Of a DNA stretch of 64,000 bases, positions 1-64,000 are shown piece after piece. The position numbers and the translations under genes were made by a program. Below the pieces are notes generated by a model, which saw nothing but the letters and a program-made list of their open reading frames with translations, had not been told where the DNA came from and searched no databases. How positions within the stretch are numbered: the stretch's first letter is position 1; each line of letters opens with the position of its first letter. This DNA is from Yoonia sp. (GTDB lineage Bacteria > Pseudomonadota > Alphaproteobacteria > Rhodobacterales > Rhodobacteraceae), in assembly GCF_017854565.1 (NCBI RefSeq), contig NZ_JAFMHJ010000005.1, forward strand, positions 1 through 64,000. The letters run 5' to 3'.

Positions 1-54
1 CCCTCTGAACAGCCCCGAACAAACCATCAAACCCCACAATTGCCCGTGCCGGCG

Positions 55-297
55 TCAGCCTGGCAGCAGCCCTGCCTGCGTGGCCGCGGCGATTTCATCT
101 GCATCCAGCAGGCCATCGCCAGAGGTGTCCATGCTGGTGAACTCATCTTCTGTCATCTCAGGTATCACGGCCTGCAACTCAGGAAAGCTATACATCCCAT
201 CGCCGTTAATATCGATTGCATCATCCTGCGCAAAAGCTGGAAAAGCCAGCACAGTCAGAACAGCAAGAGGTGTCAGCAGCTGTGTCATACGGATCAT
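55..297 (-). CDS. Small secreted EF-hand domain protein
   Basis: Signal peptide MIRMTQLLTPLAVLTVLAFPAFA followed by EF-hand-like loops DINGDGMYSFPE and DTSGDGLLDADE. Confidence 0.75.
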   Translation of the reverse strand: MIRMTQLLTPLAVLTVLAFPAFAQDDAIDINGDGMYSFPELQAVIPEMTEDEFTSMDTSGDGLLDADEIAAATQAGLLPG

Positions 298-627
298 TTT
301 CGTTCTCCTATCAGGACATGAAGAAGGATTGTCACCTTCGCTAATACATATGTGCGCTATCGCATCACATTGCCATGGGTCCCTTTAAAACAAAAGAAAA
401 ACGGCGTCCTTGCGCCACATATCATGTGACTGATGCGCAAAAGCGCGCTTGGAAATCCGCGCGGTCGGGCAACCGGCGATCCTTGTCCTACGGCACCGAG
501 GACTTTGGGCGAATTCTGGCCAGACCGCTGTCGGGGCGATGTCGCTTTGGTCAAACGTGCTGTCGCGGCTGACGCTCCGACGTCAGCGCACCGCATGTTA
601 ATATATCGGTGACAAAGGACACCCAAT

Positions 628-1767
628 ATGGTCCAAGACCCTCTCGATGCCGTTCGTCAGCCGATTGAAACCGCCAAGGGCCTGCCCAACGCGCATTACA
701 TCGACCCCGCGACGTTTGAGCAAGAGAAACATGCGGTGCTTTGGGCAAACTGGACCGGCCTTGCCGTCACGGCGGATGTGCCTGAAAACGGCGACGCCAA
801 GCCTGTTACCTTCCTTGGCATGCCACTGCTCTTGATCCGCGACCGCGCCGGTCTGGTCCGTGTGTTTGAGAACATCTGCCGACACCGCGGCATGATATTG
901 GTGTCGGAACCCAAAAAGATCGAAGGCGCGATCCGCTGCCCCTATCATTCATGGTGCTATGCGACTGATGGCAAACTGGTGTCAACGCCGCACGTCGGCG
1001 GCCCCGGACACAACACCCATGACGCGATCGACAAAACGACACTGGGCCTGACCGAAATCCGCAGCCACATCTGGTTCGATACCGTTTTCATCAATATCGA
1101 CGGGACTGCCGCCCCATTTCAACAGGTACACGCCGACCTGATCGCCCGCTGGGCCGCGTTCGATCAGCCGATGCATCATGGAGGGCCCGACAGCCGCTTT
1201 GCCCTTGATCTCAAAACAAACTGGAAACTTGCGGTCGAAAACTACTGTGAAAGCTATCACCTGCCATGGGTGCATCCCGGCCTGAGCAGCTATTCCCGGC
1301 TCGAAGATCACTATAACATTGCAGAGCCTGGCCAATACTCGGGTCAGGGCACATTGGTCTATCGCCAGTTGTCGGGCGATGACGGTCAGACCTTTCCCGA
1401 CTTTCCGGGCCTCAGCGATAATTGGATCACCGGCGGCGAATACATGGCCGTCTATCCCAATGTCCTGTTGGGGGTGCAGCGTGACCATGCCTTTGTGATC
1501 GTGCTGGAGCCGCAATCGCTCGCGGCGACGCGCGAACATATTCACCTCTACTACGCCACGGCCCAAACCGACGCAGCCCTGCGCGCCAAGAACGCCACCC
1601 GGTGGCGCGCGGTGTTCGAGGAAGACATCTTTGTGGTCGAAGGCATGCAAAAAGGGCGCCATGCCCCCTATTTCGACGGTGGCCGCTTCAGCCCTGCGAT
1701 GGACGGGCCAACCCATTGTTTTCACGATTGGGTCGCAGCCAAGATCGCAACCCACCGCCGTGTATGA
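628..1767 (+). CDS. Aromatic ring-hydroxylating (Rieske-type) oxygenase alpha subunit
   Basis: Rieske motif CRHRG...CPYHSW and mononuclear iron region ENYCESYHLPWVHP. Confidence 0.9.
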   Translation: MVQDPLDAVRQPIETAKGLPNAHYIDPATFEQEKHAVLWANWTGLAVTADVPENGDAKPVTFLGMPLLLIRDRAGLVRVFENICRHRGMILVSEPKKIEGAIRCPYHSWCYATDGKLVSTPHVGGPGHNTHDAIDKTTLGLTEIRSHIWFDTVFINIDGTAAPFQQVHADLIARWAAFDQPMHHGGPDSRFALDLKTNWKLAVENYCESYHLPWVHPGLSSYSRLEDHYNIAEPGQYSGQGTLVYRQLSGDDGQTFPDFPGLSDNWITGGEYMAVYPNVLLGVQRDHAFVIVLEPQSLAATREHIHLYYATAQTDAALRAKNATRWRAVFEEDIFVVEGMQKGRHAPYFDGGRFSPAMDGPTHCFHDWVAAKIATHRRV

Positions 1768-1970
1768 CATTGCAGGACAGACTGCTTGCCGCGCATGCGC
1801 ACGGTGATCGCCACGCGCTTGTCGCGCTTTATACCCAAGCGGCGGATCAGGCGGCGGAAACGGACGCTGCTTGCTTTTATCTGACCCACGCCTATATCTT
1901 TGCGTTGGAAACCGGTGATGCCGCCGCCGATGCGCTCTATCGTCGCCTGAAGGCGCACGGACGCGTCTGA
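1764..1970 (+). CDS. Hypothetical protein, 68 aa, overlapping the end of the Rieske gene
   Basis: ATG at 1764 overlaps the TGA of the upstream ORF; compact translationally coupled arrangement. Confidence 0.55.
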   Translation: MTLQDRLLAAHAHGDRHALVALYTQAADQAAETDAACFYLTHAYIFALETGDAAADALYRRLKAHGRV

Positions 1971-2031
1971 CCCCTTGCCCCCGTGCGCCGGGCAGGACAC
2001 TCTGCACCTGACCCAAGAACAGGACCCAGAC

Positions 2032-2973
2032 ATGGCCCCCCGCAAGATTATTATCGACACAGACCCCGGACAGGACGACGCCGTTGCGATCCTGCTTGCC
2101 CTCGCCTCCCCCGAGGATATCACGGTGCTGGGGATCACCGCAGTGGCGGGAAATGTGCCCCTGCCGCTGACCCAAAGGAACACCCGGATCGTGTGCGAAC
2201 TGGCAGGGCGACCCGATATGATGGTTTTTGCCGGGTGCGATGCGCCGATGCAACGCGCGCTGGTCACGGCGGAACATGTGCATGGCAAGACCGGCCTTGA
2301 CGGCCCGCAAATGGCCGACCCTACAATGCCGCTGCAGGATCAGCACGGCGTTGATTTCATTATCGAAACGCTGCGGCGCGAGCCGTCTGGCACAGTTACC
2401 CTGTGCCCAATTGGCCCCCTGACCAACATCGCCACCGCATTTGAAAAAGCCCCCGATATCATCCCCCGCATCCATGAAATCGTGCTGATGGGCGGTGCGT
2501 ATTTCACGGTTGGCAACATTACCCCTACCGCAGAGTTCAACATCTATGTCGATCCCGAAGCCGCCAAAATTGTCTTTGGCGCGCGGGTGCCGCTGACGGT
2601 CATGCCGCTGGACGTCACGCATCAGGCCCTGACCACAAGACCCCGCATCGACGCGTTTCGCGCCATGGGCACAAAGGTCGGTGATATGGTCGCCGCATGG
2701 ACCGACTTTTTCGAACGGTTCGATATGGAGAAATATGGCTCTGAGGGGGCGCCGCTGCACGACCCCTGCACCATTGCATATCTGATCGAGCCACAGCTAT
2801 TTAAAGGCCGCCATGTGAATATCGAGATTGAAACCCAGTCGGAACTGACCATGGGCATGACAGTCACCGATTGGTGGCGGGTCACGGACCGGCCGAAAAA
2901 CGCGACGTTCATGAACGAAATAGATGCGGCTGGCTTTTACGCGCTGCTCGCCGGTCGGTTGGCACGGCTATGA
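2032..2973 (+). CDS. Nucleoside hydrolase (IunH family)
   Basis: MAPRKIIIDTDPGQDDAVAILLAL calcium/ribose-binding DTDPGxDDA motif; start trimmed from ORF track. Confidence 0.92.
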   Translation: MAPRKIIIDTDPGQDDAVAILLALASPEDITVLGITAVAGNVPLPLTQRNTRIVCELAGRPDMMVFAGCDAPMQRALVTAEHVHGKTGLDGPQMADPTMPLQDQHGVDFIIETLRREPSGTVTLCPIGPLTNIATAFEKAPDIIPRIHEIVLMGGAYFTVGNITPTAEFNIYVDPEAAKIVFGARVPLTVMPLDVTHQALTTRPRIDAFRAMGTKVGDMVAAWTDFFERFDMEKYGSEGAPLHDPCTIAYLIEPQLFKGRHVNIEIETQSELTMGMTVTDWWRVTDRPKNATFMNEIDAAGFYALLAGRLARL

Positions 2974-3419
2974 CCACAGCGATCCACCTTGCCGGGCCGG
3001 ATGACGGCGATCGTGTTCTGGCGCTGATACAACGCAGTCACGAAGAACGTGGCCTGCCCCATGATGACGCCCACCGTGCCGCTACCATCTTGCCGTTGCT
3101 GGATGGCAGTCCGTTGGGCGCTGTCTGGCTGATCGGTCCGGCACGCGCGCCGCTGGGGTATGTGATGATCACCTTTGGGTGGTCGGTTGATCTGGGCGGC
3201 CTGATCGGCTGGGTCGAAGATATCTTTATCCGCCCCAGCGTGCGCAAACGGGGTATCGGAACAGAGGTGCTACACGGCGTTGCGCGCACCCTTGGGCAGG
3301 CCAATTTGCGGGCTCTACATGCCAATGTACCCGATGGCGACAACCCAATCGCACGGTTCTGTGCCAAGGTCGGCTTTGGCCACGATCGAACTCTGCGCGT
3401 GATGACGGATATCTTGTGA
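2970..3419 (+). CDS. GNAT family N-acetyltransferase
   Basis: VEDIFIRPSVRKRGIGTEVLHGVAR acetyl-CoA binding motif; ATG overlaps upstream stop. Confidence 0.85.
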   Translation: MTTAIHLAGPDDGDRVLALIQRSHEERGLPHDDAHRAATILPLLDGSPLGAVWLIGPARAPLGYVMITFGWSVDLGGLIGWVEDIFIRPSVRKRGIGTEVLHGVARTLGQANLRALHANVPDGDNPIARFCAKVGFGHDRTLRVMTDIL

Positions 3420-4825
3420 TGAAAATTCCCTTTGATAACAGCTATGCCACGCTGCCATCCCAGATGTTCACCGCCCAATTGCCAACCCCGGTGCAGGCAC
3501 CACAGATCATTGCGACAAATGCGTCACTCGCTACGCTATTAGGTATCGACCCTGCGGAACTGGATGCCGCAAACGTATTTGCCGGCAATGAAATCCCAGA
3601 TGGCGCGGCCCCGCTTGCGCAGGCCTATGCTGGCCACCAATTCGGCAACTGGAACCCGCAATTAGGCGATGGCCGCGCGATTCTGCTGGGCGAGGTCGTG
3701 GCCACCGACGGCGTCCGCCGCGATATCCAGCTTAAGGGTGCCGGCCCTACCCCCTATTCACGCCGCGGCGACGGGCGCGCATGGCTTGGACCGGTCATGC
3801 GCGAATATCTGGTCAGCGAGGCGATGCATGCCATGGGCGTGCCGACCACGCGGGCGCTGGCCGCCGTGACCACCGGCGAACCCGTTTACCGCGAAGAAAT
3901 GCTGCCCGGTGCCATCATCACCCGCGTCGCCCAAAGCCATATCCGCGTGGGCACGTTCCAGTTTTTTGCTGCGCGCGGGGATATGATGGCGCTGCAGGCA
4001 TTGGCCGATCACGTGATCGCGCGCCACTACCCTGACGCGGACGGGACAGCGGCCCTGCTGGATATGGTGATCGAAAAATATGCCAAACTGATCGCGAAAT
4101 GGATGGGGCTTGGGTTCATCCACGGCGTGATGAATACCGACAATGTGTCAATCGCGGGGGAAACGATCGACTATGGCCCCTGCGCGTTCATGGACAACTT
4201 TCATCCCGACTCTGTCTTTAGCGCGATTGATCAATATGGCCGCTATGCCTATTCTAACCAGCCCGGGATCGGTGCATGGAACATGGCGCAATTCGCCACG
4301 GCGCTTATCCCGCTGATGCCCGACAGGGATGCGGCGATTGAAAGCTTTACACAGGCTGTCAACGGCTTTGCCCAAGTTTACGAAACGGCTTGGCTTGCTG
4401 TCTTTGCTGCCAAACTTGGGATCACCGACACCACCGAAAACGACCGCCCGCTGATCACCGATCTGCTGGGTTTGATGGCGACGGACGATGCAGATTTTAC
4501 AAACGTCTTTGCGGCATTGGGCACGGACGCCACGCGCGACCAATTCCTTGATCGTGATGCTTTCGATGCATGGTCCATCCGCTGGACGGCGCGCAAATCC
4601 AATGATTCACATGCCATCATGGCTGCCAGTAATCCAAAAATCATCCCCCGCAATCACCGCGTCGAAGAGGCGATTGTCGCGGGTCGCGCGGGCGATCTCG
4701 CGCCGTTTCATGCCCTTTTGCAGGCCGTCACCGAACCCTTTGCGCCCCTTACAAATGACACCGCCAAATTCGCGCAGGCGCCGTTGCCCAATGAGCGGGT
4801 CACACGGACGTTTTGCGGGACCTGA
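3419..4825 (+). CDS. selO: Protein adenylyltransferase SelO (YdiU/UPF0061 family)
   Basis: YAGHQFGNWNPQLGDGRAILLGE, QLKGAGPTPYSRRGDGRAWLGPVMREYLVSEAMHAMGVPTTRAL, GVMNTDNVSIAGETIDYGPCAFMD are characteristic of the family. Confidence 0.95.
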   Translation: MKIPFDNSYATLPSQMFTAQLPTPVQAPQIIATNASLATLLGIDPAELDAANVFAGNEIPDGAAPLAQAYAGHQFGNWNPQLGDGRAILLGEVVATDGVRRDIQLKGAGPTPYSRRGDGRAWLGPVMREYLVSEAMHAMGVPTTRALAAVTTGEPVYREEMLPGAIITRVAQSHIRVGTFQFFAARGDMMALQALADHVIARHYPDADGTAALLDMVIEKYAKLIAKWMGLGFIHGVMNTDNVSIAGETIDYGPCAFMDNFHPDSVFSAIDQYGRYAYSNQPGIGAWNMAQFATALIPLMPDRDAAIESFTQAVNGFAQVYETAWLAVFAAKLGITDTTENDRPLITDLLGLMATDDADFTNVFAALGTDATRDQFLDRDAFDAWSIRWTARKSNDSHAIMAASNPKIIPRNHRVEEAIVAGRAGDLAPFHALLQAVTEPFAPLTNDTAKFAQAPLPNERVTRTFCGT

Positions 4826-5699
4826 CGGGACGATTGATCAAGATGATCCCAATGGCCACAAGAACCAAAGCCCCGATCAGGTCGGGGCCGACCTGCTCGC
4901 CCAGCAAAAACCATCCCAGACCCACGCTCAGCACCGGTGAAAGAAAGCTGAAAGAGGCCACGCCGGATGCCGGATAGATCGACAAAAGCCAAAGCCAAAA
5001 GATGAAGCCTGCGCTGACAACCACCACGATCTGAAACAACAAACCCGCAATATGAATAGGGGCCAATTCGCGGATGAATGGTCCGTAAAACAAGGCCGCA
5101 ACCAGCAAAATAGGGGCCGATACACCGACCTGCCAGAACAGCTGAATTTCGGGGCGCACCAGCCGCAAAGGCGAGGCTTTGGCCATCATCGCCGTCACAG
5201 CCCAGCCCACGGCCGCACCCAACGCCGCCATGTCACCCCAAAAACTGCCCGCACCATCAGACCGATTAAGCAGCGCCCATGCGACCCCTGCCAACGCGAA
5301 TGCCAGCCCCAACGCCTTGATCGCCGTAATCCGGTCATCGGGCATCACGAAATGTGCAATGAACGCCAGCCAGACCGGCATGGAATAAAAGATGACGCCG
5401 GATCGCCCCACCGTCGTCAAATCAAGCGCGACAAACAGGCACAGAAACTCTAGCGCAAACACCGTTCCGGTGATCACACCCGCCAATCGCGTGCCCGGCG
5501 CGAACCGCAGGGGGATGCCGCGCCATCGCAGCCACATCCAGATGCACAGCACAGCTCCCGCAGACCGCACACCGGCAAAGAACACCGGCTGCAAACCGCC
5601 GTTGGTCACTTTGATCACCACCTGATTGAATGCCAACAGCAACGCAAAACCCGTCAGGGCGGTCGCACCAAAAAGATCAATCTGCGTTTTGCGTTCCAT
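4800..5699 (-). CDS. DMT superfamily (EamA-type) transporter
   Basis: About ten hydrophobic helices, terminal LSPVLSVGLGWFLLGEQVGPDLIGALVLVAIGIILINR. Confidence 0.85.
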   Translation of the reverse strand: MERKTQIDLFGATALTGFALLLAFNQVVIKVTNGGLQPVFFAGVRSAGAVLCIWMWLRWRGIPLRFAPGTRLAGVITGTVFALEFLCLFVALDLTTVGRSGVIFYSMPVWLAFIAHFVMPDDRITAIKALGLAFALAGVAWALLNRSDGAGSFWGDMAALGAAVGWAVTAMMAKASPLRLVRPEIQLFWQVGVSAPILLVAALFYGPFIRELAPIHIAGLLFQIVVVVSAGFIFWLWLLSIYPASGVASFSFLSPVLSVGLGWFLLGEQVGPDLIGALVLVAIGIILINRPVRSRKTSV

Positions 5700-6028
5700 C
5701 CGCGCAACTGATGCGCTGGGATGATCGGTGTCAAGCCGCCTTGGTCACCCAGCACCCGCGATATCCCGCCCCGGCCGCGACGAGCCGGGTCAGCGGCCAT
5801 GCGCGGTCACACCGGCACGGACCAACGGAGGGTATTTTCAAAATCCGTGCGGGCCATTCGTGCACCCAGAAGTCCGGGCCGGAACGCGCATTTGATGCGA
5901 CACCGCAAAATGCAGCGGGAATGGGGTAACGCGCATGTTGCCTCCGATTCTTGACAGATATCAGCGCGCGCAACATGTTCGGCCACGTCTGGCCCCTTCT
6001 TGGCAACGTGAGGGGGCCAGACTTTTTG

Positions 6029-6574
6029 TTACTCGGTCACCCGGACGGCCTGCATGATGTCGGGCGCACCGACAACAGACCCGTTGGGACCAGTCCCGCG
6101 TTTGATTGCGTCGACAATCTCCATGCCAGACGCGACCTCTCCGACAACTGTATACTGGCCGTTCAGGAAATAACCGGGTTCGAACATGATAAAGAACTGG
6201 CTATTGGCCGAATTGGGGTTTTGCGACCGCGCCATGCCGATCACGCCGCGTTCAAACGGCTTGTCCGAAAACTCGGCAGGAATATCAGGCAGATCGGATC
6301 CACCCGTTCCCGCACGCGACAGATCACCACCGTCAACGCCGTTTTGCACATCACCGGTCTGCGCCATAAAGCCATCAATCACGCGGTGAAAAACCACGCC
6401 ATCATAGGCACCCGTTTCAGCGATAGCGGTGATTTGCGCCACGTGCAGCGGTGCAACATCTTCGAACAGGTCGATGACAATCGTGCCGTTCGCCTCGCCC
6501 GCGATGTCGATTTCAAGGCCGGCACTGAACGCCGGGCTGGCCAGAACGGCAAAAACTGCGGCGGCCCTAAACAT
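6029..6574 (-). CDS. Peptidyl-prolyl cis-trans isomerase, cyclophilin type, exported
   Basis: Signal peptide then cyclophilin motifs VVFHRVIDGFMAQTGD, NSANSQFFIMFEPGYFLNGQYTVVGEV. Confidence 0.9.
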   Translation of the reverse strand: MFRAAAVFAVLASPAFSAGLEIDIAGEANGTIVIDLFEDVAPLHVAQITAIAETGAYDGVVFHRVIDGFMAQTGDVQNGVDGGDLSRAGTGGSDLPDIPAEFSDKPFERGVIGMARSQNPNSANSQFFIMFEPGYFLNGQYTVVGEVASGMEIVDAIKRGTGPNGSVVGAPDIMQAVRVTE

Positions 6575-7073
6575 CTGCGGCGACCTTGACGCTGATCATC
6601 CGGTCCGGGTTCTTTGGCGGCTCGCCTTTGACGATGGCATCCACATGTTCCATCCCGGAAATGACCTGACCATAGACAGTATACTGCCCGTTCAGGAAAT
6701 CATTATCCTTGAAGTTGATGAAAAACTGGCTGTTCGCCGAATTGGGGTTGGCGGAACGTGCCGCACCCAGTGACCCACGCGCATGTGGGATCTTGGAAAA
6801 CTCGGCTGGCAGATCAGGCAGTTCGGACGCGCCCGTACCAGCGCGACCGATATTGAAATCTTTTTCCATATTGCCATTGGCCACATCGCCCGTCTGGGCC
6901 ATGAAACCGTCGATAACGCGGTGAAAGCACACGTTGTCATACGCACCGGCGCGCGCCAGTTCCTTCATCCGGGCAGTATGCGCCGGGGCAACATCGGGCA
7001 ACAGTGCAATGACCACGTCGCCGCCTGTCAGTGTCATGATGATTGTGTTTTCGGGATCTTTGATTTCGGCCAT
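6567..7073 (-). CDS. Peptidyl-prolyl cis-trans isomerase, cyclophilin type, cytosolic
   Basis: VCFHRVIDGFMAQTGD, NSANSQFFINFKDNDFLNGQYTVYGQV; no signal peptide. Confidence 0.9.
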   Translation of the reverse strand: MAEIKDPENTIIMTLTGGDVVIALLPDVAPAHTARMKELARAGAYDNVCFHRVIDGFMAQTGDVANGNMEKDFNIGRAGTGASELPDLPAEFSKIPHARGSLGAARSANPNSANSQFFINFKDNDFLNGQYTVYGQVISGMEHVDAIVKGEPPKNPDRMISVKVAADV

Positions 7074-7202
7074 TGGGCGCTCCTTAGTCTACATATTGCG
7101 CCCTGACATATGGTGCGCAGACGCAATTGCCAACCCGGTCCGGTTGACGCGGGCGGCCCATTGCCGCAACAAAGCGGTGAACCCGAACACAAGGATGGAC
7201 CG

Positions 7203-8378
7203 ATGGCCTGGAAAACACTCGACGATATGGATTTTGCCGGAAAAACTGCCCTTGTGCGGGTGGATATCAACGTGCCGATTGAAAACGGTGTCGTGACGGA
7301 TACGACCCGTATTGAACGGATCATCCCAACCGTGGACGATATTCAGGAAAAAGGTGGCAAGGTCGTCCTGATGGCACATTTTGACCGCCCCAAAGGTCAG
7401 GTCGTGCCCGAAATGTCGCTGGAACATATCGCGCCAACCGTGGCCAATGTGCTGGGCCTGCCGGTGACCTGGGTCAATTCCGACTATGCCGATGCGGTGG
7501 CCGAGATGGCCGGCGACGAGGTGCTGTTGCTGGAAAACCTGCGCTTCAACCCCGGCGAAGAAAAGAACGACCCCGCGTTTGCCGCCCGCCTGGCCAGCCT
7601 TGGGGATATCTATGTGAATGATGCGTTTTCCGCTGCGCATCGCGCGCACGCAAGCACCGAAGCGATCGCCCATCTGTTGCCGTCATGCGCGGGCCGTCTG
7701 ATGGCCGAAGAGCTGGGCGCGCTTGAAAAGGCGCTTGGCACGCCCGAACGGCCAGTGGTCGCCGTGGTGGGCGGGGCCAAAGTATCGACCAAGCTTGATC
7801 TGCTGGGCAACCTTGTCGGCAAGGTCGATCATTTGGTGATCGGGGGCGGCATGGCCAATACATTCCTTGCCGCACAGGGCATCAATGTGGGCAAATCACT
7901 TTGCGAGCATGATCTGGCCGATACCGCCCGCGACATTTTGGCCAAAGCTGCGGCGGCAGGCTGCGAAATTATTCTGCCGCATGATATTGTCGTGGCGCGC
8001 GCATTCAAGGCTGGTGCTGCCAGCGAAATATGCGCGCCCGATGCCTGCCCTGCCGATGCGATGATCCTTGATGCCGGTCCCGCCACCGTCGCCTATATCA
8101 GCGAAGTGTTGAAACAAGCCAAAACCTTGGTTTGGAACGGCCCGCTGGGCGCGTTTGAGATTGAACCGTTCGACAAGGCCACCAATGCCGCCGCAGTCAA
8201 GGCGGCGGAACTGACCAAGGCAGGAAAGCTGATTTCCGTGGCCGGGGGTGGTGACACGGTTGCGGCACTTAATCAGGCAGGTGTCGCGGATGACTTTACC
8301 TATATTTCCACGGCAGGCGGCGCATTTCTGGAATGGATGGAAGGTAAGGAACTGCCCGGCGTGGCCGCGCTGGGTTAG
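7203..8378 (+). CDS. pgk: Phosphoglycerate kinase
   Basis: [53 protein letters not shown]. Confidence 0.97.
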
Positions 8379-8437
8379 GTTGGGGTATTCCAGACAGCGA
8401 TGGTTTAACCTGTGAAGTTGTAATCGGGCTTGTATTA

Positions 8438-8459
8438 TGAACACTGTTCACATATGTGA
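8438..8459. promoter_or_regulatory. Two overlapping palindromes TGAACACTGTTCA and TCACATATGTGA, candidate operator
   Basis: Perfect dyads at 8438-8450 and 8448-8459 immediately upstream of the 8483 ORF; further TGTTCA half at 8464-8469. Confidence 0.4.
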
Positions 8460-8482
8460 GTATTGTTCAAAGGAGAAAGCCC

Positions 8483-10093
8483 ATGAAACCCGTCACAACC
8501 CTGACCGCCTGTTCCGCCATTGTCCTGATGTCCGCAATGCCCGTCATGGCGCAGGACCGCGACCCGCAGGCGACGCTATCTGAATTTTTTACCCCCGACC
8601 GCATCGCGATGGCGTTTGCCAACACGGCTATTTCCGGCCTGCGCACGCGGATGGAACTGCAATATGACCATCTTTCGGCTGACCCGATGCGCGGGATCGT
8701 ATCGATCTCGGGCATCGTGGCACGGCCCCTGTTGCCTTATGATCAGGCCCGCCAGTGCGAAATCACGATCGAGCGTGCGACGCTGAGCAGTGACTTTGCC
8801 CACCCATTCCAGACCGCGGCAGAGCTGAACCTTAATCTGGTTGGCGCAAGGGCCAGCCTTGCCTGTGTTGAACGCGATGTCGCGCTGGCCTTGCGCACGG
8901 CAGGTTACAAGGACCTGCCGCTGGATCAGTTCAAGATCCGTGCCAGCTATGCCTATACGACCGGGGAAACGGCGGTCGACAGCACGATCGCCATCAACGG
9001 CTTTGGGGTGCTGGACTATTCCGCCAGCGGCACGATCCTGCCCCGGCTGGGTGTATCTGGCTATCCCGGTGACCCGGCTGTCCGCGTCAGTCGCGTTGTC
9101 GCGACGCTCAAGGATGATGGTGGCTGGGCTGCCATCTCACAGGTGTTGCCGGAAAATCTGCGCGATCCGGTGACGATCCGCGAACTGGGCACCGAAGCCG
9201 TGTCGCAATTCCTCAGCGAGGGCGGCTTGCGGCCACTGGGCGCGGTAGAGCGCAATTTCATCGGCGATCTGATGGGCGAGGTCGAGGTATTCGTCGCAGA
9301 CCCGGGCGAGATCACGATTCAGGCAGACCTGCCACCCGGCGGCATCGTAATTGAACCGGACATGTATGGCACACCGCAGATCCTGATTGCGGCGCTGGGT
9401 TTGCAGGCGCGCAGCACACCGCTGGCCCGAACGCAGATCATCAGTCTTGCAGATCTGGCGGCGCTTCAGTCCCCAGAAAACCTGACGGCGACCGATCGCA
9501 TCAAACTTGCGACTGCACTGCTGGACGGCAACGGTGTGCCACGCAGCGGGGCACTGGTGCCTGACCTGTTGGTGCCGCTTCTGGATCAGCCCGACACGGC
9601 AGGTCCGGCGGCAGCCCTGCTTGCGCGGGCCGTGCAGGACAACGACGTACCGCGTGCATACGGCTACGCGCTGATCGCTGCGGGTGCTGCCATGCCGGGT
9701 GCCGTAGCCCAGCTTGACCGGCTGGAAGCGCAGATGCGGACGCAGGATGTGCTTGCCGCACAGACAGCATACCTTGAACAGACCAATGCACCGGACCCGA
9801 TCAACGCGGTGTCCGGCGATGATCCACGCGATTTGCGCCGCCTGGCATTGGCCCATTTTACCGGCGCTGATGCAGCGCGATCCTATGCCTACGCCTATTA
9901 CTATGCACTGCTGGCCGAGGCCGCGGGCGATATTGCTGCCACATCCCTGCGCGAGGAAATCGAAGCACGCTTCGGTGCGCGCGGACCCGATGTTGCAGGT
10001 GTCTGGCAGGGCGTCGCCGCCGAGATGCAGCAGCGCGCGATGACCGACTGGATCAACGCCGATTTGCCAAGTCTCTACCTGACACAGAACTAG
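8483..10093 (+). CDS. Secreted protein of unknown function
   Basis: Signal peptide MKPVTTLTACSAIVLMSAMPVMAQ; about 536 aa; C-terminal alpha-helical repeats rich in Ala; no family recognised. Confidence 0.75.
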   Translation: MKPVTTLTACSAIVLMSAMPVMAQDRDPQATLSEFFTPDRIAMAFANTAISGLRTRMELQYDHLSADPMRGIVSISGIVARPLLPYDQARQCEITIERATLSSDFAHPFQTAAELNLNLVGARASLACVERDVALALRTAGYKDLPLDQFKIRASYAYTTGETAVDSTIAINGFGVLDYSASGTILPRLGVSGYPGDPAVRVSRVVATLKDDGGWAAISQVLPENLRDPVTIRELGTEAVSQFLSEGGLRPLGAVERNFIGDLMGEVEVFVADPGEITIQADLPPGGIVIEPDMYGTPQILIAALGLQARSTPLARTQIISLADLAALQSPENLTATDRIKLATALLDGNGVPRSGALVPDLLVPLLDQPDTAGPAAALLARAVQDNDVPRAYGYALIAAGAAMPGAVAQLDRLEAQMRTQDVLAAQTAYLEQTNAPDPINAVSGDDPRDLRRLALAHFTGADAARSYAYAYYYALLAEAAGDIAATSLREEIEARFGARGPDVAGVWQGVAAEMQQRAMTDWINADLPSLYLTQN

Positions 10094-10101
10094 ATCGCCG
10101 T

Positions 10102-10115
10102 TGTTAGCGATAACA
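10102..10115. promoter_or_regulatory. LacI-family-like operator TGTTAGCGATAACA upstream of class I aldolase
   Basis: TGTTA/TAACA arms around GCGA, about 90 bp upstream of the 10205 start codon. Confidence 0.5.
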
Positions 10116-10204
10116 TCGAGGCCGGTTGCGCTAACACAATTGCAACCGGCTTCACCGCCGCCTATCGGAGATGCAAAGCGTTTCGTAAATCCGAGGGACC
10201 CCGC

Positions 10205-11134
10205 ATGAAAACCACCAGAACCGTTCAAAAGATCCTCTCCAACTACGAAGGCGAGACGCCAGGTGTCAAAGCGAACCTTGCCCGGATCATGATGAACGGC
10301 AAACTGGGCGGCACCGGCAAGATGATCATCCTGCCGGTCGATCAGGGTTTTGAACATGGCCCGGCCCGGTCGTTTGCGCCCAATCCACCGGCCTATGACC
10401 CCCACTACCACTACCAACTAGCCATTGATGCCGGTCTCAACGCATATGCGGCCCCATTGGGCATGATCGAGGCGGGCGCTGATACCTTTGCAGGTCAGAT
10501 TCCCACCATTCTCAAAGTGAACTCGGCCAATTCACTGATCCCCGACGCGGCACCAAAAACGCAGGCGATCACCGCCTCTGTCGATGATGCGCTGCGTCTG
10601 GGCTGTTCGGCCATTGGTTTCACGATCTATCCGGGGTCATCGGCCGCGCTCGAGATGTTCAGCGATATCGCCGAAATGCGCAAAGAAGCGGCTGCCAAAG
10701 GGGTGGCGACCGTCATCTGGTCATACCCACGCGGTGAGGCGTTGGACAAAGATGGCGAAACAGCCATTGATATCGCTGCATATGCGGCCCAGATCGCGGC
10801 CCTGCTGGGGGCGCATATCATTAAAATAAAACTCAGCACCGATCATCTGTGTCTGAGCGAGGCCAAAAAGGTCTACGAGGCACAGCACATTGACATCGCA
10901 ACCCAAGCGGCGCGTGTCCGTCACTGCGTTGACAGCGCCTTTGCCGGGCGCCGTCTGATGGTGTTCTCGGGCGGCGCGGCCAAAGGCGCCGATGCGGTCT
11001 ATGACGATGCCCGCGCGATCCGCGATGGCGGTGGCAATGGGTCGATCATCGGTCGCAATTCATTCCAGCGCGACCGTGCAGACGCGCTGGCGATGCTGTC
11101 CAAACTGGTCGATATCTACCGCGGCAAGGCATAA
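10205..11134 (+). CDS. Class I fructose-bisphosphate aldolase
   Basis: KMIILPVDQGFEHGPARSFAPNP, IKIKLSTDHL, MVFSGGAAKG; DhnA/FbaB-like. Confidence 0.9.
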   Translation: MKTTRTVQKILSNYEGETPGVKANLARIMMNGKLGGTGKMIILPVDQGFEHGPARSFAPNPPAYDPHYHYQLAIDAGLNAYAAPLGMIEAGADTFAGQIPTILKVNSANSLIPDAAPKTQAITASVDDALRLGCSAIGFTIYPGSSAALEMFSDIAEMRKEAAAKGVATVIWSYPRGEALDKDGETAIDIAAYAAQIAALLGAHIIKIKLSTDHLCLSEAKKVYEAQHIDIATQAARVRHCVDSAFAGRRLMVFSGGAAKGADAVYDDARAIRDGGGNGSIIGRNSFQRDRADALAMLSKLVDIYRGKA

Positions 11135-11165
11135 CACCTCGCGCCAATGCTTTTACGATGCAGAA

Positions 11166-11197
11166 CCCTTATTTTCCGCCGGTTCGGAAAATAAGGG
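11166..11197. other. Long perfect AT-rich inverted repeat CCCTTATTTTCCG-ccggtt-CGGAAAATAAGGG
   Basis: 13-bp perfect arms, 6-nt loop, no following T-run. Confidence 0.7.
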
Positions 11198-11269
11198 ATT
11201 CACATTGCGATTCGTTTATGCGACTCTGCTGGCCAGTCGTCCGCGAGAGGCAACAGTTGAGGCACGCAC

Positions 11270-11569
11270 ATGTTCGGCAATTATCGCCCCGCGTTGGGTT
11301 CATTGTTCTACTTTCTGGGGGCCCTTATGCTTGGCCTCTACTTTGTGTTTGCGGCAGTGCAAGGCGACTATGGGCTTTTCAAGCGTATTGAAGTCACCGC
11401 AGAACATCAGGCCCTTGCAACAGAGCTGGCAACGCTTGACGCACAGGTTGCCGAAATGGAAAACCTGACCCGACGCCTGTCTGACACCTTTCTCGATCTT
11501 GATCTTCTCGATCAACAAGCGCGCGATGTCCTCGGCCTTATTCGGTCCGACGAAATCGTTATTCGCTAG
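11270..11569 (+). CDS. ftsB: Septum formation initiator family protein (FtsB/DivIC-like)
   Basis: One N-terminal TM helix followed by a coiled coil; position between aldolase and pdhA. Confidence 0.75.
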   Translation: MFGNYRPALGSLFYFLGALMLGLYFVFAAVQGDYGLFKRIEVTAEHQALATELATLDAQVAEMENLTRRLSDTFLDLDLLDQQARDVLGLIRSDEIVIR

Positions 11570-11647
11570 GCGCAATGCGGCTTTGACGAACCGCACTGAC
11601 GGAAGGTCACTTTGCCCCTCGCAATTCTCATTCGCATGCTTTAAAAG

Positions 11648-11667
11648 ATAGTTTAATGCTAAACTAT
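11648..11667. promoter_or_regulatory. Palindrome ATAGTTTA-atgc-TAAACTAT upstream of pdhA
   Basis: 8-bp perfect arms, centred about 37 bp upstream of the pdhA ATG. Confidence 0.45.
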
Positions 11668-11693
11668 ATTATCTAAGCGCTGGAGGATTGCAC

Positions 11694-12695
11694 ATGCCGC
11701 CGAAAAAGGCCGCCGCGAAGCCCAACGTCTCAGCCGAGGAATTGCTGGGACATTACCGTGAAATGCTGCTGATCCGGCGATTTGAGGAAAAGGCGGGCCA
11801 GTTATATGGCATGGGCCTGATCGGCGGATTTTGCCACCTGTATATCGGACAAGAAGCCGTTGTTGTTGGCCTTGAGGCCGCCGCCGATGAGGGCGACAAA
11901 CGTGTCACCTCGTATCGCGATCACGGTCATATGCTAGCTTGCGGCATGGACCCAAAAGGGATCATGGCCGAACTGACGGGCCGCGAGGGCGGCTTTTCAA
12001 AAGGCAAAGGCGGCTCCATGCACATGTTCTCGAAAGAGAAGCATTTCTATGGCGGCCACGGCATCGTTGGTGCGCAGGTGCCGCTGGGTGCGGGTCTGGC
12101 ATTTTCTGACAAGTACAAAGGCAATGACCGCGTGACATTCGCCTATTTCGGTGACGGTGCGGCCAACCAGGGTCAGGTCTACGAGACTTACAACATGGCC
12201 GAGCTTTGGGATTTGCCAGTGATTTTCGTGATCGAGAATAACGGCTATGCCATGGGCACGTCGGTTGTGCGGTCCACGAAATCGCCGTCGCTTTGGGAGC
12301 GCGGGGCAGCCTATGGCATCGAAGGCGAGGAAGTCGACGGGATGGACGTTCTGGCGGTCAAAGCCGCAGGCGAACGCGCCGTGGCCTACTGCCGTGCGGG
12401 CAAAGGCCCCTATATCCTTGAGGTCAAAACATATCGCTATCGCGGCCATTCCATGTCGGACCCTGCCAAATATCGCACCCGTGAAGAAGTGCAGAAGATG
12501 CGCGACGAACGCGACCCGATTGAACAAATCCGCGACATGCTTTTGACCGGAAAACACGCGTCCGAGGATGACCTGAAAGCCATCGACAAGGACATCAAAG
12601 CCATCGTGAACGAGGCCGCAGAGTTTTCCAAGGAAAGCCCGGAGCCCGCGCTGGAAGAACTTTGGACAGATATTTATGCGAAAGTGGAGGGCTAA
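11694..12695 (+). CDS. pdhA: Pyruvate dehydrogenase E1 component alpha subunit
   Basis: [45 protein letters not shown]. Confidence 0.96.
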
Positions 12696-12699
12696 CGCC

Positions 12700-14067
12700 A
12701 TGGCAATCGAAATCCTAATGCCCGCCCTGTCGCCGACAATGGAAGAAGGCACGCTGGCCAAGTGGCTGGTGAAAGAGGGCGATACCGTATCATCAGGCGA
12801 TATCATGGCCGAAATCGAAACCGACAAGGCGACGATGGAATTTGAAGCCGTTGATGAAGGCATCATTGGCAAGATTCTAATCGAAGCTGGCACCGAAGGC
12901 GTGAAAGTGAACACGCCAATCGCAATTTTAGTCGAAGAAGGCGAGGCCGTCCCATCCGCCGATACCGCAGCGCCAGCCGCAAAACAGGACGCCCCACAGG
13001 AAACCGCGCCAGCCAAGGCACCAGCGACAGTGGCTGCCGCCGCGCCTGTGACTGACACGACCCCCGACTGGGGTGCCGATGTCGAGGTCAAGCCAACGAC
13101 CGTTCGCGAAGCCCTGCGCGACGCAATGGCCGAAGAAATGCGCCGCGATCCTGACGTATTCCTGATGGGCGAAGAGGTTGCCGAATACCAGGGCGCCTAT
13201 AAAATCTCGCAGGGTCTGCTGGATGAGTTTGGTGCCAAGCGCGTGATTGATACCCCGATTACCGAACATGGTTTTGCAGGTATCGCCACGGGGGCCGCAT
13301 TTGGTGGACTAAAGCCGATCGTCGAATTCATGACGTTCAACTTTGCGATGCAAGCCATTGATCACATTATCAACTCTGCAGCCAAGACACTGTATATGTC
13401 AGGCGGTCAGATGGGTGCGCCCATGGTGTTCCGTGGTCCCAACGGTGCCGCTGCCCGCGTGGGTGCACAGCACTCGCAATGTTACGCCGCATGGTATATG
13501 CAGGTCCCCGGCCTGAAAGTTGTCATGCCCTACTCTGCCTCTGATGCCAAAGGGCTGATGAAGACCGCGATCCGCGATCCCAACCCGGTCATCTTCCTTG
13601 AGAATGAAATTCTTTATGGCAAATCCTTTGACGTACCTGTCATGGATGATTTCACCATTCCATTCGGCAAAGCCAAGATTGAACGCGCGGGCGATGATGT
13701 GACAATCGTTAGCTTCGGGATCGGTGTGACCTATGCCCTGACGGCCGCAGAAAAGCTGGCGGAAGAAGGCATCAATGCCGAAGTCATCAACCTGCGCACC
13801 CTGCGCCCGATGGACACCGAAACTATTTTGGCATCGGTTCGCAAGACAAACCGCTGTGTCACCGTCGAGGAAGGCTGGCCGCAGGGCAGCGTCGGCGGGT
13901 ACATCAGCAACGTGATCATGCAGCAGGCGTTTGATTATCTGGACGCCCCAGTGATCAACTGCACCGGCAAGGACGTACCAATGCCCTACGCAGCCAACCT
14001 CGAAAAACATGCTTTGCTGACCGCCGACGAAGTCGTCGCCGCCTGCAAACAAGTGACTTACCGGTAA
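12700..14067 (+). CDS. pdhB: Pyruvate dehydrogenase E1 beta subunit with N-terminal lipoyl domain
   Basis: Lipoyl motif [17 protein letters not shown] then E1-beta [36 protein letters not shown]. Confidence 0.96.
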
Positions 14068-14079
14068 GGAGACGCAGCG

Positions 14080-15366
14080 ATGCCCACAGAAATTCTGATG
14101 CCCGCCCTGTCCCCCACGATGGAGGAGGGCACACTGGCAAAATGGTTGGTCAAGGAGGGCGATACCGTGTCGTCCGGTGATCTTCTGGCCGAAATCGAAA
14201 CCGACAAAGCCACGATGGAGTTCGAGGCCGTCGACGAAGGCGTTATCGGGAAGATCCTGATCGCGGCAGGCACCGAAGGTGTGAAGGTCAACGAAGTGAT
14301 CGCCATTCTGCTTGAAGAGGGCGAGAGCGCGGATGATATTGGCACCGCCCCTGCACCCAAAGCGGCGGCGGCCGCACCGGCGGCTGAAACAGCGGCACCC
14401 GCTGCGACGGCGCCTGCCCCGGCGGCCCCCGCCAAAACCGACGGTACGCGCGTCTTTGCGACACCCTTGGCCCGACGGATCGCTGCTGACAAAGGACTGG
14501 ACCTAAGCCAAATCACCGGCTCTGGCCCACATGGTCGCATTGTCAAAGCAGACGTTGAAGGTGCAACCGCTGCGCCTAAATCTGCACCACCGGCAGCAAA
14601 AGCGGCAGCGCCCGCCGCTGCTGCGATGGCGGCAGGTCCATCGACCGATGTGATCCTGAAGACCTATGCGGATCGCCCGTTTGAAGAGGTGAAACTGGAC
14701 GGAATGCGCAAAACCATCGCGGCCCGCCTGACCGAGGCCAAGCAATCGGTCCCGCATTTCTATCTGCGTCGGGACATCAACCTTGATGCCTTGCTGAAAT
14801 TCCGCAGCCAACTCAACAAGCAGTTGGAAGGTCGCGGTGTGAAGCTGTCGGTCAACGACTTTGTCATCAAGGCCTGTGCGCTTGCGCTGCAACAGGTACC
14901 AGAGGCGAATGCAGTTTGGGCGGGTGACCGGACGCTGAAGTTCGAAAAATCTGACGTTGCGGTTGCCGTCGCCATCGAAGGTGGACTGTTTACCCCCGTG
15001 CTCAGAGATGCCGAGATGAAATCGCTTTCGGCACTTTCAGCCGAAATGAAAGACCTCGCCGGGCGGGCACGTGCGCGCAAACTTGCCCCGCACGAATATC
15101 AAGGCGGCAGCTTTGCTGTTTCAAACCTTGGGATGTTCGGTATCGACAACTTTGATGCCATCATCAACCCACCGCATTCCGCCATTCTGGCTGTCGGTGC
15201 TGGCGCGAAAAAGCCGATCATTGGTGCAGACGGGGAACTGACTGTTGGTACCGTGATGTCTGTCACGCTGTCTGTTGATCACAGGGTGATTGACGGTGCA
15301 CTGGGTGCCAACCTGATGCAGGCGATCAAGGACAACCTTGAAAACCCAATGACAATGCTGGCCTGA
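14080..15366 (+). CDS. pdhC: Dihydrolipoamide acetyltransferase (E2) of pyruvate dehydrogenase
   Basis: Lipoyl domain, peripheral subunit-binding domain [33 protein letters not shown], catalytic [14 protein letters not shown]. Confidence 0.96.
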
Positions 15367-15386
15367 TCAGGTCGCTTTATATGACG

Positions 15387-15418
15387 AAAACGCCGACCCG
15401 GTACCGGGTCGGCGTTTT
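15387..15418. terminator. Bidirectional intrinsic terminator between convergent pdhC and cysE
   Basis: Perfect palindrome AAAACGCCGACCCGGTACCGGGTCGGCGTTTT. Confidence 0.9.
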
Positions 15419-15422
15419 GCGT

Positions 15423-16232
15423 TCAATCCATGTGATCAAGCAGATGATCCATTGTCATCGACGGCTGGGAACATCCCGCCTCGCCGACGATTCTTGCCGG
15501 GACGCCTGCGACAGTTTTCATCGGCGGAACGTCTTCTAACACGACTGAACCCGCTGCAATTCTGCTGCACTGCCCGACAGTGATGTTGCCAAGCACCTTC
15601 GCACCAGCGCCGATCAGGACGCCGTTGCCGATCTTGGGGTGGCGATCATCATCTTCTTTGCCGGTGCCGCCCAGCGTCACCGAATGCAGCATTGATACAT
15701 TGTCGCCAACCACCGCCGTCTCGCCCACCACGATGGAATGGGCGTGATCAATCATGATGCCTTTGCCAATACGTGCAGCCGGGTGGATATCAACACCAAA
15801 TATCTCGCTGCCGCGCATCTGAACGAAATATGCCAGATCATGCCGCCCCTGCCGCCAAAGCCAATGACCAAGCCGATACGCCTGCACAGCTTGGAACCCC
15901 TTGAAAAACAAAAGTGGTTGCACGAAACGGTGGCAGGCAGGGTCGCGATCATAAATCGCCACCAGATCGGCCCGCGCATCAGACGTCAGCGCAGGCTCGA
16001 TGGCATATGCCTCGTCGGCAATCTCGCGCAGGATTTGCTCGGACATTTCCGGCGAAGCGAGTTTCATCGCAATCCGATACGCAAGCGCACCTTCAAAATT
16101 CTTGTGGTGCAGAACGCTGGCGTGGATCAATCCACCCATCAACGGCTCAGCCACCACCGCATCCTCAGCCTCTTCGCAGATACGGTGCCAAACTGGGTCA
16201 AGCTCTGTCAAAGATGTTTGTGCATATGCCAT
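15423..16232 (-). CDS. cysE: Serine O-acetyltransferase
   Basis: DIHPAARIGKGIMIDHAHSIVVGETAVVGDNVSMLHSVTLGGTGK hexapeptide repeats. Confidence 0.95.
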   Translation of the reverse strand: MAYAQTSLTELDPVWHRICEEAEDAVVAEPLMGGLIHASVLHHKNFEGALAYRIAMKLASPEMSEQILREIADEAYAIEPALTSDARADLVAIYDRDPACHRFVQPLLFFKGFQAVQAYRLGHWLWRQGRHDLAYFVQMRGSEIFGVDIHPAARIGKGIMIDHAHSIVVGETAVVGDNVSMLHSVTLGGTGKEDDDRHPKIGNGVLIGAGAKVLGNITVGQCSRIAAGSVVLEDVPPMKTVAGVPARIVGEAGCSQPSMTMDHLLDHMD

Positions 16233-16311
16233 GGCGTCGATCCTTCATTACTGGCCCTTGTTTAGTCCAGATAGGGTCACTTCGCCAAGAACAAAGCTGT
16301 GAGTAGCTCAA

Positions 16312-16605
16312 TCACAAGAATTGATTGCTATGCCGGTCCGTCAAGACGCTCGCAACAATCACGATGCAAGCCAGATAATCCCGCCCACATGATACTGGGC
16401 GGGCGATTTTTTCATAGCGTTCAGCGGCCGACATCAACGTGCCGCATCCGAAATCCGGGTGGGCCCTGCCGCATGTTTTTCGATAGCGGTCTGCGGCCAC
16501 AGCCCTGTCGACAATCTCTGTCATGACCCGGAAACGCGCGGGCGGGTCAATTGGCATCAGCACCCGCGCGGCCACTTCGATGTCGGCCAATTGAACCGGA
16601 CGCAT
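16312..16605 (-). CDS. Small conserved protein downstream of GTA g15
   Basis: MRPVQLADIEVAARVLMPIDPPARFRVMTEIVDRAVAADRYRKTCGRAHPDFGCGTLMSAAERY resembles a small protein family adjacent to GTA clusters in Rhodobacterales (from memory). Confidence 0.55.
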   Translation of the reverse strand: MRPVQLADIEVAARVLMPIDPPARFRVMTEIVDRAVAADRYRKTCGRAHPDFGCGTLMSAAERYEKIARPVSCGRDYLACIVIVASVLTDRHSNQFL

Positions 16606-16613
16606 CGCGCTGT

Positions 16614-19600
16614 TTACGGTTGCAGCGTTTGCGCGACAAACGGCCCCGCACCAAACCGCGATGACACCTGAGCAACCTCGACCCTGTACGGTGCCGACCC
16701 GACCTCTCCCGCGAGGGTGGCAGCATCATAGGCCCAAGTTGTGGCTGATAGCGTTTCCTCGCGCCGCAAAACTCCGTCCTGGATGATGCGCACCACGTAA
16801 CTCTCGCTTTCCTCGCCCAGCGGAATATCGCCATCCGGCCATATATCGCCATCAATCCGACTGCACCTGATCCAACTGACGTCCAGTCCCGCAACCGATG
16901 GAACAGCCCGCAAATGGGCCACCGGATAAGGTCGCAACCCATTGCCTTTGAATGTAGATACAGAATACCGAAAGCTCGGGTCGGCAATCGGGCGCTTTGC
17001 TGGTCCATAGCGGAAATGGCGCGCGGTGCCGCGTGTGGCAGTCGGCAGTGTGATTTGTGCGGGCACACCATTCAGCACCACAACACGCGAACCCGCCGGC
17101 CAGATGTCTGGCATAACCCCGCGGCTACCCGCCTGACCGCGCAGCAGTCCCGATACCGCGAATGTCCTGTCCGCCAGCGGAACCGCATCACGAAATTGCA
17201 CAATTTCCCAAAGATCCGCTGAACCATCACCAATCGCAATGGTGTTGGCCCCCGATAGCAAAGCCTGCGTCGTAACCGCGCCCAGCGCGCCGTTTATCAG
17301 CCTCACGTCAAACCCACTCTGCCGGTCCCAAATCCCCACCGGCCCCCGTGGCAGTGCCGATTGCGTCACGCCGATGACAGCAGCGTCATTGATGATCTCC
17401 TGCAAGGTATATCCGCTGTCCTGCGCCGCACCATAAAGCGCGATACTGCCGGGCCACGGTCGCCCAGCCGCAGCAATATGCGGTGCGTGCGGCACCTCGT
17501 CCCCGGTCAGTAACGGCAGGTCCATAAACAGCATCTCAACCGGCACAGGGCCGACGAATGGCTGCAGAACGGTGCCATTATCCAGCGTTGTCTGTGCACG
17601 ATACACTTCTGGATCAATCCGCGTCGCTTCGGCGAGGCGCAATCCCGCGTCTTCGATCCGATCAATGCGATACAGGCCGTTATGCTGCGCAGTCTGCAAC
17701 GCGACCACATCCCCAGCCCCCACGCTCAATTGCGATGGCGGCAAAGAAAATGTGGCCGTGTCGCGCCCTACGCGTGCTTCTTGAATCCAGCGTGACACAG
17801 TATTTTGCCCTTCACTGCGCGTCAACGCGATGGGCACTTCGGTTCTGGTAACGCCCAGACTTACCTCATCAGGATGAATGGCCTCAGCCGCGATGGCTTC
17901 ATAGTCGGCGTCCGCATCAATATATCCCAGTTGCACACGGCCGGCAATTTCTGCGGCAGGCGCGCGGGTCAGAGCGACAGATTGGTCCTTTTCCGGGTCA
18001 ATCGCCAAAGTATCCTCTGTGATCAGGTGATCAGCGCGTCCATCGCGGTTCTGAAACACCAAGACGCCGCCGCGCTCCATTGCTTCAAAGCCGTAGGTCA
18101 GCATCAGTGGCTGCAGCGCCGCGCGCGCTGACGTGATATCGCGTGTACTATAGCCGCGCACCACGCCATAAAGGCGCGACACGTCATACCGGATCAATCC
18201 GGACCGTTCGCATATCTCTGCAACAACGCAGGCCAATGTGCGGTTTGACGCACGCCCGTTCAGCCAATGCCCACGTGCATAATTGCCGCCGTCAGACCAC
18301 AACGCCCGATTGCCCGGAAAGAACGGATAAGGCCGCGCATCCCATGACCAGACATGCATTCGGTCCGTCGCAATCATGCGTCCATCATACTCGGTCGAGT
18401 TGGGATTATGCGCCTCATCCGCAAAGTACCCATAAACTGCGCGCAGATATTCCATTTGCATAAAATCATCGCGGTTGCCGTTTGAATAGTAGGGCAACTG
18501 CGATTCCGACGATTTCGGATCGAGAAACTTGTTGGGCTGATTGGCCCCCTTATCAATCGCCGCACAGCCGAATTCGGTAAACCAGATCGGTTTGCTCTGC
18601 GGCACCCACGCCGTGTGGCTGGCCTGCCTTACACCATCAATGCGGTCATGGTGCTGATTGCTCCACCACCCGGCAAAGTCCTTGTACCGCCACACCCACG
18701 GCTCCCCGGCACCATCAGTGATCGGTGTCCTGATCTGCGCATCACGCGCCTCGGGAGAATGGTAATACCACGCATACCCCTCGCCACCGGCCACATTTGC
18801 CTGCAAGTAATCAAGGTTATAAATAGCGCCCGCTGCGATATCAGCATGATCTTCACCGTCGCGCCAATCTGCCAACGGCATGTAGTTGTCGACGCCAATG
18901 AAATCGATGTTTGAATCAGCCCAAAGCGGATCAAGATGAAAGAACTTGTCTGCGGTCCCTGCGGGTTGATAGCCGTGGTATTCCGACCAGTCCGCCGCAT
19001 AGCTGATTTTGCAGTCAGTCCCCAGTATCGCACGCACATCAGCCGCGAGCGCTCTGAGGGCGGCAACACCGGGAAAGGTGTTTCCCGCACCTCTGATCTG
19101 CGTCAGCCCGCGCATCTCTGAACCGATGCAAAACGCGGTCACCCCGCCTGCGGCCACACAAAGAGACGCATAATGTAGAATGAACCGACGATATCCCCAT
19201 TCATCAGGCCCTGAATAGGTAACCGATGTGCCGGAAATCGCAAAGTCGCCCAGCGCAGCCGTGCCCATAAACGCCGCAACCTCAGCCTGTGCGGCGGCGG
19301 TGCCATCGGGCGTGCCCGCCTGCATTGGCGCAAGCGAAGTAGTAATCCGCCCCCGCCACGGCAACGCCGGCTGACCCACCGTTCCGCTCCACGGATCAGG
19401 TAATGCGTTCTGCGCCAATTGCTCCATCAGGATGAACGGATAGAACACCGGTTCCAGCCCGCGTGCCCGCAAATCCACGATCGCCTCTACCACGGCCGCA
19501 TCCGTCGGGGTTCCGCCATAGACCGGTTGTCCGTCAACCAATGGCACATTCGCAGCATTGGTGCGTGATTGCCCCGCGACACGCCAGGGCATATCCGTTG

Positions 19601-20525
19601 CATCGACTTCGCGCTGCTCGACCTTGGGCGCGATCGTGCATTCCGCACAGCGCAAATCATCCCCGAACCACGACACAACGACCACAACGGATTTGCACTT
19701 CGGTAGCTCTTCCTCCAACGCATTCAGTGCAACGGTAAAATCCGTCCCCCCCAAAGGCGAGTTCGTATTTACCGCGACCTGCTCGCCGTAAGCCGGTGAC
19801 AGATAGACATGTGATGTGGCTAATCCATACTCTCCGGTTCCCGGAATCAGCGCGACACCACTTATCAGATCAGTCAAGCCAGCGACGTTGGCATCTGCAT
19901 CCGCTGGTGCTGCGCGCATCACCTCGAATGTGAACTGTGGCACCCGTTTGCCGAATTGATCCAGCGACAGGTCCTCGAATACGACATAGGCCGTGCCGCG
20001 ATACGCGGGCACATTCTCGATGCCTTCAACAGCCGCAATCTTTGGGTCCGGCAACTGATCCGCCGTTCCCGAGTATACCCGCATATTGAGATCATCGCGC
20101 GATACCTCCACACCATCGGCCCATATGCGCCCGACACGACCAATCTCGCCCTCGCATAGCCCGACCGCCATACTCACACTGTAAGAATACTGCGTCGTCG
20201 CAGGCGCTGGCCCGGCCCCTTTGCCCCCACCCGTCGTCGCACGATTTTCCTGAAACGTCGTCGCCCAGATCACCTGTCCCGGCACACGCATCCGGCCATA
20301 GACCTGCTGCATGTCAGCCCCTTCGCTGGCACCCGTCATCCGAAAACGGTCGATCCGCCCGGCTTCAACCGGTTCACTGCCCGCCCCCAAAAGCTGCTGA
20401 TCAATGCGTTGGCCAATGGCGGCGCCGGCCGCCCGGCCAATCACAGCCATCGACAACCCCAGAACCGAGCCGCCAATAGACCCGCCAATGGCCATACCAG
20501 CCGCAGAAAGAACGATAGTGGCCAT
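16614..20525 (-). CDS. GTA g15, large tail tip protein with GTA TIM-barrel-like domain
   Basis: 1303 aa; VFEDLSLDQFGKRVPQFTFEVMRA; FTEFGCAAIDKGANQPNKFLDPKSSES; last gene of cluster. Confidence 0.92.
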   Translation of the reverse strand: MATIVLSAAGMAIGGSIGGSVLGLSMAVIGRAAGAAIGQRIDQQLLGAGSEPVEAGRIDRFRMTGASEGADMQQVYGRMRVPGQVIWATTFQENRATTGGGKGAGPAPATTQYSYSVSMAVGLCEGEIGRVGRIWADGVEVSRDDLNMRVYSGTADQLPDPKIAAVEGIENVPAYRGTAYVVFEDLSLDQFGKRVPQFTFEVMRAAPADADANVAGLTDLISGVALIPGTGEYGLATSHVYLSPAYGEQVAVNTNSPLGGTDFTVALNALEEELPKCKSVVVVVSWFGDDLRCAECTIAPKVEQREVDATDMPWRVAGQSRTNAANVPLVDGQPVYGGTPTDAAVVEAIVDLRARGLEPVFYPFILMEQLAQNALPDPWSGTVGQPALPWRGRITTSLAPMQAGTPDGTAAAQAEVAAFMGTAALGDFAISGTSVTYSGPDEWGYRRFILHYASLCVAAGGVTAFCIGSEMRGLTQIRGAGNTFPGVAALRALAADVRAILGTDCKISYAADWSEYHGYQPAGTADKFFHLDPLWADSNIDFIGVDNYMPLADWRDGEDHADIAAGAIYNLDYLQANVAGGEGYAWYYHSPEARDAQIRTPITDGAGEPWVWRYKDFAGWWSNQHHDRIDGVRQASHTAWVPQSKPIWFTEFGCAAIDKGANQPNKFLDPKSSESQLPYYSNGNRDDFMQMEYLRAVYGYFADEAHNPNSTEYDGRMIATDRMHVWSWDARPYPFFPGNRALWSDGGNYARGHWLNGRASNRTLACVVAEICERSGLIRYDVSRLYGVVRGYSTRDITSARAALQPLMLTYGFEAMERGGVLVFQNRDGRADHLITEDTLAIDPEKDQSVALTRAPAAEIAGRVQLGYIDADADYEAIAAEAIHPDEVSLGVTRTEVPIALTRSEGQNTVSRWIQEARVGRDTATFSLPPSQLSVGAGDVVALQTAQHNGLYRIDRIEDAGLRLAEATRIDPEVYRAQTTLDNGTVLQPFVGPVPVEMLFMDLPLLTGDEVPHAPHIAAAGRPWPGSIALYGAAQDSGYTLQEIINDAAVIGVTQSALPRGPVGIWDRQSGFDVRLINGALGAVTTQALLSGANTIAIGDGSADLWEIVQFRDAVPLADRTFAVSGLLRGQAGSRGVMPDIWPAGSRVVVLNGVPAQITLPTATRGTARHFRYGPAKRPIADPSFRYSVSTFKGNGLRPYPVAHLRAVPSVAGLDVSWIRCSRIDGDIWPDGDIPLGEESESYVVRIIQDGVLRREETLSATTWAYDAATLAGEVGSAPYRVEVAQVSSRFGAGPFVAQTLQP

Positions 20526-20530
20526 GTGAT

Positions 20531-20962
20531 TTATCCTTGTGAAAACGAAAAACGGGCAGCGACACGCCTGCGCCACGGGTCAGACAGCGGGCTTTCAACC
20601 ACACCATGCCCTGCGTATGCGTGGATGAAATGTGGCGACGGCACGCCGCGCGAAACGACGCCCAGATGTTTGGCAATGGCCCCATCGCGCATCCGAAACA
20701 ATAATATCTGTCCGGGCAAAATCGTTTTGCAGGTGACGCGCTGCATATGTCGCGCGGCAGCGGCAAACAGCACTTCCTCGCCCTGTGGCTCGGCCCAATC
20801 GGGGGTATATCGCGGGACGGTTTCAGGCTCAGCCCCAAAAACCTCACGCCAGACACCGCGTACCAGTCCAAGGCAGTCACACCCAACCCCCTTGACCGAG
20901 GCTTGATGCAAATACGGCGTCCCGATCCATTGCCGCGCGGCCTGCACTAAAACCGTGCTCAT
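20531..20962 (-). CDS. GTA g14, NlpC/P60-type cell wall peptidase
   Basis: WIGTPYLHQASVKGVGCDCLGLVRGVWREVFG catalytic Cys region; FIHAYAGHGVVE His region. Confidence 0.9.
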   Translation of the reverse strand: MSTVLVQAARQWIGTPYLHQASVKGVGCDCLGLVRGVWREVFGAEPETVPRYTPDWAEPQGEEVLFAAAARHMQRVTCKTILPGQILLFRMRDGAIAKHLGVVSRGVPSPHFIHAYAGHGVVESPLSDPWRRRVAARFSFSQG

Positions 20963-21843
20963 CGGCTACGGCTCGATCCGGTGTTGCCACCATCAGCGCG
21001 TGGAATACTGACCAGCCAATCTTCACCCGGAATATCCGGAAATCCCTGAAAGTTGATCAGGTTCGCGAATTTTTCCCGGCATGTTTCGGCCCGTTTGTCA
21101 CACCCTGCCACCAGCCGCAGCATGTCACCAACGACAATCGACGCCCGGATCGGTTGCCAAAGCGTTATGGTGCGCGCATCACCCGCGACACGATCAAGCT
21201 TGATGACACCGCGCAGCCCCTGCGCCGCCCCCGACAGCACCTCAAGAACTCCGCTTTGAAACCAATGGTCATTGTAGCCCCCGACACTTCCCAGCAGAAA
21301 AACCTGCGCTTTGGACACGTCCTTAATCGCGGTCTCAACTGAAAATGCGGGACTGCTGGTATCGAACCCACACCGCGTGTCCCCCAGAACTGCGCTGCAA
21401 GTGGTCAGGTACGACCGCCCCTGGACTTGGTTCAACGTATCCGTCAGCCCGCGCAGATCTGCCTGAAAACCACCCGAAGCACGCGTGATCTCGCCAATCG
21501 TGCCGACAAACCGCACCGTCCGTGCTTCGGGGTTGTCCCACTGCACCAACCACGTCGTCACCTGCGCGCCATCATAGCGGCCGGCCTCGATATCCGCCTC
21601 GCTAATCGCGTCCGCCGCCAGAACTCCAATCGCTTCCGTGTTGTTCACCGACAGGCCCGTCGTGCTTGCCAGCGCCCGCGCGGTCAGCCCGCTTTCCGGC
21701 ATAAAGGCAATGCCATCGAAACTGATCGCGCGATCATGATCCGTGAACCCCAGCGTGAAACCATCCCGGCGGACCACAGACCAACACGTGCACACATGCG
21801 TCGCGCCGCTTGCAAGATGCGCGTCAAGCGCGGCGGCATTCAT
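20959..21843 (-). CDS. GTA g13, DUF2163/BR0599-type tail hub protein
   Basis: TCWSVVRRDGFTLGFTDHDRAISFDG; CDKRAETCREKFANLINFQGFPDIPGED. Confidence 0.92.
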   Translation of the reverse strand: MNAAALDAHLASGATHVCTCWSVVRRDGFTLGFTDHDRAISFDGIAFMPESGLTARALASTTGLSVNNTEAIGVLAADAISEADIEAGRYDGAQVTTWLVQWDNPEARTVRFVGTIGEITRASGGFQADLRGLTDTLNQVQGRSYLTTCSAVLGDTRCGFDTSSPAFSVETAIKDVSKAQVFLLGSVGGYNDHWFQSGVLEVLSGAAQGLRGVIKLDRVAGDARTITLWQPIRASIVVGDMLRLVAGCDKRAETCREKFANLINFQGFPDIPGEDWLVSIPRADGGNTGSSRSR

Positions 21844-22472
21844 ACCCTGATCTCCACAATCGGAACATTAGGGGCCTCACCCGCATGAAAGTTAGAGATC
21901 GACGTCATGATTGCATCGGTGTCGAACCGCACTGGCACGTCAAATTCGAAACCTGCACGCACCTCGGCATCCAAATCCGGCGGATGGGTGAACGTGACCG
22001 CGCCCGTTTCATGATCGACTTCAAAATCGACACCCTCTTGCAAGGGATCACCACCCAGGGCCACACGTACCGAACCAGAAACCGGTTTTGTAATAGGTCG
22101 GGCATAGGTCGTGACACCAGATCTGTAAGCCTTGGTTAGCTGCACAACGTCTGTCACCTCGTCGCCCACGGCTATCAGTTGATCAATCGGCGATATTTCC
22201 CGCGAAGGCGAACATGATTTGAAATCGCCCCAATCTTTCCAGCGAAATCCAATCAGCTGGCCCTGTCTGGCCTCAAAAAACGCGATCAGCGTCTCAACAT
22301 CATCCAGCGACCGTAGCCCAAACCCCGCGTCGTAGCGGCGGCGTGCATGCGCCCAGGGCGTATTGCGCTCTTCAAACCCGTTGGCCAGTGTCACGATATC
22401 CGTGCGCCGTTCGGGTCCGCCAACCGACCCAAAGCTCAGCGAAGCGGGAAATCTAACCTCATGAAATGCCAT
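21840..22472 (-). CDS. GTA g12, DUF2460-type distal tail protein
   Basis: MAFHEVRFPASLSFGSVGGPERRTDIVTLANGFEERNTPWAHARRRYDAG. Confidence 0.92.
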   Translation of the reverse strand: MAFHEVRFPASLSFGSVGGPERRTDIVTLANGFEERNTPWAHARRRYDAGFGLRSLDDVETLIAFFEARQGQLIGFRWKDWGDFKSCSPSREISPIDQLIAVGDEVTDVVQLTKAYRSGVTTYARPITKPVSGSVRVALGGDPLQEGVDFEVDHETGAVTFTHPPDLDAEVRAGFEFDVPVRFDTDAIMTSISNFHAGEAPNVPIVEIRV

Positions 22473-22483
22473 TGCCTGCTCCT

Positions 22484-23146
22484 CTACCGATTACGCTGAC
22501 TGCGGCCCAAGGCCCGCGCCATCTGTGTTGCGATCTGCCCCTGACTGCGCTGAAAACCCTGCACATCCGGCGTCCTGATATTCATATTGACGGTCACTGC
22601 GCCGCCACCCTGCGTGCGCACACCCAGTCGGCCATCGGCACCGCGCGCAAGCGGCATGATCGCCTCAGGCCCAGCCTCGCCCATCAAACCGGTGCCACCG
22701 CGCATTGGAAACGTCATCGGGCCACCGACGACACCACCCTTGGCGAACGGCATGACCCGCCCCTGTGAAAATGACGCACCGTCGGCATAGGGCATCAAGC
22801 TGGACACAGCGGCGTTCAAACCACTTGCCAGAACGCCACCCAAGTGATCGGTCACGGGCCGGATCGCTGCGGAATAGGCAGTATCAATCATGGATTGCGC
22901 CAACCCACTCAATGCATCCGACAGCTTCATCCCATCCAGAAGCAACCCGTCAAACGCGCGCCGCAACCCACCGGAAAAACCGCGCTCTAGGTTGCCCAAA
23001 TCGCGTGTCGTTTCCGTCAGTGACCCCTGTACACCGCGCAGCTGCTCGTCAAATGCCGCAGCCATTGCCGCTGTATCGCCCAGCGTCCGCTCAAGCGCGC
23101 TGACATCGCTGTCCAGCGTGTCCAGCTTGTCCAAATCATCCATCAC
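22484..23146 (-). CDS. GTA g11, short tape measure-like protein
   Basis: MPFAKGGVVGGPMTFPMRGGTGLMGEAGPEAIMPLARGADGRLGV; expected position. Confidence 0.9.
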   Translation of the reverse strand: MMDDLDKLDTLDSDVSALERTLGDTAAMAAAFDEQLRGVQGSLTETTRDLGNLERGFSGGLRRAFDGLLLDGMKLSDALSGLAQSMIDTAYSAAIRPVTDHLGGVLASGLNAAVSSLMPYADGASFSQGRVMPFAKGGVVGGPMTFPMRGGTGLMGEAGPEAIMPLARGADGRLGVRTQGGGAVTVNMNIRTPDVQGFQRSQGQIATQMARALGRSQRNR

Positions 23147-23340
23147 TCATTGTCCTTTGGTTTGTCGGGAAACGACCTCTGCAACTCGTCCAGACGGTCA
23201 CGCCCCATGGGTGCGTTCGCCTTCGTCAACCCCAGCATCACTTGCAGCTCCGCCGGGGTCAGTGCCCAGAATTCACGCGGGGTCAGGCGCAAACCATGCA
23301 ACCCCGCGCGCATCAATCCCGGCCAGTCGAGCCCAATCAT
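23143..23340 (-). CDS. GTA g10.1, small tail assembly chaperone-like protein
   Basis: LRLTPREFWALTPAELQVMLG; small ORF between g10 and g11. Confidence 0.85.
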   Translation of the reverse strand: MIGLDWPGLMRAGLHGLRLTPREFWALTPAELQVMLGLTKANAPMGRDRLDELQRSFPDKPKDNE

Positions 23341-23651
23341 GGTGGCGCTGCAAAGGCGCGCGCCAAAAGCGTCGCCGCGACCTTTGCAGCCCCCACCGGG
23401 CCACCCTCAATCTCGGCTGCGATCAGATCGGCGGACTTACCCGTCCACCCACCGCCACGCAGCCCTGCGACAATAACCGCCATCACGTCCCGACCAGAAA
23501 AGACACCACCCTCAAACCGGCGGATCAGATCAACCAACGATCCCGCCCCCAATGCGCCCTCAAGCTCTGCCAAAGCACCCAACGTCAGCTTGCAGTCATG
23601 GCTTTGCCCATCAATCAGCACCGCCACCTCGCCCGTCCAAGGGTTCGCCAT
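23337..23651 (-). CDS. GTA g10, gene transfer agent family protein
   Basis: MANPWTGEVAVLIDGQSHDCKLTLGALAELEGALGAGSLVDLIRRFEGG. Confidence 0.88.
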   Translation of the reverse strand: MANPWTGEVAVLIDGQSHDCKLTLGALAELEGALGAGSLVDLIRRFEGGVFSGRDVMAVIVAGLRGGGWTGKSADLIAAEIEGGPVGAAKVAATLLARAFAAPP

Positions 23652-24076
23652 CAGATTGATGCCGTGAACGTCAGCGCACCGGCAGAAGCAAGCGACAGCT
23701 CATACGTCGCCTCGCCATTGTGCGATCCCGCATACTCCACAGACGTAATCTGAAACGGCCCTTCGACGGTCCCAAAGTCCGGAATGATCACCTGAAAATC
23801 GGGCGTCTCGCCGTCAAAGAATATTTGCCGCGCCCGCTCATCTGTCGCCTCGTCCTTGAACACGCCAGATCCGGAAATGGACGCAGTCTTGACCCCGGCC
23901 CCCGACAAAAGTTCGCGCCACCCACCCGAACTTTCCAAACTGGTCACATCAACGCTCTCAGCATTGAAACTGATCCGCGTCGCACGCAAACCTGCCGCAG
24001 TTTCAAACAGTCCGTCACCTGTCATGTCGATCTTGACCAAAAGGTCCTTGCCGTTCTGGGCTACCATTGCCATCAC
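23651..24076 (-). CDS. GTA g9, major tail tube protein
   Basis: AQNGKDLLVKIDMTGDGLFETAAGLRATRISFNAESVDVTSLES; TP901-1-like tail protein. Confidence 0.9.
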   Translation of the reverse strand: MMAMVAQNGKDLLVKIDMTGDGLFETAAGLRATRISFNAESVDVTSLESSGGWRELLSGAGVKTASISGSGVFKDEATDERARQIFFDGETPDFQVIIPDFGTVEGPFQITSVEYAGSHNGEATYELSLASAGALTFTASI

Positions 24077-24094
24077 TCCTTCAAATGTTTGGGA

Positions 24095-24508
24095 TTACGT
24101 GTCATCGGCCACGCGGGCACGAAAGATCAGATTGATCTGGCGAACATCGCCCGTACCGACGCGGGCCGCCTTCGCCTTGTAGAAACGCAGCGATACCAGC
24201 GCGCCGCGGACCAGCGTCAAAGCCGCATCAACCAGCGCATCCGATACCGCCGCCGCAGCCACCTTGGCCGATGCAAAACCGGCGCTCTCGGTAATAACTG
24301 TCACCGTGAATTCGTGCAGCGCCCCGCCACCGGTCTTGTCTGACGCATCGCGCACATCCTCCGCACCCAGCACCACGTAAAGCGGTGGCAACGTGCCAGA
24401 TGGCACAGCATCAAAAATCGACGCACCGACCAAAGCGGTCAGGCCCGGATCATTGACCAATTGCTGATAAACGGCGGCCTGAAGTGCTGAAGAAACACCA
24501 TAACTCAT
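24095..24508 (-). CDS. GTA g8, DUF3168-type tail terminator
   Basis: MSYGVSSALQAAVYQQLVNDPGLTALVGASIFDAVPSGTLPPLYVVLGAEDVRD. Confidence 0.9.
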   Translation of the reverse strand: MSYGVSSALQAAVYQQLVNDPGLTALVGASIFDAVPSGTLPPLYVVLGAEDVRDASDKTGGGALHEFTVTVITESAGFASAKVAAAAVSDALVDAALTLVRGALVSLRFYKAKAARVGTGDVRQINLIFRARVADDT

Positions 24509-24843
24509 GACGCTGTCTCCTCTTCTGCGTGGCACATAAGGTACTGCGCATGCGCATCCTGCTCCGCCACGGCATTGATATTGAAAATCCGCGCACCCGC
24601 GCGAAACCGCTGACCGGCAACCGGACGTGATGCAGCGCCGAAAGGGGCCGCGCGCACCGTGATCCGGTAGGGCACGCGCGACACCGTGGTCGCAGAACTT
24701 GCCGTCTCACGGCCAGATCCGGCCTTCACTTCGGCCCAAAGAACACCCATCGACTGCCAGTCGTGGACATAACCACCCGCGCCATCGCCAACCCGCAAAG
24801 GCGCTTCCAGAACCAGTGACCGATTAAGATACGGCAGCCTCAT
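24505..24843 (-). CDS. GTA g7, head-tail adaptor/stopper
   Basis: LVLEAPLRVGDGAGGYVHDWQSMGVLWAEVKAGSGRE. Confidence 0.88.
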   Translation of the reverse strand: MRLPYLNRSLVLEAPLRVGDGAGGYVHDWQSMGVLWAEVKAGSGRETASSATTVSRVPYRITVRAAPFGAASRPVAGQRFRAGARIFNINAVAEQDAHAQYLMCHAEEETAS

Positions 24844-25439
24844 ACCCGGCCCCCCATGAACAGCCGCACGGTGCGGTGACGCTCAATCAGCGCCGCAACA
24901 CCAAATGGCATTGCCGGTGTGCTGCGGCTGATATCATGCCGATACTCGTAAAAATGGGCACCCAGCATCATCACGGCTTGCGCCAGATCGGCGGGAATAT
25001 CGCCCCACTCCGGACCAAAGCCCGCCAGCATTCCGATCCTGAGCTGCCCGTGCGACGGCACCAGCGGCAAACATGCACCCACCGCATTCAAACTCGGGCG
25101 CTGGCTGTCAGGTTCAAGATACCATGCGGCACCACTGGCAAGCGTCTCATTGCCGCTGACATCTATCATCATCACTCCCGTGATCGCATTGACCGGCGCC
25201 ACAGGAAGCGGCTGCCGCCGCCCGTCCCGCCACGCCGTCAGGGTCCAGCTGAACTCGCGTTCAATCAGGATCTTTCCCGTGCGGGCCTCGATCGCGGCCA
25301 ATGCGGCACGCAGATAGCTTTCCAATACCGGATCTTGCACTCCATCATCGGCGAAACCCGAACCAAGGCGCATATGGTCTTTGAATTGTGCGACCGGAAG
25401 CGCCGATTGCGGCACGGTGGTCTCTTCGACTAACATCAT
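24840..25439 (-). CDS. GTA g6, head-tail connector protein
   Basis: MMLVEETTVPQSALPVAQFKDHMRLG...FKDHMRLGSGFADDGVQDPVLESYLRAALAAIEARTGK; GGAG RBS upstream of ATG 25439. Confidence 0.9.
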   Translation of the reverse strand: MMLVEETTVPQSALPVAQFKDHMRLGSGFADDGVQDPVLESYLRAALAAIEARTGKILIEREFSWTLTAWRDGRRQPLPVAPVNAITGVMMIDVSGNETLASGAAWYLEPDSQRPSLNAVGACLPLVPSHGQLRIGMLAGFGPEWGDIPADLAQAVMMLGAHFYEYRHDISRSTPAMPFGVAALIERHRTVRLFMGGRV

Positions 25440-25488
25440 GGAATTACTCCAAAAATCACTGATCGTCCCGGCCATGTGGCCCCTAGGG

Positions 25489-25595
25489 CCCGGACGCACA
25501 CCCCCCGCATTGCTCGGACGGAAGGGAGCAGCTAGACAATGCGGGATTGCCCAGGTTGCGTCCGGGGATAGGTGCCGCCTTAGTCAGGCAGCACC
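25489..25595 (-). ncRNA. Candidate structured RNA element in the g5-g6 intergenic region of the GTA operon
   Basis: Outer stem 25489-25498/25557-25566 (10 bp), nested stem 25504-25512/25537-25545 (9 bp), plus hairpin 25571-25579/25587-25595 with one pair that is G-U only on the minus (transcribed) strand. Confidence 0.5.
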
Positions 25596-25611
25596 CCTTC
25601 ACGCCAACGGC

Positions 25612-26796
25612 TTAGCTGGTCGCGAACTTCAAAAGCTTGATCGCGCCAAAATCGCTGACCGCCCCGCCCACACGCTTGGTGGCATAGAACAGCACATGCG
25701 GCTTGGCCGAGAACGGATCGCGCAGCACCCGCAGATCAGGGCGTTCGGCCACGGTATAACCGGCGCCGAAATCACCGAATGCAATTGCCATCGCGTCAGG
25801 GGCGATATCGGGCATGTCTTCCGCAATCAGAACCGGATAGCCCATCAGCCGTGCAGGCTCACCCGCCGCCAGACCATCAGACCACAGGAAACGGCCATCA
25901 TTGTCCTTGAGCTTGCGGATCGTGCCCGCCGTTTTCGAGTTCAGCAAAAACGTACCATTCGCGCGGTACTCAGCCCCCAGTGCATAGACAAGATCAACAA
26001 CCGCGTCGCCGCCATCAATGCCACCAGCCGTGCCCGTAGGCACATAGCCAATATTGCCCCAGGCCCAGACATCGTTATCGACCGTTGGATAGGTCAGCAC
26101 ACCCTTGGGCTTGTCAACGCCATCACCATTGATGAACGCCCCGGCCTCAGAGCGGGCGAACTTGTCGGCAATACGGCCCGCCAGCCAGCCTTCAATGTCA
26201 AACGCACTGTCGTCCAACAGCCGCTGCGATGCTTTCGGCAGCGCGGAAAGCTCGTGCAGTGGGATGGTAATCCGGTCGATCTGCGGCGTATCAGTCTCGG
26301 ACACACCACCGCTTTCGGTTGCCCAACCTGCGCCCATTTCCGTGTGATCAACCAGCACGTCATACGATGTAGCATCCACATTCACGACATTGGCCACGGC
26401 ACGGATTGACGCTGTCGCACTCAGTGTACCCTTGATGGTATCGGCGGTCTGCGGGTCCACGAGATACCCACCGTCTGCCGCAATCGACGTCCCCATCGCC
26501 TTGCCATCCAGCTCAAGGCCACGCAGTGCATCGTCATCACCCGACCGCAGATAGGCCGCAAAGGCCTTCTGATGCGGTGCCTCGTGGGTGGCAGCCATTG
26601 CCAGCACAGGGCGTGCATTCATCATTGTCTTTCGATCCAGCTTATTCATCCGGTCATCCTGTTTTTGAAGTTTGGCATTCAAGCCGTGGGAAAAGTCTTT
26701 GAAATCGTTCATGAACCCGGCAATTGCCGTCTTCAGTTCCTGGCCCAGAGACACATCTTCCCCGACCCGAGAATCGCTCTCAGTGTTGTTCATCAA
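25612..26796 (-). CDS. GTA g5, HK97-fold major capsid protein
   Basis: MGTSIAADGGYLVDPQTADTIKG, ATESGGVSETDTPQIDRITIPLHELSALPKASQRLLDDSAFDIEGWLAG. Confidence 0.95.
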   Translation of the reverse strand: MMNNTESDSRVGEDVSLGQELKTAIAGFMNDFKDFSHGLNAKLQKQDDRMNKLDRKTMMNARPVLAMAATHEAPHQKAFAAYLRSGDDDALRGLELDGKAMGTSIAADGGYLVDPQTADTIKGTLSATASIRAVANVVNVDATSYDVLVDHTEMGAGWATESGGVSETDTPQIDRITIPLHELSALPKASQRLLDDSAFDIEGWLAGRIADKFARSEAGAFINGDGVDKPKGVLTYPTVDNDVWAWGNIGYVPTGTAGGIDGGDAVVDLVYALGAEYRANGTFLLNSKTAGTIRKLKDNDGRFLWSDGLAAGEPARLMGYPVLIAEDMPDIAPDAMAIAFGDFGAGYTVAERPDLRVLRDPFSAKPHVLFYATKRVGGAVSDFGAIKLLKFATS

Positions 26797-26826
26797 TCGT
26801 TCCTTTAGATCGTGGTGTGGCGCCGG

Positions 26827-27357
26827 TTAGGTCCGTGCCATCGTGCGGCGCGCATCCTGGAATGCAGCGGCCAAGTCGCGCATCATGGTAGCCGCAGGGT
26901 CATCCCCTTTGGCCGCCACACGCGCATCAGGAAGCATGGGGAACGTGACCAAAGACACCTCCCACAGCTCCAGCTCTGACAAAAGGCGTCCGCCCTTGTC
27001 GTCCTTGCGGGCCTTGACGGTGCGATAGCCAATGGACAGGCCATCAATCGCGCCAGCCTCGATCAATGCGGCGGCCTCTCGGCCCTTGGCCACATCCGTC
27101 AACAAACGGCCTTTGACCCAAAGCCCCTTGGCATCCTCGCGGACCTCATCCCAAACACCGATCGGCTGGGCCGGATCGTGCTGCCACAGCATCTTGATGG
27201 ATCGGCCCTTGGCCAGCGACGCCTTATAGGCACCCATCTCGACAGTATCGCCACCCTGATCAGACCTGCCAAACAGCGATGCGTAGCCCGAAATGATCGC
27301 CCCATCGGTCACGGTCACCACCGCGCCCAACTGGCAGAATTTATGTTCCAAAGTCAT
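26827..27357 (-). CDS. GTA g4, HK97 family prohead protease
   Basis: ISGYASLFGRSDQGGDTVEMGAYKASLAKGRSIKMLWQHDPAQPIGVWDEVRED. Confidence 0.94.
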   Translation of the reverse strand: MTLEHKFCQLGAVVTVTDGAIISGYASLFGRSDQGGDTVEMGAYKASLAKGRSIKMLWQHDPAQPIGVWDEVREDAKGLWVKGRLLTDVAKGREAAALIEAGAIDGLSIGYRTVKARKDDKGGRLLSELELWEVSLVTFPMLPDARVAAKGDDPAATMMRDLAAAFQDARRTMART

Positions 27358-27566
27358 AGCGTTCTCCCGCTTAGCGCTTTCACAATTTCGAAAATCAGCA
27401 GGCCTGCACAGCCACAGACAATCATCCATATCTGCCACTCCAAACGTGACACCATGAATTCAATCCGCCCCAGACGCACATCCACTTGGGCAAACCAAAA
27501 GTCCGACACGGGCGGCTGTGTATCAACACGCACCTTGCCATTCATCTCGACAACTTTATTGACCAT
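27354..27566 (-). CDS. GTA g3.5, small membrane-associated protein
   Basis: MVNKVVEMNGKVRVDTQ...WQIWMIVCGCAGLLIFEIVKAL; between portal and protease. Confidence 0.75.
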   Translation of the reverse strand: MVNKVVEMNGKVRVDTQPPVSDFWFAQVDVRLGRIEFMVSRLEWQIWMIVCGCAGLLIFEIVKALSGRTL

Positions 27567-28737
27567 CTCCCACCTCCAGGGCAGGCAAACCCAGCAGCGA
27601 CCGCTTTTCCGCATCGGTCAGAAACGCCGCTTCACTCACCCGCCGCCACTGCGCGTCGCGCTCCGTCGACAGCGCCGAAATCTGATCCAAATCGGGCCGC
27701 AACTCGATCCGCTCACCCGAAAAATCCGATAGCCAATCCGCAATCGCACTCGTCACCCGCGTCGCCAGCGGCAATACGGTCAGGCGATAAAACGCCCGGT
27801 TAGCCTCTTGATAATTCGCATAAGTCGCATCGCCAGGTATCCCCAGCAGCATCGGCGGCACGCCAAAGGCAATCGCGATCTCGCGCGCGGCCGCCTCCTT
27901 CGTCTTCTGAAACTCCATGTCCGAGGGCGAAAACCCCATCGGCTTCCAATCAAGCCCGCCTTCCAGCAACATAGGTCGCCCCGCATTGCGGGCACCTTGA
28001 TGCTGGGTTTCCATCTCATTCAATAGCCGATCATACTGATCCGCGCTTAACGTCGCTTGCCCATCTGCACCGCGATACACAATCGCACCCGACGGACGCG
28101 CCGCATTATCAAGCAGCGCTTTTGACCAGCGCGACGCCGAATTATGCACATCAATCGCACTCGCCGCCGCCTGCAACGGCGAAAATCCGTAATGATCATC
28201 TTGCGGGTGGAAACTCTTGATATGGCAAATCGGGCTGCACGCCTCTGTCACCGCAAACCGATGTTTGCGCCCGCTGACGTTATACTCATACGCCACAGGC
28301 CAGCCGTCCGGTCCCGGCACAATTGACATACGATCCGACCGCAGGACGTGCATCTCCAGCGGCAACGCGTCGTCGGCAACCGCCTCCAGATATCCGTTGC
28401 CAGTCAGCAGAACCTGCCCGAACAATGCCTCCAGCAGCTCTGCCCGGCCCTGCCCGCCATTGGGCCGCGCCATCAGTGCCTGCACCGGATGGGTATCATA
28501 CCGCCGCTCGGCATCCTGCACGACCAATGGCAATGCCGCTGCAGCTTCGGCGATCATCTTGACCACGCGAAACCCAATCGGATTACCGGTAAAGCCTGTG
28601 CGTGTCAGTGACACAACATCACGCGGGCTCCATGCCACACGCCCCGCACCTTGCATCGCCATGACACGCCCCGTAGCCGAGGCTTTCACCTCGACCTCAG
28701 CGGTCACTGGCTTCGCACGGTTCAAAAATTCAAACAT
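27556..28737 (-). CDS. GTA g3, HK97 family portal protein
   Basis: GNGYLEAVADDALPLEMHVLRSDRM; IAFGVPPMLLGIPGDATYANYQEANRAFYRLTVLPL. Confidence 0.95.
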   Translation of the reverse strand: MFEFLNRAKPVTAEVEVKASATGRVMAMQGAGRVAWSPRDVVSLTRTGFTGNPIGFRVVKMIAEAAAALPLVVQDAERRYDTHPVQALMARPNGGQGRAELLEALFGQVLLTGNGYLEAVADDALPLEMHVLRSDRMSIVPGPDGWPVAYEYNVSGRKHRFAVTEACSPICHIKSFHPQDDHYGFSPLQAAASAIDVHNSASRWSKALLDNAARPSGAIVYRGADGQATLSADQYDRLLNEMETQHQGARNAGRPMLLEGGLDWKPMGFSPSDMEFQKTKEAAAREIAIAFGVPPMLLGIPGDATYANYQEANRAFYRLTVLPLATRVTSAIADWLSDFSGERIELRPDLDQISALSTERDAQWRRVSEAAFLTDAEKRSLLGLPALEVGDGQ

Positions 28738-28837
28738 CCAAAACTCCTTGATGACCGTCTGCGATCCATGAAAACAATTTGCGCCTAATTCATGAGGAAG
28801 GTGACAAGGCTGCGTACGTTGCCGCACGCAACACCCG

Positions 28838-30238
28838 TCAAAGCCCGCGAATCTGCGGGTTTAGCCACTTTGCAGCCGGTTCAATCATCAAATCATGCAA
28901 GGCCCAGACCAACGCATCAACACGGTCCGGCGACCCTTTGCCCGCAAAACCCTGCGTGGTCATCTGGCACATCTGATCCTCAAGAACGCCCAAGCCGCGC
29001 ACATGCAGCACCCGCCCTTGTTCGTACAACGCCGCAATCGGCTCTGCGCGCGCCGTCTTGCCTTTCGACGCATGAACCGACCGATACGACACAAGCGGAT
29101 CTATCTGCCGCACAACAGCCTCGACCATATCACCACCTTGATTTACCTCAGCCACCAGCCGGTCCGCACCATGCCGCTGCATCGCCGCAATCGCGGCCTT
29201 CGCCCAATCCGTGGGCCGGGCCGCACTCACCGTGGCATCCTCCAGCACATACGCCCGCCAATCCTGAATTGGTCCGTCCATGACAACGCCCGCCACAACG
29301 ATCCCGCACGCGTCTGACCCGGCATGCGACGTCCCCGGCGGGTCGATCGCCACAACGACACGCGTCAACGCCGGCACATCGGCAATCTGACAGTCCGCCA
29401 ACTGCGCCAACCCCCAAAGCGCGCCTTCAAAGTCCGTCAACATGGTCCCTTCAATCTCTTGACGACCCAGTGACGTCCCACCATAGCGTGCCTCGATTTC
29501 AGCCAAAAAGCTTGCGGCCAGGTTCGCCCGGTTCGCGTGTGTCGGCGCATGCGTGACCACCGTGGTGTCCATTGCCAACAAGTCACGCAGCACGGCCGCA
29601 CGCCGTGGCGTCGTCGTCACGCAGGCGCGCGGATGCTCCCCCAGGCGCAAGCCAAACTGCAACATATCCCACGCGTCACCACCACGGCGCCATTTTGCCA
29701 ACTCATCTGCCCAAACCGCATCGAACTGCGGCCCGCGCAGGCTTTCTGGATCGTGGGCCGAAAACAACTGTGCGGTGGCACCATTGGGCCAAACCAACAA
29801 CCGTCGCCCCGAAACCCATGCTGGACGGCGGTCCGGTGGGGAAACCGCCAATATCCCGCTCTCCCCAAACACCATCACCTCGCGCGCCTGCTCGATCGTC
29901 TCGGCGATGATGGCAACGCGACGCGCCTTGCCTGATGATTGCGGCAGCGCACCTTCGACGATCGACCGCACCCACTCTGCACCGGCGCGGGTTTTTCCCG
30001 CGCCACGTCCACCCAGAATGACCCAGGTCCGCCAATCGCCCGCTGGCGGCACCTGATGCGGCATCGCCCAGAAATCAAACAGAAAGGGCAGCGCGGCAAG
30101 CTGCGCACAGCTCAGGCGCGACAGAAAGTCCCTCTGCTGTGATCGCGGCCCGGAGGCGATCAAGCTGGCCCCCGATGTCAGCACGAATTGCATCGACGTC
30201 AATGTCTTCGCTGCTCGCCGATTGCCCGTGTTGCGCAT
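28838..30238 (-). CDS. GTA g2, large terminase
   Basis: WVILGGRGAGKTRAGAEWVRSIVEG Walker A; FDAVWADELAKWR Walker B; RVVVAIDPPGTSHAGSDACGIVVAG nuclease; internal ATG at 30193 possible. Confidence 0.95.
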   Translation of the reverse strand: MRNTGNRRAAKTLTSMQFVLTSGASLIASGPRSQQRDFLSRLSCAQLAALPFLFDFWAMPHQVPPAGDWRTWVILGGRGAGKTRAGAEWVRSIVEGALPQSSGKARRVAIIAETIEQAREVMVFGESGILAVSPPDRRPAWVSGRRLLVWPNGATAQLFSAHDPESLRGPQFDAVWADELAKWRRGGDAWDMLQFGLRLGEHPRACVTTTPRRAAVLRDLLAMDTTVVTHAPTHANRANLAASFLAEIEARYGGTSLGRQEIEGTMLTDFEGALWGLAQLADCQIADVPALTRVVVAIDPPGTSHAGSDACGIVVAGVVMDGPIQDWRAYVLEDATVSAARPTDWAKAAIAAMQRHGADRLVAEVNQGGDMVEAVVRQIDPLVSYRSVHASKGKTARAEPIAALYEQGRVLHVRGLGVLEDQMCQMTTQGFAGKGSPDRVDALVWALHDLMIEPAAKWLNPQIRGL

Positions 30239-30455
30239 GGAATACCTCCTCTGCCGCCAGCACCTTCAGGTGGGCAGACTGCAATTCATTCAACTTCGTA
30301 ATAATGGCTTTCGGGGTCCGCCCGTCCGGGGTGCCAATCACGCGGATCATCTGATCCAGGACCTGACGGATACTCTCAAATAATCTGGAAATTTCCGCGA
30401 CACGTGCCGTCGCGTTTTGCAGGCCCTCAGGGCCCGGATCGTTCAATTCATTCAT
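30075..30455 (-). CDS. GTA g1, small terminase-like protein
   Basis: 126 aa helical protein overlapping g2 start, expected g1 position. Confidence 0.75.
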   Translation of the reverse strand: MNELNDPGPEGLQNATARVAEISRLFESIRQVLDQMIRVIGTPDGRTPKAIITKLNELQSAHLKVLAAEEVFHAQHGQSASSEDIDVDAIRADIGGQLDRLRAAITAEGLSVAPELCAACRAALSV

Positions 30456-30622
30456 GGCAATGTGGCCTGTAAGGGTGCTTCCGTTACAGTCGAGAGGCGG
30501 TCATGCTGCGCAAACCTGCCTTCTAGCTAAATCACACTACGCCGATGTGACCCCAAAAGTCAATCAGTCACAGGTTGCGATGCGCGCACATCATTAACGA
30601 TCTATTGATGATTTACAGACGG

Positions 30623-31783
30623 TTACCCGTCATTCTTTGCCCGTTCTGCTTCGATTTCGCGCCAGCGGGCCACATTGCGGTTATGGTCATCCAAGTTGGT
30701 CGCAAACGCATGCCCACCCGTGCCATCAGCGACGAAAAAGATATACGCTGTGCTGTCAGGATTCAGCGCCGCCTCGATACTGGCCCGCCCCGGGTTCGCA
30801 ATCGGCGTCGGCGGCAGCGCGTCAATGACATAGGTGTTCCACGGCGTCTCGGCGCGCAATTCGCTCTGCCGCAAACCACGGCCCAAAATACCCTCGCCCC
30901 GCGTGATCCCGTAAATGACCGCCGGGTCCGTCTGCAGCCTCATCCCCTGATTCAACCGGTTCACGAAGACGCTCGCAACCTGACGCCGTTCCTCGGGCAC
31001 GCCCGTTTCTTTCTCGACCAGACTCGCCAGAATCAATGCCTCTTCCGGCGAAGCAATCGGCAGCCCGTCGGCTCTCGCGGCCCAAGCCTGCGCCAAAATA
31101 TCTGCCTGTGCCGCCTGCATCCGCGCCAGAACGTCCGACACAAGCTCGCCCGGACGCACATCATAGCTTTTCGGCGCCAGACTGCCTTCGCTCGGCGTCT
31201 CGGCCACATTCGCCTCCAGCACGTCAAAAGCTCCCAACGCGGTGGCAACCTGCCAGCTGGTCACACCCTCTGCCACGGTGACACGAAACGTGGTATCGGA
31301 CGCGTCACGCACAACCTGATAATTTTGCGGTACATCGCCGTCGACGGGATCGAAACGCGCAATTTCTTCATAACCATTCGACACCGGATCAAGTTCACGC
31401 ACCTGAATGTCAGCCGCGTTTATACCGATGCGATAGATCACTTCGGTGCCGCAGCTATTGCGACCACTTTGAGTCACGATATCGACAATTGCTTCCATCG
31501 AGGATTGCTCTGGAATGCGGTAACTGCCGAACTTCAAAGCGTCCGATTTACCCGAATAATCAGATCCTATCTCAAAGATGAACTCAGAGGAGATCGCGCC
31601 TTTCTCGGCAAGATCAGCGGCCAATTTGTCCATGTTTCCACCACGTGGAACCTTCAGGCAAATTGCCTGCTCCAGAGGGCCCGCAACACGATATTGCTTC
31701 GCCCCCCAGCTGACCGCGCCCACCATCAAGAACAGGGCAACAATCAGAAATGTCAGCGCATTGGAGGCAGTGTGTCGCCACAT
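30623..31783 (-). CDS. mltG: Endolytic transglycosylase MltG (YceG family)
   Basis: LILASLVEKETGVPEERRQVASVFVNRLNQGMRLQTDPAVIYGI; AEVEAALNPDSTAYIFFVADGTGGHAF-like end. Confidence 0.95.
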   Translation of the reverse strand: MWRHTASNALTFLIVALFLMVGAVSWGAKQYRVAGPLEQAICLKVPRGGNMDKLAADLAEKGAISSEFIFEIGSDYSGKSDALKFGSYRIPEQSSMEAIVDIVTQSGRNSCGTEVIYRIGINAADIQVRELDPVSNGYEEIARFDPVDGDVPQNYQVVRDASDTTFRVTVAEGVTSWQVATALGAFDVLEANVAETPSEGSLAPKSYDVRPGELVSDVLARMQAAQADILAQAWAARADGLPIASPEEALILASLVEKETGVPEERRQVASVFVNRLNQGMRLQTDPAVIYGITRGEGILGRGLRQSELRAETPWNTYVIDALPPTPIANPGRASIEAALNPDSTAYIFFVADGTGGHAFATNLDDHNRNVARWREIEAERAKNDG

Positions 31784-33042
31784 CAGCGTAGTTTCCCGAA
31801 GACGACGCTCGCATTTGTGCCGCCAAAGCCAAACGAATTCGACAACGCGATATCAATCTTGCGTTCGCGTTTACTGTTCGCGCACAGGTCAACAACGGTT
31901 TCCACGGCGGGATTGTCCAAATTAATCGTCGGCGGTGCCACTTGATCGCGAATCGCAAGGATGGTGAAAATCGCCTCAATCGCGCCAGCCGCGCCCAGCA
32001 AATGCCCGGTCGCCGATTTGGTCGACGACATCGTCAGCTTCGATGCCGCATCCCCAACAAGCCGCTCAACCGCCATCAGCTCGATCGTGTCTGCCATGGT
32101 GGATGTGCCGTGCGCATTGACATAATCAATCTCGCTTGGTGCGATCCCTGCATTCTTGCATGCAGCCCGCATCGCCCGTTCCGCACCCTCATGATCCGGC
32201 GGTGGGGCTGTGATGTGATAGGCGTCGCCGCTCAACCCATAACCCAGCACCTCTGCGTAAATCCTGGCACCACGGGCCTTGGCATGCTCGTACTCTTCCA
32301 GCACGACCATCCCCGCCCCCTCGCCCATGACAAAGCCATCACGGTCCTTATCCCACGGCCGGCTGGCCTTTTGCGGGTTATCATTATGCTGCGTGCTCAG
32401 GGCCTTGCAGGCATTAAAACCGGCAATCCCAATTTCGCAAATCGCCGCTTCGGCGCCGCCGGCGACCATGACGTCTGCATCGCCATGCTGGATAAGACGG
32501 GACGCATCACCGATGGCATGCGCGCCCGTCGAACAAGCCGTCACAACCGCATGGTTCGGGCCACGGAAACCATACCGGATCGACACCTGCCCGGAAATCA
32601 GATTGATCAACGCACCGGGCACAAAGAACGGCGACACACGGCGCGGGCCTTTTTCCTTCATCATGATCGCGGTGTTGGCGATCGAATTCAGGCCGCCAAT
32701 CCCGGACCCCATCAAAACACCCGTGCGTTCCTGATCTGCACGTTCTGTCGGCATCCATCCGGAATCTTCGATCGCTTGCTGTGCCGCAGCCATCCCGAAC
32801 AGAATGAAAGTGTCGACCTTCCGCTGCTCTTTTGGCTCCATGTATTTGTTGGCGTTGAACGTCCCGTCAGACCCGTCACCCAAAGGCACTTCGCAGGCAT
32901 AGGTGGTGGCCAACCCACTGGCATCAAAGCCCTTAATGGTGCCAGCGCCCGACTGACAGTCCAAAAGCCGTTCCCATGTGTTTTCCACACCATCCGCAAG
33001 AGGTGTGACCAACCCCAAGCCCGTTACAACAACACGACGCAT
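31783..33042 (-). CDS. fabF: Beta-ketoacyl-ACP synthase II
   Basis: MRRVVVTGLGLVTPLADG; VVTACSTGAHAIGDA; NAHGTSTMADTIEL; KSATGHLLGAAGAIEA. Confidence 0.96.
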   Translation of the reverse strand: MRRVVVTGLGLVTPLADGVENTWERLLDCQSGAGTIKGFDASGLATTYACEVPLGDGSDGTFNANKYMEPKEQRKVDTFILFGMAAAQQAIEDSGWMPTERADQERTGVLMGSGIGGLNSIANTAIMMKEKGPRRVSPFFVPGALINLISGQVSIRYGFRGPNHAVVTACSTGAHAIGDASRLIQHGDADVMVAGGAEAAICEIGIAGFNACKALSTQHNDNPQKASRPWDKDRDGFVMGEGAGMVVLEEYEHAKARGARIYAEVLGYGLSGDAYHITAPPPDHEGAERAMRAACKNAGIAPSEIDYVNAHGTSTMADTIELMAVERLVGDAASKLTMSSTKSATGHLLGAAGAIEAIFTILAIRDQVAPPTINLDNPAVETVVDLCANSKRERKIDIALSNSFGFGGTNASVVFGKLR

Positions 33043-33273
33043 ATCCTGCCCTCACCTTTGGGGTAATTTGCGACACTGATACCCCACCCTGCTACAAAGG
33101 GGCAAGAGCAGCACAGCATCTCGGGCCAGAGAATAGCATTCAGTTCACACCCGATTAACGCATCACGGATAGGGCGCAGCGCCAGCATAGCGATGCGATG
33201 GGCTGCATATGCCATTGCCGCGCGGCCGCTGCCAATGGCCTCCGGTCCCCATGCGTCGCCGAAAACAGCCACA

Positions 33274-33306
33274 TAAAAAAAACGGCGCCCCAAGGGACGC
33301 CGTTTT
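33274..33306 (-). terminator. Intrinsic terminator downstream of acpP
   Basis: Minus strand AACGGCG-tcccttgggg-CGCCGTT followed by T-run. Confidence 0.85.
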
Positions 33307-33325
33307 CAAACAAAATCAGTATGGC

Positions 33326-33559
33326 TTACTGGGCGCCGTTAATAAACTTCACAGCATCACCGAAAGTCTGAATTGTTTCAGCAGCATCATCAGGAATTTC
33401 GATACCGAACTCTTCTTCAAAAGCCATAACCAATTCGACTGTATCCAGACTGTCAGCGCCCAGGTCATCAATGAAGGACGCCGTTTCCGTCACTTTGTCT
33501 TCTTCAACACCAAGATGCTCTACAACGATCTTGCGTACGCGGTCAGCAACGTCGCTCAT
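33326..33559 (-). CDS. acpP: Acyl carrier protein
   Basis: [30 protein letters not shown]. Confidence 0.98.
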
Positions 33560-33730
33560 GTCAATTCCTCATGTCTTTCTGGGCAAGTGCCCTGTTTTCC
33601 TTTGGGCCTGAGCCCATATTGATCCCACCCTAATACGGGCAGCTCCTCCGCCTGACGGCAAATCTGCGTGGCCTATAACAGACAAATCCACTTAGGCAAA
33701 CGGTTTTGGGCAACACAATGCCGCCCGTTG

Positions 33731-34468
33731 TCAAAGCATGGCCATCCCGCCGTTCACATGCAAGGTCGTACCGGTGACATAACCGGCCTCCGGACTTGCA
33801 AGATACAGCACCGCAGCCGCAATCTCTTCGGGGTCGCCCATGCGCCCGGCCGGCACCTGCGCCAAAATCCCCGACTTTTGATCATCGGTCAGTTTTTCGG
33901 TCATCGCCGTGGTGATAAACCCCGGTGCCACACAGTTGACCGTGATGCCACGGCTGGCCACCTCATAGGCAATCGACTTTGACATACCGACCATGCCGGC
34001 CTTTGACGCGGCATAATTCGCCTGCCCCGGATTGCCCGTCGCCCCAACGATGGAAGAGATATTCACGATGCGCCCCCAGCGGGCCTTCATCATGCCCCGG
34101 ATGACACCTTTGCACAGCCGCATCGTGGATGTCAGATTGACCTCCAGAACCGATGACCACTCATCGTCCGACATCCGCATGAACAGGTTGTCGCGGGTGA
34201 TGCCGGCGTTGTTCACCAATATGTCCACCGACCCCATCGCCTCGGCTGCCTGTTTGGGCAGGGCATTTACGGCGTCGGCGTCGCTCAGGTTGCAGGGCAG
34301 CACATGCGCCCGGTCGCCCAGCGCGGCCGCCAATGCCTCCAACGGCTCAAGCCGCGTCCCCGACAAGCCGACCGTCGCACCCGCGCCATGCAGCGTTTTT
34401 GCAATCGCACCGCCGATCCCGCCGGACGCACCCGTTATAAGAACATTTTTCCCATTCAAATCAAACAT
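33731..34468 (-). CDS. fabG: 3-oxoacyl-ACP reductase
   Basis: VLITGASGGIGGAIAKTLHGAGA, NNAGITRDNLFMRM, YAASKAGMVGMSKS, GYVTGTTLHVNGGMAML. Confidence 0.97.
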   Translation of the reverse strand: MFDLNGKNVLITGASGGIGGAIAKTLHGAGATVGLSGTRLEPLEALAAALGDRAHVLPCNLSDADAVNALPKQAAEAMGSVDILVNNAGITRDNLFMRMSDDEWSSVLEVNLTSTMRLCKGVIRGMMKARWGRIVNISSIVGATGNPGQANYAASKAGMVGMSKSIAYEVASRGITVNCVAPGFITTAMTEKLTDDQKSGILAQVPAGRMGDPEEIAAAVLYLASPEAGYVTGTTLHVNGGMAML

Positions 34469-34489
34469 TTGTCAGCCTTCTTTCATCTA

Positions 34490-35428
34490 TCATGCATTAA
34501 TTGCAGCGGCGGCGGCAGCAACATCATCGGGTGTGCCAACCGCATGGCTGATCATCGCCCGGTCAATCCGCTTGACCATCCCGGACAGGGCTTTTCCGGC
34601 CCCGATCTCGAACACCTCGGTCACGCCTTGGGCGGCCATATACAGGACACTCTCGCGCCACCGCACCGACCCCGTCACTTGGTCCACCAACAGCGATCTG
34701 ATCTCGGCGGGGTCCATGACCTCGCGTGCGACGACATTCGCGATCAGCGGCACCGCAGGCGCCGCAATATCCACATCATTCAACGCATCGGCCATTACCT
34801 GTGCGGCAGGGGCCATCAGGCTGCAATGAAACGGTGCGCTGACAGGCAGCAAAAGCGCGCGCTTTGCGCCCTTGGATTTCGCAATCACCACAGCCCGCTC
34901 CACTGCGGCCTTGTGTCCCGACACGACCACCTGTCCGGGATCGTTGTCATTGGCGGCCTCGCACACTTCGCCTTGCGCAGCCTCCTCCGCAATCGCACGC
35001 ACCGCCGCAAAGTCCAGACCAAGCAGCGCCGCCATCGCGCCGACACCCACAGGCACCGCCTCTTGCATCGCTGTGCCCCGAATGCGTAGCAAACGTGCCG
35101 TATCGGCAATCGTCAAAGCCCCCGATGCCGCCAGCGCGGAATATTCGCCCAATGAATGCCCCGCCACAAAGGACGCCGCCGTGATTGTTACGCCCTCCAC
35201 CTCCAGCGCACGCATCGCGGCCAGCGATGTGGCCATCAGGGCCGGTTGCGCGTTCCGGGTCAGGGTCAGATCTGCGATATCACCCTCCCAGATCAGTGCC
35301 GATAAATCCTCGCCAAGCGCCTCGTTCACTTCATCAAAAACGGCTCTGGCCGCTGGATATGCATCAGCCAATGCTCTGCCCATCCCGATAGTCTGTGCGC
35401 CTTGGCCCGGAAATATAAATGCCCGCAT
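34490..35428 (-). CDS. fabD: ACP S-malonyltransferase
   Basis: MRAFIFPGQGAQTIGMG, VAGHSLGEYSAL; start trimmed to MRAFIF. Confidence 0.96.
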   Translation of the reverse strand: MRAFIFPGQGAQTIGMGRALADAYPAARAVFDEVNEALGEDLSALIWEGDIADLTLTRNAQPALMATSLAAMRALEVEGVTITAASFVAGHSLGEYSALAASGALTIADTARLLRIRGTAMQEAVPVGVGAMAALLGLDFAAVRAIAEEAAQGEVCEAANDNDPGQVVVSGHKAAVERAVVIAKSKGAKRALLLPVSAPFHCSLMAPAAQVMADALNDVDIAAPAVPLIANVVAREVMDPAEIRSLLVDQVTGSVRWRESVLYMAAQGVTEVFEIGAGKALSGMVKRIDRAMISHAVGTPDDVAAAAAAINA

Positions 35429-35604
35429 CGGCCCCTCCCTGTCGTTCATTGTGTTGATCAGACCTACTCCGCCCAATCCGCGCGCACAAGCAGCCTCGGA
35501 CCTGAGCAGCGACGCACAGGCGTTACATGCCCTGCACACAGACGCCCCCCTAGGCCCGCCTGCACGGCAGTGCTAGCTTTGCACCGAACCAAACGGAGAA
35601 CCCC

Positions 35605-36801
35605 ATGCCCGCCTCAAACACCGCGACCCTTTACGGGACCGTGACCAAGACCTTCCACTGGCTGACCGCGCTGCTGATCATCACGATCATTCCGCTGGGC
35701 CTGATCGCCAACGACCTGCCTTATGAAACAAACGCACAACTGGCGTTTAAGGCACAGTTGTTTTCATTCCATAAAACGCTGGGTGTCATCATCTTTGCGG
35801 TCGCTCTCGCCCGTATCCTGTGGGCGCTGACGCAAACCAAGCCCGGCGCCCTGCACCCCGATCGCAAGGCTGAAACGATGCTGGCCGAAGTGGTCCACTG
35901 GCTACTCTACATCTCATTGGTCGCGGTGCCGCTGACCGGCTGGATTCATCATGCGGCAACCACCGGCTTTGCCCCGATCCTGCTGCCCATCGGGCAATCC
36001 CTGCCGCTGGTGCCCAAAAGCGAAGGCTTCGCCGACGTGTTTGCCACGCTGCATTGGATTTGGAGCAAGGTCATGGTCGCATCCATCCTGTTGCACATCG
36101 CCGGCGCACTCAAACACCAGTTCGTCGACAAAGATGCGACCCTGCGCCGGATGTGGTTCGGCCAAACTCAAGCACCGGCACTGCCCGCCCACCGCGGCAG
36201 CCTTGTTGCGCCAATCGCCGCCCTTGGCATTTTCGCTCTGGCGACCGCCGCCGCCGCCGCCGCTGGCTTCTTCTCTCATGAAACACGAACGGCTGGCCCC
36301 GCTTTGGCCGCCGTCTCCTCGGAATGGGCGGTCACTGACGGCGCGGTCGCCATCACGGTCACACAGTTCGGCAGCCCGGTAACCGGCACATTCGCGGACT
36401 GGACCTCTGCCATCAGCTTTGACCCGGATGCGACCGGCGTGATGGGCAATGTGACCACGACCATCGCCATTGGTTCACTGCAATTGGGGTCTGTGACCAG
36501 TCAGGCGATGGGGGCGGATTTCTTTGACGCCGAAACATTTCCCACGGCCACCTTCGCGGCAAATATCATCGCCGATGGGGACGGCTACGTCGCGGACGGC
36601 ACCTTGTCGATCAAAGGAAATACCGTGCCCGTTACCCTGCCCTTTGCGCTGACCATCGTCGGCGACACGGCAGAAATGACAGGGACGCTGAACCTTGATC
36701 GCCGCACATTCGAAATCGGGCAAAGCATGAGTGACGAAACAAATCTGGCCTTTGGCGTCGGCGTCAACGTGACCCTCAGCGCCACACGCAGCGCACAATA
36801 A
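35605..36801 (+). CDS. Cytochrome b561 / YceI domain fusion protein
   Basis: N-terminal b561-type four-helix region (KTFHWLTALLI, FSFHKTLGVIIFAVALARILW, LHIAGALKHQFVDKD) followed by YceI-like domain (ITVTQFGSPVTGTFADWTSAISFDPDA). Confidence 0.9.
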   Translation: MPASNTATLYGTVTKTFHWLTALLIITIIPLGLIANDLPYETNAQLAFKAQLFSFHKTLGVIIFAVALARILWALTQTKPGALHPDRKAETMLAEVVHWLLYISLVAVPLTGWIHHAATTGFAPILLPIGQSLPLVPKSEGFADVFATLHWIWSKVMVASILLHIAGALKHQFVDKDATLRRMWFGQTQAPALPAHRGSLVAPIAALGIFALATAAAAAAGFFSHETRTAGPALAAVSSEWAVTDGAVAITVTQFGSPVTGTFADWTSAISFDPDATGVMGNVTTTIAIGSLQLGSVTSQAMGADFFDAETFPTATFAANIIADGDGYVADGTLSIKGNTVPVTLPFALTIVGDTAEMTGTLNLDRRTFEIGQSMSDETNLAFGVGVNVTLSATRSAQ

Positions 36802-36804
36802 CAA

Positions 36805-36837
36805 AAAAGGCCGCGCTTGGATCAAAGCGCGGCCTTC
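36805..36837. terminator. Bidirectional terminator between convergent b561-YceI fusion and YceI genes
   Basis: AAGGCCGCGCTT-ggatca-AAGCGCGGCCTT. Confidence 0.85.
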
Positions 36838-36861
36838 CAAGACGTCGATAACAGATGCGGC

Positions 36862-37437
36862 TTACTCGGCCTTCATCGCTTCGACCGAAATCATCACTTG
36901 CACTTCGTCGCTGATGAACGGAGCAAATGCACCCAGCTCAAAATCGGACCGGACCAGCGTCGTTGTCGCATCAAAGCCGGCCCATGGCTTTTCGGCCATT
37001 GGGTGGTTGCTGGCTTGGTTCAGCTTGGCGTCCAAAACGACAGCTTTCGTGATGCCGTTCAGGGTCAGGTCACCGGTAATCAACGCAGTGCCTTCGCCGG
37101 TCACTTCGATGCCTGTCGATGTAAAAGTAACCATCTCGTCTGCGTCGGCGCCAAAGAAATCACCGCTCATGAAATGCTCGAACCGGGCTTCCCAACCAGT
37201 CAACATCGTCCGGGCCGGGAACGATACGTTGACGGACGACGCCGCAGGGTCTGCCTGATTGAAATCAATTGTGCCCTCGAAACCCGAGAACATGCCATAG
37301 CTCGTAGAATAACCCAGGTGGTTATAATTGAATACGATCTGGCTGTGGCTTGGATCAAGGACGTAGCTTTCGGAAGACGCAAAGCTGGTCGTAGCAAGTG
37401 TGGCCATCAAAGCGGTAGCTGTCAGGATATTTCTCAT
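36862..37437 (-). CDS. YceI family periplasmic protein
   Basis: Signal peptide MRNILTATALMATLATTSFA; YVLDPSHSQIVFNYNHLGYSTSYGMFSGFEGTIDFN. Confidence 0.93.
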   Translation of the reverse strand: MRNILTATALMATLATTSFASSESYVLDPSHSQIVFNYNHLGYSTSYGMFSGFEGTIDFNQADPAASSVNVSFPARTMLTGWEARFEHFMSGDFFGADADEMVTFTSTGIEVTGEGTALITGDLTLNGITKAVVLDAKLNQASNHPMAEKPWAGFDATTTLVRSDFELGAFAPFISDEVQVMISVEAMKAE

Positions 37438-37576
37438 TGGTAGCTCCAAAACTGAATGAATGTGTCGCCTTAAAATAGCGCTTACCCACTCAAAGCAATC
37501 CTGCAAAATCGAACAAAAGCTGTTCGATAACAAAGATACGGCGATTAACCGCCAACTGACATCGCCCTGTCCGGCA

Positions 37577-38167
37577 TTAAGCCGCGCGCGAACGTGTCGT
37601 TTTTGCCTGCACCATCAGGTCCTGCCCCAAGCGGTCCCGCAATGGCATCAACTGCGCCTCGGTACCTTCCGCGACACAAACCGTCTGGGCAGTGTTGCGA
37701 TACCGCAAAACCAGCGTCGCCCAGTTTTCATCTTCACGCTCATCAAGAAAGACGCCGCCAATCGTATCAAAACCATAGCAGCCTACCGTGGTTGGCCGCC
37801 CTGCACGGTTACAGATGACCTCGCGGATTTCGCCGACGCTGGTGTCAACGTGCAGCTCTGCCCGTGTCCCACGGCTGGCAAACCACAAAAGATATGCGGC
37901 CATCGCACCGAAAAGGGTCGCGGCACCCATGCGCATAACGCCGATGTCGCCGTCAAACATCAAGGTCGGCAAAACAAGAATGCCAATCGCCGCCGTCAAC
38001 AAACACGCCCCCAAAAAGAACGAAGCCGCCTGCGCGATCACAACCCCGATAGATGGGCCAAGCCCGGACCGGACCATATACCCCCAATAGATATCTTCGA
38101 CGGTAAAACTGGATGTTTTGGCAAAATGCATCTGTCCGTTGCCGCCGGAAGCATTAAAATCGCTCAT
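37577..38167 (-). CDS. Membrane protein of unknown function
   Basis: MSDFNASGGNGQMHFAKTSSF; two hydrophobic segments; start trimmed. Confidence 0.7.
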   Translation of the reverse strand: MSDFNASGGNGQMHFAKTSSFTVEDIYWGYMVRSGLGPSIGVVIAQAASFFLGACLLTAAIGILVLPTLMFDGDIGVMRMGAATLFGAMAAYLLWFASRGTRAELHVDTSVGEIREVICNRAGRPTTVGCYGFDTIGGVFLDEREDENWATLVLRYRNTAQTVCVAEGTEAQLMPLRDRLGQDLMVQAKTTRSRAA

Positions 38168-38331
38168 CAGTGCCACTCCTTGCCCAAATCTTTGATTGTG
38201 CCTGCCATGTAATCGCGGCCATAAAACGGCAACGCCAAGGCAACCTTGCGCAAACGGCAATCTTGTCGCGCAACGGGGCCCACCGCCAAGCAAGGCTTGC
38301 ATCAGCACCGATCAGCGTTATAAGGCCGCAT

Positions 38332-38383
38332 CCTTCCGCGGTAATTTGAACTGCGCAGTCTCTCGTGGGTGGGGTGCGGAAGG
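38332..38383 (+). promoter_or_regulatory. Candidate ribosomal protein leader hairpin upstream of rpsF
   Basis: CCTTCCGC (38332-38339) pairs with GCGGAAGG (38376-38383), 51 bp upstream of rpsF. Confidence 0.35.
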
Positions 38384-38433
38384 AATAGTCGCCCCATGCT
38401 TTGAAATGCGCTGATATATGAACTGGAGTAAAC

Positions 38434-38823
38434 ATGCCGCTTTACGAGCATGTCATGATTGCGCGTCAGGATCTGTCCAACACGCAAGCTGAAGGCCTCA
38501 TCGAACATTTCGGAACCGTCCTTGCTGACAACGAAGGCAAGCTGGTGGATCACGAATATTGGGGCGTCAAGACGATGGCCTACAAGATCAACAAGAACCG
38601 CAAGGGCCACTATGCCTACCTGCGCTCTGACGCACCTGCCGCCGCCGTGCAGGAAATGGAACGCCTGATGGGCTTGCATGAAGACGTGATGCGCGTGCTG
38701 ACAATCAAGGTCGACGTCCACGAAGATGGCCCGTCCGTTCAGATGCAAAAGCGCGAAGAGCGCGGTGACCGTGGTGATCGCGGCGACCGCCCCGAACGCC
38801 CCGAACGCCGCGAACGTCGCTAA
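38434..38823 (+). CDS. rpsF: 30S ribosomal protein S6
   Basis: MPLYEHVMIARQDLSNTQAEGLIEHF; WGVKTMAYKINKNRKGHYAYL. Confidence 0.98.
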   Translation: MPLYEHVMIARQDLSNTQAEGLIEHFGTVLADNEGKLVDHEYWGVKTMAYKINKNRKGHYAYLRSDAPAAAVQEMERLMGLHEDVMRVLTIKVDVHEDGPSVQMQKREERGDRGDRGDRPERPERRERR

Positions 38824-38849
38824 GTTAGATCAGGAAAGGACCATAAATC

Positions 38850-39077
38850 ATGGCAACAAAACCATTTTTCCGCCGTCGGAAGTCTGATCCGTTTGAGGGC
38901 GATAACGCCCCCAAGATCGACTACAAAGACACCCGCCTCCTGCAGCGCTACATCTCTGAGCGCGGCAAGATCGTTCCCGCCCGTATCACCGCTGTCGGTG
39001 CAAAGAACCAGCGTGCGCTCGCTCGTGCGATCAAACGCGCCCGGTTCCTCGCCCTGCTGCCCTACGCTGTTAAGTAA
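38850..39077 (+). CDS. rpsR: 30S ribosomal protein S18
   Basis: [67 protein letters not shown]. Confidence 0.98.
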
Positions 39078-39089
39078 GGAACCAGTCAC

Positions 39090-39698
39090 ATGGATATCAT
39101 TCTACTTGAGCGCGTAGCCAAGCTTGGTCAGATGGGTGAAGTCGTTTCCGTCAAGGACGGTTATGCACGCAACTATCTGCTGCCACAGCGCAAGGCACTG
39201 CGCGTCAATGCCGCCAACCTCGCACGCTTCGAGGCTGAAAAGGCCCAGATGGAAGCACGGAACCTTGAAACGAAGAAAGAAGCAGACGCACTGGCGGTTA
39301 CGCTGGACGGCCAGACTTTCGTAGTGATTCGCTCCGCCTCTGATGCGGGTTCGCTTTACGGCTCCGTCACCACACGTGACGCCGCCGATGCAGCAACCGT
39401 TGCAGGTTTCACCGTTGACAAGCGTCAGCTCGTTCTGACCGGCGCTATCAAAGAGCTGGGCCTGCACGACGTGATCGTGAACCTGCATCCCGAAGTGACC
39501 GCGACAATCACGCTGAACGTCGCGCGCTCCGCAGAAGAAGCACAGCTTCAGGCCGCAGGCAAATCCATCGCCGAACTGGCCGCAGAAGAAGAAGCCGCTG
39601 CTGAATTCGAAATTCAGGAGCTCTTCGACGATATCGGCGGCGCTGCATCTGACGATTTCGGCGATGACGCCGGATCGAAAGCTTCTAACGAAGAATAA
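39090..39698 (+). CDS. rplI: 50S ribosomal protein L9
   Basis: [37 protein letters not shown]. Confidence 0.98.
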
Positions 39699-39721
39699 GC
39701 ATCGCACATTGCGAAAAGATC

Positions 39722-39752
39722 AGGCCGCTCCTTCTGGGGCGGCCTTTTTTCT
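39722..39752 (+). terminator. Intrinsic terminator after rplI
   Basis: AGGCCGCTCC-ttct-GGGGCGGCCT followed by TTTTT. Confidence 0.85.
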
Positions 39753-39798
39753 GTGCAACGCGATCAACGGCTGACGATGCAAAGTTGATGCACAGCGC

Positions 39799-40275
39799 CT
39801 AGCGGTCAAATGTTTCCATCGTCAGTTGCGCGTCACAATATTCGCCATCATAGGTGCCGACCCAGATGTCGATACGTCCATCCAGCGGTCGGGTCAGCAC
39901 GATCCGCGGGTCAAGGTTTCCGTTGTCATCATCATCGTAAAACCAGTTGGTCGATGCCGTGTTGATCAGCAAAGCCGCATCACACTCGCTCTCCAGACTG
40001 ACGACCAGCTGATATCGGGACATCTTGGACAGTTCGAACGAAAAATCCGGTGCCGATGGGAAATACCCCGCGCCAGTGTCCGTTCCCGGTCGGATATGCC
40101 TGCAATTCCAGACATAGTTGTCGCCACCTGCAACAACATTGAACGTCCGCGGCTCGTACAGTTCCGGCCCTGATGTGCGATAGGATTCGCTGGGCGTGAT
40201 GCTGTAATCAGGGCAGGCCATCGCAGCTGTCGCAGGTCCAAAAGCAACCAAAGCTGCAAGCATGATCGTCTTCAT
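39799..40275 (-). CDS. Secreted protein of unknown function
   Basis: Signal peptide MKTIMLAALVAFGPATAAMA; PLDGRIDIWVGTYDGEYCDAQLTM beta-rich C-terminus. Confidence 0.7.
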   Translation of the reverse strand: MKTIMLAALVAFGPATAAMACPDYSITPSESYRTSGPELYEPRTFNVVAGGDNYVWNCRHIRPGTDTGAGYFPSAPDFSFELSKMSRYQLVVSLESECDAALLINTASTNWFYDDDDNGNLDPRIVLTRPLDGRIDIWVGTYDGEYCDAQLTMETFDR

Positions 40276-40384
40276 AATTATCTCCAAAATCAAACTCTCG
40301 TGATCTAAACTTAAACCCAAAGATATGAATGGAGAACGTATTTTTGCCCGATGCCGTGTGAACCACAGAAAAAATCCGCATTTT

Positions 40385-40416
40385 AGACAAAAAAAGGCGC
40401 CTGAAAGGCGCCTTTT
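40385..40416 (-). terminator. Intrinsic terminator after tig
   Basis: Minus strand AAAAGGCGCC-tttca-GGCGCCTTTT plus T-run. Confidence 0.85.
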
Positions 40417-40437
40417 CCTATTCATATCCGTTAGAAT

Positions 40438-41769
40438 TTACTCTTCTTCAAGCTTCTCAACGGCTTTCTGCAAATCGTCTTTGCTGACTTCCTTGTCAGT
40501 CATGACAGCCTTTTCAAAGATGAGGTCAACGACCTTGTCTTCGAACATCGGTGCCTGCATTTGCTGCCGATATTGCGCATTCTTCTGCACAAATTCAAAG
40601 AACTCGCGTTCCTGACCCGGGTACTGACGTGCCTGGTTCATCATCGCCTGGGTCATTTCCTGATCGGTCACTTTGATCTCGGCCTTCTGACCGATATCCG
40701 CCAAAAGCAGGCCCAGCTTCACGCGACGCTCTGCCAGTTTGACATGCTCATCCGTCGGGGTCACCTCGGGGTGGTCATGGCCTTGTACGTCAGGATTTTC
40801 TTCATGCCACAGCTGATGGGCAATCTGCCCTGTTTCAGCTTCGACCAGACTTTGCGGCAAATCAAACGACACTGCGACGTCAAGCGCATCCAGCAGGGCG
40901 CGCTTGGCAATCGCACGTGACGCGCCGGTGTATTCTGCTTCCAGACGCTCGGCGATCTGACCCTTCAGCGCAGCCAGATCATCGGCCCCGAACTTTTTGG
41001 CCAGCTCATCATCCATCTCGGGCTTTTTGGGCGCGCGCACTTCTTTGACGGTGCAGGAAAAAACTGCAACCTTACCGGCCAAATTCGCAGCCTGATAGTC
41101 CTCGGGGAAAGTGACTTCGACGTCTTTTTCGTCGCCAGCCTTGACCTTCAGCAAACCATCTTCAAAACCGGGGATGAATGAGTTGGAACCAAGCACAAGC
41201 GGATAATCCTGAGCCGTACCACCTTCGAACGCTTCGCCATCGACCTTGCCGACAAAGTCGATCACAACTTGATCGTCTTTCTTCGCTTGGGTCTTTTTCG
41301 CCTCATAGGTCACGGCCTGTGGCGAAGACGCGAGGTTATCCAGCGCCTCTTGCACTGATTCGTCGTCGGCTTTGACAACCATGCGCTCCAGCTTAATCGC
41401 GCTGAAATCAGTTTCAGGAATATCGGGCAATTTTTCATAGGACACGTCGACGGCAACATCGTCGCCCTCTTTCCAGTCCGGGTTGGTCATCTTCATCTCT
41501 GGCTGTGCGGCAGGCCGGTCACCAGTTGTGTCCAGATGTGATGTCAGTGCGCCGTCGATGGCTTCCTGCATCGCTTCGCCCATCAGGCGCTGACCGAACT
41601 GCTTGCGCAGCAAAGCCATCGGGACTTTGCCCTTGCGAAAGCCCTTCATTTCAACGGTTGGCTGCGCTTCTTTCAGCTTTTCAACCACTTTCGCGTCAAG
41701 TTCAGCCGCAGTGACTGTAATCGCATAACCGCGCTTGAGGCCTTCGTTCAGGGTCTCGGTGACCTGCAT
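40438..41769 (-). CDS. tig: Trigger factor
   Basis: [50 protein letters not shown]; PPIase domain. Confidence 0.96.
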
Positions 41770-41795
41770 CTTATATCCTTCTTTCTTCCAAAACT

Positions 41796-41879
41796 TGGTG
41801 CGGGTGAAGGGACTCGAACCCCCACGCCATAGGCGCCAGAACCTAAATCTGGTGCGTCTACCAATTCCGCCACACCCGC
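41796..41879 (-). tRNA. tRNA-Leu (anticodon UAG), CCA encoded
   Basis: Minus strand gcgggtgtggcggaattggtagacgcaccagatttaggttctggcgcctatggcgtgggggttcgagtcccttcacccgcacca; anticodon stem CCAGA/TCTGG, loop ttTAGgt. Confidence 0.97.
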
Positions 41880-42048
41880 ATCATAAAAAGGGGAAGGTGT
41901 TGGCCAACCCCTAGGTTGGGCGCTGTCTAGCAAAGCTATTGACCGGATGCGAGAGGAAAAATCATCACAGAAAAAGCAGGGCGTTAACTCTTTTTCGCCA
42001 TGATTGACCGGCCATATCAGAGGTGGGGGCGCGAAGCGGGACAAAGTG

Positions 42049-42516
42049 ATGCAGATACCTGCACAAAATCAGTGCGCGCCAACCAATTTGCAGGTCACAA
42101 CCGACATCGGCATTTGCGCGGGCACCCGCATCATGACCCGCGATGGCGAAATTCCCATAGAACATCTCACCGCTGGCGACCGGCTGATTACGCGCGACTG
42201 CGGCATCGCGGTGTTACTGCATGTGACAAGCCGGCCCGCCGTGGTGCAGCCGATTCTCATCCGGGCGTCCACGCTGGGCTACACCCGCCCGAACCGCGAT
42301 ATGCTGGTGACGCCGGATACCCTCATCCACCTGCGCGATTGGCGCGCGCAGGTCATGTTTGGCGCGCCCACGGTCAATATCGCCGCGCGGCGTCTGGTGG
42401 ATGGGGAATTCATGACAGTCCTGCCGCCCCGCCTCATCCACGTCTACGCCATCGCGTTACCCGCAGACCACATCATCTATGCCGATGGGGTCGAACTGGT
42501 CGCGGCCGCGGCCTGA
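42049..42516 (+). CDS. Stand-alone Hint (hedgehog/intein-type) domain protein
   Basis: GICAGTRIMTRDGEIPIEHLTAGDRLITRDCGIAVL...HVYAIALPADHIIYADGVELV. Confidence 0.85.
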   Translation: MQIPAQNQCAPTNLQVTTDIGICAGTRIMTRDGEIPIEHLTAGDRLITRDCGIAVLLHVTSRPAVVQPILIRASTLGYTRPNRDMLVTPDTLIHLRDWRAQVMFGAPTVNIAARRLVDGEFMTVLPPRLIHVYAIALPADHIIYADGVELVAAAA

Positions 42517-44138
42517 ACCCCAAGCCCGCGCAATACTTTGGGCAATGCCTCGGGCAGATCCTCCGCGATCAACCCCGGCCCGAAACCAAGGGCACATTCG
42601 GTGTGCAGCCATGCGCCGGTTTCAGCGGCTTGCATCGGGGAAAACCCCCGCGCCAGCAATCCGGTGATGAAACCCGCCAGAACATCGCCTGATCCGGCCG
42701 TCGCCAGCCAAGGGGCCGCTCGGTCATATACAGATGCATTGATGCGGCAGCGCCCACCGGTATCCGCGATCACGGTGTCGGGGCCTTTGAACAAAACGGT
42801 ACACCCTGCCCGCTTCGCCGCGTCCCGCGTCGCATCCACCTTGGAATAGGCGGGGCCGCTGGTGGCAGGCGCGTCCAGCTTTGCCGCGATATCAGGAAAC
42901 AGCCGCGCAAATTCCCCCGCATGGGGGGTCAGGATGCAGCGGTCATGCAAGGCCCCAAACAGCGCCGCATCCCCCGCCAGCAAAGTCAGCGCATCCGCAT
43001 CAAGGACCGTAGGGCGGGGTTCATCCCCGCCAAGGGCAGCGGCCACCAACGCCGCCTCCCGCTCACCCGTCCCCAACCCCGGCCCAAGGCAAAGCGCATT
43101 GATCCGCTTGTCCGCCAACACCTCTGCCAAGTCATCCGCACCCTTCACCTTGCGCAACATGATCGCATTCAACTGCGCCGCATTTTCGATCAGCGCCGCA
43201 GGCGGGCAGCCGACAGTCACAGCCCCTGCCCCAACGCGCAAGGTTCCCCGCGCCGCAAGACGGGCGGCACCGCCCTTGCCCACACCGCCCGACAGGATGA
43301 GGGCGTGACCGTGGGAATATTTGTGGCCCTGCCACTTGCTCACGCCAGCATGCGACTGAACCAAACGCGCCGCTTCATTCTGCTGCTTGGCGTTGTTATT
43401 CAGGCCGATATCAACAATGGCCAGCCGACCGCAGTGGCGCGGACCCTGGTCCAGATAGTGACCCAGCTTGGTCCGGTGAAACGTCACCGTCAGATCCGCC
43501 GCAGCCATTGCAGCCGGTCCACCACGCCGGATCGCACCAACATCCGTCCCGTCATCCTGCAATGGCCTGCCGCTGTCCGCACATAATCCAGTCGGCACAT
43601 CGACGGCGACGACCGGCGGCTTATTCTGCCGTAGCCGGTCCGCAAGTGGCAACCCACCACCAGCATCCACGCAATCACACAGCTCTCGCAGCATGCGACC
43701 CAATCCATCCGGCGGGCGAAAAAGGCCTGTTCCGAACAGTGCGTCCACCATCAGGGACGCCCCGCTTACGGCCGCCATAGCAGCGTCGGTCAGGGGTTCC
43801 GCATTACCCCACCGCTCATAATTCACCCGCGCATCCGGCGGCAGCTTCCCGGCATCGCCATAAAGATACACCGCCACCTCCCACCCGGCCTGCTTCAACA
43901 GCCGCGCCACGACAAACCCGTCGCCGCCATTGTTCCCCGGCCCGCACAGCACCACCGCCCGGCGGCGTCCGGCATCCGAACCCGGCGATTGCTCCGTCAA
44001 CTCCGGCCATTCCCGGAAAATCGCATCGACCACGCCCCGCCCGGCCCGCTCCATCAACTCCAGCCCGGTCACCTGACCGGACGCAATCGCAGCCTGTTCG
44101 ATGGCGCGCATTTGGGCAGCGGTCAGCAGTTCGGTCAT
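42477..44138 (-). CDS. Bifunctional NAD(P)H-hydrate epimerase / ADP-dependent NAD(P)H-hydrate dehydratase
   Basis: N-terminal YjeF_N (VVLCGPGNNGGDGFVVARLLKQAGW) and C-terminal NnrD (LDADALTLLAGD, LTPHAGEFARLFPD, ATAGSGDVLAGFITGLLARG). Confidence 0.95.
   Translation of the reverse strand: MTELLTAAQMRAIEQAAIASGQVTGLELMERAGRGVVDAIFREWPELTEQSPGSDAGRRRAVVLCGPGNNGGDGFVVARLLKQAGWEVAVYLYGDAGKLPPDARVNYERWGNAEPLTDAAMAAVSGASLMVDALFGTGLFRPPDGLGRMLRELCDCVDAGGGLPLADRLRQNKPPVVAVDVPTGLCADSGRPLQDDGTDVGAIRRGGPAAMAAADLTVTFHRTKLGHYLDQGPRHCGRLAIVDIGLNNNAKQQNEAARLVQSHAGVSKWQGHKYSHGHALILSGGVGKGGAARLAARGTLRVGAGAVTVGCPPAALIENAAQLNAIMLRKVKGADDLAEVLADKRINALCLGPGLGTGEREAALVAAALGGDEPRPTVLDADALTLLAGDAALFGALHDRCILTPHAGEFARLFPDIAAKLDAPATSGPAYSKVDATRDAAKRAGCTVLFKGPDTVIADTGGRCRINASVYDRAAPWLATAGSGDVLAGFITGLLARGFSPMQAAETGAWLHTECALGFGPGLIAEDLPEALPKVLRGLGVQAAAATSSTPSA
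43008..43031. repeat. REP-like palindrome CGTAGGGCGGGGTTCATCCCCGCC inside the NnrE/NnrD coding sequence
   Basis: GGCGGGG-ttcat-CCCCGCC; resembles intergenic copies at 48686 and 59702. Confidence 0.5.
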
Positions 44139-44277
44139 CGTTTCAGCACCTCAGGTTCGCCATTCGCATGATAAAGCGCCATTATGCACAAAATTTAGGC
44201 AAACACTGCGCTTTCCCCTTGCAAGCCCATCCTAAGGGTCGGCCACGAATTGTCCCGATGCAAGAGAAATGGTCTGA

Positions 44278-44652
<375 letters not shown>

Positions 44653-44685
44653 TCCGTAAAATTTGCTAAAAAAGGGACATCCCAT

Positions 44686-46092
44686 ATGGACAATCAAGCT
44701 GTTCTAAAACTGATCAAAGACGAGGACGTCGATTACGTCGACATCCGCTTTACCGACCCCCGCGGCAAACTGCAGCACGTTACTGTCGTGTCTGACCTTG
44801 TCGACGAAGATTTCCTCGAAGAAGGCTTTATGTTTGATGGCTCGTCCATCGCTGGCTGGAAATCCATCGACCAGTCCGACATGAAGCTGATGCTAGATCC
44901 ATCAAGCGTTTATATCGACCCGTTTTATGCCGAAAAAACCATCTGCATTCACTGCAACGTGGTCGAGCCGGACACGATGGAACCCTACGACCGTGACCCG
45001 CGCGGCACCGCCGTCAAAGCCGAGGAATACCTCAAGGCGTCCGGCATTGGTGACACCGCGTATTTCGGCCCCGAAGCTGAATTCTTTGTCTTCGATGACG
45101 TGCGTTTTCAGGTGTCCATGAACAAAGTGTCGTTCCAGGTTGATGCCATCGACGGCGCGTGGAACAGCGACACCGAATACGAAATGGGCAACACGGGCCA
45201 CCGTCCCGGTATCAAGGGCGGCTATTTCCCCGTGAACCCGATCGACGATGCACAAGACATGCGCGGCGAAATGCTTTCCACCATGAAGCGCATGGGTATG
45301 AAGGTCGACAAGCACCACCACGAAGTGGCGTCTTGCCAGCACGAATTGGGCCTGATTTTCGGCACGCTGACAAAGCAGGCCGATGAGATCCAGAAGTACA
45401 AATATGTGATCCACAACGTCGCACAGGCCTACGGCAAATCCGCAACTTTCATGCCAAAGCCGATCTCGGGTGACAACGGCACCGGTATGCACGTGAACAT
45501 GTCGATCTGGAAAGATGGCAAGCCTTTGTTCTCCGGCGACAAATACGCCGACCTGAGCCAAGAGGCGCTGTATTTCATCGGTGGCATCCTCAAGCACGCC
45601 AAGGCGCTGAACGCGATCACGAACCCAGCGACCAACAGCTACAAACGCCTGATCCCCGGTTTCGAAGCCCCCGTTCTGCGCGCATATTCTGCACGTAACC
45701 GGTCGGGTTGTGTCCGTATCCCATGGGCCGAATCCCCCAAGGCCAAGCGCGTCGAGGCACGCTTCCCCGATCCAGCTGCAAACCCGTACCTGTGCTTTGC
45801 AGCCCTGCTGATGGCTGGCCTTGACGGCATCAAGAACAAGATCGACCCCGGTCCGTCATCCGACAAGGACCTGTACGATCTGCCACCAGAAGAGCTGGCG
45901 GCAATCCCAACGGTCTGCGGTTCGCTCCGCGAGGCGTTGGAAGCGCTGGAAGCAGATCATGAATTCCTTCTGGCTGGTGACGTGTTCACCAAATCCCAGC
46001 TCGAAGGTTACATGGAGCTGAAATGGGAAGAAGTGTACGCCTACGAGCACACACCACACCCGATCGAATACAAGATGTACTACAGCTGCTAA
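44686..46092 (+). CDS. glnA: Type I glutamine synthetase
   Basis: [50 protein letters not shown]; adenylylation-region LYDLPPEE. Confidence 0.98.
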
Positions 46093-46116
46093 GCCGCCAA
46101 AGACGCTGAGTTATCA

Positions 46117-46148
46117 AGGGGCGCCAGCAATGGTGCCCCTTCTTTTTT
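46117..46148 (+). terminator. Intrinsic terminator after glnA
   Basis: AGGGGCGCCA-gcaa-TGGTGCCCCT followed by TCTTTTTT. Confidence 0.9.
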
Positions 46149-46723
46149 AAACCGTATCGCAGCCCTTTATTCGCCAAAACGGCGAATTGAATTTCGATTG
46201 CTCACATCATGGCGCTTTGACGCATTCAAAGGTGTGAAGTGGCTTGCAAAATCACGACCATCACCATGGTCAAAAATCATACACCTCAAAAAATCAGCGT
46301 TATTAACAGCGAGACCGGCAAGAGGCGCATTCTGGGCCTCGGGCAGCGCCGCGAACCCCAATCTCGATATTCGCGGGATGATCAGCAACGGTGACGCCAC
46401 CCCATTTTATCCGCATCAGGCGGCACAACACCGGTCAGTGGATACTGCTCTGGCAGCACGATCAGCACATTTATCAGGGCACCAACCTCAGTAGCGGCCA
46501 ATGCGTGACACAGGAATCAAAAGTAGACGGTCGGCACGATCTCGTTGTCGCAGACTGCGGGATTGGCTTGGTTTCCAGAGCGTCGCCCACTGCCTGATCG
46601 TCAGGGTCGTGCCCGGCGGCCTGCATCGCGGGGCGTCCGACGACCATCACTCTTTCGCCACATCCCTTGCAACCCCGACCCAGCCGCGCAACCTTCGGGG
46701 CAAACGCAATCAAAGGGACCCCA

Positions 46724-47929
46724 ATGCCAACTGAAAAACTTACCTTTATCGGCCACGCAGGCGACACGCTTGCCGCGCGCCTTGATCTGCCGATTGGTCC
46801 CCATCTGGCCACAGCCCTTTTCGCCCATTGCTTCACCTGCTCCAAAGACATCACCGCCGCGCGCAGGATCGCCGCGCGTCTGGCGTCCATGGGAATAGCG
46901 GTGCTGCGGTTCGACTTCACCGGTCTGGGCCATTCCGAGGGCGAGTTCGAGAATACCAGCTTTTCATCCAACGTCGAAGATTTGCTGGCAGCCTGCGCCG
47001 CATTGGGCGCGCGCGGCATGGCGCCCGCGTTGGTCATCGGTCATTCGCTGGGCGGGGCTGCCGTTCTCAAGGCGGTGCCACAGATGCCATCGGTCAAAGC
47101 CGTGGTAACCATCGGCGCGCCCTTTGATCCCGGCCATGTGACGCATAATTTCACCGATGCGATCCCGCAAATTCTTGATCAGGGCGTTGCCGAAGTATCG
47201 CTGGGCGGGCGGCCGTTCCGGATTGGCAAAGGCTTTATCGAAGATATCTCGGGTGCGGCCCTCACCGCGTCGATCGCAAGGCTGGGGGCGGCTTTGCTGG
47301 TGCTGCACGCACCGCGCGATGCGACCGTCGGCATCGAAAATGCCTCGCAGATTTTCATGGCGGCCAAACACCCCAAAAGCTTTGTGACATTGGATGATGC
47401 CGATCACCTTATCACCCGCTCCGCGGATGCCGAATATGCCGCCGATGTCATTGCCGCATGGTCCAAACGGTATCTCGCGCTGGAACAACCCCAAAAGCCC
47501 GCAGCGGCCCCCGAAGGCGTGATGCGCGTCACCGAGGCGGACCCGAAGGGGTTTTTGCAAGACATCCAGTCCGGCCCACATCACCTGCTCGCGGATGAGC
47601 CGACACAATACGGCGGCACCAACAAGGGGCTGTCGCCCTATGGGCTTGTCTCGGCCGGGCTTGGTGCCTGCACGTCGATGACGATCCGCATGTATGCCAG
47701 ACGCAAGGACTGGCCCCTGGACAGCGTCAGCGTCGATATCACCCACGCCAAAGCCCACGCCATGGACGCGGCCGATCCGGGTGCCAAGGTGGACCAGTTT
47801 GATCGCGTGATCCGGCTAGCAGGGGATTTGACCGCTGAACAGCGCGCCAAGCTGCTGGAAATTGCAGACAAATGCCCCGTCCACCGCACGCTCGAGCGGA
47901 CATCGCAGGTGACGACAACATTGGCATAA
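46724..47929 (+). CDS. Bifunctional alpha/beta hydrolase / OsmC family protein
   Basis: GHSLGGAAVLKAVPQMPSVKAVVTIGAPFDP hydrolase; C-terminal OsmC LGACTSMTIRMYARRKDWPLDSVSVDI...CPVHRTLE. Confidence 0.93.
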   Translation: MPTEKLTFIGHAGDTLAARLDLPIGPHLATALFAHCFTCSKDITAARRIAARLASMGIAVLRFDFTGLGHSEGEFENTSFSSNVEDLLAACAALGARGMAPALVIGHSLGGAAVLKAVPQMPSVKAVVTIGAPFDPGHVTHNFTDAIPQILDQGVAEVSLGGRPFRIGKGFIEDISGAALTASIARLGAALLVLHAPRDATVGIENASQIFMAAKHPKSFVTLDDADHLITRSADAEYAADVIAAWSKRYLALEQPQKPAAAPEGVMRVTEADPKGFLQDIQSGPHHLLADEPTQYGGTNKGLSPYGLVSAGLGACTSMTIRMYARRKDWPLDSVSVDITHAKAHAMDAADPGAKVDQFDRVIRLAGDLTAEQRAKLLEIADKCPVHRTLERTSQVTTTLA

Positions 47930-47943
47930 CCGTCAGGCCGACA

Positions 47944-47974
47944 AAAAAAAAGCGCCGCTAAATGCGGCGCCTTT
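47944..47974. terminator. Bidirectional terminator between OsmC fusion gene and bioY
   Basis: A-run, GCGCCGC-taaat-GCGGCGC, CTTT. Confidence 0.85.
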
Positions 47975-47994
47975 ACGTAAAAGATGCGGATCGC

Positions 47995-48600
47995 TTATTT
48001 GCGGGCGTCACCGATCAGCTTCCACAGACCGGGCACCAGCAGCGCCGCAACGCCCAGCTTGAGCAGGTCACCAAGCAGGAATGGTGTCAGGCCCCATGCC
48101 AAAAGCGGCTTGTCCCAACCGTAAAGCACACCCAGCCATGCCAGACCCGGCAGATAAATCAGCGCATTGCCGATCAGCATCGCCAGCGCCATCATCACGA
48201 CCGATCGGTCCCAGCCGGCACGTGCCGCCCAGCCCAGCGCCAGCGTGGCCAGAACATAGCCCAGCAGATAACCGCCGGTGCTGCCCATCATATAGCTCAC
48301 ACCGTTCAGATCGGCGGTCGAGCTTTGAAAGATGTCAAAGCCCAGCATCCCGACAATCATGTAGCCCAGAATCGTGGTCAGGCCCAACCGCGGCCCATAG
48401 GCAGCCCCGATCGAAAGAACGGCGAATGTGCCCATGCTGATGGCGACGGGGCTGCCGGGGACCGGCACCTTGATCTTGGCGAAAACCGCCAGCGCGGCGA
48501 TGCCAAGCACCACCATCGCTACCTGCTTGACGCGCAGGGCGGTACCTTGCGATGGGCCAAAAGCCTCGGTCAGGACTGTGTCGTTTCGTGCGAGGGCCAT
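47995..48600 (-). CDS. bioY: Biotin transporter BioY
   Basis: VPVPGSPVAISMGTFAVLSIGAAYGPRLG; GSTGGYLLGYVLATLALGW. Confidence 0.93.
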   Translation of the reverse strand: MALARNDTVLTEAFGPSQGTALRVKQVAMVVLGIAALAVFAKIKVPVPGSPVAISMGTFAVLSIGAAYGPRLGLTTILGYMIVGMLGFDIFQSSTADLNGVSYMMGSTGGYLLGYVLATLALGWAARAGWDRSVVMMALAMLIGNALIYLPGLAWLGVLYGWDKPLLAWGLTPFLLGDLLKLGVAALLVPGLWKLIGDARK

Positions 48601-48685
48601 GTGCCGCTCTCCCCTGTTAATTAATTTCGTGTGCTTTTATTGCCCGAGCCGGGGTCAGGTGCAAGTGACATGGTGTGGCGTGCCC

Positions 48686-48715
48686 CGTGGAGGGTGGGTT
48701 AAAACCCACCTTACG
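48686..48715. repeat. REP-like palindrome CGTGGAGGGTGGGTTAAAACCCACCTTACG
   Basis: GGTGGGTT-aa-AACCCACC perfect arms; overlaps stop codon of the 48711-49142 gene. Confidence 0.6.
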
Positions 48716-49142
48716 GTGCATAAACCGACACGGATGAATAATCCTTGCGCGGTCCGGTCACCACCCAGGTTGCCTGCCACTCCGGCCAGCGTGTAAAATC
48801 ATAGCGCACCGTATAGAAATCTGCGCCACATGGATGATCGGTGCCTGCGGCATGGCCTGCCGGGGCAAAGCTGTGAAAGGCGGCGCCATCGGCAAAGGTC
48901 ACTGCAACGCGGTCATCGGCGAACTGCCAAAAATAGCTGCGCGTCGCGGCCAGCACCGGACCGTGACCCAGACGCAGCTGGCCTGTTTCGGTGTACTTCA
49001 GGCGGCCCTGCCCTGCGTCCGCAAAATGCGCGGTACCGGTCAGCTGCCCGTCCTGCCCCGTCAGCCGGTCCGCAATCATGCGCCGCAATTGCCAACCACC
49101 CGCAAAATCGCCAGAGGTCCGATGCGGCACAGTGATCTTCAT
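48711..49142 (-). CDS. Conserved hypothetical protein (DUF6314-like)
   Basis: GGWQLRRMIADRLTGQDGQLTGTAHFAD...CGADFYTVRYDFTRWPEWQATWVVTGPRKDYSS; family name from memory. Confidence 0.7.
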   Translation of the reverse strand: MKITVPHRTSGDFAGGWQLRRMIADRLTGQDGQLTGTAHFADAGQGRLKYTETGQLRLGHGPVLAATRSYFWQFADDRVAVTFADGAAFHSFAPAGHAAGTDHPCGADFYTVRYDFTRWPEWQATWVVTGPRKDYSSVSVYAP

Positions 49143-49224
49143 GTCATCTCTCCCTTGAGGCTCGGGGCCTGTCTCTTTATGACGCAGGGGAAATCCGCTG
49201 CCCACCCTTCATAAAGGTTTGCCC

Positions 49225-50532
49225 ATGATCCCGCGTTATTCCCGTCCCGAAATGGTTGCCATCTGGTCACCTGAAACAAAATTCCGTATCTGGTACGAGA
49301 TCGAAGCGCACGCCTGTGACGCTCAGGCTGCCATCGGCGTGATCCCCAAAGCAAACGCCGAAGCCGTCTGGAAAGCCAAGGACGTGACTTTTGACGTGGC
49401 GCGGATTGACGAAATCGAAGCGGTCACCAAACACGACGTCATCGCCTTTCTGACCCATTTGGCCGAACATATCGGGTCCGATGATGCGCGGTTCGTGCAT
49501 CAGGGCATGACATCGTCCGACGTGCTGGACACCACGCTGAACGTGCAACTGGTCCGTGCGGCTGACCTGCTGCTGGCTGGCATGGACCGTGTACTGGCCG
49601 CCCTCAAGACCCGCGCCTTTGAACACAAGGACACCGTCCGCATCGGTCGCAGTCACGGTATTCACGCCGAACCCACGACGATGGGTCTGACCTTTGCCCG
49701 ATTCTATGCCGAAATGGACCGGGGTCGCACCCGTTTGATGACAGCACGGGCCGAAATTGCCACGGGCGCGATTTCCGGCGCGGTTGGCACATTCGCCAAT
49801 ATCGACCCCTCCGTCGAGGAACACGTCTGCGCGCAACTGGGCCTGACACCCGAACCGATCAGCACCCAGGTGATTCCCCGCGACCGCCATGCGATGTTCT
49901 TTGCCACCTTGGGCGTCATCGCATCCAGCATCGAAAACATAGCGACCGAGTTTCGCCATATGCAGCGCACAGAAGTGCTGGAGGCCGAAGAATTCTTTAG
50001 CCCCGGCCAAAAAGGCAGCTCGGCGATGCCGCACAAGCGTAACCCGGTACTGACCGAAAACCTGACCGGCCTCGCGCGTCTGGTCCGCATGTCGGTCGTG
50101 CCCGCAATGGAAAACGTCGCGCTTTGGCATGAACGCGATATCAGCCATTCGTCCGTCGAACGCGCGATTGGCCCCGATACCACGGTCACGTTGGATTTTG
50201 CCCTGCACCGGCTTGCCGGTGTGGTTGAACAGCTCGTGATCTATCCCGACAACATGCTGGCCAACATGAACAAATTCCGTGGCCTGGTGATGTCGCAGCG
50301 CGTGCTTCTGGCGCTGACGCAGGCTGGCGTCAGCCGCGAAGATGCCTACCGTCTGGTGCAGCGCAACGCGATGAAAGTCTGGGAAAAGGGTGCAGATTTC
50401 AAAACCGAATTGCTGGCTGACGATGATGTCCTCAAGGCGCTTTCGGCTGCTGAAATCGAAGAAAAGTTCGATCTTGGCTATCACACAAAGCATGTTGATA
50501 CGATTTTCGCACGGGTTTTCGGCGCAAGCTAA
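49225..50532 (+). CDS. purB: Adenylosuccinate lyase
   Basis: MIPRYSRPEMVAIWSPETKFRIWYEIE; GQKGSSAMPHKRNPVLTENLTGLAR. Confidence 0.97.
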   Translation: MIPRYSRPEMVAIWSPETKFRIWYEIEAHACDAQAAIGVIPKANAEAVWKAKDVTFDVARIDEIEAVTKHDVIAFLTHLAEHIGSDDARFVHQGMTSSDVLDTTLNVQLVRAADLLLAGMDRVLAALKTRAFEHKDTVRIGRSHGIHAEPTTMGLTFARFYAEMDRGRTRLMTARAEIATGAISGAVGTFANIDPSVEEHVCAQLGLTPEPISTQVIPRDRHAMFFATLGVIASSIENIATEFRHMQRTEVLEAEEFFSPGQKGSSAMPHKRNPVLTENLTGLARLVRMSVVPAMENVALWHERDISHSSVERAIGPDTTVTLDFALHRLAGVVEQLVIYPDNMLANMNKFRGLVMSQRVLLALTQAGVSREDAYRLVQRNAMKVWEKGADFKTELLADDDVLKALSAAEIEEKFDLGYHTKHVDTIFARVFGAS

Positions 50533-50588
50533 GCGCGCGGTGTGACCGATTGGCAGCGCTCTGCAGCCAACCGGTCACCGCCCTGACA

Positions 50589-51278
50589 TCAAATCACCGA
50601 TGGCGCATGGACGGGCTGGGGCTGCGACAAGTGCGTGGCCTTGGCTGCATGTGCCGCCTTTGCGACTGCAGAAATTTTGGCGACCAGAGGCATCTTGCGC
50701 TCGGCAGGCATGCTCATCGCGACATAGCGGCGTCCGTCGTGCGCATTGACATAAGGCTCGCCGATCAGATGCGCACCGTAGCCGATTTGCCGTAATGTCC
50801 GCGCAAAGGAAGGTGGGCAAAGCGCCATGATCTCGGTTGCGCCTTTTGATTTTGCCTCGTCAACGACCCCATCTAGAATCAGTGACAGGCAAAGCGAGCG
50901 ATCGGCCTGTGTCGTCACTTCATCGGAAATTACCACACGGGTCGCTTCCCAGACATTCGGCGATACGGCGACCTTGTTGATAATCGTCGATGGAATGCCA
51001 CCCAGTTTGCCGGCAACGGCATCGCGCAGCATATAGGTATGTGATCCCCAGGTCGCGGTTGTCGGCATCGCGCGGATACCCGCAATCACCCGACCCTTGC
51101 GCAGAACAAGTGAATAAAAGGCCGTTGGGTTGTCATATTGGTCCATTTCCACATCATCATCGTGGGGAATGTCCCATCCAAGTTGATCAACAAAGAACCG
51201 TTTCCTTAGACCCAGAAAGTCATAGAAGGCCGATCCATACTGGTGAAGTTGTGCTAGGTTGAAAGAAATATGGTTCAT
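50589..51278 (-). CDS. luxI: LuxI-family acyl-homoserine lactone synthase
   Basis: FLGLRKRFFVDQLGWDIPHDDDVEMDQYDNPTAFYSLVLRKGRVIAGIRAMPTT. Confidence 0.92.
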   Translation of the reverse strand: MNHISFNLAQLHQYGSAFYDFLGLRKRFFVDQLGWDIPHDDDVEMDQYDNPTAFYSLVLRKGRVIAGIRAMPTTATWGSHTYMLRDAVAGKLGGIPSTIINKVAVSPNVWEATRVVISDEVTTQADRSLCLSLILDGVVDEAKSKGATEIMALCPPSFARTLRQIGYGAHLIGEPYVNAHDGRRYVAMSMPAERKMPLVAKISAVAKAAHAAKATHLSQPQPVHAPSVI

Positions 51279-51333
51279 TTAATTTTAATTCTCCAATTCG
51301 AGGCGAACGGAAGCTCGCGTTACATCTGTCGAT

Positions 51334-51352
51334 TGTCGTCTTTACCACGACA
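51334..51352. promoter_or_regulatory. Lux-box-like inverted repeat upstream of luxI
   Basis: TGTCGT-N7-ACGACA, 56-74 bp upstream of the luxI start. Confidence 0.5.
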
Positions 51353-51400
51353 GTTCAAATTAGCGCGAAAATTTACGAGAAAATCAATTAAAATGGCGTG

Positions 51401-52009
51401 TTATATCAGCCCGTATTGACTGGCCAAGGTGGCCGCCTGCGTGCCGGTCTTGGCCCCCAGCTTCAATTTGGCGTTCTTCAGGCGTTGTTTGACTGCGCCT
51501 TCGCTGACACCAAGCTCGTGCGCGATTTCTTTCAGTCGCTTGCCTTCCTTGACCATACCCAATGCCTCAAGCTCGGCGCGCGTCAGATTGGTCGGCGGCG
51601 CGGTCTCGTTGTGCCTTCGGGTCAAAAACGCCCTAAGCAGTTTCACCTCAAGGTCTGTGTACTCGCGGTCGGACCGGGCAAATGATGCAAACGAACGCTG
51701 CGTATCAGCTCCGGTGTTGAGGATGGAAACCGTCACGCCAAATCTCAGACCGAAAGTTTGGGCCTGTGCGATAATGCGTTTGGGGTCATCCATGGGCAAG
51801 GCACTCCAACGGCAGGCACCCACGTGGCTATAGGCCCACCTGACCACCGGATCAAAAAGCATAAATCGGTTGTTCGTATAGTGCTCAATCCACTCCACAG
51901 GAAGCGCATTGACCTCTTCCATCGGAAACGCGAACCCGATCCGCAAGGCGATGTAATGCCCCGACGGAGCAAGCTGCTCAATCTCCTTTGGACCCAGAAG
52001 TCCCGACAT
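51401..52009 (-). CDS. luxR: LuxR-family transcriptional regulator with autoinducer-binding and HTH domains
   Basis: EWIEHYTNNRFMLFDPVVRWAYSHVGACRWSAL; HTH LTRAELEALGMVKEGKRLKEIAHELGVSEGAVKQRLKNAKLKLGAKT. Confidence 0.93.
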   Translation of the reverse strand: MSGLLGPKEIEQLAPSGHYIALRIGFAFPMEEVNALPVEWIEHYTNNRFMLFDPVVRWAYSHVGACRWSALPMDDPKRIIAQAQTFGLRFGVTVSILNTGADTQRSFASFARSDREYTDLEVKLLRAFLTRRHNETAPPTNLTRAELEALGMVKEGKRLKEIAHELGVSEGAVKQRLKNAKLKLGAKTGTQAATLASQYGLI

Positions 52010-52074
52010 CTATCTAACCTCTAGGCTATCCATGAATATAAAAGCCTTGTCGTCTTTGCTTAGTTACACATACA

Positions 52075-52638
52075 ATGACGAACATCAAAGCCATGTACCA
52101 TGGTATTTCGAACGAACGGCCTTTGGCAACCGGAAAGCGAGTTAAAGACATGTCAACGTCGCAGCTAGAGATTAGTCAAGTGTTAGGCGAGTTAAACAAG
52201 CTGGCGCCTGCCGGGTATGCGCTTGGTTTTCATATCCAGTACACGACACCGAAGTTCATGTTTCAGACCTACAAAAAAGAATGGCTGGAGTATTACTCCC
52301 AGAACGGGCTTCTCATGTCTGATCCCATGGTGGCATGGGGTTTTGAGCAAGCTGGAGCTTGCCGCTGGTCCGGACTGCAGGATCCCGCCGGCGTTCTGGT
52401 CAAGGCAGCAGAGTACGGCATGCGATTCGGTATCGTCTGCGCATCCGACAGTGACGGTTCTCGGAGTATCGGTGGCTTTTCGCGCGAAGACAGGGAATTC
52501 ACTGACTTAGAAATATCAACAATCACAGCGGCCGTTGACGATTTGCATGCGAATACCGCCGATCAGGCCCAATTGTCGGATGAAACCATCGAGCAACTCA
52601 AGAAGATGTCCGTCATGGTCACGCATCCCGGCAGCTGA
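52075..52638 (+). CDS. LuxR-like autoinducer-binding domain protein lacking an HTH domain
   Basis: EWLEYYSQNGLLMSDPMVAWGFEQAGACRWSGL matches the AHL pocket of the adjacent LuxR; protein ends 'DETIEQLKKMSVMVTHPGS' without a GerE-type HTH; alternative start 52150. Confidence 0.88.
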   Translation: MTNIKAMYHGISNERPLATGKRVKDMSTSQLEISQVLGELNKLAPAGYALGFHIQYTTPKFMFQTYKKEWLEYYSQNGLLMSDPMVAWGFEQAGACRWSGLQDPAGVLVKAAEYGMRFGIVCASDSDGSRSIGGFSREDREFTDLEISTITAAVDDLHANTADQAQLSDETIEQLKKMSVMVTHPGS

Positions 52639-52686
52639 CCACGGTTTTCTAACGGTTCGTTTACACACGGTCCGTTATGACGGGGT

Positions 52687-53736
52687 ATGGGAATTAAATC
52701 GCATATATCCGGGGCGCCGACCCTTAGCCGCAGACGCAAGGCCGCGATGATCGTGCAGATGATGATCAGCGATGGAGGCAGCCTGTCGTTGTCCCAACTC
52801 CCCGAATCACTGCAAGAACTGCTAACGTGCGAATTGGGGGCTATCCGGCTGGTGGACCGCAACACGGTCTCCGCTGTCGCAGACGAATTTGTGTCGGAAC
52901 TCGAGGCAATTGGCCTTGCGGCGCCCGGCACCCACGATGGTGCGGTACGCGCCCTTGCCGATCACCTCAGCCCAGATTTGGCAGAACGATTGCGCACGCA
53001 ACTCGCCAGTGTCCGCAATGGCGACCACTGGCCGCGCGTCATCGCATTGCCCATTGATCGCATCGTCAAGATCATGATGTCCGAAAGCATCGAAGTGTGC
53101 GCAGTGGCCTTGTCGAAACTTCCTGTGGCCAAGGCGGCAGACGTATTGATGAAAACCCCCGGTGATCGCGCCCGGCGGATCACCTTTGCCATGTCGCAGA
53201 CCGCCGATATTGCGCCCGATGCCGTGCGCCGAATAGGCGCCGCGCTGGCGCATGATTACGGCACGATCCTGCCCCTCGCCTTTGAAAAGGCGCCCGTACA
53301 GCGGCTTGGCGCGATCCTCAACTCCACCGCAACAGACACCCGCGAAGACGTTCTCGAAGGGTTGGGTGCCGCAGATCCGGATTTTGCAAGCGATGTGCGC
53401 AAGGCGATTTTCACCTTCAAGGACATCGCGTTGCGCGTCAAACCCACGGACATTCCCAATTGCATCCGCTCGGTCGATGGCACCGTCATGCTCACCGCCA
53501 TGGCAGCCGCTCTTTCGGGGGACGCGGCGCTTGTCAACTCTGCCGAATTCATTCTCGGCAGCATATCACAGCGGATGGCAGGCCAACTGCGCGACGATGC
53601 CGCCGAACGGGGCCGTGTCAACAAAGCCGACGCCGAAGCCGCCATGGGCGAGATCACCAAGGCGATCCGCGAAATGGTTGATACCGGCATGATCACCTTG
53701 ATCGACCCTGACGAAGCCGATGATGACCCGCAATAG
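52687..53736 (+). CDS. Divergent FliG-type flagellar motor switch protein
   Basis: FliG_M/FliG_C-like: CAVALSKLPVAKAADVLMKTPGDRARRITFAMSQ; AAPDFASDVRKAIFTFKDIALRVKPTDI-like segment; SAEFILGSISQRMAGQLRDDAAERGRVNKADAEAAMGEITKAIREMVDTGMITLI. Confidence 0.8.
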   Translation: MGIKSHISGAPTLSRRRKAAMIVQMMISDGGSLSLSQLPESLQELLTCELGAIRLVDRNTVSAVADEFVSELEAIGLAAPGTHDGAVRALADHLSPDLAERLRTQLASVRNGDHWPRVIALPIDRIVKIMMSESIEVCAVALSKLPVAKAADVLMKTPGDRARRITFAMSQTADIAPDAVRRIGAALAHDYGTILPLAFEKAPVQRLGAILNSTATDTREDVLEGLGAADPDFASDVRKAIFTFKDIALRVKPTDIPNCIRSVDGTVMLTAMAAALSGDAALVNSAEFILGSISQRMAGQLRDDAAERGRVNKADAEAAMGEITKAIREMVDTGMITLIDPDEADDDPQ

Positions 53737-53776
53737 CGCATGGACAGGCCCGCGTGATCTGAACTAACCTTGGCGC

Positions 53777-54127
53777 ATGACGCAAACACCTGATCCTTTT
53801 CACGGCCACCGCTGGCACGACATGGGCGGCACGGCCGCAGGGCCCGTACCCGCCGACCAGCATGATTTCGCCCTTTGGGAAAAGCGTGTCGACGCGCTCA
53901 TGGTGATTACGTCTGGCAAGGGGTATTTCACCGTCGACGGCCTGCGCCGCGTGCTCGAAGACATGCCGCCCGCATCGTTCGAACAGATGTCCTACTACGA
54001 ACGCTGGATCGCCTCGGTGAACCAGAACCTTGTCGAAGCCGGGGTTTACACCACCGCAGAGCTGGCAAACCGCATGACCGCCGTCGCCGCACGTGGCACC
54101 ACATATGGCGAGGCGGCCAGTGACTAG
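53777..54127 (+). CDS. Nitrile hydratase beta subunit N-terminal half / thiocyanate hydrolase beta-like
   Basis: HGHRWHDMGGTAAGPVPADQHDFALWEKRVDALM...MSYYERWIASVNQNLVEAGVYTTAEL. Confidence 0.85.
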   Translation: MTQTPDPFHGHRWHDMGGTAAGPVPADQHDFALWEKRVDALMVITSGKGYFTVDGLRRVLEDMPPASFEQMSYYERWIASVNQNLVEAGVYTTAELANRMTAVAARGTTYGEAASD

Positions 54128-54407
54128 CCGACAATTCATGCGGGTCCGCGCCGATATGCCCCCCGGTCATGTCCGCACCCCCGCCTACCTGCGCGGCAAA
54201 TGCGGCTGGGTCGAACGCACCCTCGGTCCGTTCCCCAACCCCGAAGAACTGGCCTACGGCCATCACGGGCACCCCCTGCCCCTGCTGCGCATCCGCTTCA
54301 CCATGGCCGAACTTTGGGGGTCGGCGGCAGAACACCCCGATGACACTTTGGATGCAGAAATCTATGCGCATTGGCTGGAAAAGGTAGACGCCCCCCATGC
54401 CCCATGA
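54120..54407 (+). CDS. Nitrile hydratase beta subunit C-terminal half / thiocyanate hydrolase alpha-like
   Basis: FMRVRADMPPGHVRTPAYLRGKCGWVERTLGPFPNPEELAYG...PLLRIRFTMAELWG (SH3-like beta C-terminus); GTG start at 54120 overlaps upstream stop. Confidence 0.85.
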   Translation: MTSRQFMRVRADMPPGHVRTPAYLRGKCGWVERTLGPFPNPEELAYGHHGHPLPLLRIRFTMAELWGSAAEHPDDTLDAEIYAHWLEKVDAPHAP

Positions 54408-55038
54408 TCACCACGACCACCTCTCGCCGTCGGGCCACCCCTACCGCCCCGACGGTGACCGCCCCCTGACCTACTGGCAACAGATGGAAATCGCGATTCG
54501 TGAACTGCTCATTGAAAAAGGCGTGACGACTGCCGCCGAAATCAATGCCCAGATCAACGCCATGGATGCCCGCAGCCCGGCCAACGGCGCCGCCGTTGTC
54601 GCCCGTGCCTGGACCGATCCTGCCTTCCGCGCCGATCTGCTGGCCGACGCCAGCGCCGCCAGTCGCGCGATGGGTTATGATATCGGCCCGATGCGCCTGA
54701 TCGCGGTCGAAAATACCGCCGACGTGCACAACGTCATCGTCTGCACCCTGTGTTCGTGTTATCCGCGCAATCTGCTGGGCCTGCCGCCCGATTGGTACAA
54801 ATCGCGCGCCTACCGTTCGCGCACCGTCAAGGAACCGCGCAATGTGTTGGCCGAATTCGGCGTCACCCTCCCCGACCGCACGACCGTGCGCGTCCATGAC
54901 AGCACCGCCGACATGCGCTACATCGTGATTCCCGCCCGGCCCGGCGGCACTGATGGCTGGTCCGCAGGCGATCTGGCCCCACTGGTCACCCGCGACAGTA
55001 TGATCGGCACGGGGCTGGCCAAGCGACCCGCCGTCTGA
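54397..55038 (+). CDS. Cobalt-type nitrile hydratase alpha / thiocyanate hydrolase gamma-like subunit
   Basis: Metal-binding CTLCSCYPRNLLGLPPDWYKS; VLAEFGVTLP; RYIVIPARPGGTDGWSAGDLAPLVTRDSMIG; His-rich N-terminus MPHDHHDH. Confidence 0.93.
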   Translation: MPHDHHDHLSPSGHPYRPDGDRPLTYWQQMEIAIRELLIEKGVTTAAEINAQINAMDARSPANGAAVVARAWTDPAFRADLLADASAASRAMGYDIGPMRLIAVENTADVHNVIVCTLCSCYPRNLLGLPPDWYKSRAYRSRTVKEPRNVLAEFGVTLPDRTTVRVHDSTADMRYIVIPARPGGTDGWSAGDLAPLVTRDSMIGTGLAKRPAV

Positions 55039-55049
55039 GACAACGCACA

Positions 55050-55937
55050 ATGACCACAAACGCCCCTCTTGACGGTTCCACCGCCGACTGGCTTGCCGAT
55101 CGCGCCCTGCGCGGGCTGATCGGAACCGTGCGGCGCCTGCCCTATGACACACGCGTGCCGATCATGGGCGCGGCCCTGCGCCACGCCATTGGCCCGCTCG
55201 CAGGGTATCGCAAACGCGCCGAGGATAATCTGGCACGCATTTACCCCGACATGCCGCCCCCAGACCGGCGCGCGCTGGCCGGGGCCTGCTGCGACAACTT
55301 CGGCCGCACCCTGATCGAGAATTATTCCTGGCAGGACTTCGGCAGACGGCTGTCTGAAACGATACCCACCGGCTCCGGGCTTGCGCCCTTGGCCAAGGCC
55401 GCAATGGCAAAGCGCCCGGTCATTTTCGTCACCGCCCATTTTGGCAATCACGAAGCCCCGCGTCAGGTCCTGACCCGTCTGGGGCATACCATCGGTGGGC
55501 TGTATCGCCCGATGCAGAACGCATATTTCAATGCCCATTACGCCAAAACCATGACGTCATGGGGCGGGCCGGTTTTTGAACAGGGCCGCCGCGGCACAAT
55601 GGGCTTTGCGCGGCATCTGAAATCGGGCGGCATGGGGACGCTGTTGTTTGATGTCTCGGCCCCCGGGATCAGCATCCCGTTTTTGGGCCAGCCCGCCCAT
55701 ACCGCCACATCCGCCGCGGATATTGCACTGCGCCTGAATGCGCTGGTGATCCCCTATTTCGGAATCCGGCAGCCCGACGGCATGTCCTTCGCAGTCGAGG
55801 TAGAGGCACCGATCACCCCCGCAAACCCCCGCGACATGATGGTCGAAATCACCCGGCGGCTCGAGGCGCAGATCGCCCGCAACCCCGCGCAATGGTTCTG
55901 GGTACACCGCCGCTGGAAGGTCCGAACCGGCAGTTAG
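55050..55937 (+). CDS. Lysophospholipid/lipid A acyltransferase family protein (LpxL/HtrB-like)
   Basis: VTAHFGNHEAPRQVLTRLGHTIGGLYRPMQNAYFNAHY. Confidence 0.88.
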   Translation: MTTNAPLDGSTADWLADRALRGLIGTVRRLPYDTRVPIMGAALRHAIGPLAGYRKRAEDNLARIYPDMPPPDRRALAGACCDNFGRTLIENYSWQDFGRRLSETIPTGSGLAPLAKAAMAKRPVIFVTAHFGNHEAPRQVLTRLGHTIGGLYRPMQNAYFNAHYAKTMTSWGGPVFEQGRRGTMGFARHLKSGGMGTLLFDVSAPGISIPFLGQPAHTATSAADIALRLNALVIPYFGIRQPDGMSFAVEVEAPITPANPRDMMVEITRRLEAQIARNPAQWFWVHRRWKVRTGS

Positions 55938-56626
55938 CGCAGCTGCGCGGCCCCCACAATGGGACCACTGCGAATTTGCTGTATGATCACCACGACGGGA
56001 TCACTGCCGCTCGCATCCGCATCAAGCGCCAGCGCGGTGGTGCCATCCCAGCGGCTCAGGACCGTCCACGAATTGACGATATTGGCATAGCTCACCTCGC
56101 GGCCCGCATTTTCACCACGTCCGATCAAAACGGTTTCCTCGGGGGTATAACGGACCAGTTGAACAACATAATCACCGCGATGCCCCGGCGCTGCGGTGAT
56201 CCGCACCCGGTTGCCATTGCGTGCCAGCGACACAGCAATCGGCGTCCCCTTTGCGCGATGCGCCTGCACCAGATCCATGACCTGCATCGGGCGTGATCCA
56301 ACCACGCGATCCTGCCCGTTGATCACCATTTGCGGGGTGTAAACCGTTGTCGCACGCGCCGCACGGGCATAGGCATGTTGGCGCGCCGTATAGGCGGGAT
56401 CGGCGAAAATATCGGCCCATCCAATGTAATCCCAATAGTCGACATGCAGCGCCAATGCGATCACGTCGTCGTATTTGGCCAGATCATGCAACATGGCATC
56501 GGCGGGTGGGCAAGATGAACACCCCTGCGACGTATAAAGCTCAATTACCACAGGTGCGTCTTGCGCCACCGCTTCCGTCGTCATGAAAAAGCCTGCAAAC
56601 GCAAGTGCTGCAAAAATGGGGCGCAT
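55934..56626 (-). CDS. DUF1223 family secreted thioredoxin-like protein
   Basis: Signal peptide, VVIELYTSQGCSSCPPADAMLHDLAKYDDVIALALHVDYWDYIGWADIFA. Confidence 0.9.
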   Translation of the reverse strand: MRPIFAALAFAGFFMTTEAVAQDAPVVIELYTSQGCSSCPPADAMLHDLAKYDDVIALALHVDYWDYIGWADIFADPAYTARQHAYARAARATTVYTPQMVINGQDRVVGSRPMQVMDLVQAHRAKGTPIAVSLARNGNRVRITAAPGHRGDYVVQLVRYTPEETVLIGRGENAGREVSYANIVNSWTVLSRWDGTTALALDADASGSDPVVVIIQQIRSGPIVGAAQLR

Positions 56627-56758
56627 GGGGTATCCTGATCTTGTCCTGTCCATTTGGTCTATTGATATTTGCCTGAAATAACCAATCAACGAATTGCGAT
56701 GGCCGCGTCATCTATGTTTCAGGGCGATCACGCGCAATTTGATCGTGATTGTGTGCAA

Positions 56759-56768
56759 TGGTATACAA
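56759..56768. promoter_or_regulatory. GntR/FCD-type operator-like TGGTATACAA upstream of acnA
   Basis: Matches the TNGT-NN-ACNA-type dyad; about 93 bp upstream of acnA ATG. Confidence 0.3.
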
Positions 56769-56860
56769 AAAATGGCGCTACCCCCCTTGAACGGCCACGC
56801 GCCATGGGGCAAAAGCCACGGCAATAGCCTTACACAGCATCAGCCTTGAAAGGGATCGCC

Positions 56861-59632
56861 ATGACAATCACTGTCGGCAAAGACACCGCCAAAACCCGCA
56901 AAACGCTTACCGTTGGTGACCAATCCGTCGCCTATTACTCTATCCCGGCTGCCGAAGCTGCGGGTCTGGGCGATTTCTCCAAACTGCCTGCCGCGCTCAA
57001 GGTGGTGCTGGAAAACCTGTTGCGGTTTGAAGACGGCGGTTTCTCGGTTTCGGTCGATGACATCAAGGCGTTTTCCCAATGGGCCGACAATGGCGGCAAG
57101 AACCCCCGCGAAATCGCCTACCGCCCGGCCCGCGTACTGATGCAGGACTTCACCGGCGTGCCTGCCGTCGTTGACCTCGCCGCGATGCGTGATGGCATTG
57201 TGGCGCTTGGCGGCGACGCCCAGCAAATTAACCCGCTGAACCCTGTCGATCTGGTCATCGACCATTCGGTCATGATCGACGAATTCGGCAACCCACGGGC
57301 ATTCCAGATGAATGTGGACCGCGAATACGAACGCAACATGGAACGCTACCAGTTCCTCAAATGGGGTCAGGGCGCGTTTAACAACTTCCGCGTGGTGCCA
57401 CCGGGCACCGGCATCTGCCATCAGGTGAACCTTGAATATCTGTCCCAGACCGTGTGGACCGACACCGACCAGAACGGCGATGTCGTGGCCTACCCCGATA
57501 CCCTCGTCGGCACCGACAGCCACACCACCATGGTCAACGGCCTTGCCGTGCTGGGCTGGGGCGTCGGCGGGATCGAGGCCGAGGCGGCAATGCTGGGCCA
57601 ACCTGTCTCCATGCTGATCCCCGAAGTGGTGGGTTTCGAGCTGACAGGCGCCATGATGGAAGGCACCACCGGCACCGACCTTGTGCTGAAAGTCGTGGAA
57701 ATGCTGCGCAAACTTGGCGTTGTGGGTAAATTCGTCGAATTCTTCGGCACTGGCCTTGATCACCTGCCACTGGCCGACCGGGCGACCATTGCCAACATGG
57801 CCCCAGAATACGGCGCGACCTGCGGCTTCTTCCCCATCGACGGCGAGACCCTGCGCTACCTGCGCAACACCGGCCGCGACGAAGACCGCATCGCCTTGGT
57901 CGAAGCCTACGCCAAGGAAAACGGCTTCTGGCGCGACGCCGGCTACAACCCGATCTACACGGACAAACTGCACCTCGACATGGGCACGATCGTCCCGGCC
58001 ATTTCCGGCCCCAAGCGCCCACAGGACTACATCGCCCTGACCGGTGCGGCCGAGGCCTTTGGCCAATACATCAAAGGTCAGCGCCCCGAGAAATCCGCAA
58101 CCCCTGCCGAAAAAGCCCAGATGACAGCCGAAGGGGGGCCCGTCGCCCCCCATCACATCCCCGGTGATCAGGGCCACCACAACAGCCAGCAGGTCGCAGG
58201 CGAAGACTATAAACTGCACGACGGTTCTATCGTGATCGCCTCGATCACGTCCTGCACCAACACCTCCAATCCCTACGTGATGATCGGCGCGGGCCTTGTC
58301 GCCCGCAAGGCACGCGCGCTGGGTCTGAACCGCAAACCTTGGGTGAAAACATCGCTCGCCCCCGGCAGCCAGGTCGTCTCCGAATACCTCGAGGCCGCAG
58401 GCCTGCAGGAAGATCTCGACGCCATCGGCTTCAACCTTGTTGGCTACGGCTGCACGACCTGCATCGGCAACTCTGGCCCGATCCAAAAAGAACTGTCCGA
58501 CGCCATCACCAAAGGCGACCTGATCGCGACATCGGTGCTGTCGGGCAACCGCAACTTCGAAGGGCGCATTTCCCCCGATGTGCGCGCCAATTACCTCGCC
58601 TCACCGCCGCTGGTCGTGGCCTATGCGCTGGCCGGTGACATGAACATCGACATCGCCAAAGACGCGCTTGGGCAGGATCAAAACGGCAACGATGTCTTCC
58701 TCAAAGACATCTGGCCCACCAACGCCGAAATCAACGCGCTTGTCGAAAAAACAGTGACCCGCGAAGCGTTCATCAGCAAATACGCCGACGTCTTCAAAGG
58801 CGATGAAAAGTGGCAGGCGGTCGAAACCACCGACAGTGAAACCTACGACTGGCCCGCCGCATCGACCTACGTCCAGAACCCGCCCTACTTCCGCGGCATG
58901 TCCAAGGATGCAGGCACGATCCAAAACGTCACCAACGCCAAGGTTCTGGCCGTGCTGGGCGATTTCGTGACCACCGACCACATCAGCCCCGCCGGTTCGT
59001 TCAAGGACACCACCCCCGCCGGTCAGTACCTGATCGACCGTCAGGTGCCCGTGCGCGAATTCAACAGCTATGGCTCACGTCGCGGCAACCACGAAGTCAT
59101 GATGCGCGGCACCTTTGCCAACATCCGCATCAAGAACGAAATGCTCGATGGCGTCGAAGGCGGCTATACCAAAGGCCCCGATGGGGCGCAGACCTCGATC
59201 TTCGACGCGGCGATGGCCTATCAGGAACAGGGCACGCCACTGGTGATCTTTGCCGGCGAACAATACGGTGCCGGATCATCGCGCGACTGGGCGGCCAAAG
59301 GCACCGCACTTCTGGGCGTCAAAGCCGTGATCGCTGAAAGCTTCGAACGTATCCACCGCTCCAACCTCGTCGGCATGGGCGTCGTGCCGTTTGAATTCAC
59401 CGGCGGCGATACCCGCAAAACGCTTGGCCTGACCGGCGAAGAAACCGTGACAATCAACGGTCTGGACGCGGTGAAGCCCCTGCAGGACATGACGGCGCAC
59501 ATCACCTACGCCGATGGCACGGTGAAGGATATCACCGTCAAATGCCGGATAGATACCGCAGTCGAGATCGAATACATCGAAAACGGTGGCGTTCTGCACT
59601 ATGTGCTGCGGAATTTGGCAAAATCTGCCTGA
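56861..59632 (+). CDS. acnA: Aconitate hydratase AcnA
   Basis: VLMQDFTGVPAVVDLAAMRDG; SHTTMVNGLAVLGWGVGGIEAEAAMLGQP; ITSCTNTSNP; GCTTCIGNSGP. Confidence 0.98.
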   Translation: MTITVGKDTAKTRKTLTVGDQSVAYYSIPAAEAAGLGDFSKLPAALKVVLENLLRFEDGGFSVSVDDIKAFSQWADNGGKNPREIAYRPARVLMQDFTGVPAVVDLAAMRDGIVALGGDAQQINPLNPVDLVIDHSVMIDEFGNPRAFQMNVDREYERNMERYQFLKWGQGAFNNFRVVPPGTGICHQVNLEYLSQTVWTDTDQNGDVVAYPDTLVGTDSHTTMVNGLAVLGWGVGGIEAEAAMLGQPVSMLIPEVVGFELTGAMMEGTTGTDLVLKVVEMLRKLGVVGKFVEFFGTGLDHLPLADRATIANMAPEYGATCGFFPIDGETLRYLRNTGRDEDRIALVEAYAKENGFWRDAGYNPIYTDKLHLDMGTIVPAISGPKRPQDYIALTGAAEAFGQYIKGQRPEKSATPAEKAQMTAEGGPVAPHHIPGDQGHHNSQQVAGEDYKLHDGSIVIASITSCTNTSNPYVMIGAGLVARKARALGLNRKPWVKTSLAPGSQVVSEYLEAAGLQEDLDAIGFNLVGYGCTTCIGNSGPIQKELSDAITKGDLIATSVLSGNRNFEGRISPDVRANYLASPPLVVAYALAGDMNIDIAKDALGQDQNGNDVFLKDIWPTNAEINALVEKTVTREAFISKYADVFKGDEKWQAVETTDSETYDWPAASTYVQNPPYFRGMSKDAGTIQNVTNAKVLAVLGDFVTTDHISPAGSFKDTTPAGQYLIDRQVPVREFNSYGSRRGNHEVMMRGTFANIRIKNEMLDGVEGGYTKGPDGAQTSIFDAAMAYQEQGTPLVIFAGEQYGAGSSRDWAAKGTALLGVKAVIAESFERIHRSNLVGMGVVPFEFTGGDTRKTLGLTGEETVTINGLDAVKPLQDMTAHITYADGTVKDITVKCRIDTAVEIEYIENGGVLHYVLRNLAKSA

Positions 59633-59639
59633 GCCGACA

Positions 59640-59675
59640 AAAAAACGAAAAAGCCCGGTCACAGTGACCGGGCTC
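59640..59675 (-). terminator. Terminator at the end of the ccm operon (convergent with acnA)
   Basis: AGCCCGGTCAC-a-GTGACCGGGCT; T-run on the minus strand. Confidence 0.8.
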
Positions 59676-59701
59676 GACACGCGCCTGAAATATCAACCAA
59701 T

Positions 59702-59727
59702 CGTAGGCCGGGGTTTACCCCGGCACC
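59702..59727. repeat. REP-like palindrome CGTAGGCCGGGGTTTACCCCGGCACC
   Basis: GCCGGGGT-tt-ACCCCGGC perfect arms. Confidence 0.6.
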
Positions 59728-59736
59728 CCGGAAAGT

Positions 59737-60273
59737 TCACTCCACCGCCTTTGCCAACTCCGGCAAAAACCGCTGCTCGTAATCCGACCCGACCAGCGGT
59801 CCGATAAACCGGAACAGCACCGTGCCGTCGCCATCCACGATGAACGTCTCGGGCGGCGCAGTGACACCCCAGTCAATCGCGACCCTGCCCCGCAGATCGA
59901 ACCCGGTGGCAAAGAACGGATCGCCCTCGTCGGTCAGATATTCAACGGCCTGTGCCTGCTGATCGCGGAAATTCACGCCCGCAATGCGATACCCCTGCCC
60001 TGCAAGCGCAAGCAAGGTGGGATGCTCGGCCCGGCACGGCGGGCACCAGCTGGCCCAGAAGTTCACAATCGTGATCTCGCCACTGCGTAAGTCCGCGTCG
60101 GTGATTTGCTGCGTGCCTTGCACCGCCTCAATCGGCACCGGTGGCGCCTGTTGCCCCACAAAGGTCGACGGCAGCTCATCGGCGTTGTCGCGCAACATAC
60201 CGGCGGCAAACAGCCCTGCAAGGGCCGCAAAAATCACCGGCGGAATGATCACTAGCGGCGATATCCTAGCCAT
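59737..60273 (-). CDS. ccmG: Thiol:disulfide interchange protein DsbE/CcmG
   Basis: ITIVNFWASWCPPCRAEHPTLLALAGQ; WGVTAPPETFIVDGDGTVLFRFIGPL. Confidence 0.93.
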   Translation of the reverse strand: MARISPLVIIPPVIFAALAGLFAAGMLRDNADELPSTFVGQQAPPVPIEAVQGTQQITDADLRSGEITIVNFWASWCPPCRAEHPTLLALAGQGYRIAGVNFRDQQAQAVEYLTDEGDPFFATGFDLRGRVAIDWGVTAPPETFIVDGDGTVLFRFIGPLVGSDYEQRFLPELAKAVE

Positions 60274-60409
60274 TCTTTTCCACCCGCTCCAATGCCGCAC
60301 GCACGCGCGCCGACCGCCACCAGCTTAACCCGACAAGCACGACCAGCAACACGATGCTGACCCCATAGGCGGCCAGAACCGCGTTTGCATATTGTCCCAG
60401 ATCAGGCAC
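60266..60409 (-). CDS. ccmD: Heme exporter protein CcmD (GTG start, absent from the ORF track)
   Basis: Translated by hand: VPDLGQYANAVLAAYGVSIVLLVVLVGLSWWRSARVRAALERVEKNG, between ccmC and ccmG. Confidence 0.88.
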   Translation of the reverse strand: MPDLGQYANAVLAAYGVSIVLLVVLVGLSWWRSARVRAALERVEKNG

Positions 60410-61136
60410 GCCGCACCCTCGCCTCTAGCGCCCGAATACGGCGGGCACGGATTTCAGTACGGGTGCGCAGCAGGACCAGCGCGATAAAAAGCAGCGCAAA
60501 CCCCGCGATGCAGACCACCAGCGGCAGCCAGAACACATCCGCCACGTTCTCTTCCGGGTCCAGCGACAGCGACGCGCCTTGATGCAGCCCCTGATTCCAG
60601 AACAACACCGCATAGCGCGACAGGATCGCAAAAATTGACCCCACCATGCACAACACCGATGTCAGGTCAGCGGCGGTATCGGGGTCCTCGATCGCTTCCC
60701 ACAGGGCGATGTAGCCCAGATAGAACAGGAACAGGATCAGGAACGATGTCAGCCGCGGGTCCCAGGCCCAATAGGTGCCCCACATCGGCTGGCCCCAGAT
60801 AGCCCCGGTAAACAGCGCAATCAACGTCATCGTCAGGCCCACGGATGCCGCCGCCTTGGCCGCAAGCGCCGAAACATGATGTCGCCGCACGATCCAGATC
60901 AACGAGGCAACCAACATCATGATCCACGCGTTGATCGCCATCAGGGCGGCGGGCACATGCAGATAGATGATCTTGACGGTCGATCCTTGGCGGTAATCAT
61001 CTGGCGTGAAAAAGAAACCCCAGACCAGCCCGACGACCAGACACACCCCTGCCAGCCCAAAGACAACGGGCAGCACCGGTGCTGTCCATCCCATGAACCG
61101 TTTCGGATTGGCGTATTCCCATAGCGACATCCGCAT
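60402..61136 (-). CDS. ccmC: Heme exporter protein CcmC
   Basis: TVKIIYLHVPAALMAINAWIMM; GQPMWGTYWAWDPRLTSFLILFLFYLGYIAL (WWD-type motif). Confidence 0.96.
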   Translation of the reverse strand: MRMSLWEYANPKRFMGWTAPVLPVVFGLAGVCLVVGLVWGFFFTPDDYRQGSTVKIIYLHVPAALMAINAWIMMLVASLIWIVRRHHVSALAAKAAASVGLTMTLIALFTGAIWGQPMWGTYWAWDPRLTSFLILFLFYLGYIALWEAIEDPDTAADLTSVLCMVGSIFAILSRYAVLFWNQGLHQGASLSLDPEENVADVFWLPLVVCIAGFALLFIALVLLRTRTEIRARRIRALEARVRRA

Positions 61137-61172
61137 TACCTACCCTGCCTCATGACCACCCTCAATCCCCCA

Positions 61173-61829
61173 TCACCGCAGGTTGATGCGCAATGTCGCC
61201 GCAGTGGCAAAGGGCAGCAAGGCGAATGTGCCCGCCGTAATCGCGCCCAGCAACAAAAGCGCGCCCGTCGGGTCCAACCCATCGGCGCCGCGCCGCACCG
61301 CCTCCGCGCCAAAAATCAACGTGGGAACATAGAGCGGCAACACCAGCAGCGACAACAACAGCCCGCCCCGGCGCAATCCCACCGTCAGCGCCGCACCAAA
61401 GGTCCCGATCATCGACAGCGCGGGCGTGCCCAGCAATAGCGAGACCAGCAAATAAACATAAGCCTCCGGTGCGAGGCTCAGCAGAAACCCCAGCGCGGGC
61501 GCAGCAATGGTCAGCGGCAACCCCGTGGTGATCCAATGCGCCAGCGCTTTCATCAATGCCGCACCTTCCAATGGCAACGGCGATGTCGCCAGCAACGCCA
61601 GGGACCCATCCTCAAAATCCAGCGCAAAAATCCGATCCAGCGACAAAAGCGCCGCCAGCAATGACGCGACCCACAAAATTCCGGGCGCGATACGCGTCAG
61701 CACCGCAGTCTCGGGGCCAACTCCAAACGGCACCAGCACCACCACGATCAGAAAAAATGCCAGCCCAAGCCCAAAGCCCCCACCGGCCCGCACCGCCAGC
61801 CGCAGATCGCGTAACAGCAGGGCAATCAC
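61173..61829 (-). CDS. ccmB: Heme exporter protein CcmB
   Basis: LDRIFALDFEDGSLALLATSPLPLEGAALMKALAHWITTGLPL. Confidence 0.95.
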   Translation of the reverse strand: MIALLLRDLRLAVRAGGGFGLGLAFFLIVVVLVPFGVGPETAVLTRIAPGILWVASLLAALLSLDRIFALDFEDGSLALLATSPLPLEGAALMKALAHWITTGLPLTIAAPALGFLLSLAPEAYVYLLVSLLLGTPALSMIGTFGAALTVGLRRGGLLLSLLVLPLYVPTLIFGAEAVRRGADGLDPTGALLLLGAITAGTFALLPFATAATLRINLR

Positions 61830-62440
61830 AGGAACGCCTCGTCAGATCCGCCGCCCACATCGGGCGCCGCCTTGAACGGTGTCAGGTCCAGTTCAGGTGC
61901 AGCCAGACCCAGATCAATATGCGTCGCGATCACCGAAATGCCACCCCCCGCCAGATGCGTATTCTGCAACCAATCCGCAAACAGCCTGACCGAAAACCCG
62001 TCCAGCGACACGGTCGGCTCATCCAGAAACAGCACTTTGCGACCAATCACACCCAACCGGGCCAGCCCCAATCGGCGCTTTTGTCCCGCCGACAACGTGC
62101 CAGCCATGCGGTCGCGCAAATCAACCAGATCAAAGGTCGCAAAAATCCCGTCCGACAGGATCGTACCATGCACATCGGCCCAGAACGCAAGGTTCTCGGT
62201 CACGGTCAGCGCGGTTTTGATGCCATCGGCGTGGCTGGCATATGCGCCCTGATCCTGAGGATAATCGGCCGCCCCGGCCAGCGCGGGCTGTAACCCCGCA
62301 AGCGTGCGCAGCAGCGTGGTCTTGCCAACCCCATTGGGTCCGCGCAAGATCAGCGCCTGCCCGGCGGCCACGTCAAAACTGACCCCGCTCAGAACCGGGA
62401 CACCGCCGCGGGCGCAGGTCAGGTTTTGAACCCGCAGCAT
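61826..62440 (-). CDS. ccmA: Heme exporter ATP-binding protein CcmA
   Basis: LRGPNGVGKTTLLRTLAGL; LSAGQKRRLGLARL; LFLDEPTVSLD. Confidence 0.96.
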   Translation of the reverse strand: MLRVQNLTCARGGVPVLSGVSFDVAAGQALILRGPNGVGKTTLLRTLAGLQPALAGAADYPQDQGAYASHADGIKTALTVTENLAFWADVHGTILSDGIFATFDLVDLRDRMAGTLSAGQKRRLGLARLGVIGRKVLFLDEPTVSLDGFSVRLFADWLQNTHLAGGGISVIATHIDLGLAAPELDLTPFKAAPDVGGGSDEAFL

Positions 62441-62794
62441 TCAGACCGGGATCAGGGCAACGGCGACCCGCCGCCCCTCGGACAAAAGCACATTATAGGT
62501 GCGACAGGCCGCAGGCGACGCCATTGTTTCCACCCCGATACCCGCATCTTCCAGCGCCTGACGGAAGCCCGCAGGCGGGTGCGCAATCTCGGCCCCGGTG
62601 CCGACGAACACCACATCAAGCGTTTCCGCCTGCGCAAGGATCACGTCAATATCGTCAAATCCGCCCCAGGCGGTCACCCCAGATGGGAACACCGCAACCG
62701 GCCCATGCACCAGCTTGCCACCAATACGGAAAAATCCGGGGCCGTAGCCGTCAATCGGCACCGAATCGTTATATCTGATCTCGTTCAGGCGCAT
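62441..62794 (-). CDS. Mth938-like (DUF498) domain protein
   Basis: VDGYGPGFFRIGG-like; VVFVGTGAEIAHPPAGFRQALEDAGIGVETMASPAACRTYNVLLSEGRRVAVALIPV. Confidence 0.88.
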   Translation of the reverse strand: MRLNEIRYNDSVPIDGYGPGFFRIGGKLVHGPVAVFPSGVTAWGGFDDIDVILAQAETLDVVFVGTGAEIAHPPAGFRQALEDAGIGVETMASPAACRTYNVLLSEGRRVAVALIPV

Positions 62795-62806
62795 TGCTGT
62801 CCCCCG

Positions 62807-63775
62807 TCAGCTGTCCAAATGGCCATAGCGTGTGCCCGCGTTGATGTCCTTTTTGGACCAGTCGCGTTTGACCCCCAGCACCAGCAGGATAGCAGAGGCG
62901 ACAAAGATTGACGAATAGGTCCCGATAACGACGCCCCACATCATCGCAAACACAAACCCCCGGATCACATCACCACCCAGCACGAACAACGCAAAAAGCG
63001 CCAGCATTGTGGTGCCCGATGTCATCAACGTCCGGCTCAAGGTTTCGTTGATCGACAAGTTCAGAACCTCTTTCAGGTCCATCTGCTTGTACTTGCGCAG
63101 GTTCTCTCGGACCCGGTCAAACACGATCACGGTATCGTTGATCGAATAGCCCACAATGGTCAGCAGCGCCGCGATGATCGCCAGATCGAACTTGATCTGA
63201 AGCTCCGAAAAGATGCCGATCGTCAGCAGCACGTCATGCAGCAGCGCCAGCACGGCACCGACGGCAAACTGCCACTCGAACCGCATCCAGACATACAACA
63301 AAATCGCGCAGACAGCCAATGAAACAGCCAGAACGGCGGTGTTGATCAGCTCACCGGAAACCTTGGGGCCAACCGATTCGACCGACGGAAACGTGATGGC
63401 CGGATCAATGGTTTGCAGCGCGGTCTGGATCGCGTCGATTGTTTCGGTTGCAATCCGCTCGTCGCCCTCCTGTGCCTGAATCCGCACCATGGCCACATGC
63501 TGGTTCGCGTCGAATGATGGATCGAACACTTCTGCGATCGACACATCGCCAAGGTTCAGCGGCGCCAGGACATCGCGATAGGCCGCTACATCAACCGGCA
63601 CCTCCGATTGGGTCCGAATGCTGGTGCCGCCCTGAAAGTCGATGCCATAATTCAGGCCCTGCAACATGAATGACCCAAAGGCCACCACCATCATGACCAG
63701 CGATATCCCCAGCCACAGGCGCGAGCGCGCGAAAAAGTCGATCTTGGTATCGTCGCGGACTAATCTCAGGCGCAT
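62807..63775 (-). CDS. secF: Protein translocase subunit SecF
   Basis: GLNYGIDFQGGTSIRTQSE; IVGYSINDTVIVFDRVRENLRK; INETLSRTLMTSGTTMLAL. Confidence 0.96.
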   Translation of the reverse strand: MRLRLVRDDTKIDFFARSRLWLGISLVMMVVAFGSFMLQGLNYGIDFQGGTSIRTQSEVPVDVAAYRDVLAPLNLGDVSIAEVFDPSFDANQHVAMVRIQAQEGDERIATETIDAIQTALQTIDPAITFPSVESVGPKVSGELINTAVLAVSLAVCAILLYVWMRFEWQFAVGAVLALLHDVLLTIGIFSELQIKFDLAIIAALLTIVGYSINDTVIVFDRVRENLRKYKQMDLKEVLNLSINETLSRTLMTSGTTMLALFALFVLGGDVIRGFVFAMMWGVVIGTYSSIFVASAILLVLGVKRDWSKKDINAGTRYGHLDS

Positions 63776-63776
63776 C

Positions 63777-64000
63777 TTAAACCTCAATCGTTTTGGGACG
63801 GGTGCGCGCGAACCAAATCGCAATCAACGCACGTGTGACGAAAATCGCCGTGAAAACCGATGTGGCGATGCCGAACCCAAGGGTCACGGCAAAACCGCTG
63901 ACCGGGCCAGAGCCGACAAAGAACAAAATCACCGCCGTCATGAACGTGGTGATATTGGCGTCTACAATCGACGACATCGCCTTTTCATACCCCAGTTCGA
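63777..64000 (-). CDS. secD: Protein translocase subunit SecD, C-terminal fragment cut by window edge
   Basis: ELGYEKAMSSIVDANITTFMTAVILFFVGSGPVSGFAVTLGFGIATSVFTAIFVTRAL. Confidence 0.93.
   Translation of the reverse strand, partial: ELGYEKAMSSIVDANITTFMTAVILFFVGSGPVSGFAVTLGFGIATSVFTAIFVTRALIAIWFARTRPKTIEV

Follow-up and report, generated by a model that had tools for sequence, protein, structure and literature searches.

The window analysed here, that is, the whole stretch of 64,000 nucleotides from Yoonia sp., contains a gene for a short LuxR-like protein that is divergent from a luxR-luxI pair. We refer to the short gene and its product as N and to the neighboring full-length luxR and its product as R. 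The positions of the genes, and of the sequence elements associated with N, are given in Table 1. The fliG gene that follows N is the only one found in this genome (a single FliG_C match), and the genome also encodes flagellin. Directly downstream of fliG, nitrile hydratase-like genes occupy positions 53777 to 55038, the first of which carries a beta-subunit N-terminal domain.

Table 1. Genes and sequence elements at the N-R locus (positions in the window)
Feature	Position	Strand	Basis and remarks
purB (adenylosuccinate lyase)	49219..50532	+	conserved flank of the module; synteny; D topology of Cude and Buchan 2013
luxI, AHL synthase, 229 aa	50589..51278	-	Autoind_synth, E 1.2e-16; adjacent to R in the conserved module
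R, full-length LuxR, assigned as CerM ortholog, 202 aa	51401..52009	-	Autoind_bind and GerE; in a clade with CerM (100/99)
Likely promoter of N, sigma70 type (TTGTCG, 18 bp, TACAAT)	52047..52076	+	sequence and alignment
Leader element, 20 nt, TTGGCAACCGGAAAGCGAGT, just upstream of ATG 52150	52123..52142	+	near-identical in most Yoonia loci
N, HTH-less AHL-binding-domain protein, assigned as CerN ortholog, 162 aa	52150..52638	+	start corrected from 52075
Conserved C-terminal tail of N, ...LSDETIEQLKKMSVMVTHPGS, in place of the HTH	52558..52635	+	from about residue 137
fliG	52687..53736	+	FliG_N/M/C; 48 bp downstream of N, arrangement conserved

Domain content, start site, and conservation of N

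A Pfam search of the open reading frame at positions 52075 to 52638 returned Autoind_bind (PF03472; E 1.8e-11) as the sole credible domain, and no GerE or other helix-turn-helix (HTH) match appeared even at E<=1. The same holds for the genus: Autoind_bind was matched by 29/29 aligned Yoonia N proteins and GerE by none of the 29. A canonical LuxR combines Autoind_bind with a GerE HTH, as R does, and N lacks the latter. The initial annotation, which had described N as an HTH-less AHL receptor divergent from luxR-luxI, is thus confirmed. The pocket spacing that it had reported (W-x3-Y-x8-DP-x13-W) is present in N and in R alike. The AHL pocket of N is intact, including G113, and residues W57, Y61, D70, P71, and W85 occur in all 38 of the N proteins compared. 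It had also been argued that a frameshifted HTH could not be hidden downstream. Indeed, the stop codon of N lies at positions 52636 to 52638, and we found no ORF encoding an HTH, in any frame, in the 48 bp that separate it from the fliG ATG at 52687.

The start codon at 52075, on the other hand, had to be abandoned. The first base of this ATG belongs to a -10-like TACAAT (52071 to 52076), and relatives align only from Met26, which corresponds to the ATG at 52150. The stretch in between is conserved as DNA, with reading frames that differ among relatives: TTGGCAACCGGAAAGCGAGT is found in differing frames, sometimes before an in-frame stop, so this stretch is noncoding. Together, these alignments and the conservation across differing frames define N as the 162-aa product given in Table 1. 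The TACAAT and the TTGTCG upstream of it (52047 to 52052) are likely the promoter of N, as judged from an alignment of 29 Yoonia intergenic regions in which CTTGTTGC and TAnAAT blocks are conserved. The leader element is longer than a ribosome-binding site, and weaker copies of it are recognizable in other genera (GCAACC..AAAGCGAG). A search of the element against Rfam gave nothing credible, and no partner site common to the genus emerged when we looked for a trans-acting RNA able to pair with it. N and fliG are possibly cotranscribed.

N is a real, conserved gene. An HTH-less N protein is encoded in 35 of 36 congeneric genomes, mostly with a length of exactly 162 aa. The median dN/dS of N was 0.044 (seven comparable pairs), and that of the neighboring LuxR was 0.027 (ten pairs); by these ratios, N is under purifying selection (omega about 0.04). 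The conservation extends to the C-terminal tail; in a profile alignment (to residue 153), its start matches the region where the HTH of LuxR begins. The last 13 residues of N are LKKMSVMVTHPGS. Among the 29 Yoonia sequences, the mean column entropy was 0.63 bits for residues 150 to 162 versus 1.16 bits for residues 21 to 135, so the tail is more conserved than the sensing domain. Resembling tails occur in other genera. AlphaFold2 predicted a confident sensing domain (pLDDT 86), with the last nine residues below 50. The best matches of the predicted fold were the solved LuxR-type receptors CepR2, RhlR, TraR, and QscR. N would have kept the ligand-binding and dimerization fold and lost the DNA-binding domain, apparently once and early in the family.

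Relationship to CerN and CerM and distribution in the Rhodobacteraceae

One of the loci that we opened (L132) has cerN divergent from cerM, followed by cerR and cerI. We take its genome to be that of Cereibacter sphaeroides, as its reaction-centre L protein matched the query at 100% identity. CerN of C. sphaeroides is an HTH-less antagonist that binds the LuxR-type regulator CerM only with AHL and strips it from DNA (PMC11655674). The Pfam scores at L132 are close to the published ones (CerN, 65.7; CerM, 46.2/40.2; CerR, 128.9; CerI, 282.8), and its CerM carries the W57F substitution, as does the published CerM.

A sensing-domain tree, built without the long-branch CerR-type rows, resolved three groups: an N clade including CerN (99/97), an R clade including CerM (100/99), and the GtaR/LuxR1 class (97/83). 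In a first tree, which contained the CerR-type rows, the N clade was unresolved, though not rejected (p-AU 0.55). The genome of the window has a second luxR-luxI pair on another contig (C72, L001, positions 446 to 1974), and its LuxR formed a long branch with CerR in that first tree. N is 37% identical to CerN, and R is about 38% identical to CerM. N shares several sequence characters with CerN: an Autoind_bind domain without an HTH, an intact AHL pocket, a place in the tree with CerN rather than with CerM or GtaR, and a location next to a CerM-type LuxR gene in divergent orientation. By these sequence characters, N is the ortholog of CerN and the adjacent LuxR is the ortholog of CerM. Two other origins of N were rejected. 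A Thioclava-type LuxR is slightly closer in identity, but it belongs to the GtaR class, and descent of N from it is unsupported. N is not a recent duplicate of the neighboring LuxR either, since the two are only 34 to 35% identical (35% over 150 aa) and N belongs to a separate, ancient clade.

We surveyed 298 Rhodobacteraceae genomes, nearly all of different genera, with a cutoff for CerM-type LuxR of >=238 bits; the scores of a few solo paralogs fall slightly short of it, and those of the GtaR class are about 208 and less. This gave 58 CerM-type loci in 56 genomes, all of which were opened. An adjacent N-type gene was present at 56 of the 58 (the exceptions being in genomes G146 and G354), and it was divergent in 53. 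luxI was in view at no fewer than 47 loci, and fliG lay downstream on the same strand at no fewer than 17; both counts are lower bounds, as the flanks were short for some loci. Two genomes have two CerM-type loci each, with N beside every copy. Genome G168 has two CerM/CerN-type pairs (L180 and L151) and several further LuxR matches. Members of the N clade occur in 54 genomes, which represent almost as many genera. Among the matches listed, only one genome with N has LuxR proteins of other classes while lacking the CerM type. An N gene without R occurs in genome G305 (L184, 7910 to 8413), where a 15-kb stretch contains no CerM-type LuxR or luxI. The initial annotation had called for a check of whether relatives have the same HTH-less ORF beside luxR-luxI; such an ORF is encoded in 35 of 36 congeners and, in the wider family, beside nearly every CerM-type LuxR gene. 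Judging from this distribution, the CerM/CerN pair is a common, ancient, family-wide module.

A CerR-type LuxR stands beside CerM/CerN in Cereibacter and its relatives (L132, 4106 to 6916; L160, L162, L167, L174, and L176), with CerI mostly in view. Elsewhere a local luxI takes this place, and the synthase partner appears to have been exchanged.

Proposed mechanism and rival explanations

The evidence on CerN and CerM comes from AHL-dependent pull-down, electrophoretic mobility shift, and reporter assays (PMC11655674). CerM occupies DNA when AHL is absent, and CerN together with AHL displaces it: this combination weakens CerM-DNA binding in vitro and lifts repression by CerM in E. coli. Through ctrA, this pair controls motility in C. 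sphaeroides (PMC11655674). By orthology, we consider it probable that N is a CerN-type antagonist that acts by AHL-dependent removal of R from DNA. R would bind its operators in the absence of AHL; once the adjacent LuxI has raised the level of AHL, N would bind the signal, and AHL-bound N would form with R a heterodimer unable to bind DNA properly, so that the R targets are released. The counterpart step in C. sphaeroides is the relief of repression of ctrA and motility. In the window, N is followed after 48 bp by the sole fliG of the genome, which makes motility a plausible output of the switch here too. A search of the window for the published CerM-site motif TNT(N5)AAGACA(N2)T with one mismatch gave 8 matches versus 4.6 expected, with no clear enrichment.

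The pair in Yoonia may not work exactly as in C. sphaeroides. W57F was proposed to be important for the low AHL sensitivity or affinity of CerM (PMC11655674), and this substitution is absent from 37 of 38 CerM-type R proteins, including the R of the window, which keep W57. R may therefore bind AHL itself, and its logic could differ from that of CerM. Either an asymmetry like that of CerM/CerN has another cause, or most R proteins also sense AHL.

Among the other explanations for N, a pseudogene or an assembly error, in which a LuxR gene has decayed or is frameshifted, might be read from the likeness of the tail to the first part of the HTH region. A constant length in dozens of independent genomes, a dN/dS of about 0.04, a tail more conserved than the domain, and a clade spread over 54 genomes rule this out for practical purposes. 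The initial annotation had offered three functions: an AHL sink, a heterodimer partner, and a receptor signaling to another partner. As a sink, N would merely titrate the signal and raise the quorum-sensing threshold, leaving R untouched. The pocket is intact in every N examined, and a protein without a DNA-binding domain could buffer ligand. However, a sink would be expected alongside AHL systems of every kind, yet N tracks CerM-type loci (56/58), and among the matches listed only one genome without a CerM-type LuxR has N. Titration also leaves unexplained the strongly conserved tail and the direct, AHL-dependent contact between CerN and CerM. We therefore regard the sink as improbable. The heterodimer partner is well supported by orthology and fits best, as CerN is a characterized AHL-dependent antagonist of a CerM-type LuxR.

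Such a partnership need not be antagonistic. N and R could form a heteromeric coregulator, in which R is redirected to other promoters, or N could be an AHL-dependent coactivator. N and R are retained together family-wide and their divergence is correlated (distance r, 0.66, in part a reflection of common species history); the conserved tail might offer a contact surface, and the W57 kept in most R proteins makes AHL binding by R possible. The loss of CerM-DNA binding in vitro and the relief of CerM repression in E. coli upon addition of CerN and AHL speak against coregulation, which we consider unlikely, to the same degree as the sink. Antagonism of R by N remains our preferred reading. A more far-reaching reading, in which the CerM-type LuxR of Rhodobacteraceae needs N as its obligate signal-sensing subunit and the two proteins together make up one AHL switch, the tail contacts R or another partner, and the linkage of N to fliG wires the switch directly to the flagellar motor, is put forward tentatively, as a possibility with the odds against it.

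Comparison with known systems

The arrangement of the locus matches the D topology of roseobacter quorum-sensing loci, which consists of fliG, luxR, luxI, and the adenylosuccinate lyase gene (Cude and Buchan 2013, PMC3824088): fliG is opposite to luxRI, and adenylosuccinate lyase lies downstream. Roseobacter sp. CCS2 and L. vestfoldensis SKA53, which are represented among our loci (L043 and L060), are among those surveyed in that article. For most D-topology loci it lists an extra locus tag, which we interpret as a second luxR; in those passages of the article that we searched, the second luxR is neither described as HTH-less nor linked to antagonism. A possible link of this topology to motility was remarked on and named as a future avenue (PMC3824088). 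Thus, the D-topology locus was known already, as was the CerN type from one species, described in 2024 by a study that examined synteny in no more than three further Rhodobacterales (PMC11655674). In the papers searched, we found neither the family-wide extent nor the N tail, the leader element, or a linkage of N to fliG within a CerM/CerN module. Roseobacter luxR-luxI pairs of the CerM type are better treated as three-gene systems, and AHL reporter work restricted to luxR and luxI from such loci would overlook the likely antagonist. For D-topology roseobacters, a coupling of quorum sensing to motility also becomes testable.

The TrlR/TraS proteins of Agrobacterium, to which N had been likened, are a parallel in function, in that N would likewise be a truncated AHL receptor acting on a full-length LuxR-type protein. 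The likeness fails in origin and in logic. PMC11655674 quotes TrlR as a copy of TraR with 88% identity, whereas N is an ancient paralog of its neighbor at 34 to 35% identity and not a recent, near-identical copy. The logic is reversed as well, since TraR depends on AHL for DNA binding and a CerM-type regulator occupies DNA in its absence. GtaR of R. capsulatus and LuxR1 of D. shibae form a related LuxR class from the same family; unlike N, they are full length with an HTH, in their separate clade.

The closest known system is CerN/CerM (PMC11655674), with which N and R share the pairing of an HTH-less Autoind_bind protein with a divergently encoded, complete LuxR, the same two tree clades, and an intact pocket. 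The Yoonia locus differs in its neighbors, which are a local luxI, purB, and fliG rather than cerR-cerI; in the W57 of R, which is F in CerM of Cereibacter; and in the THPGS tail that N carries, unlike CerN.
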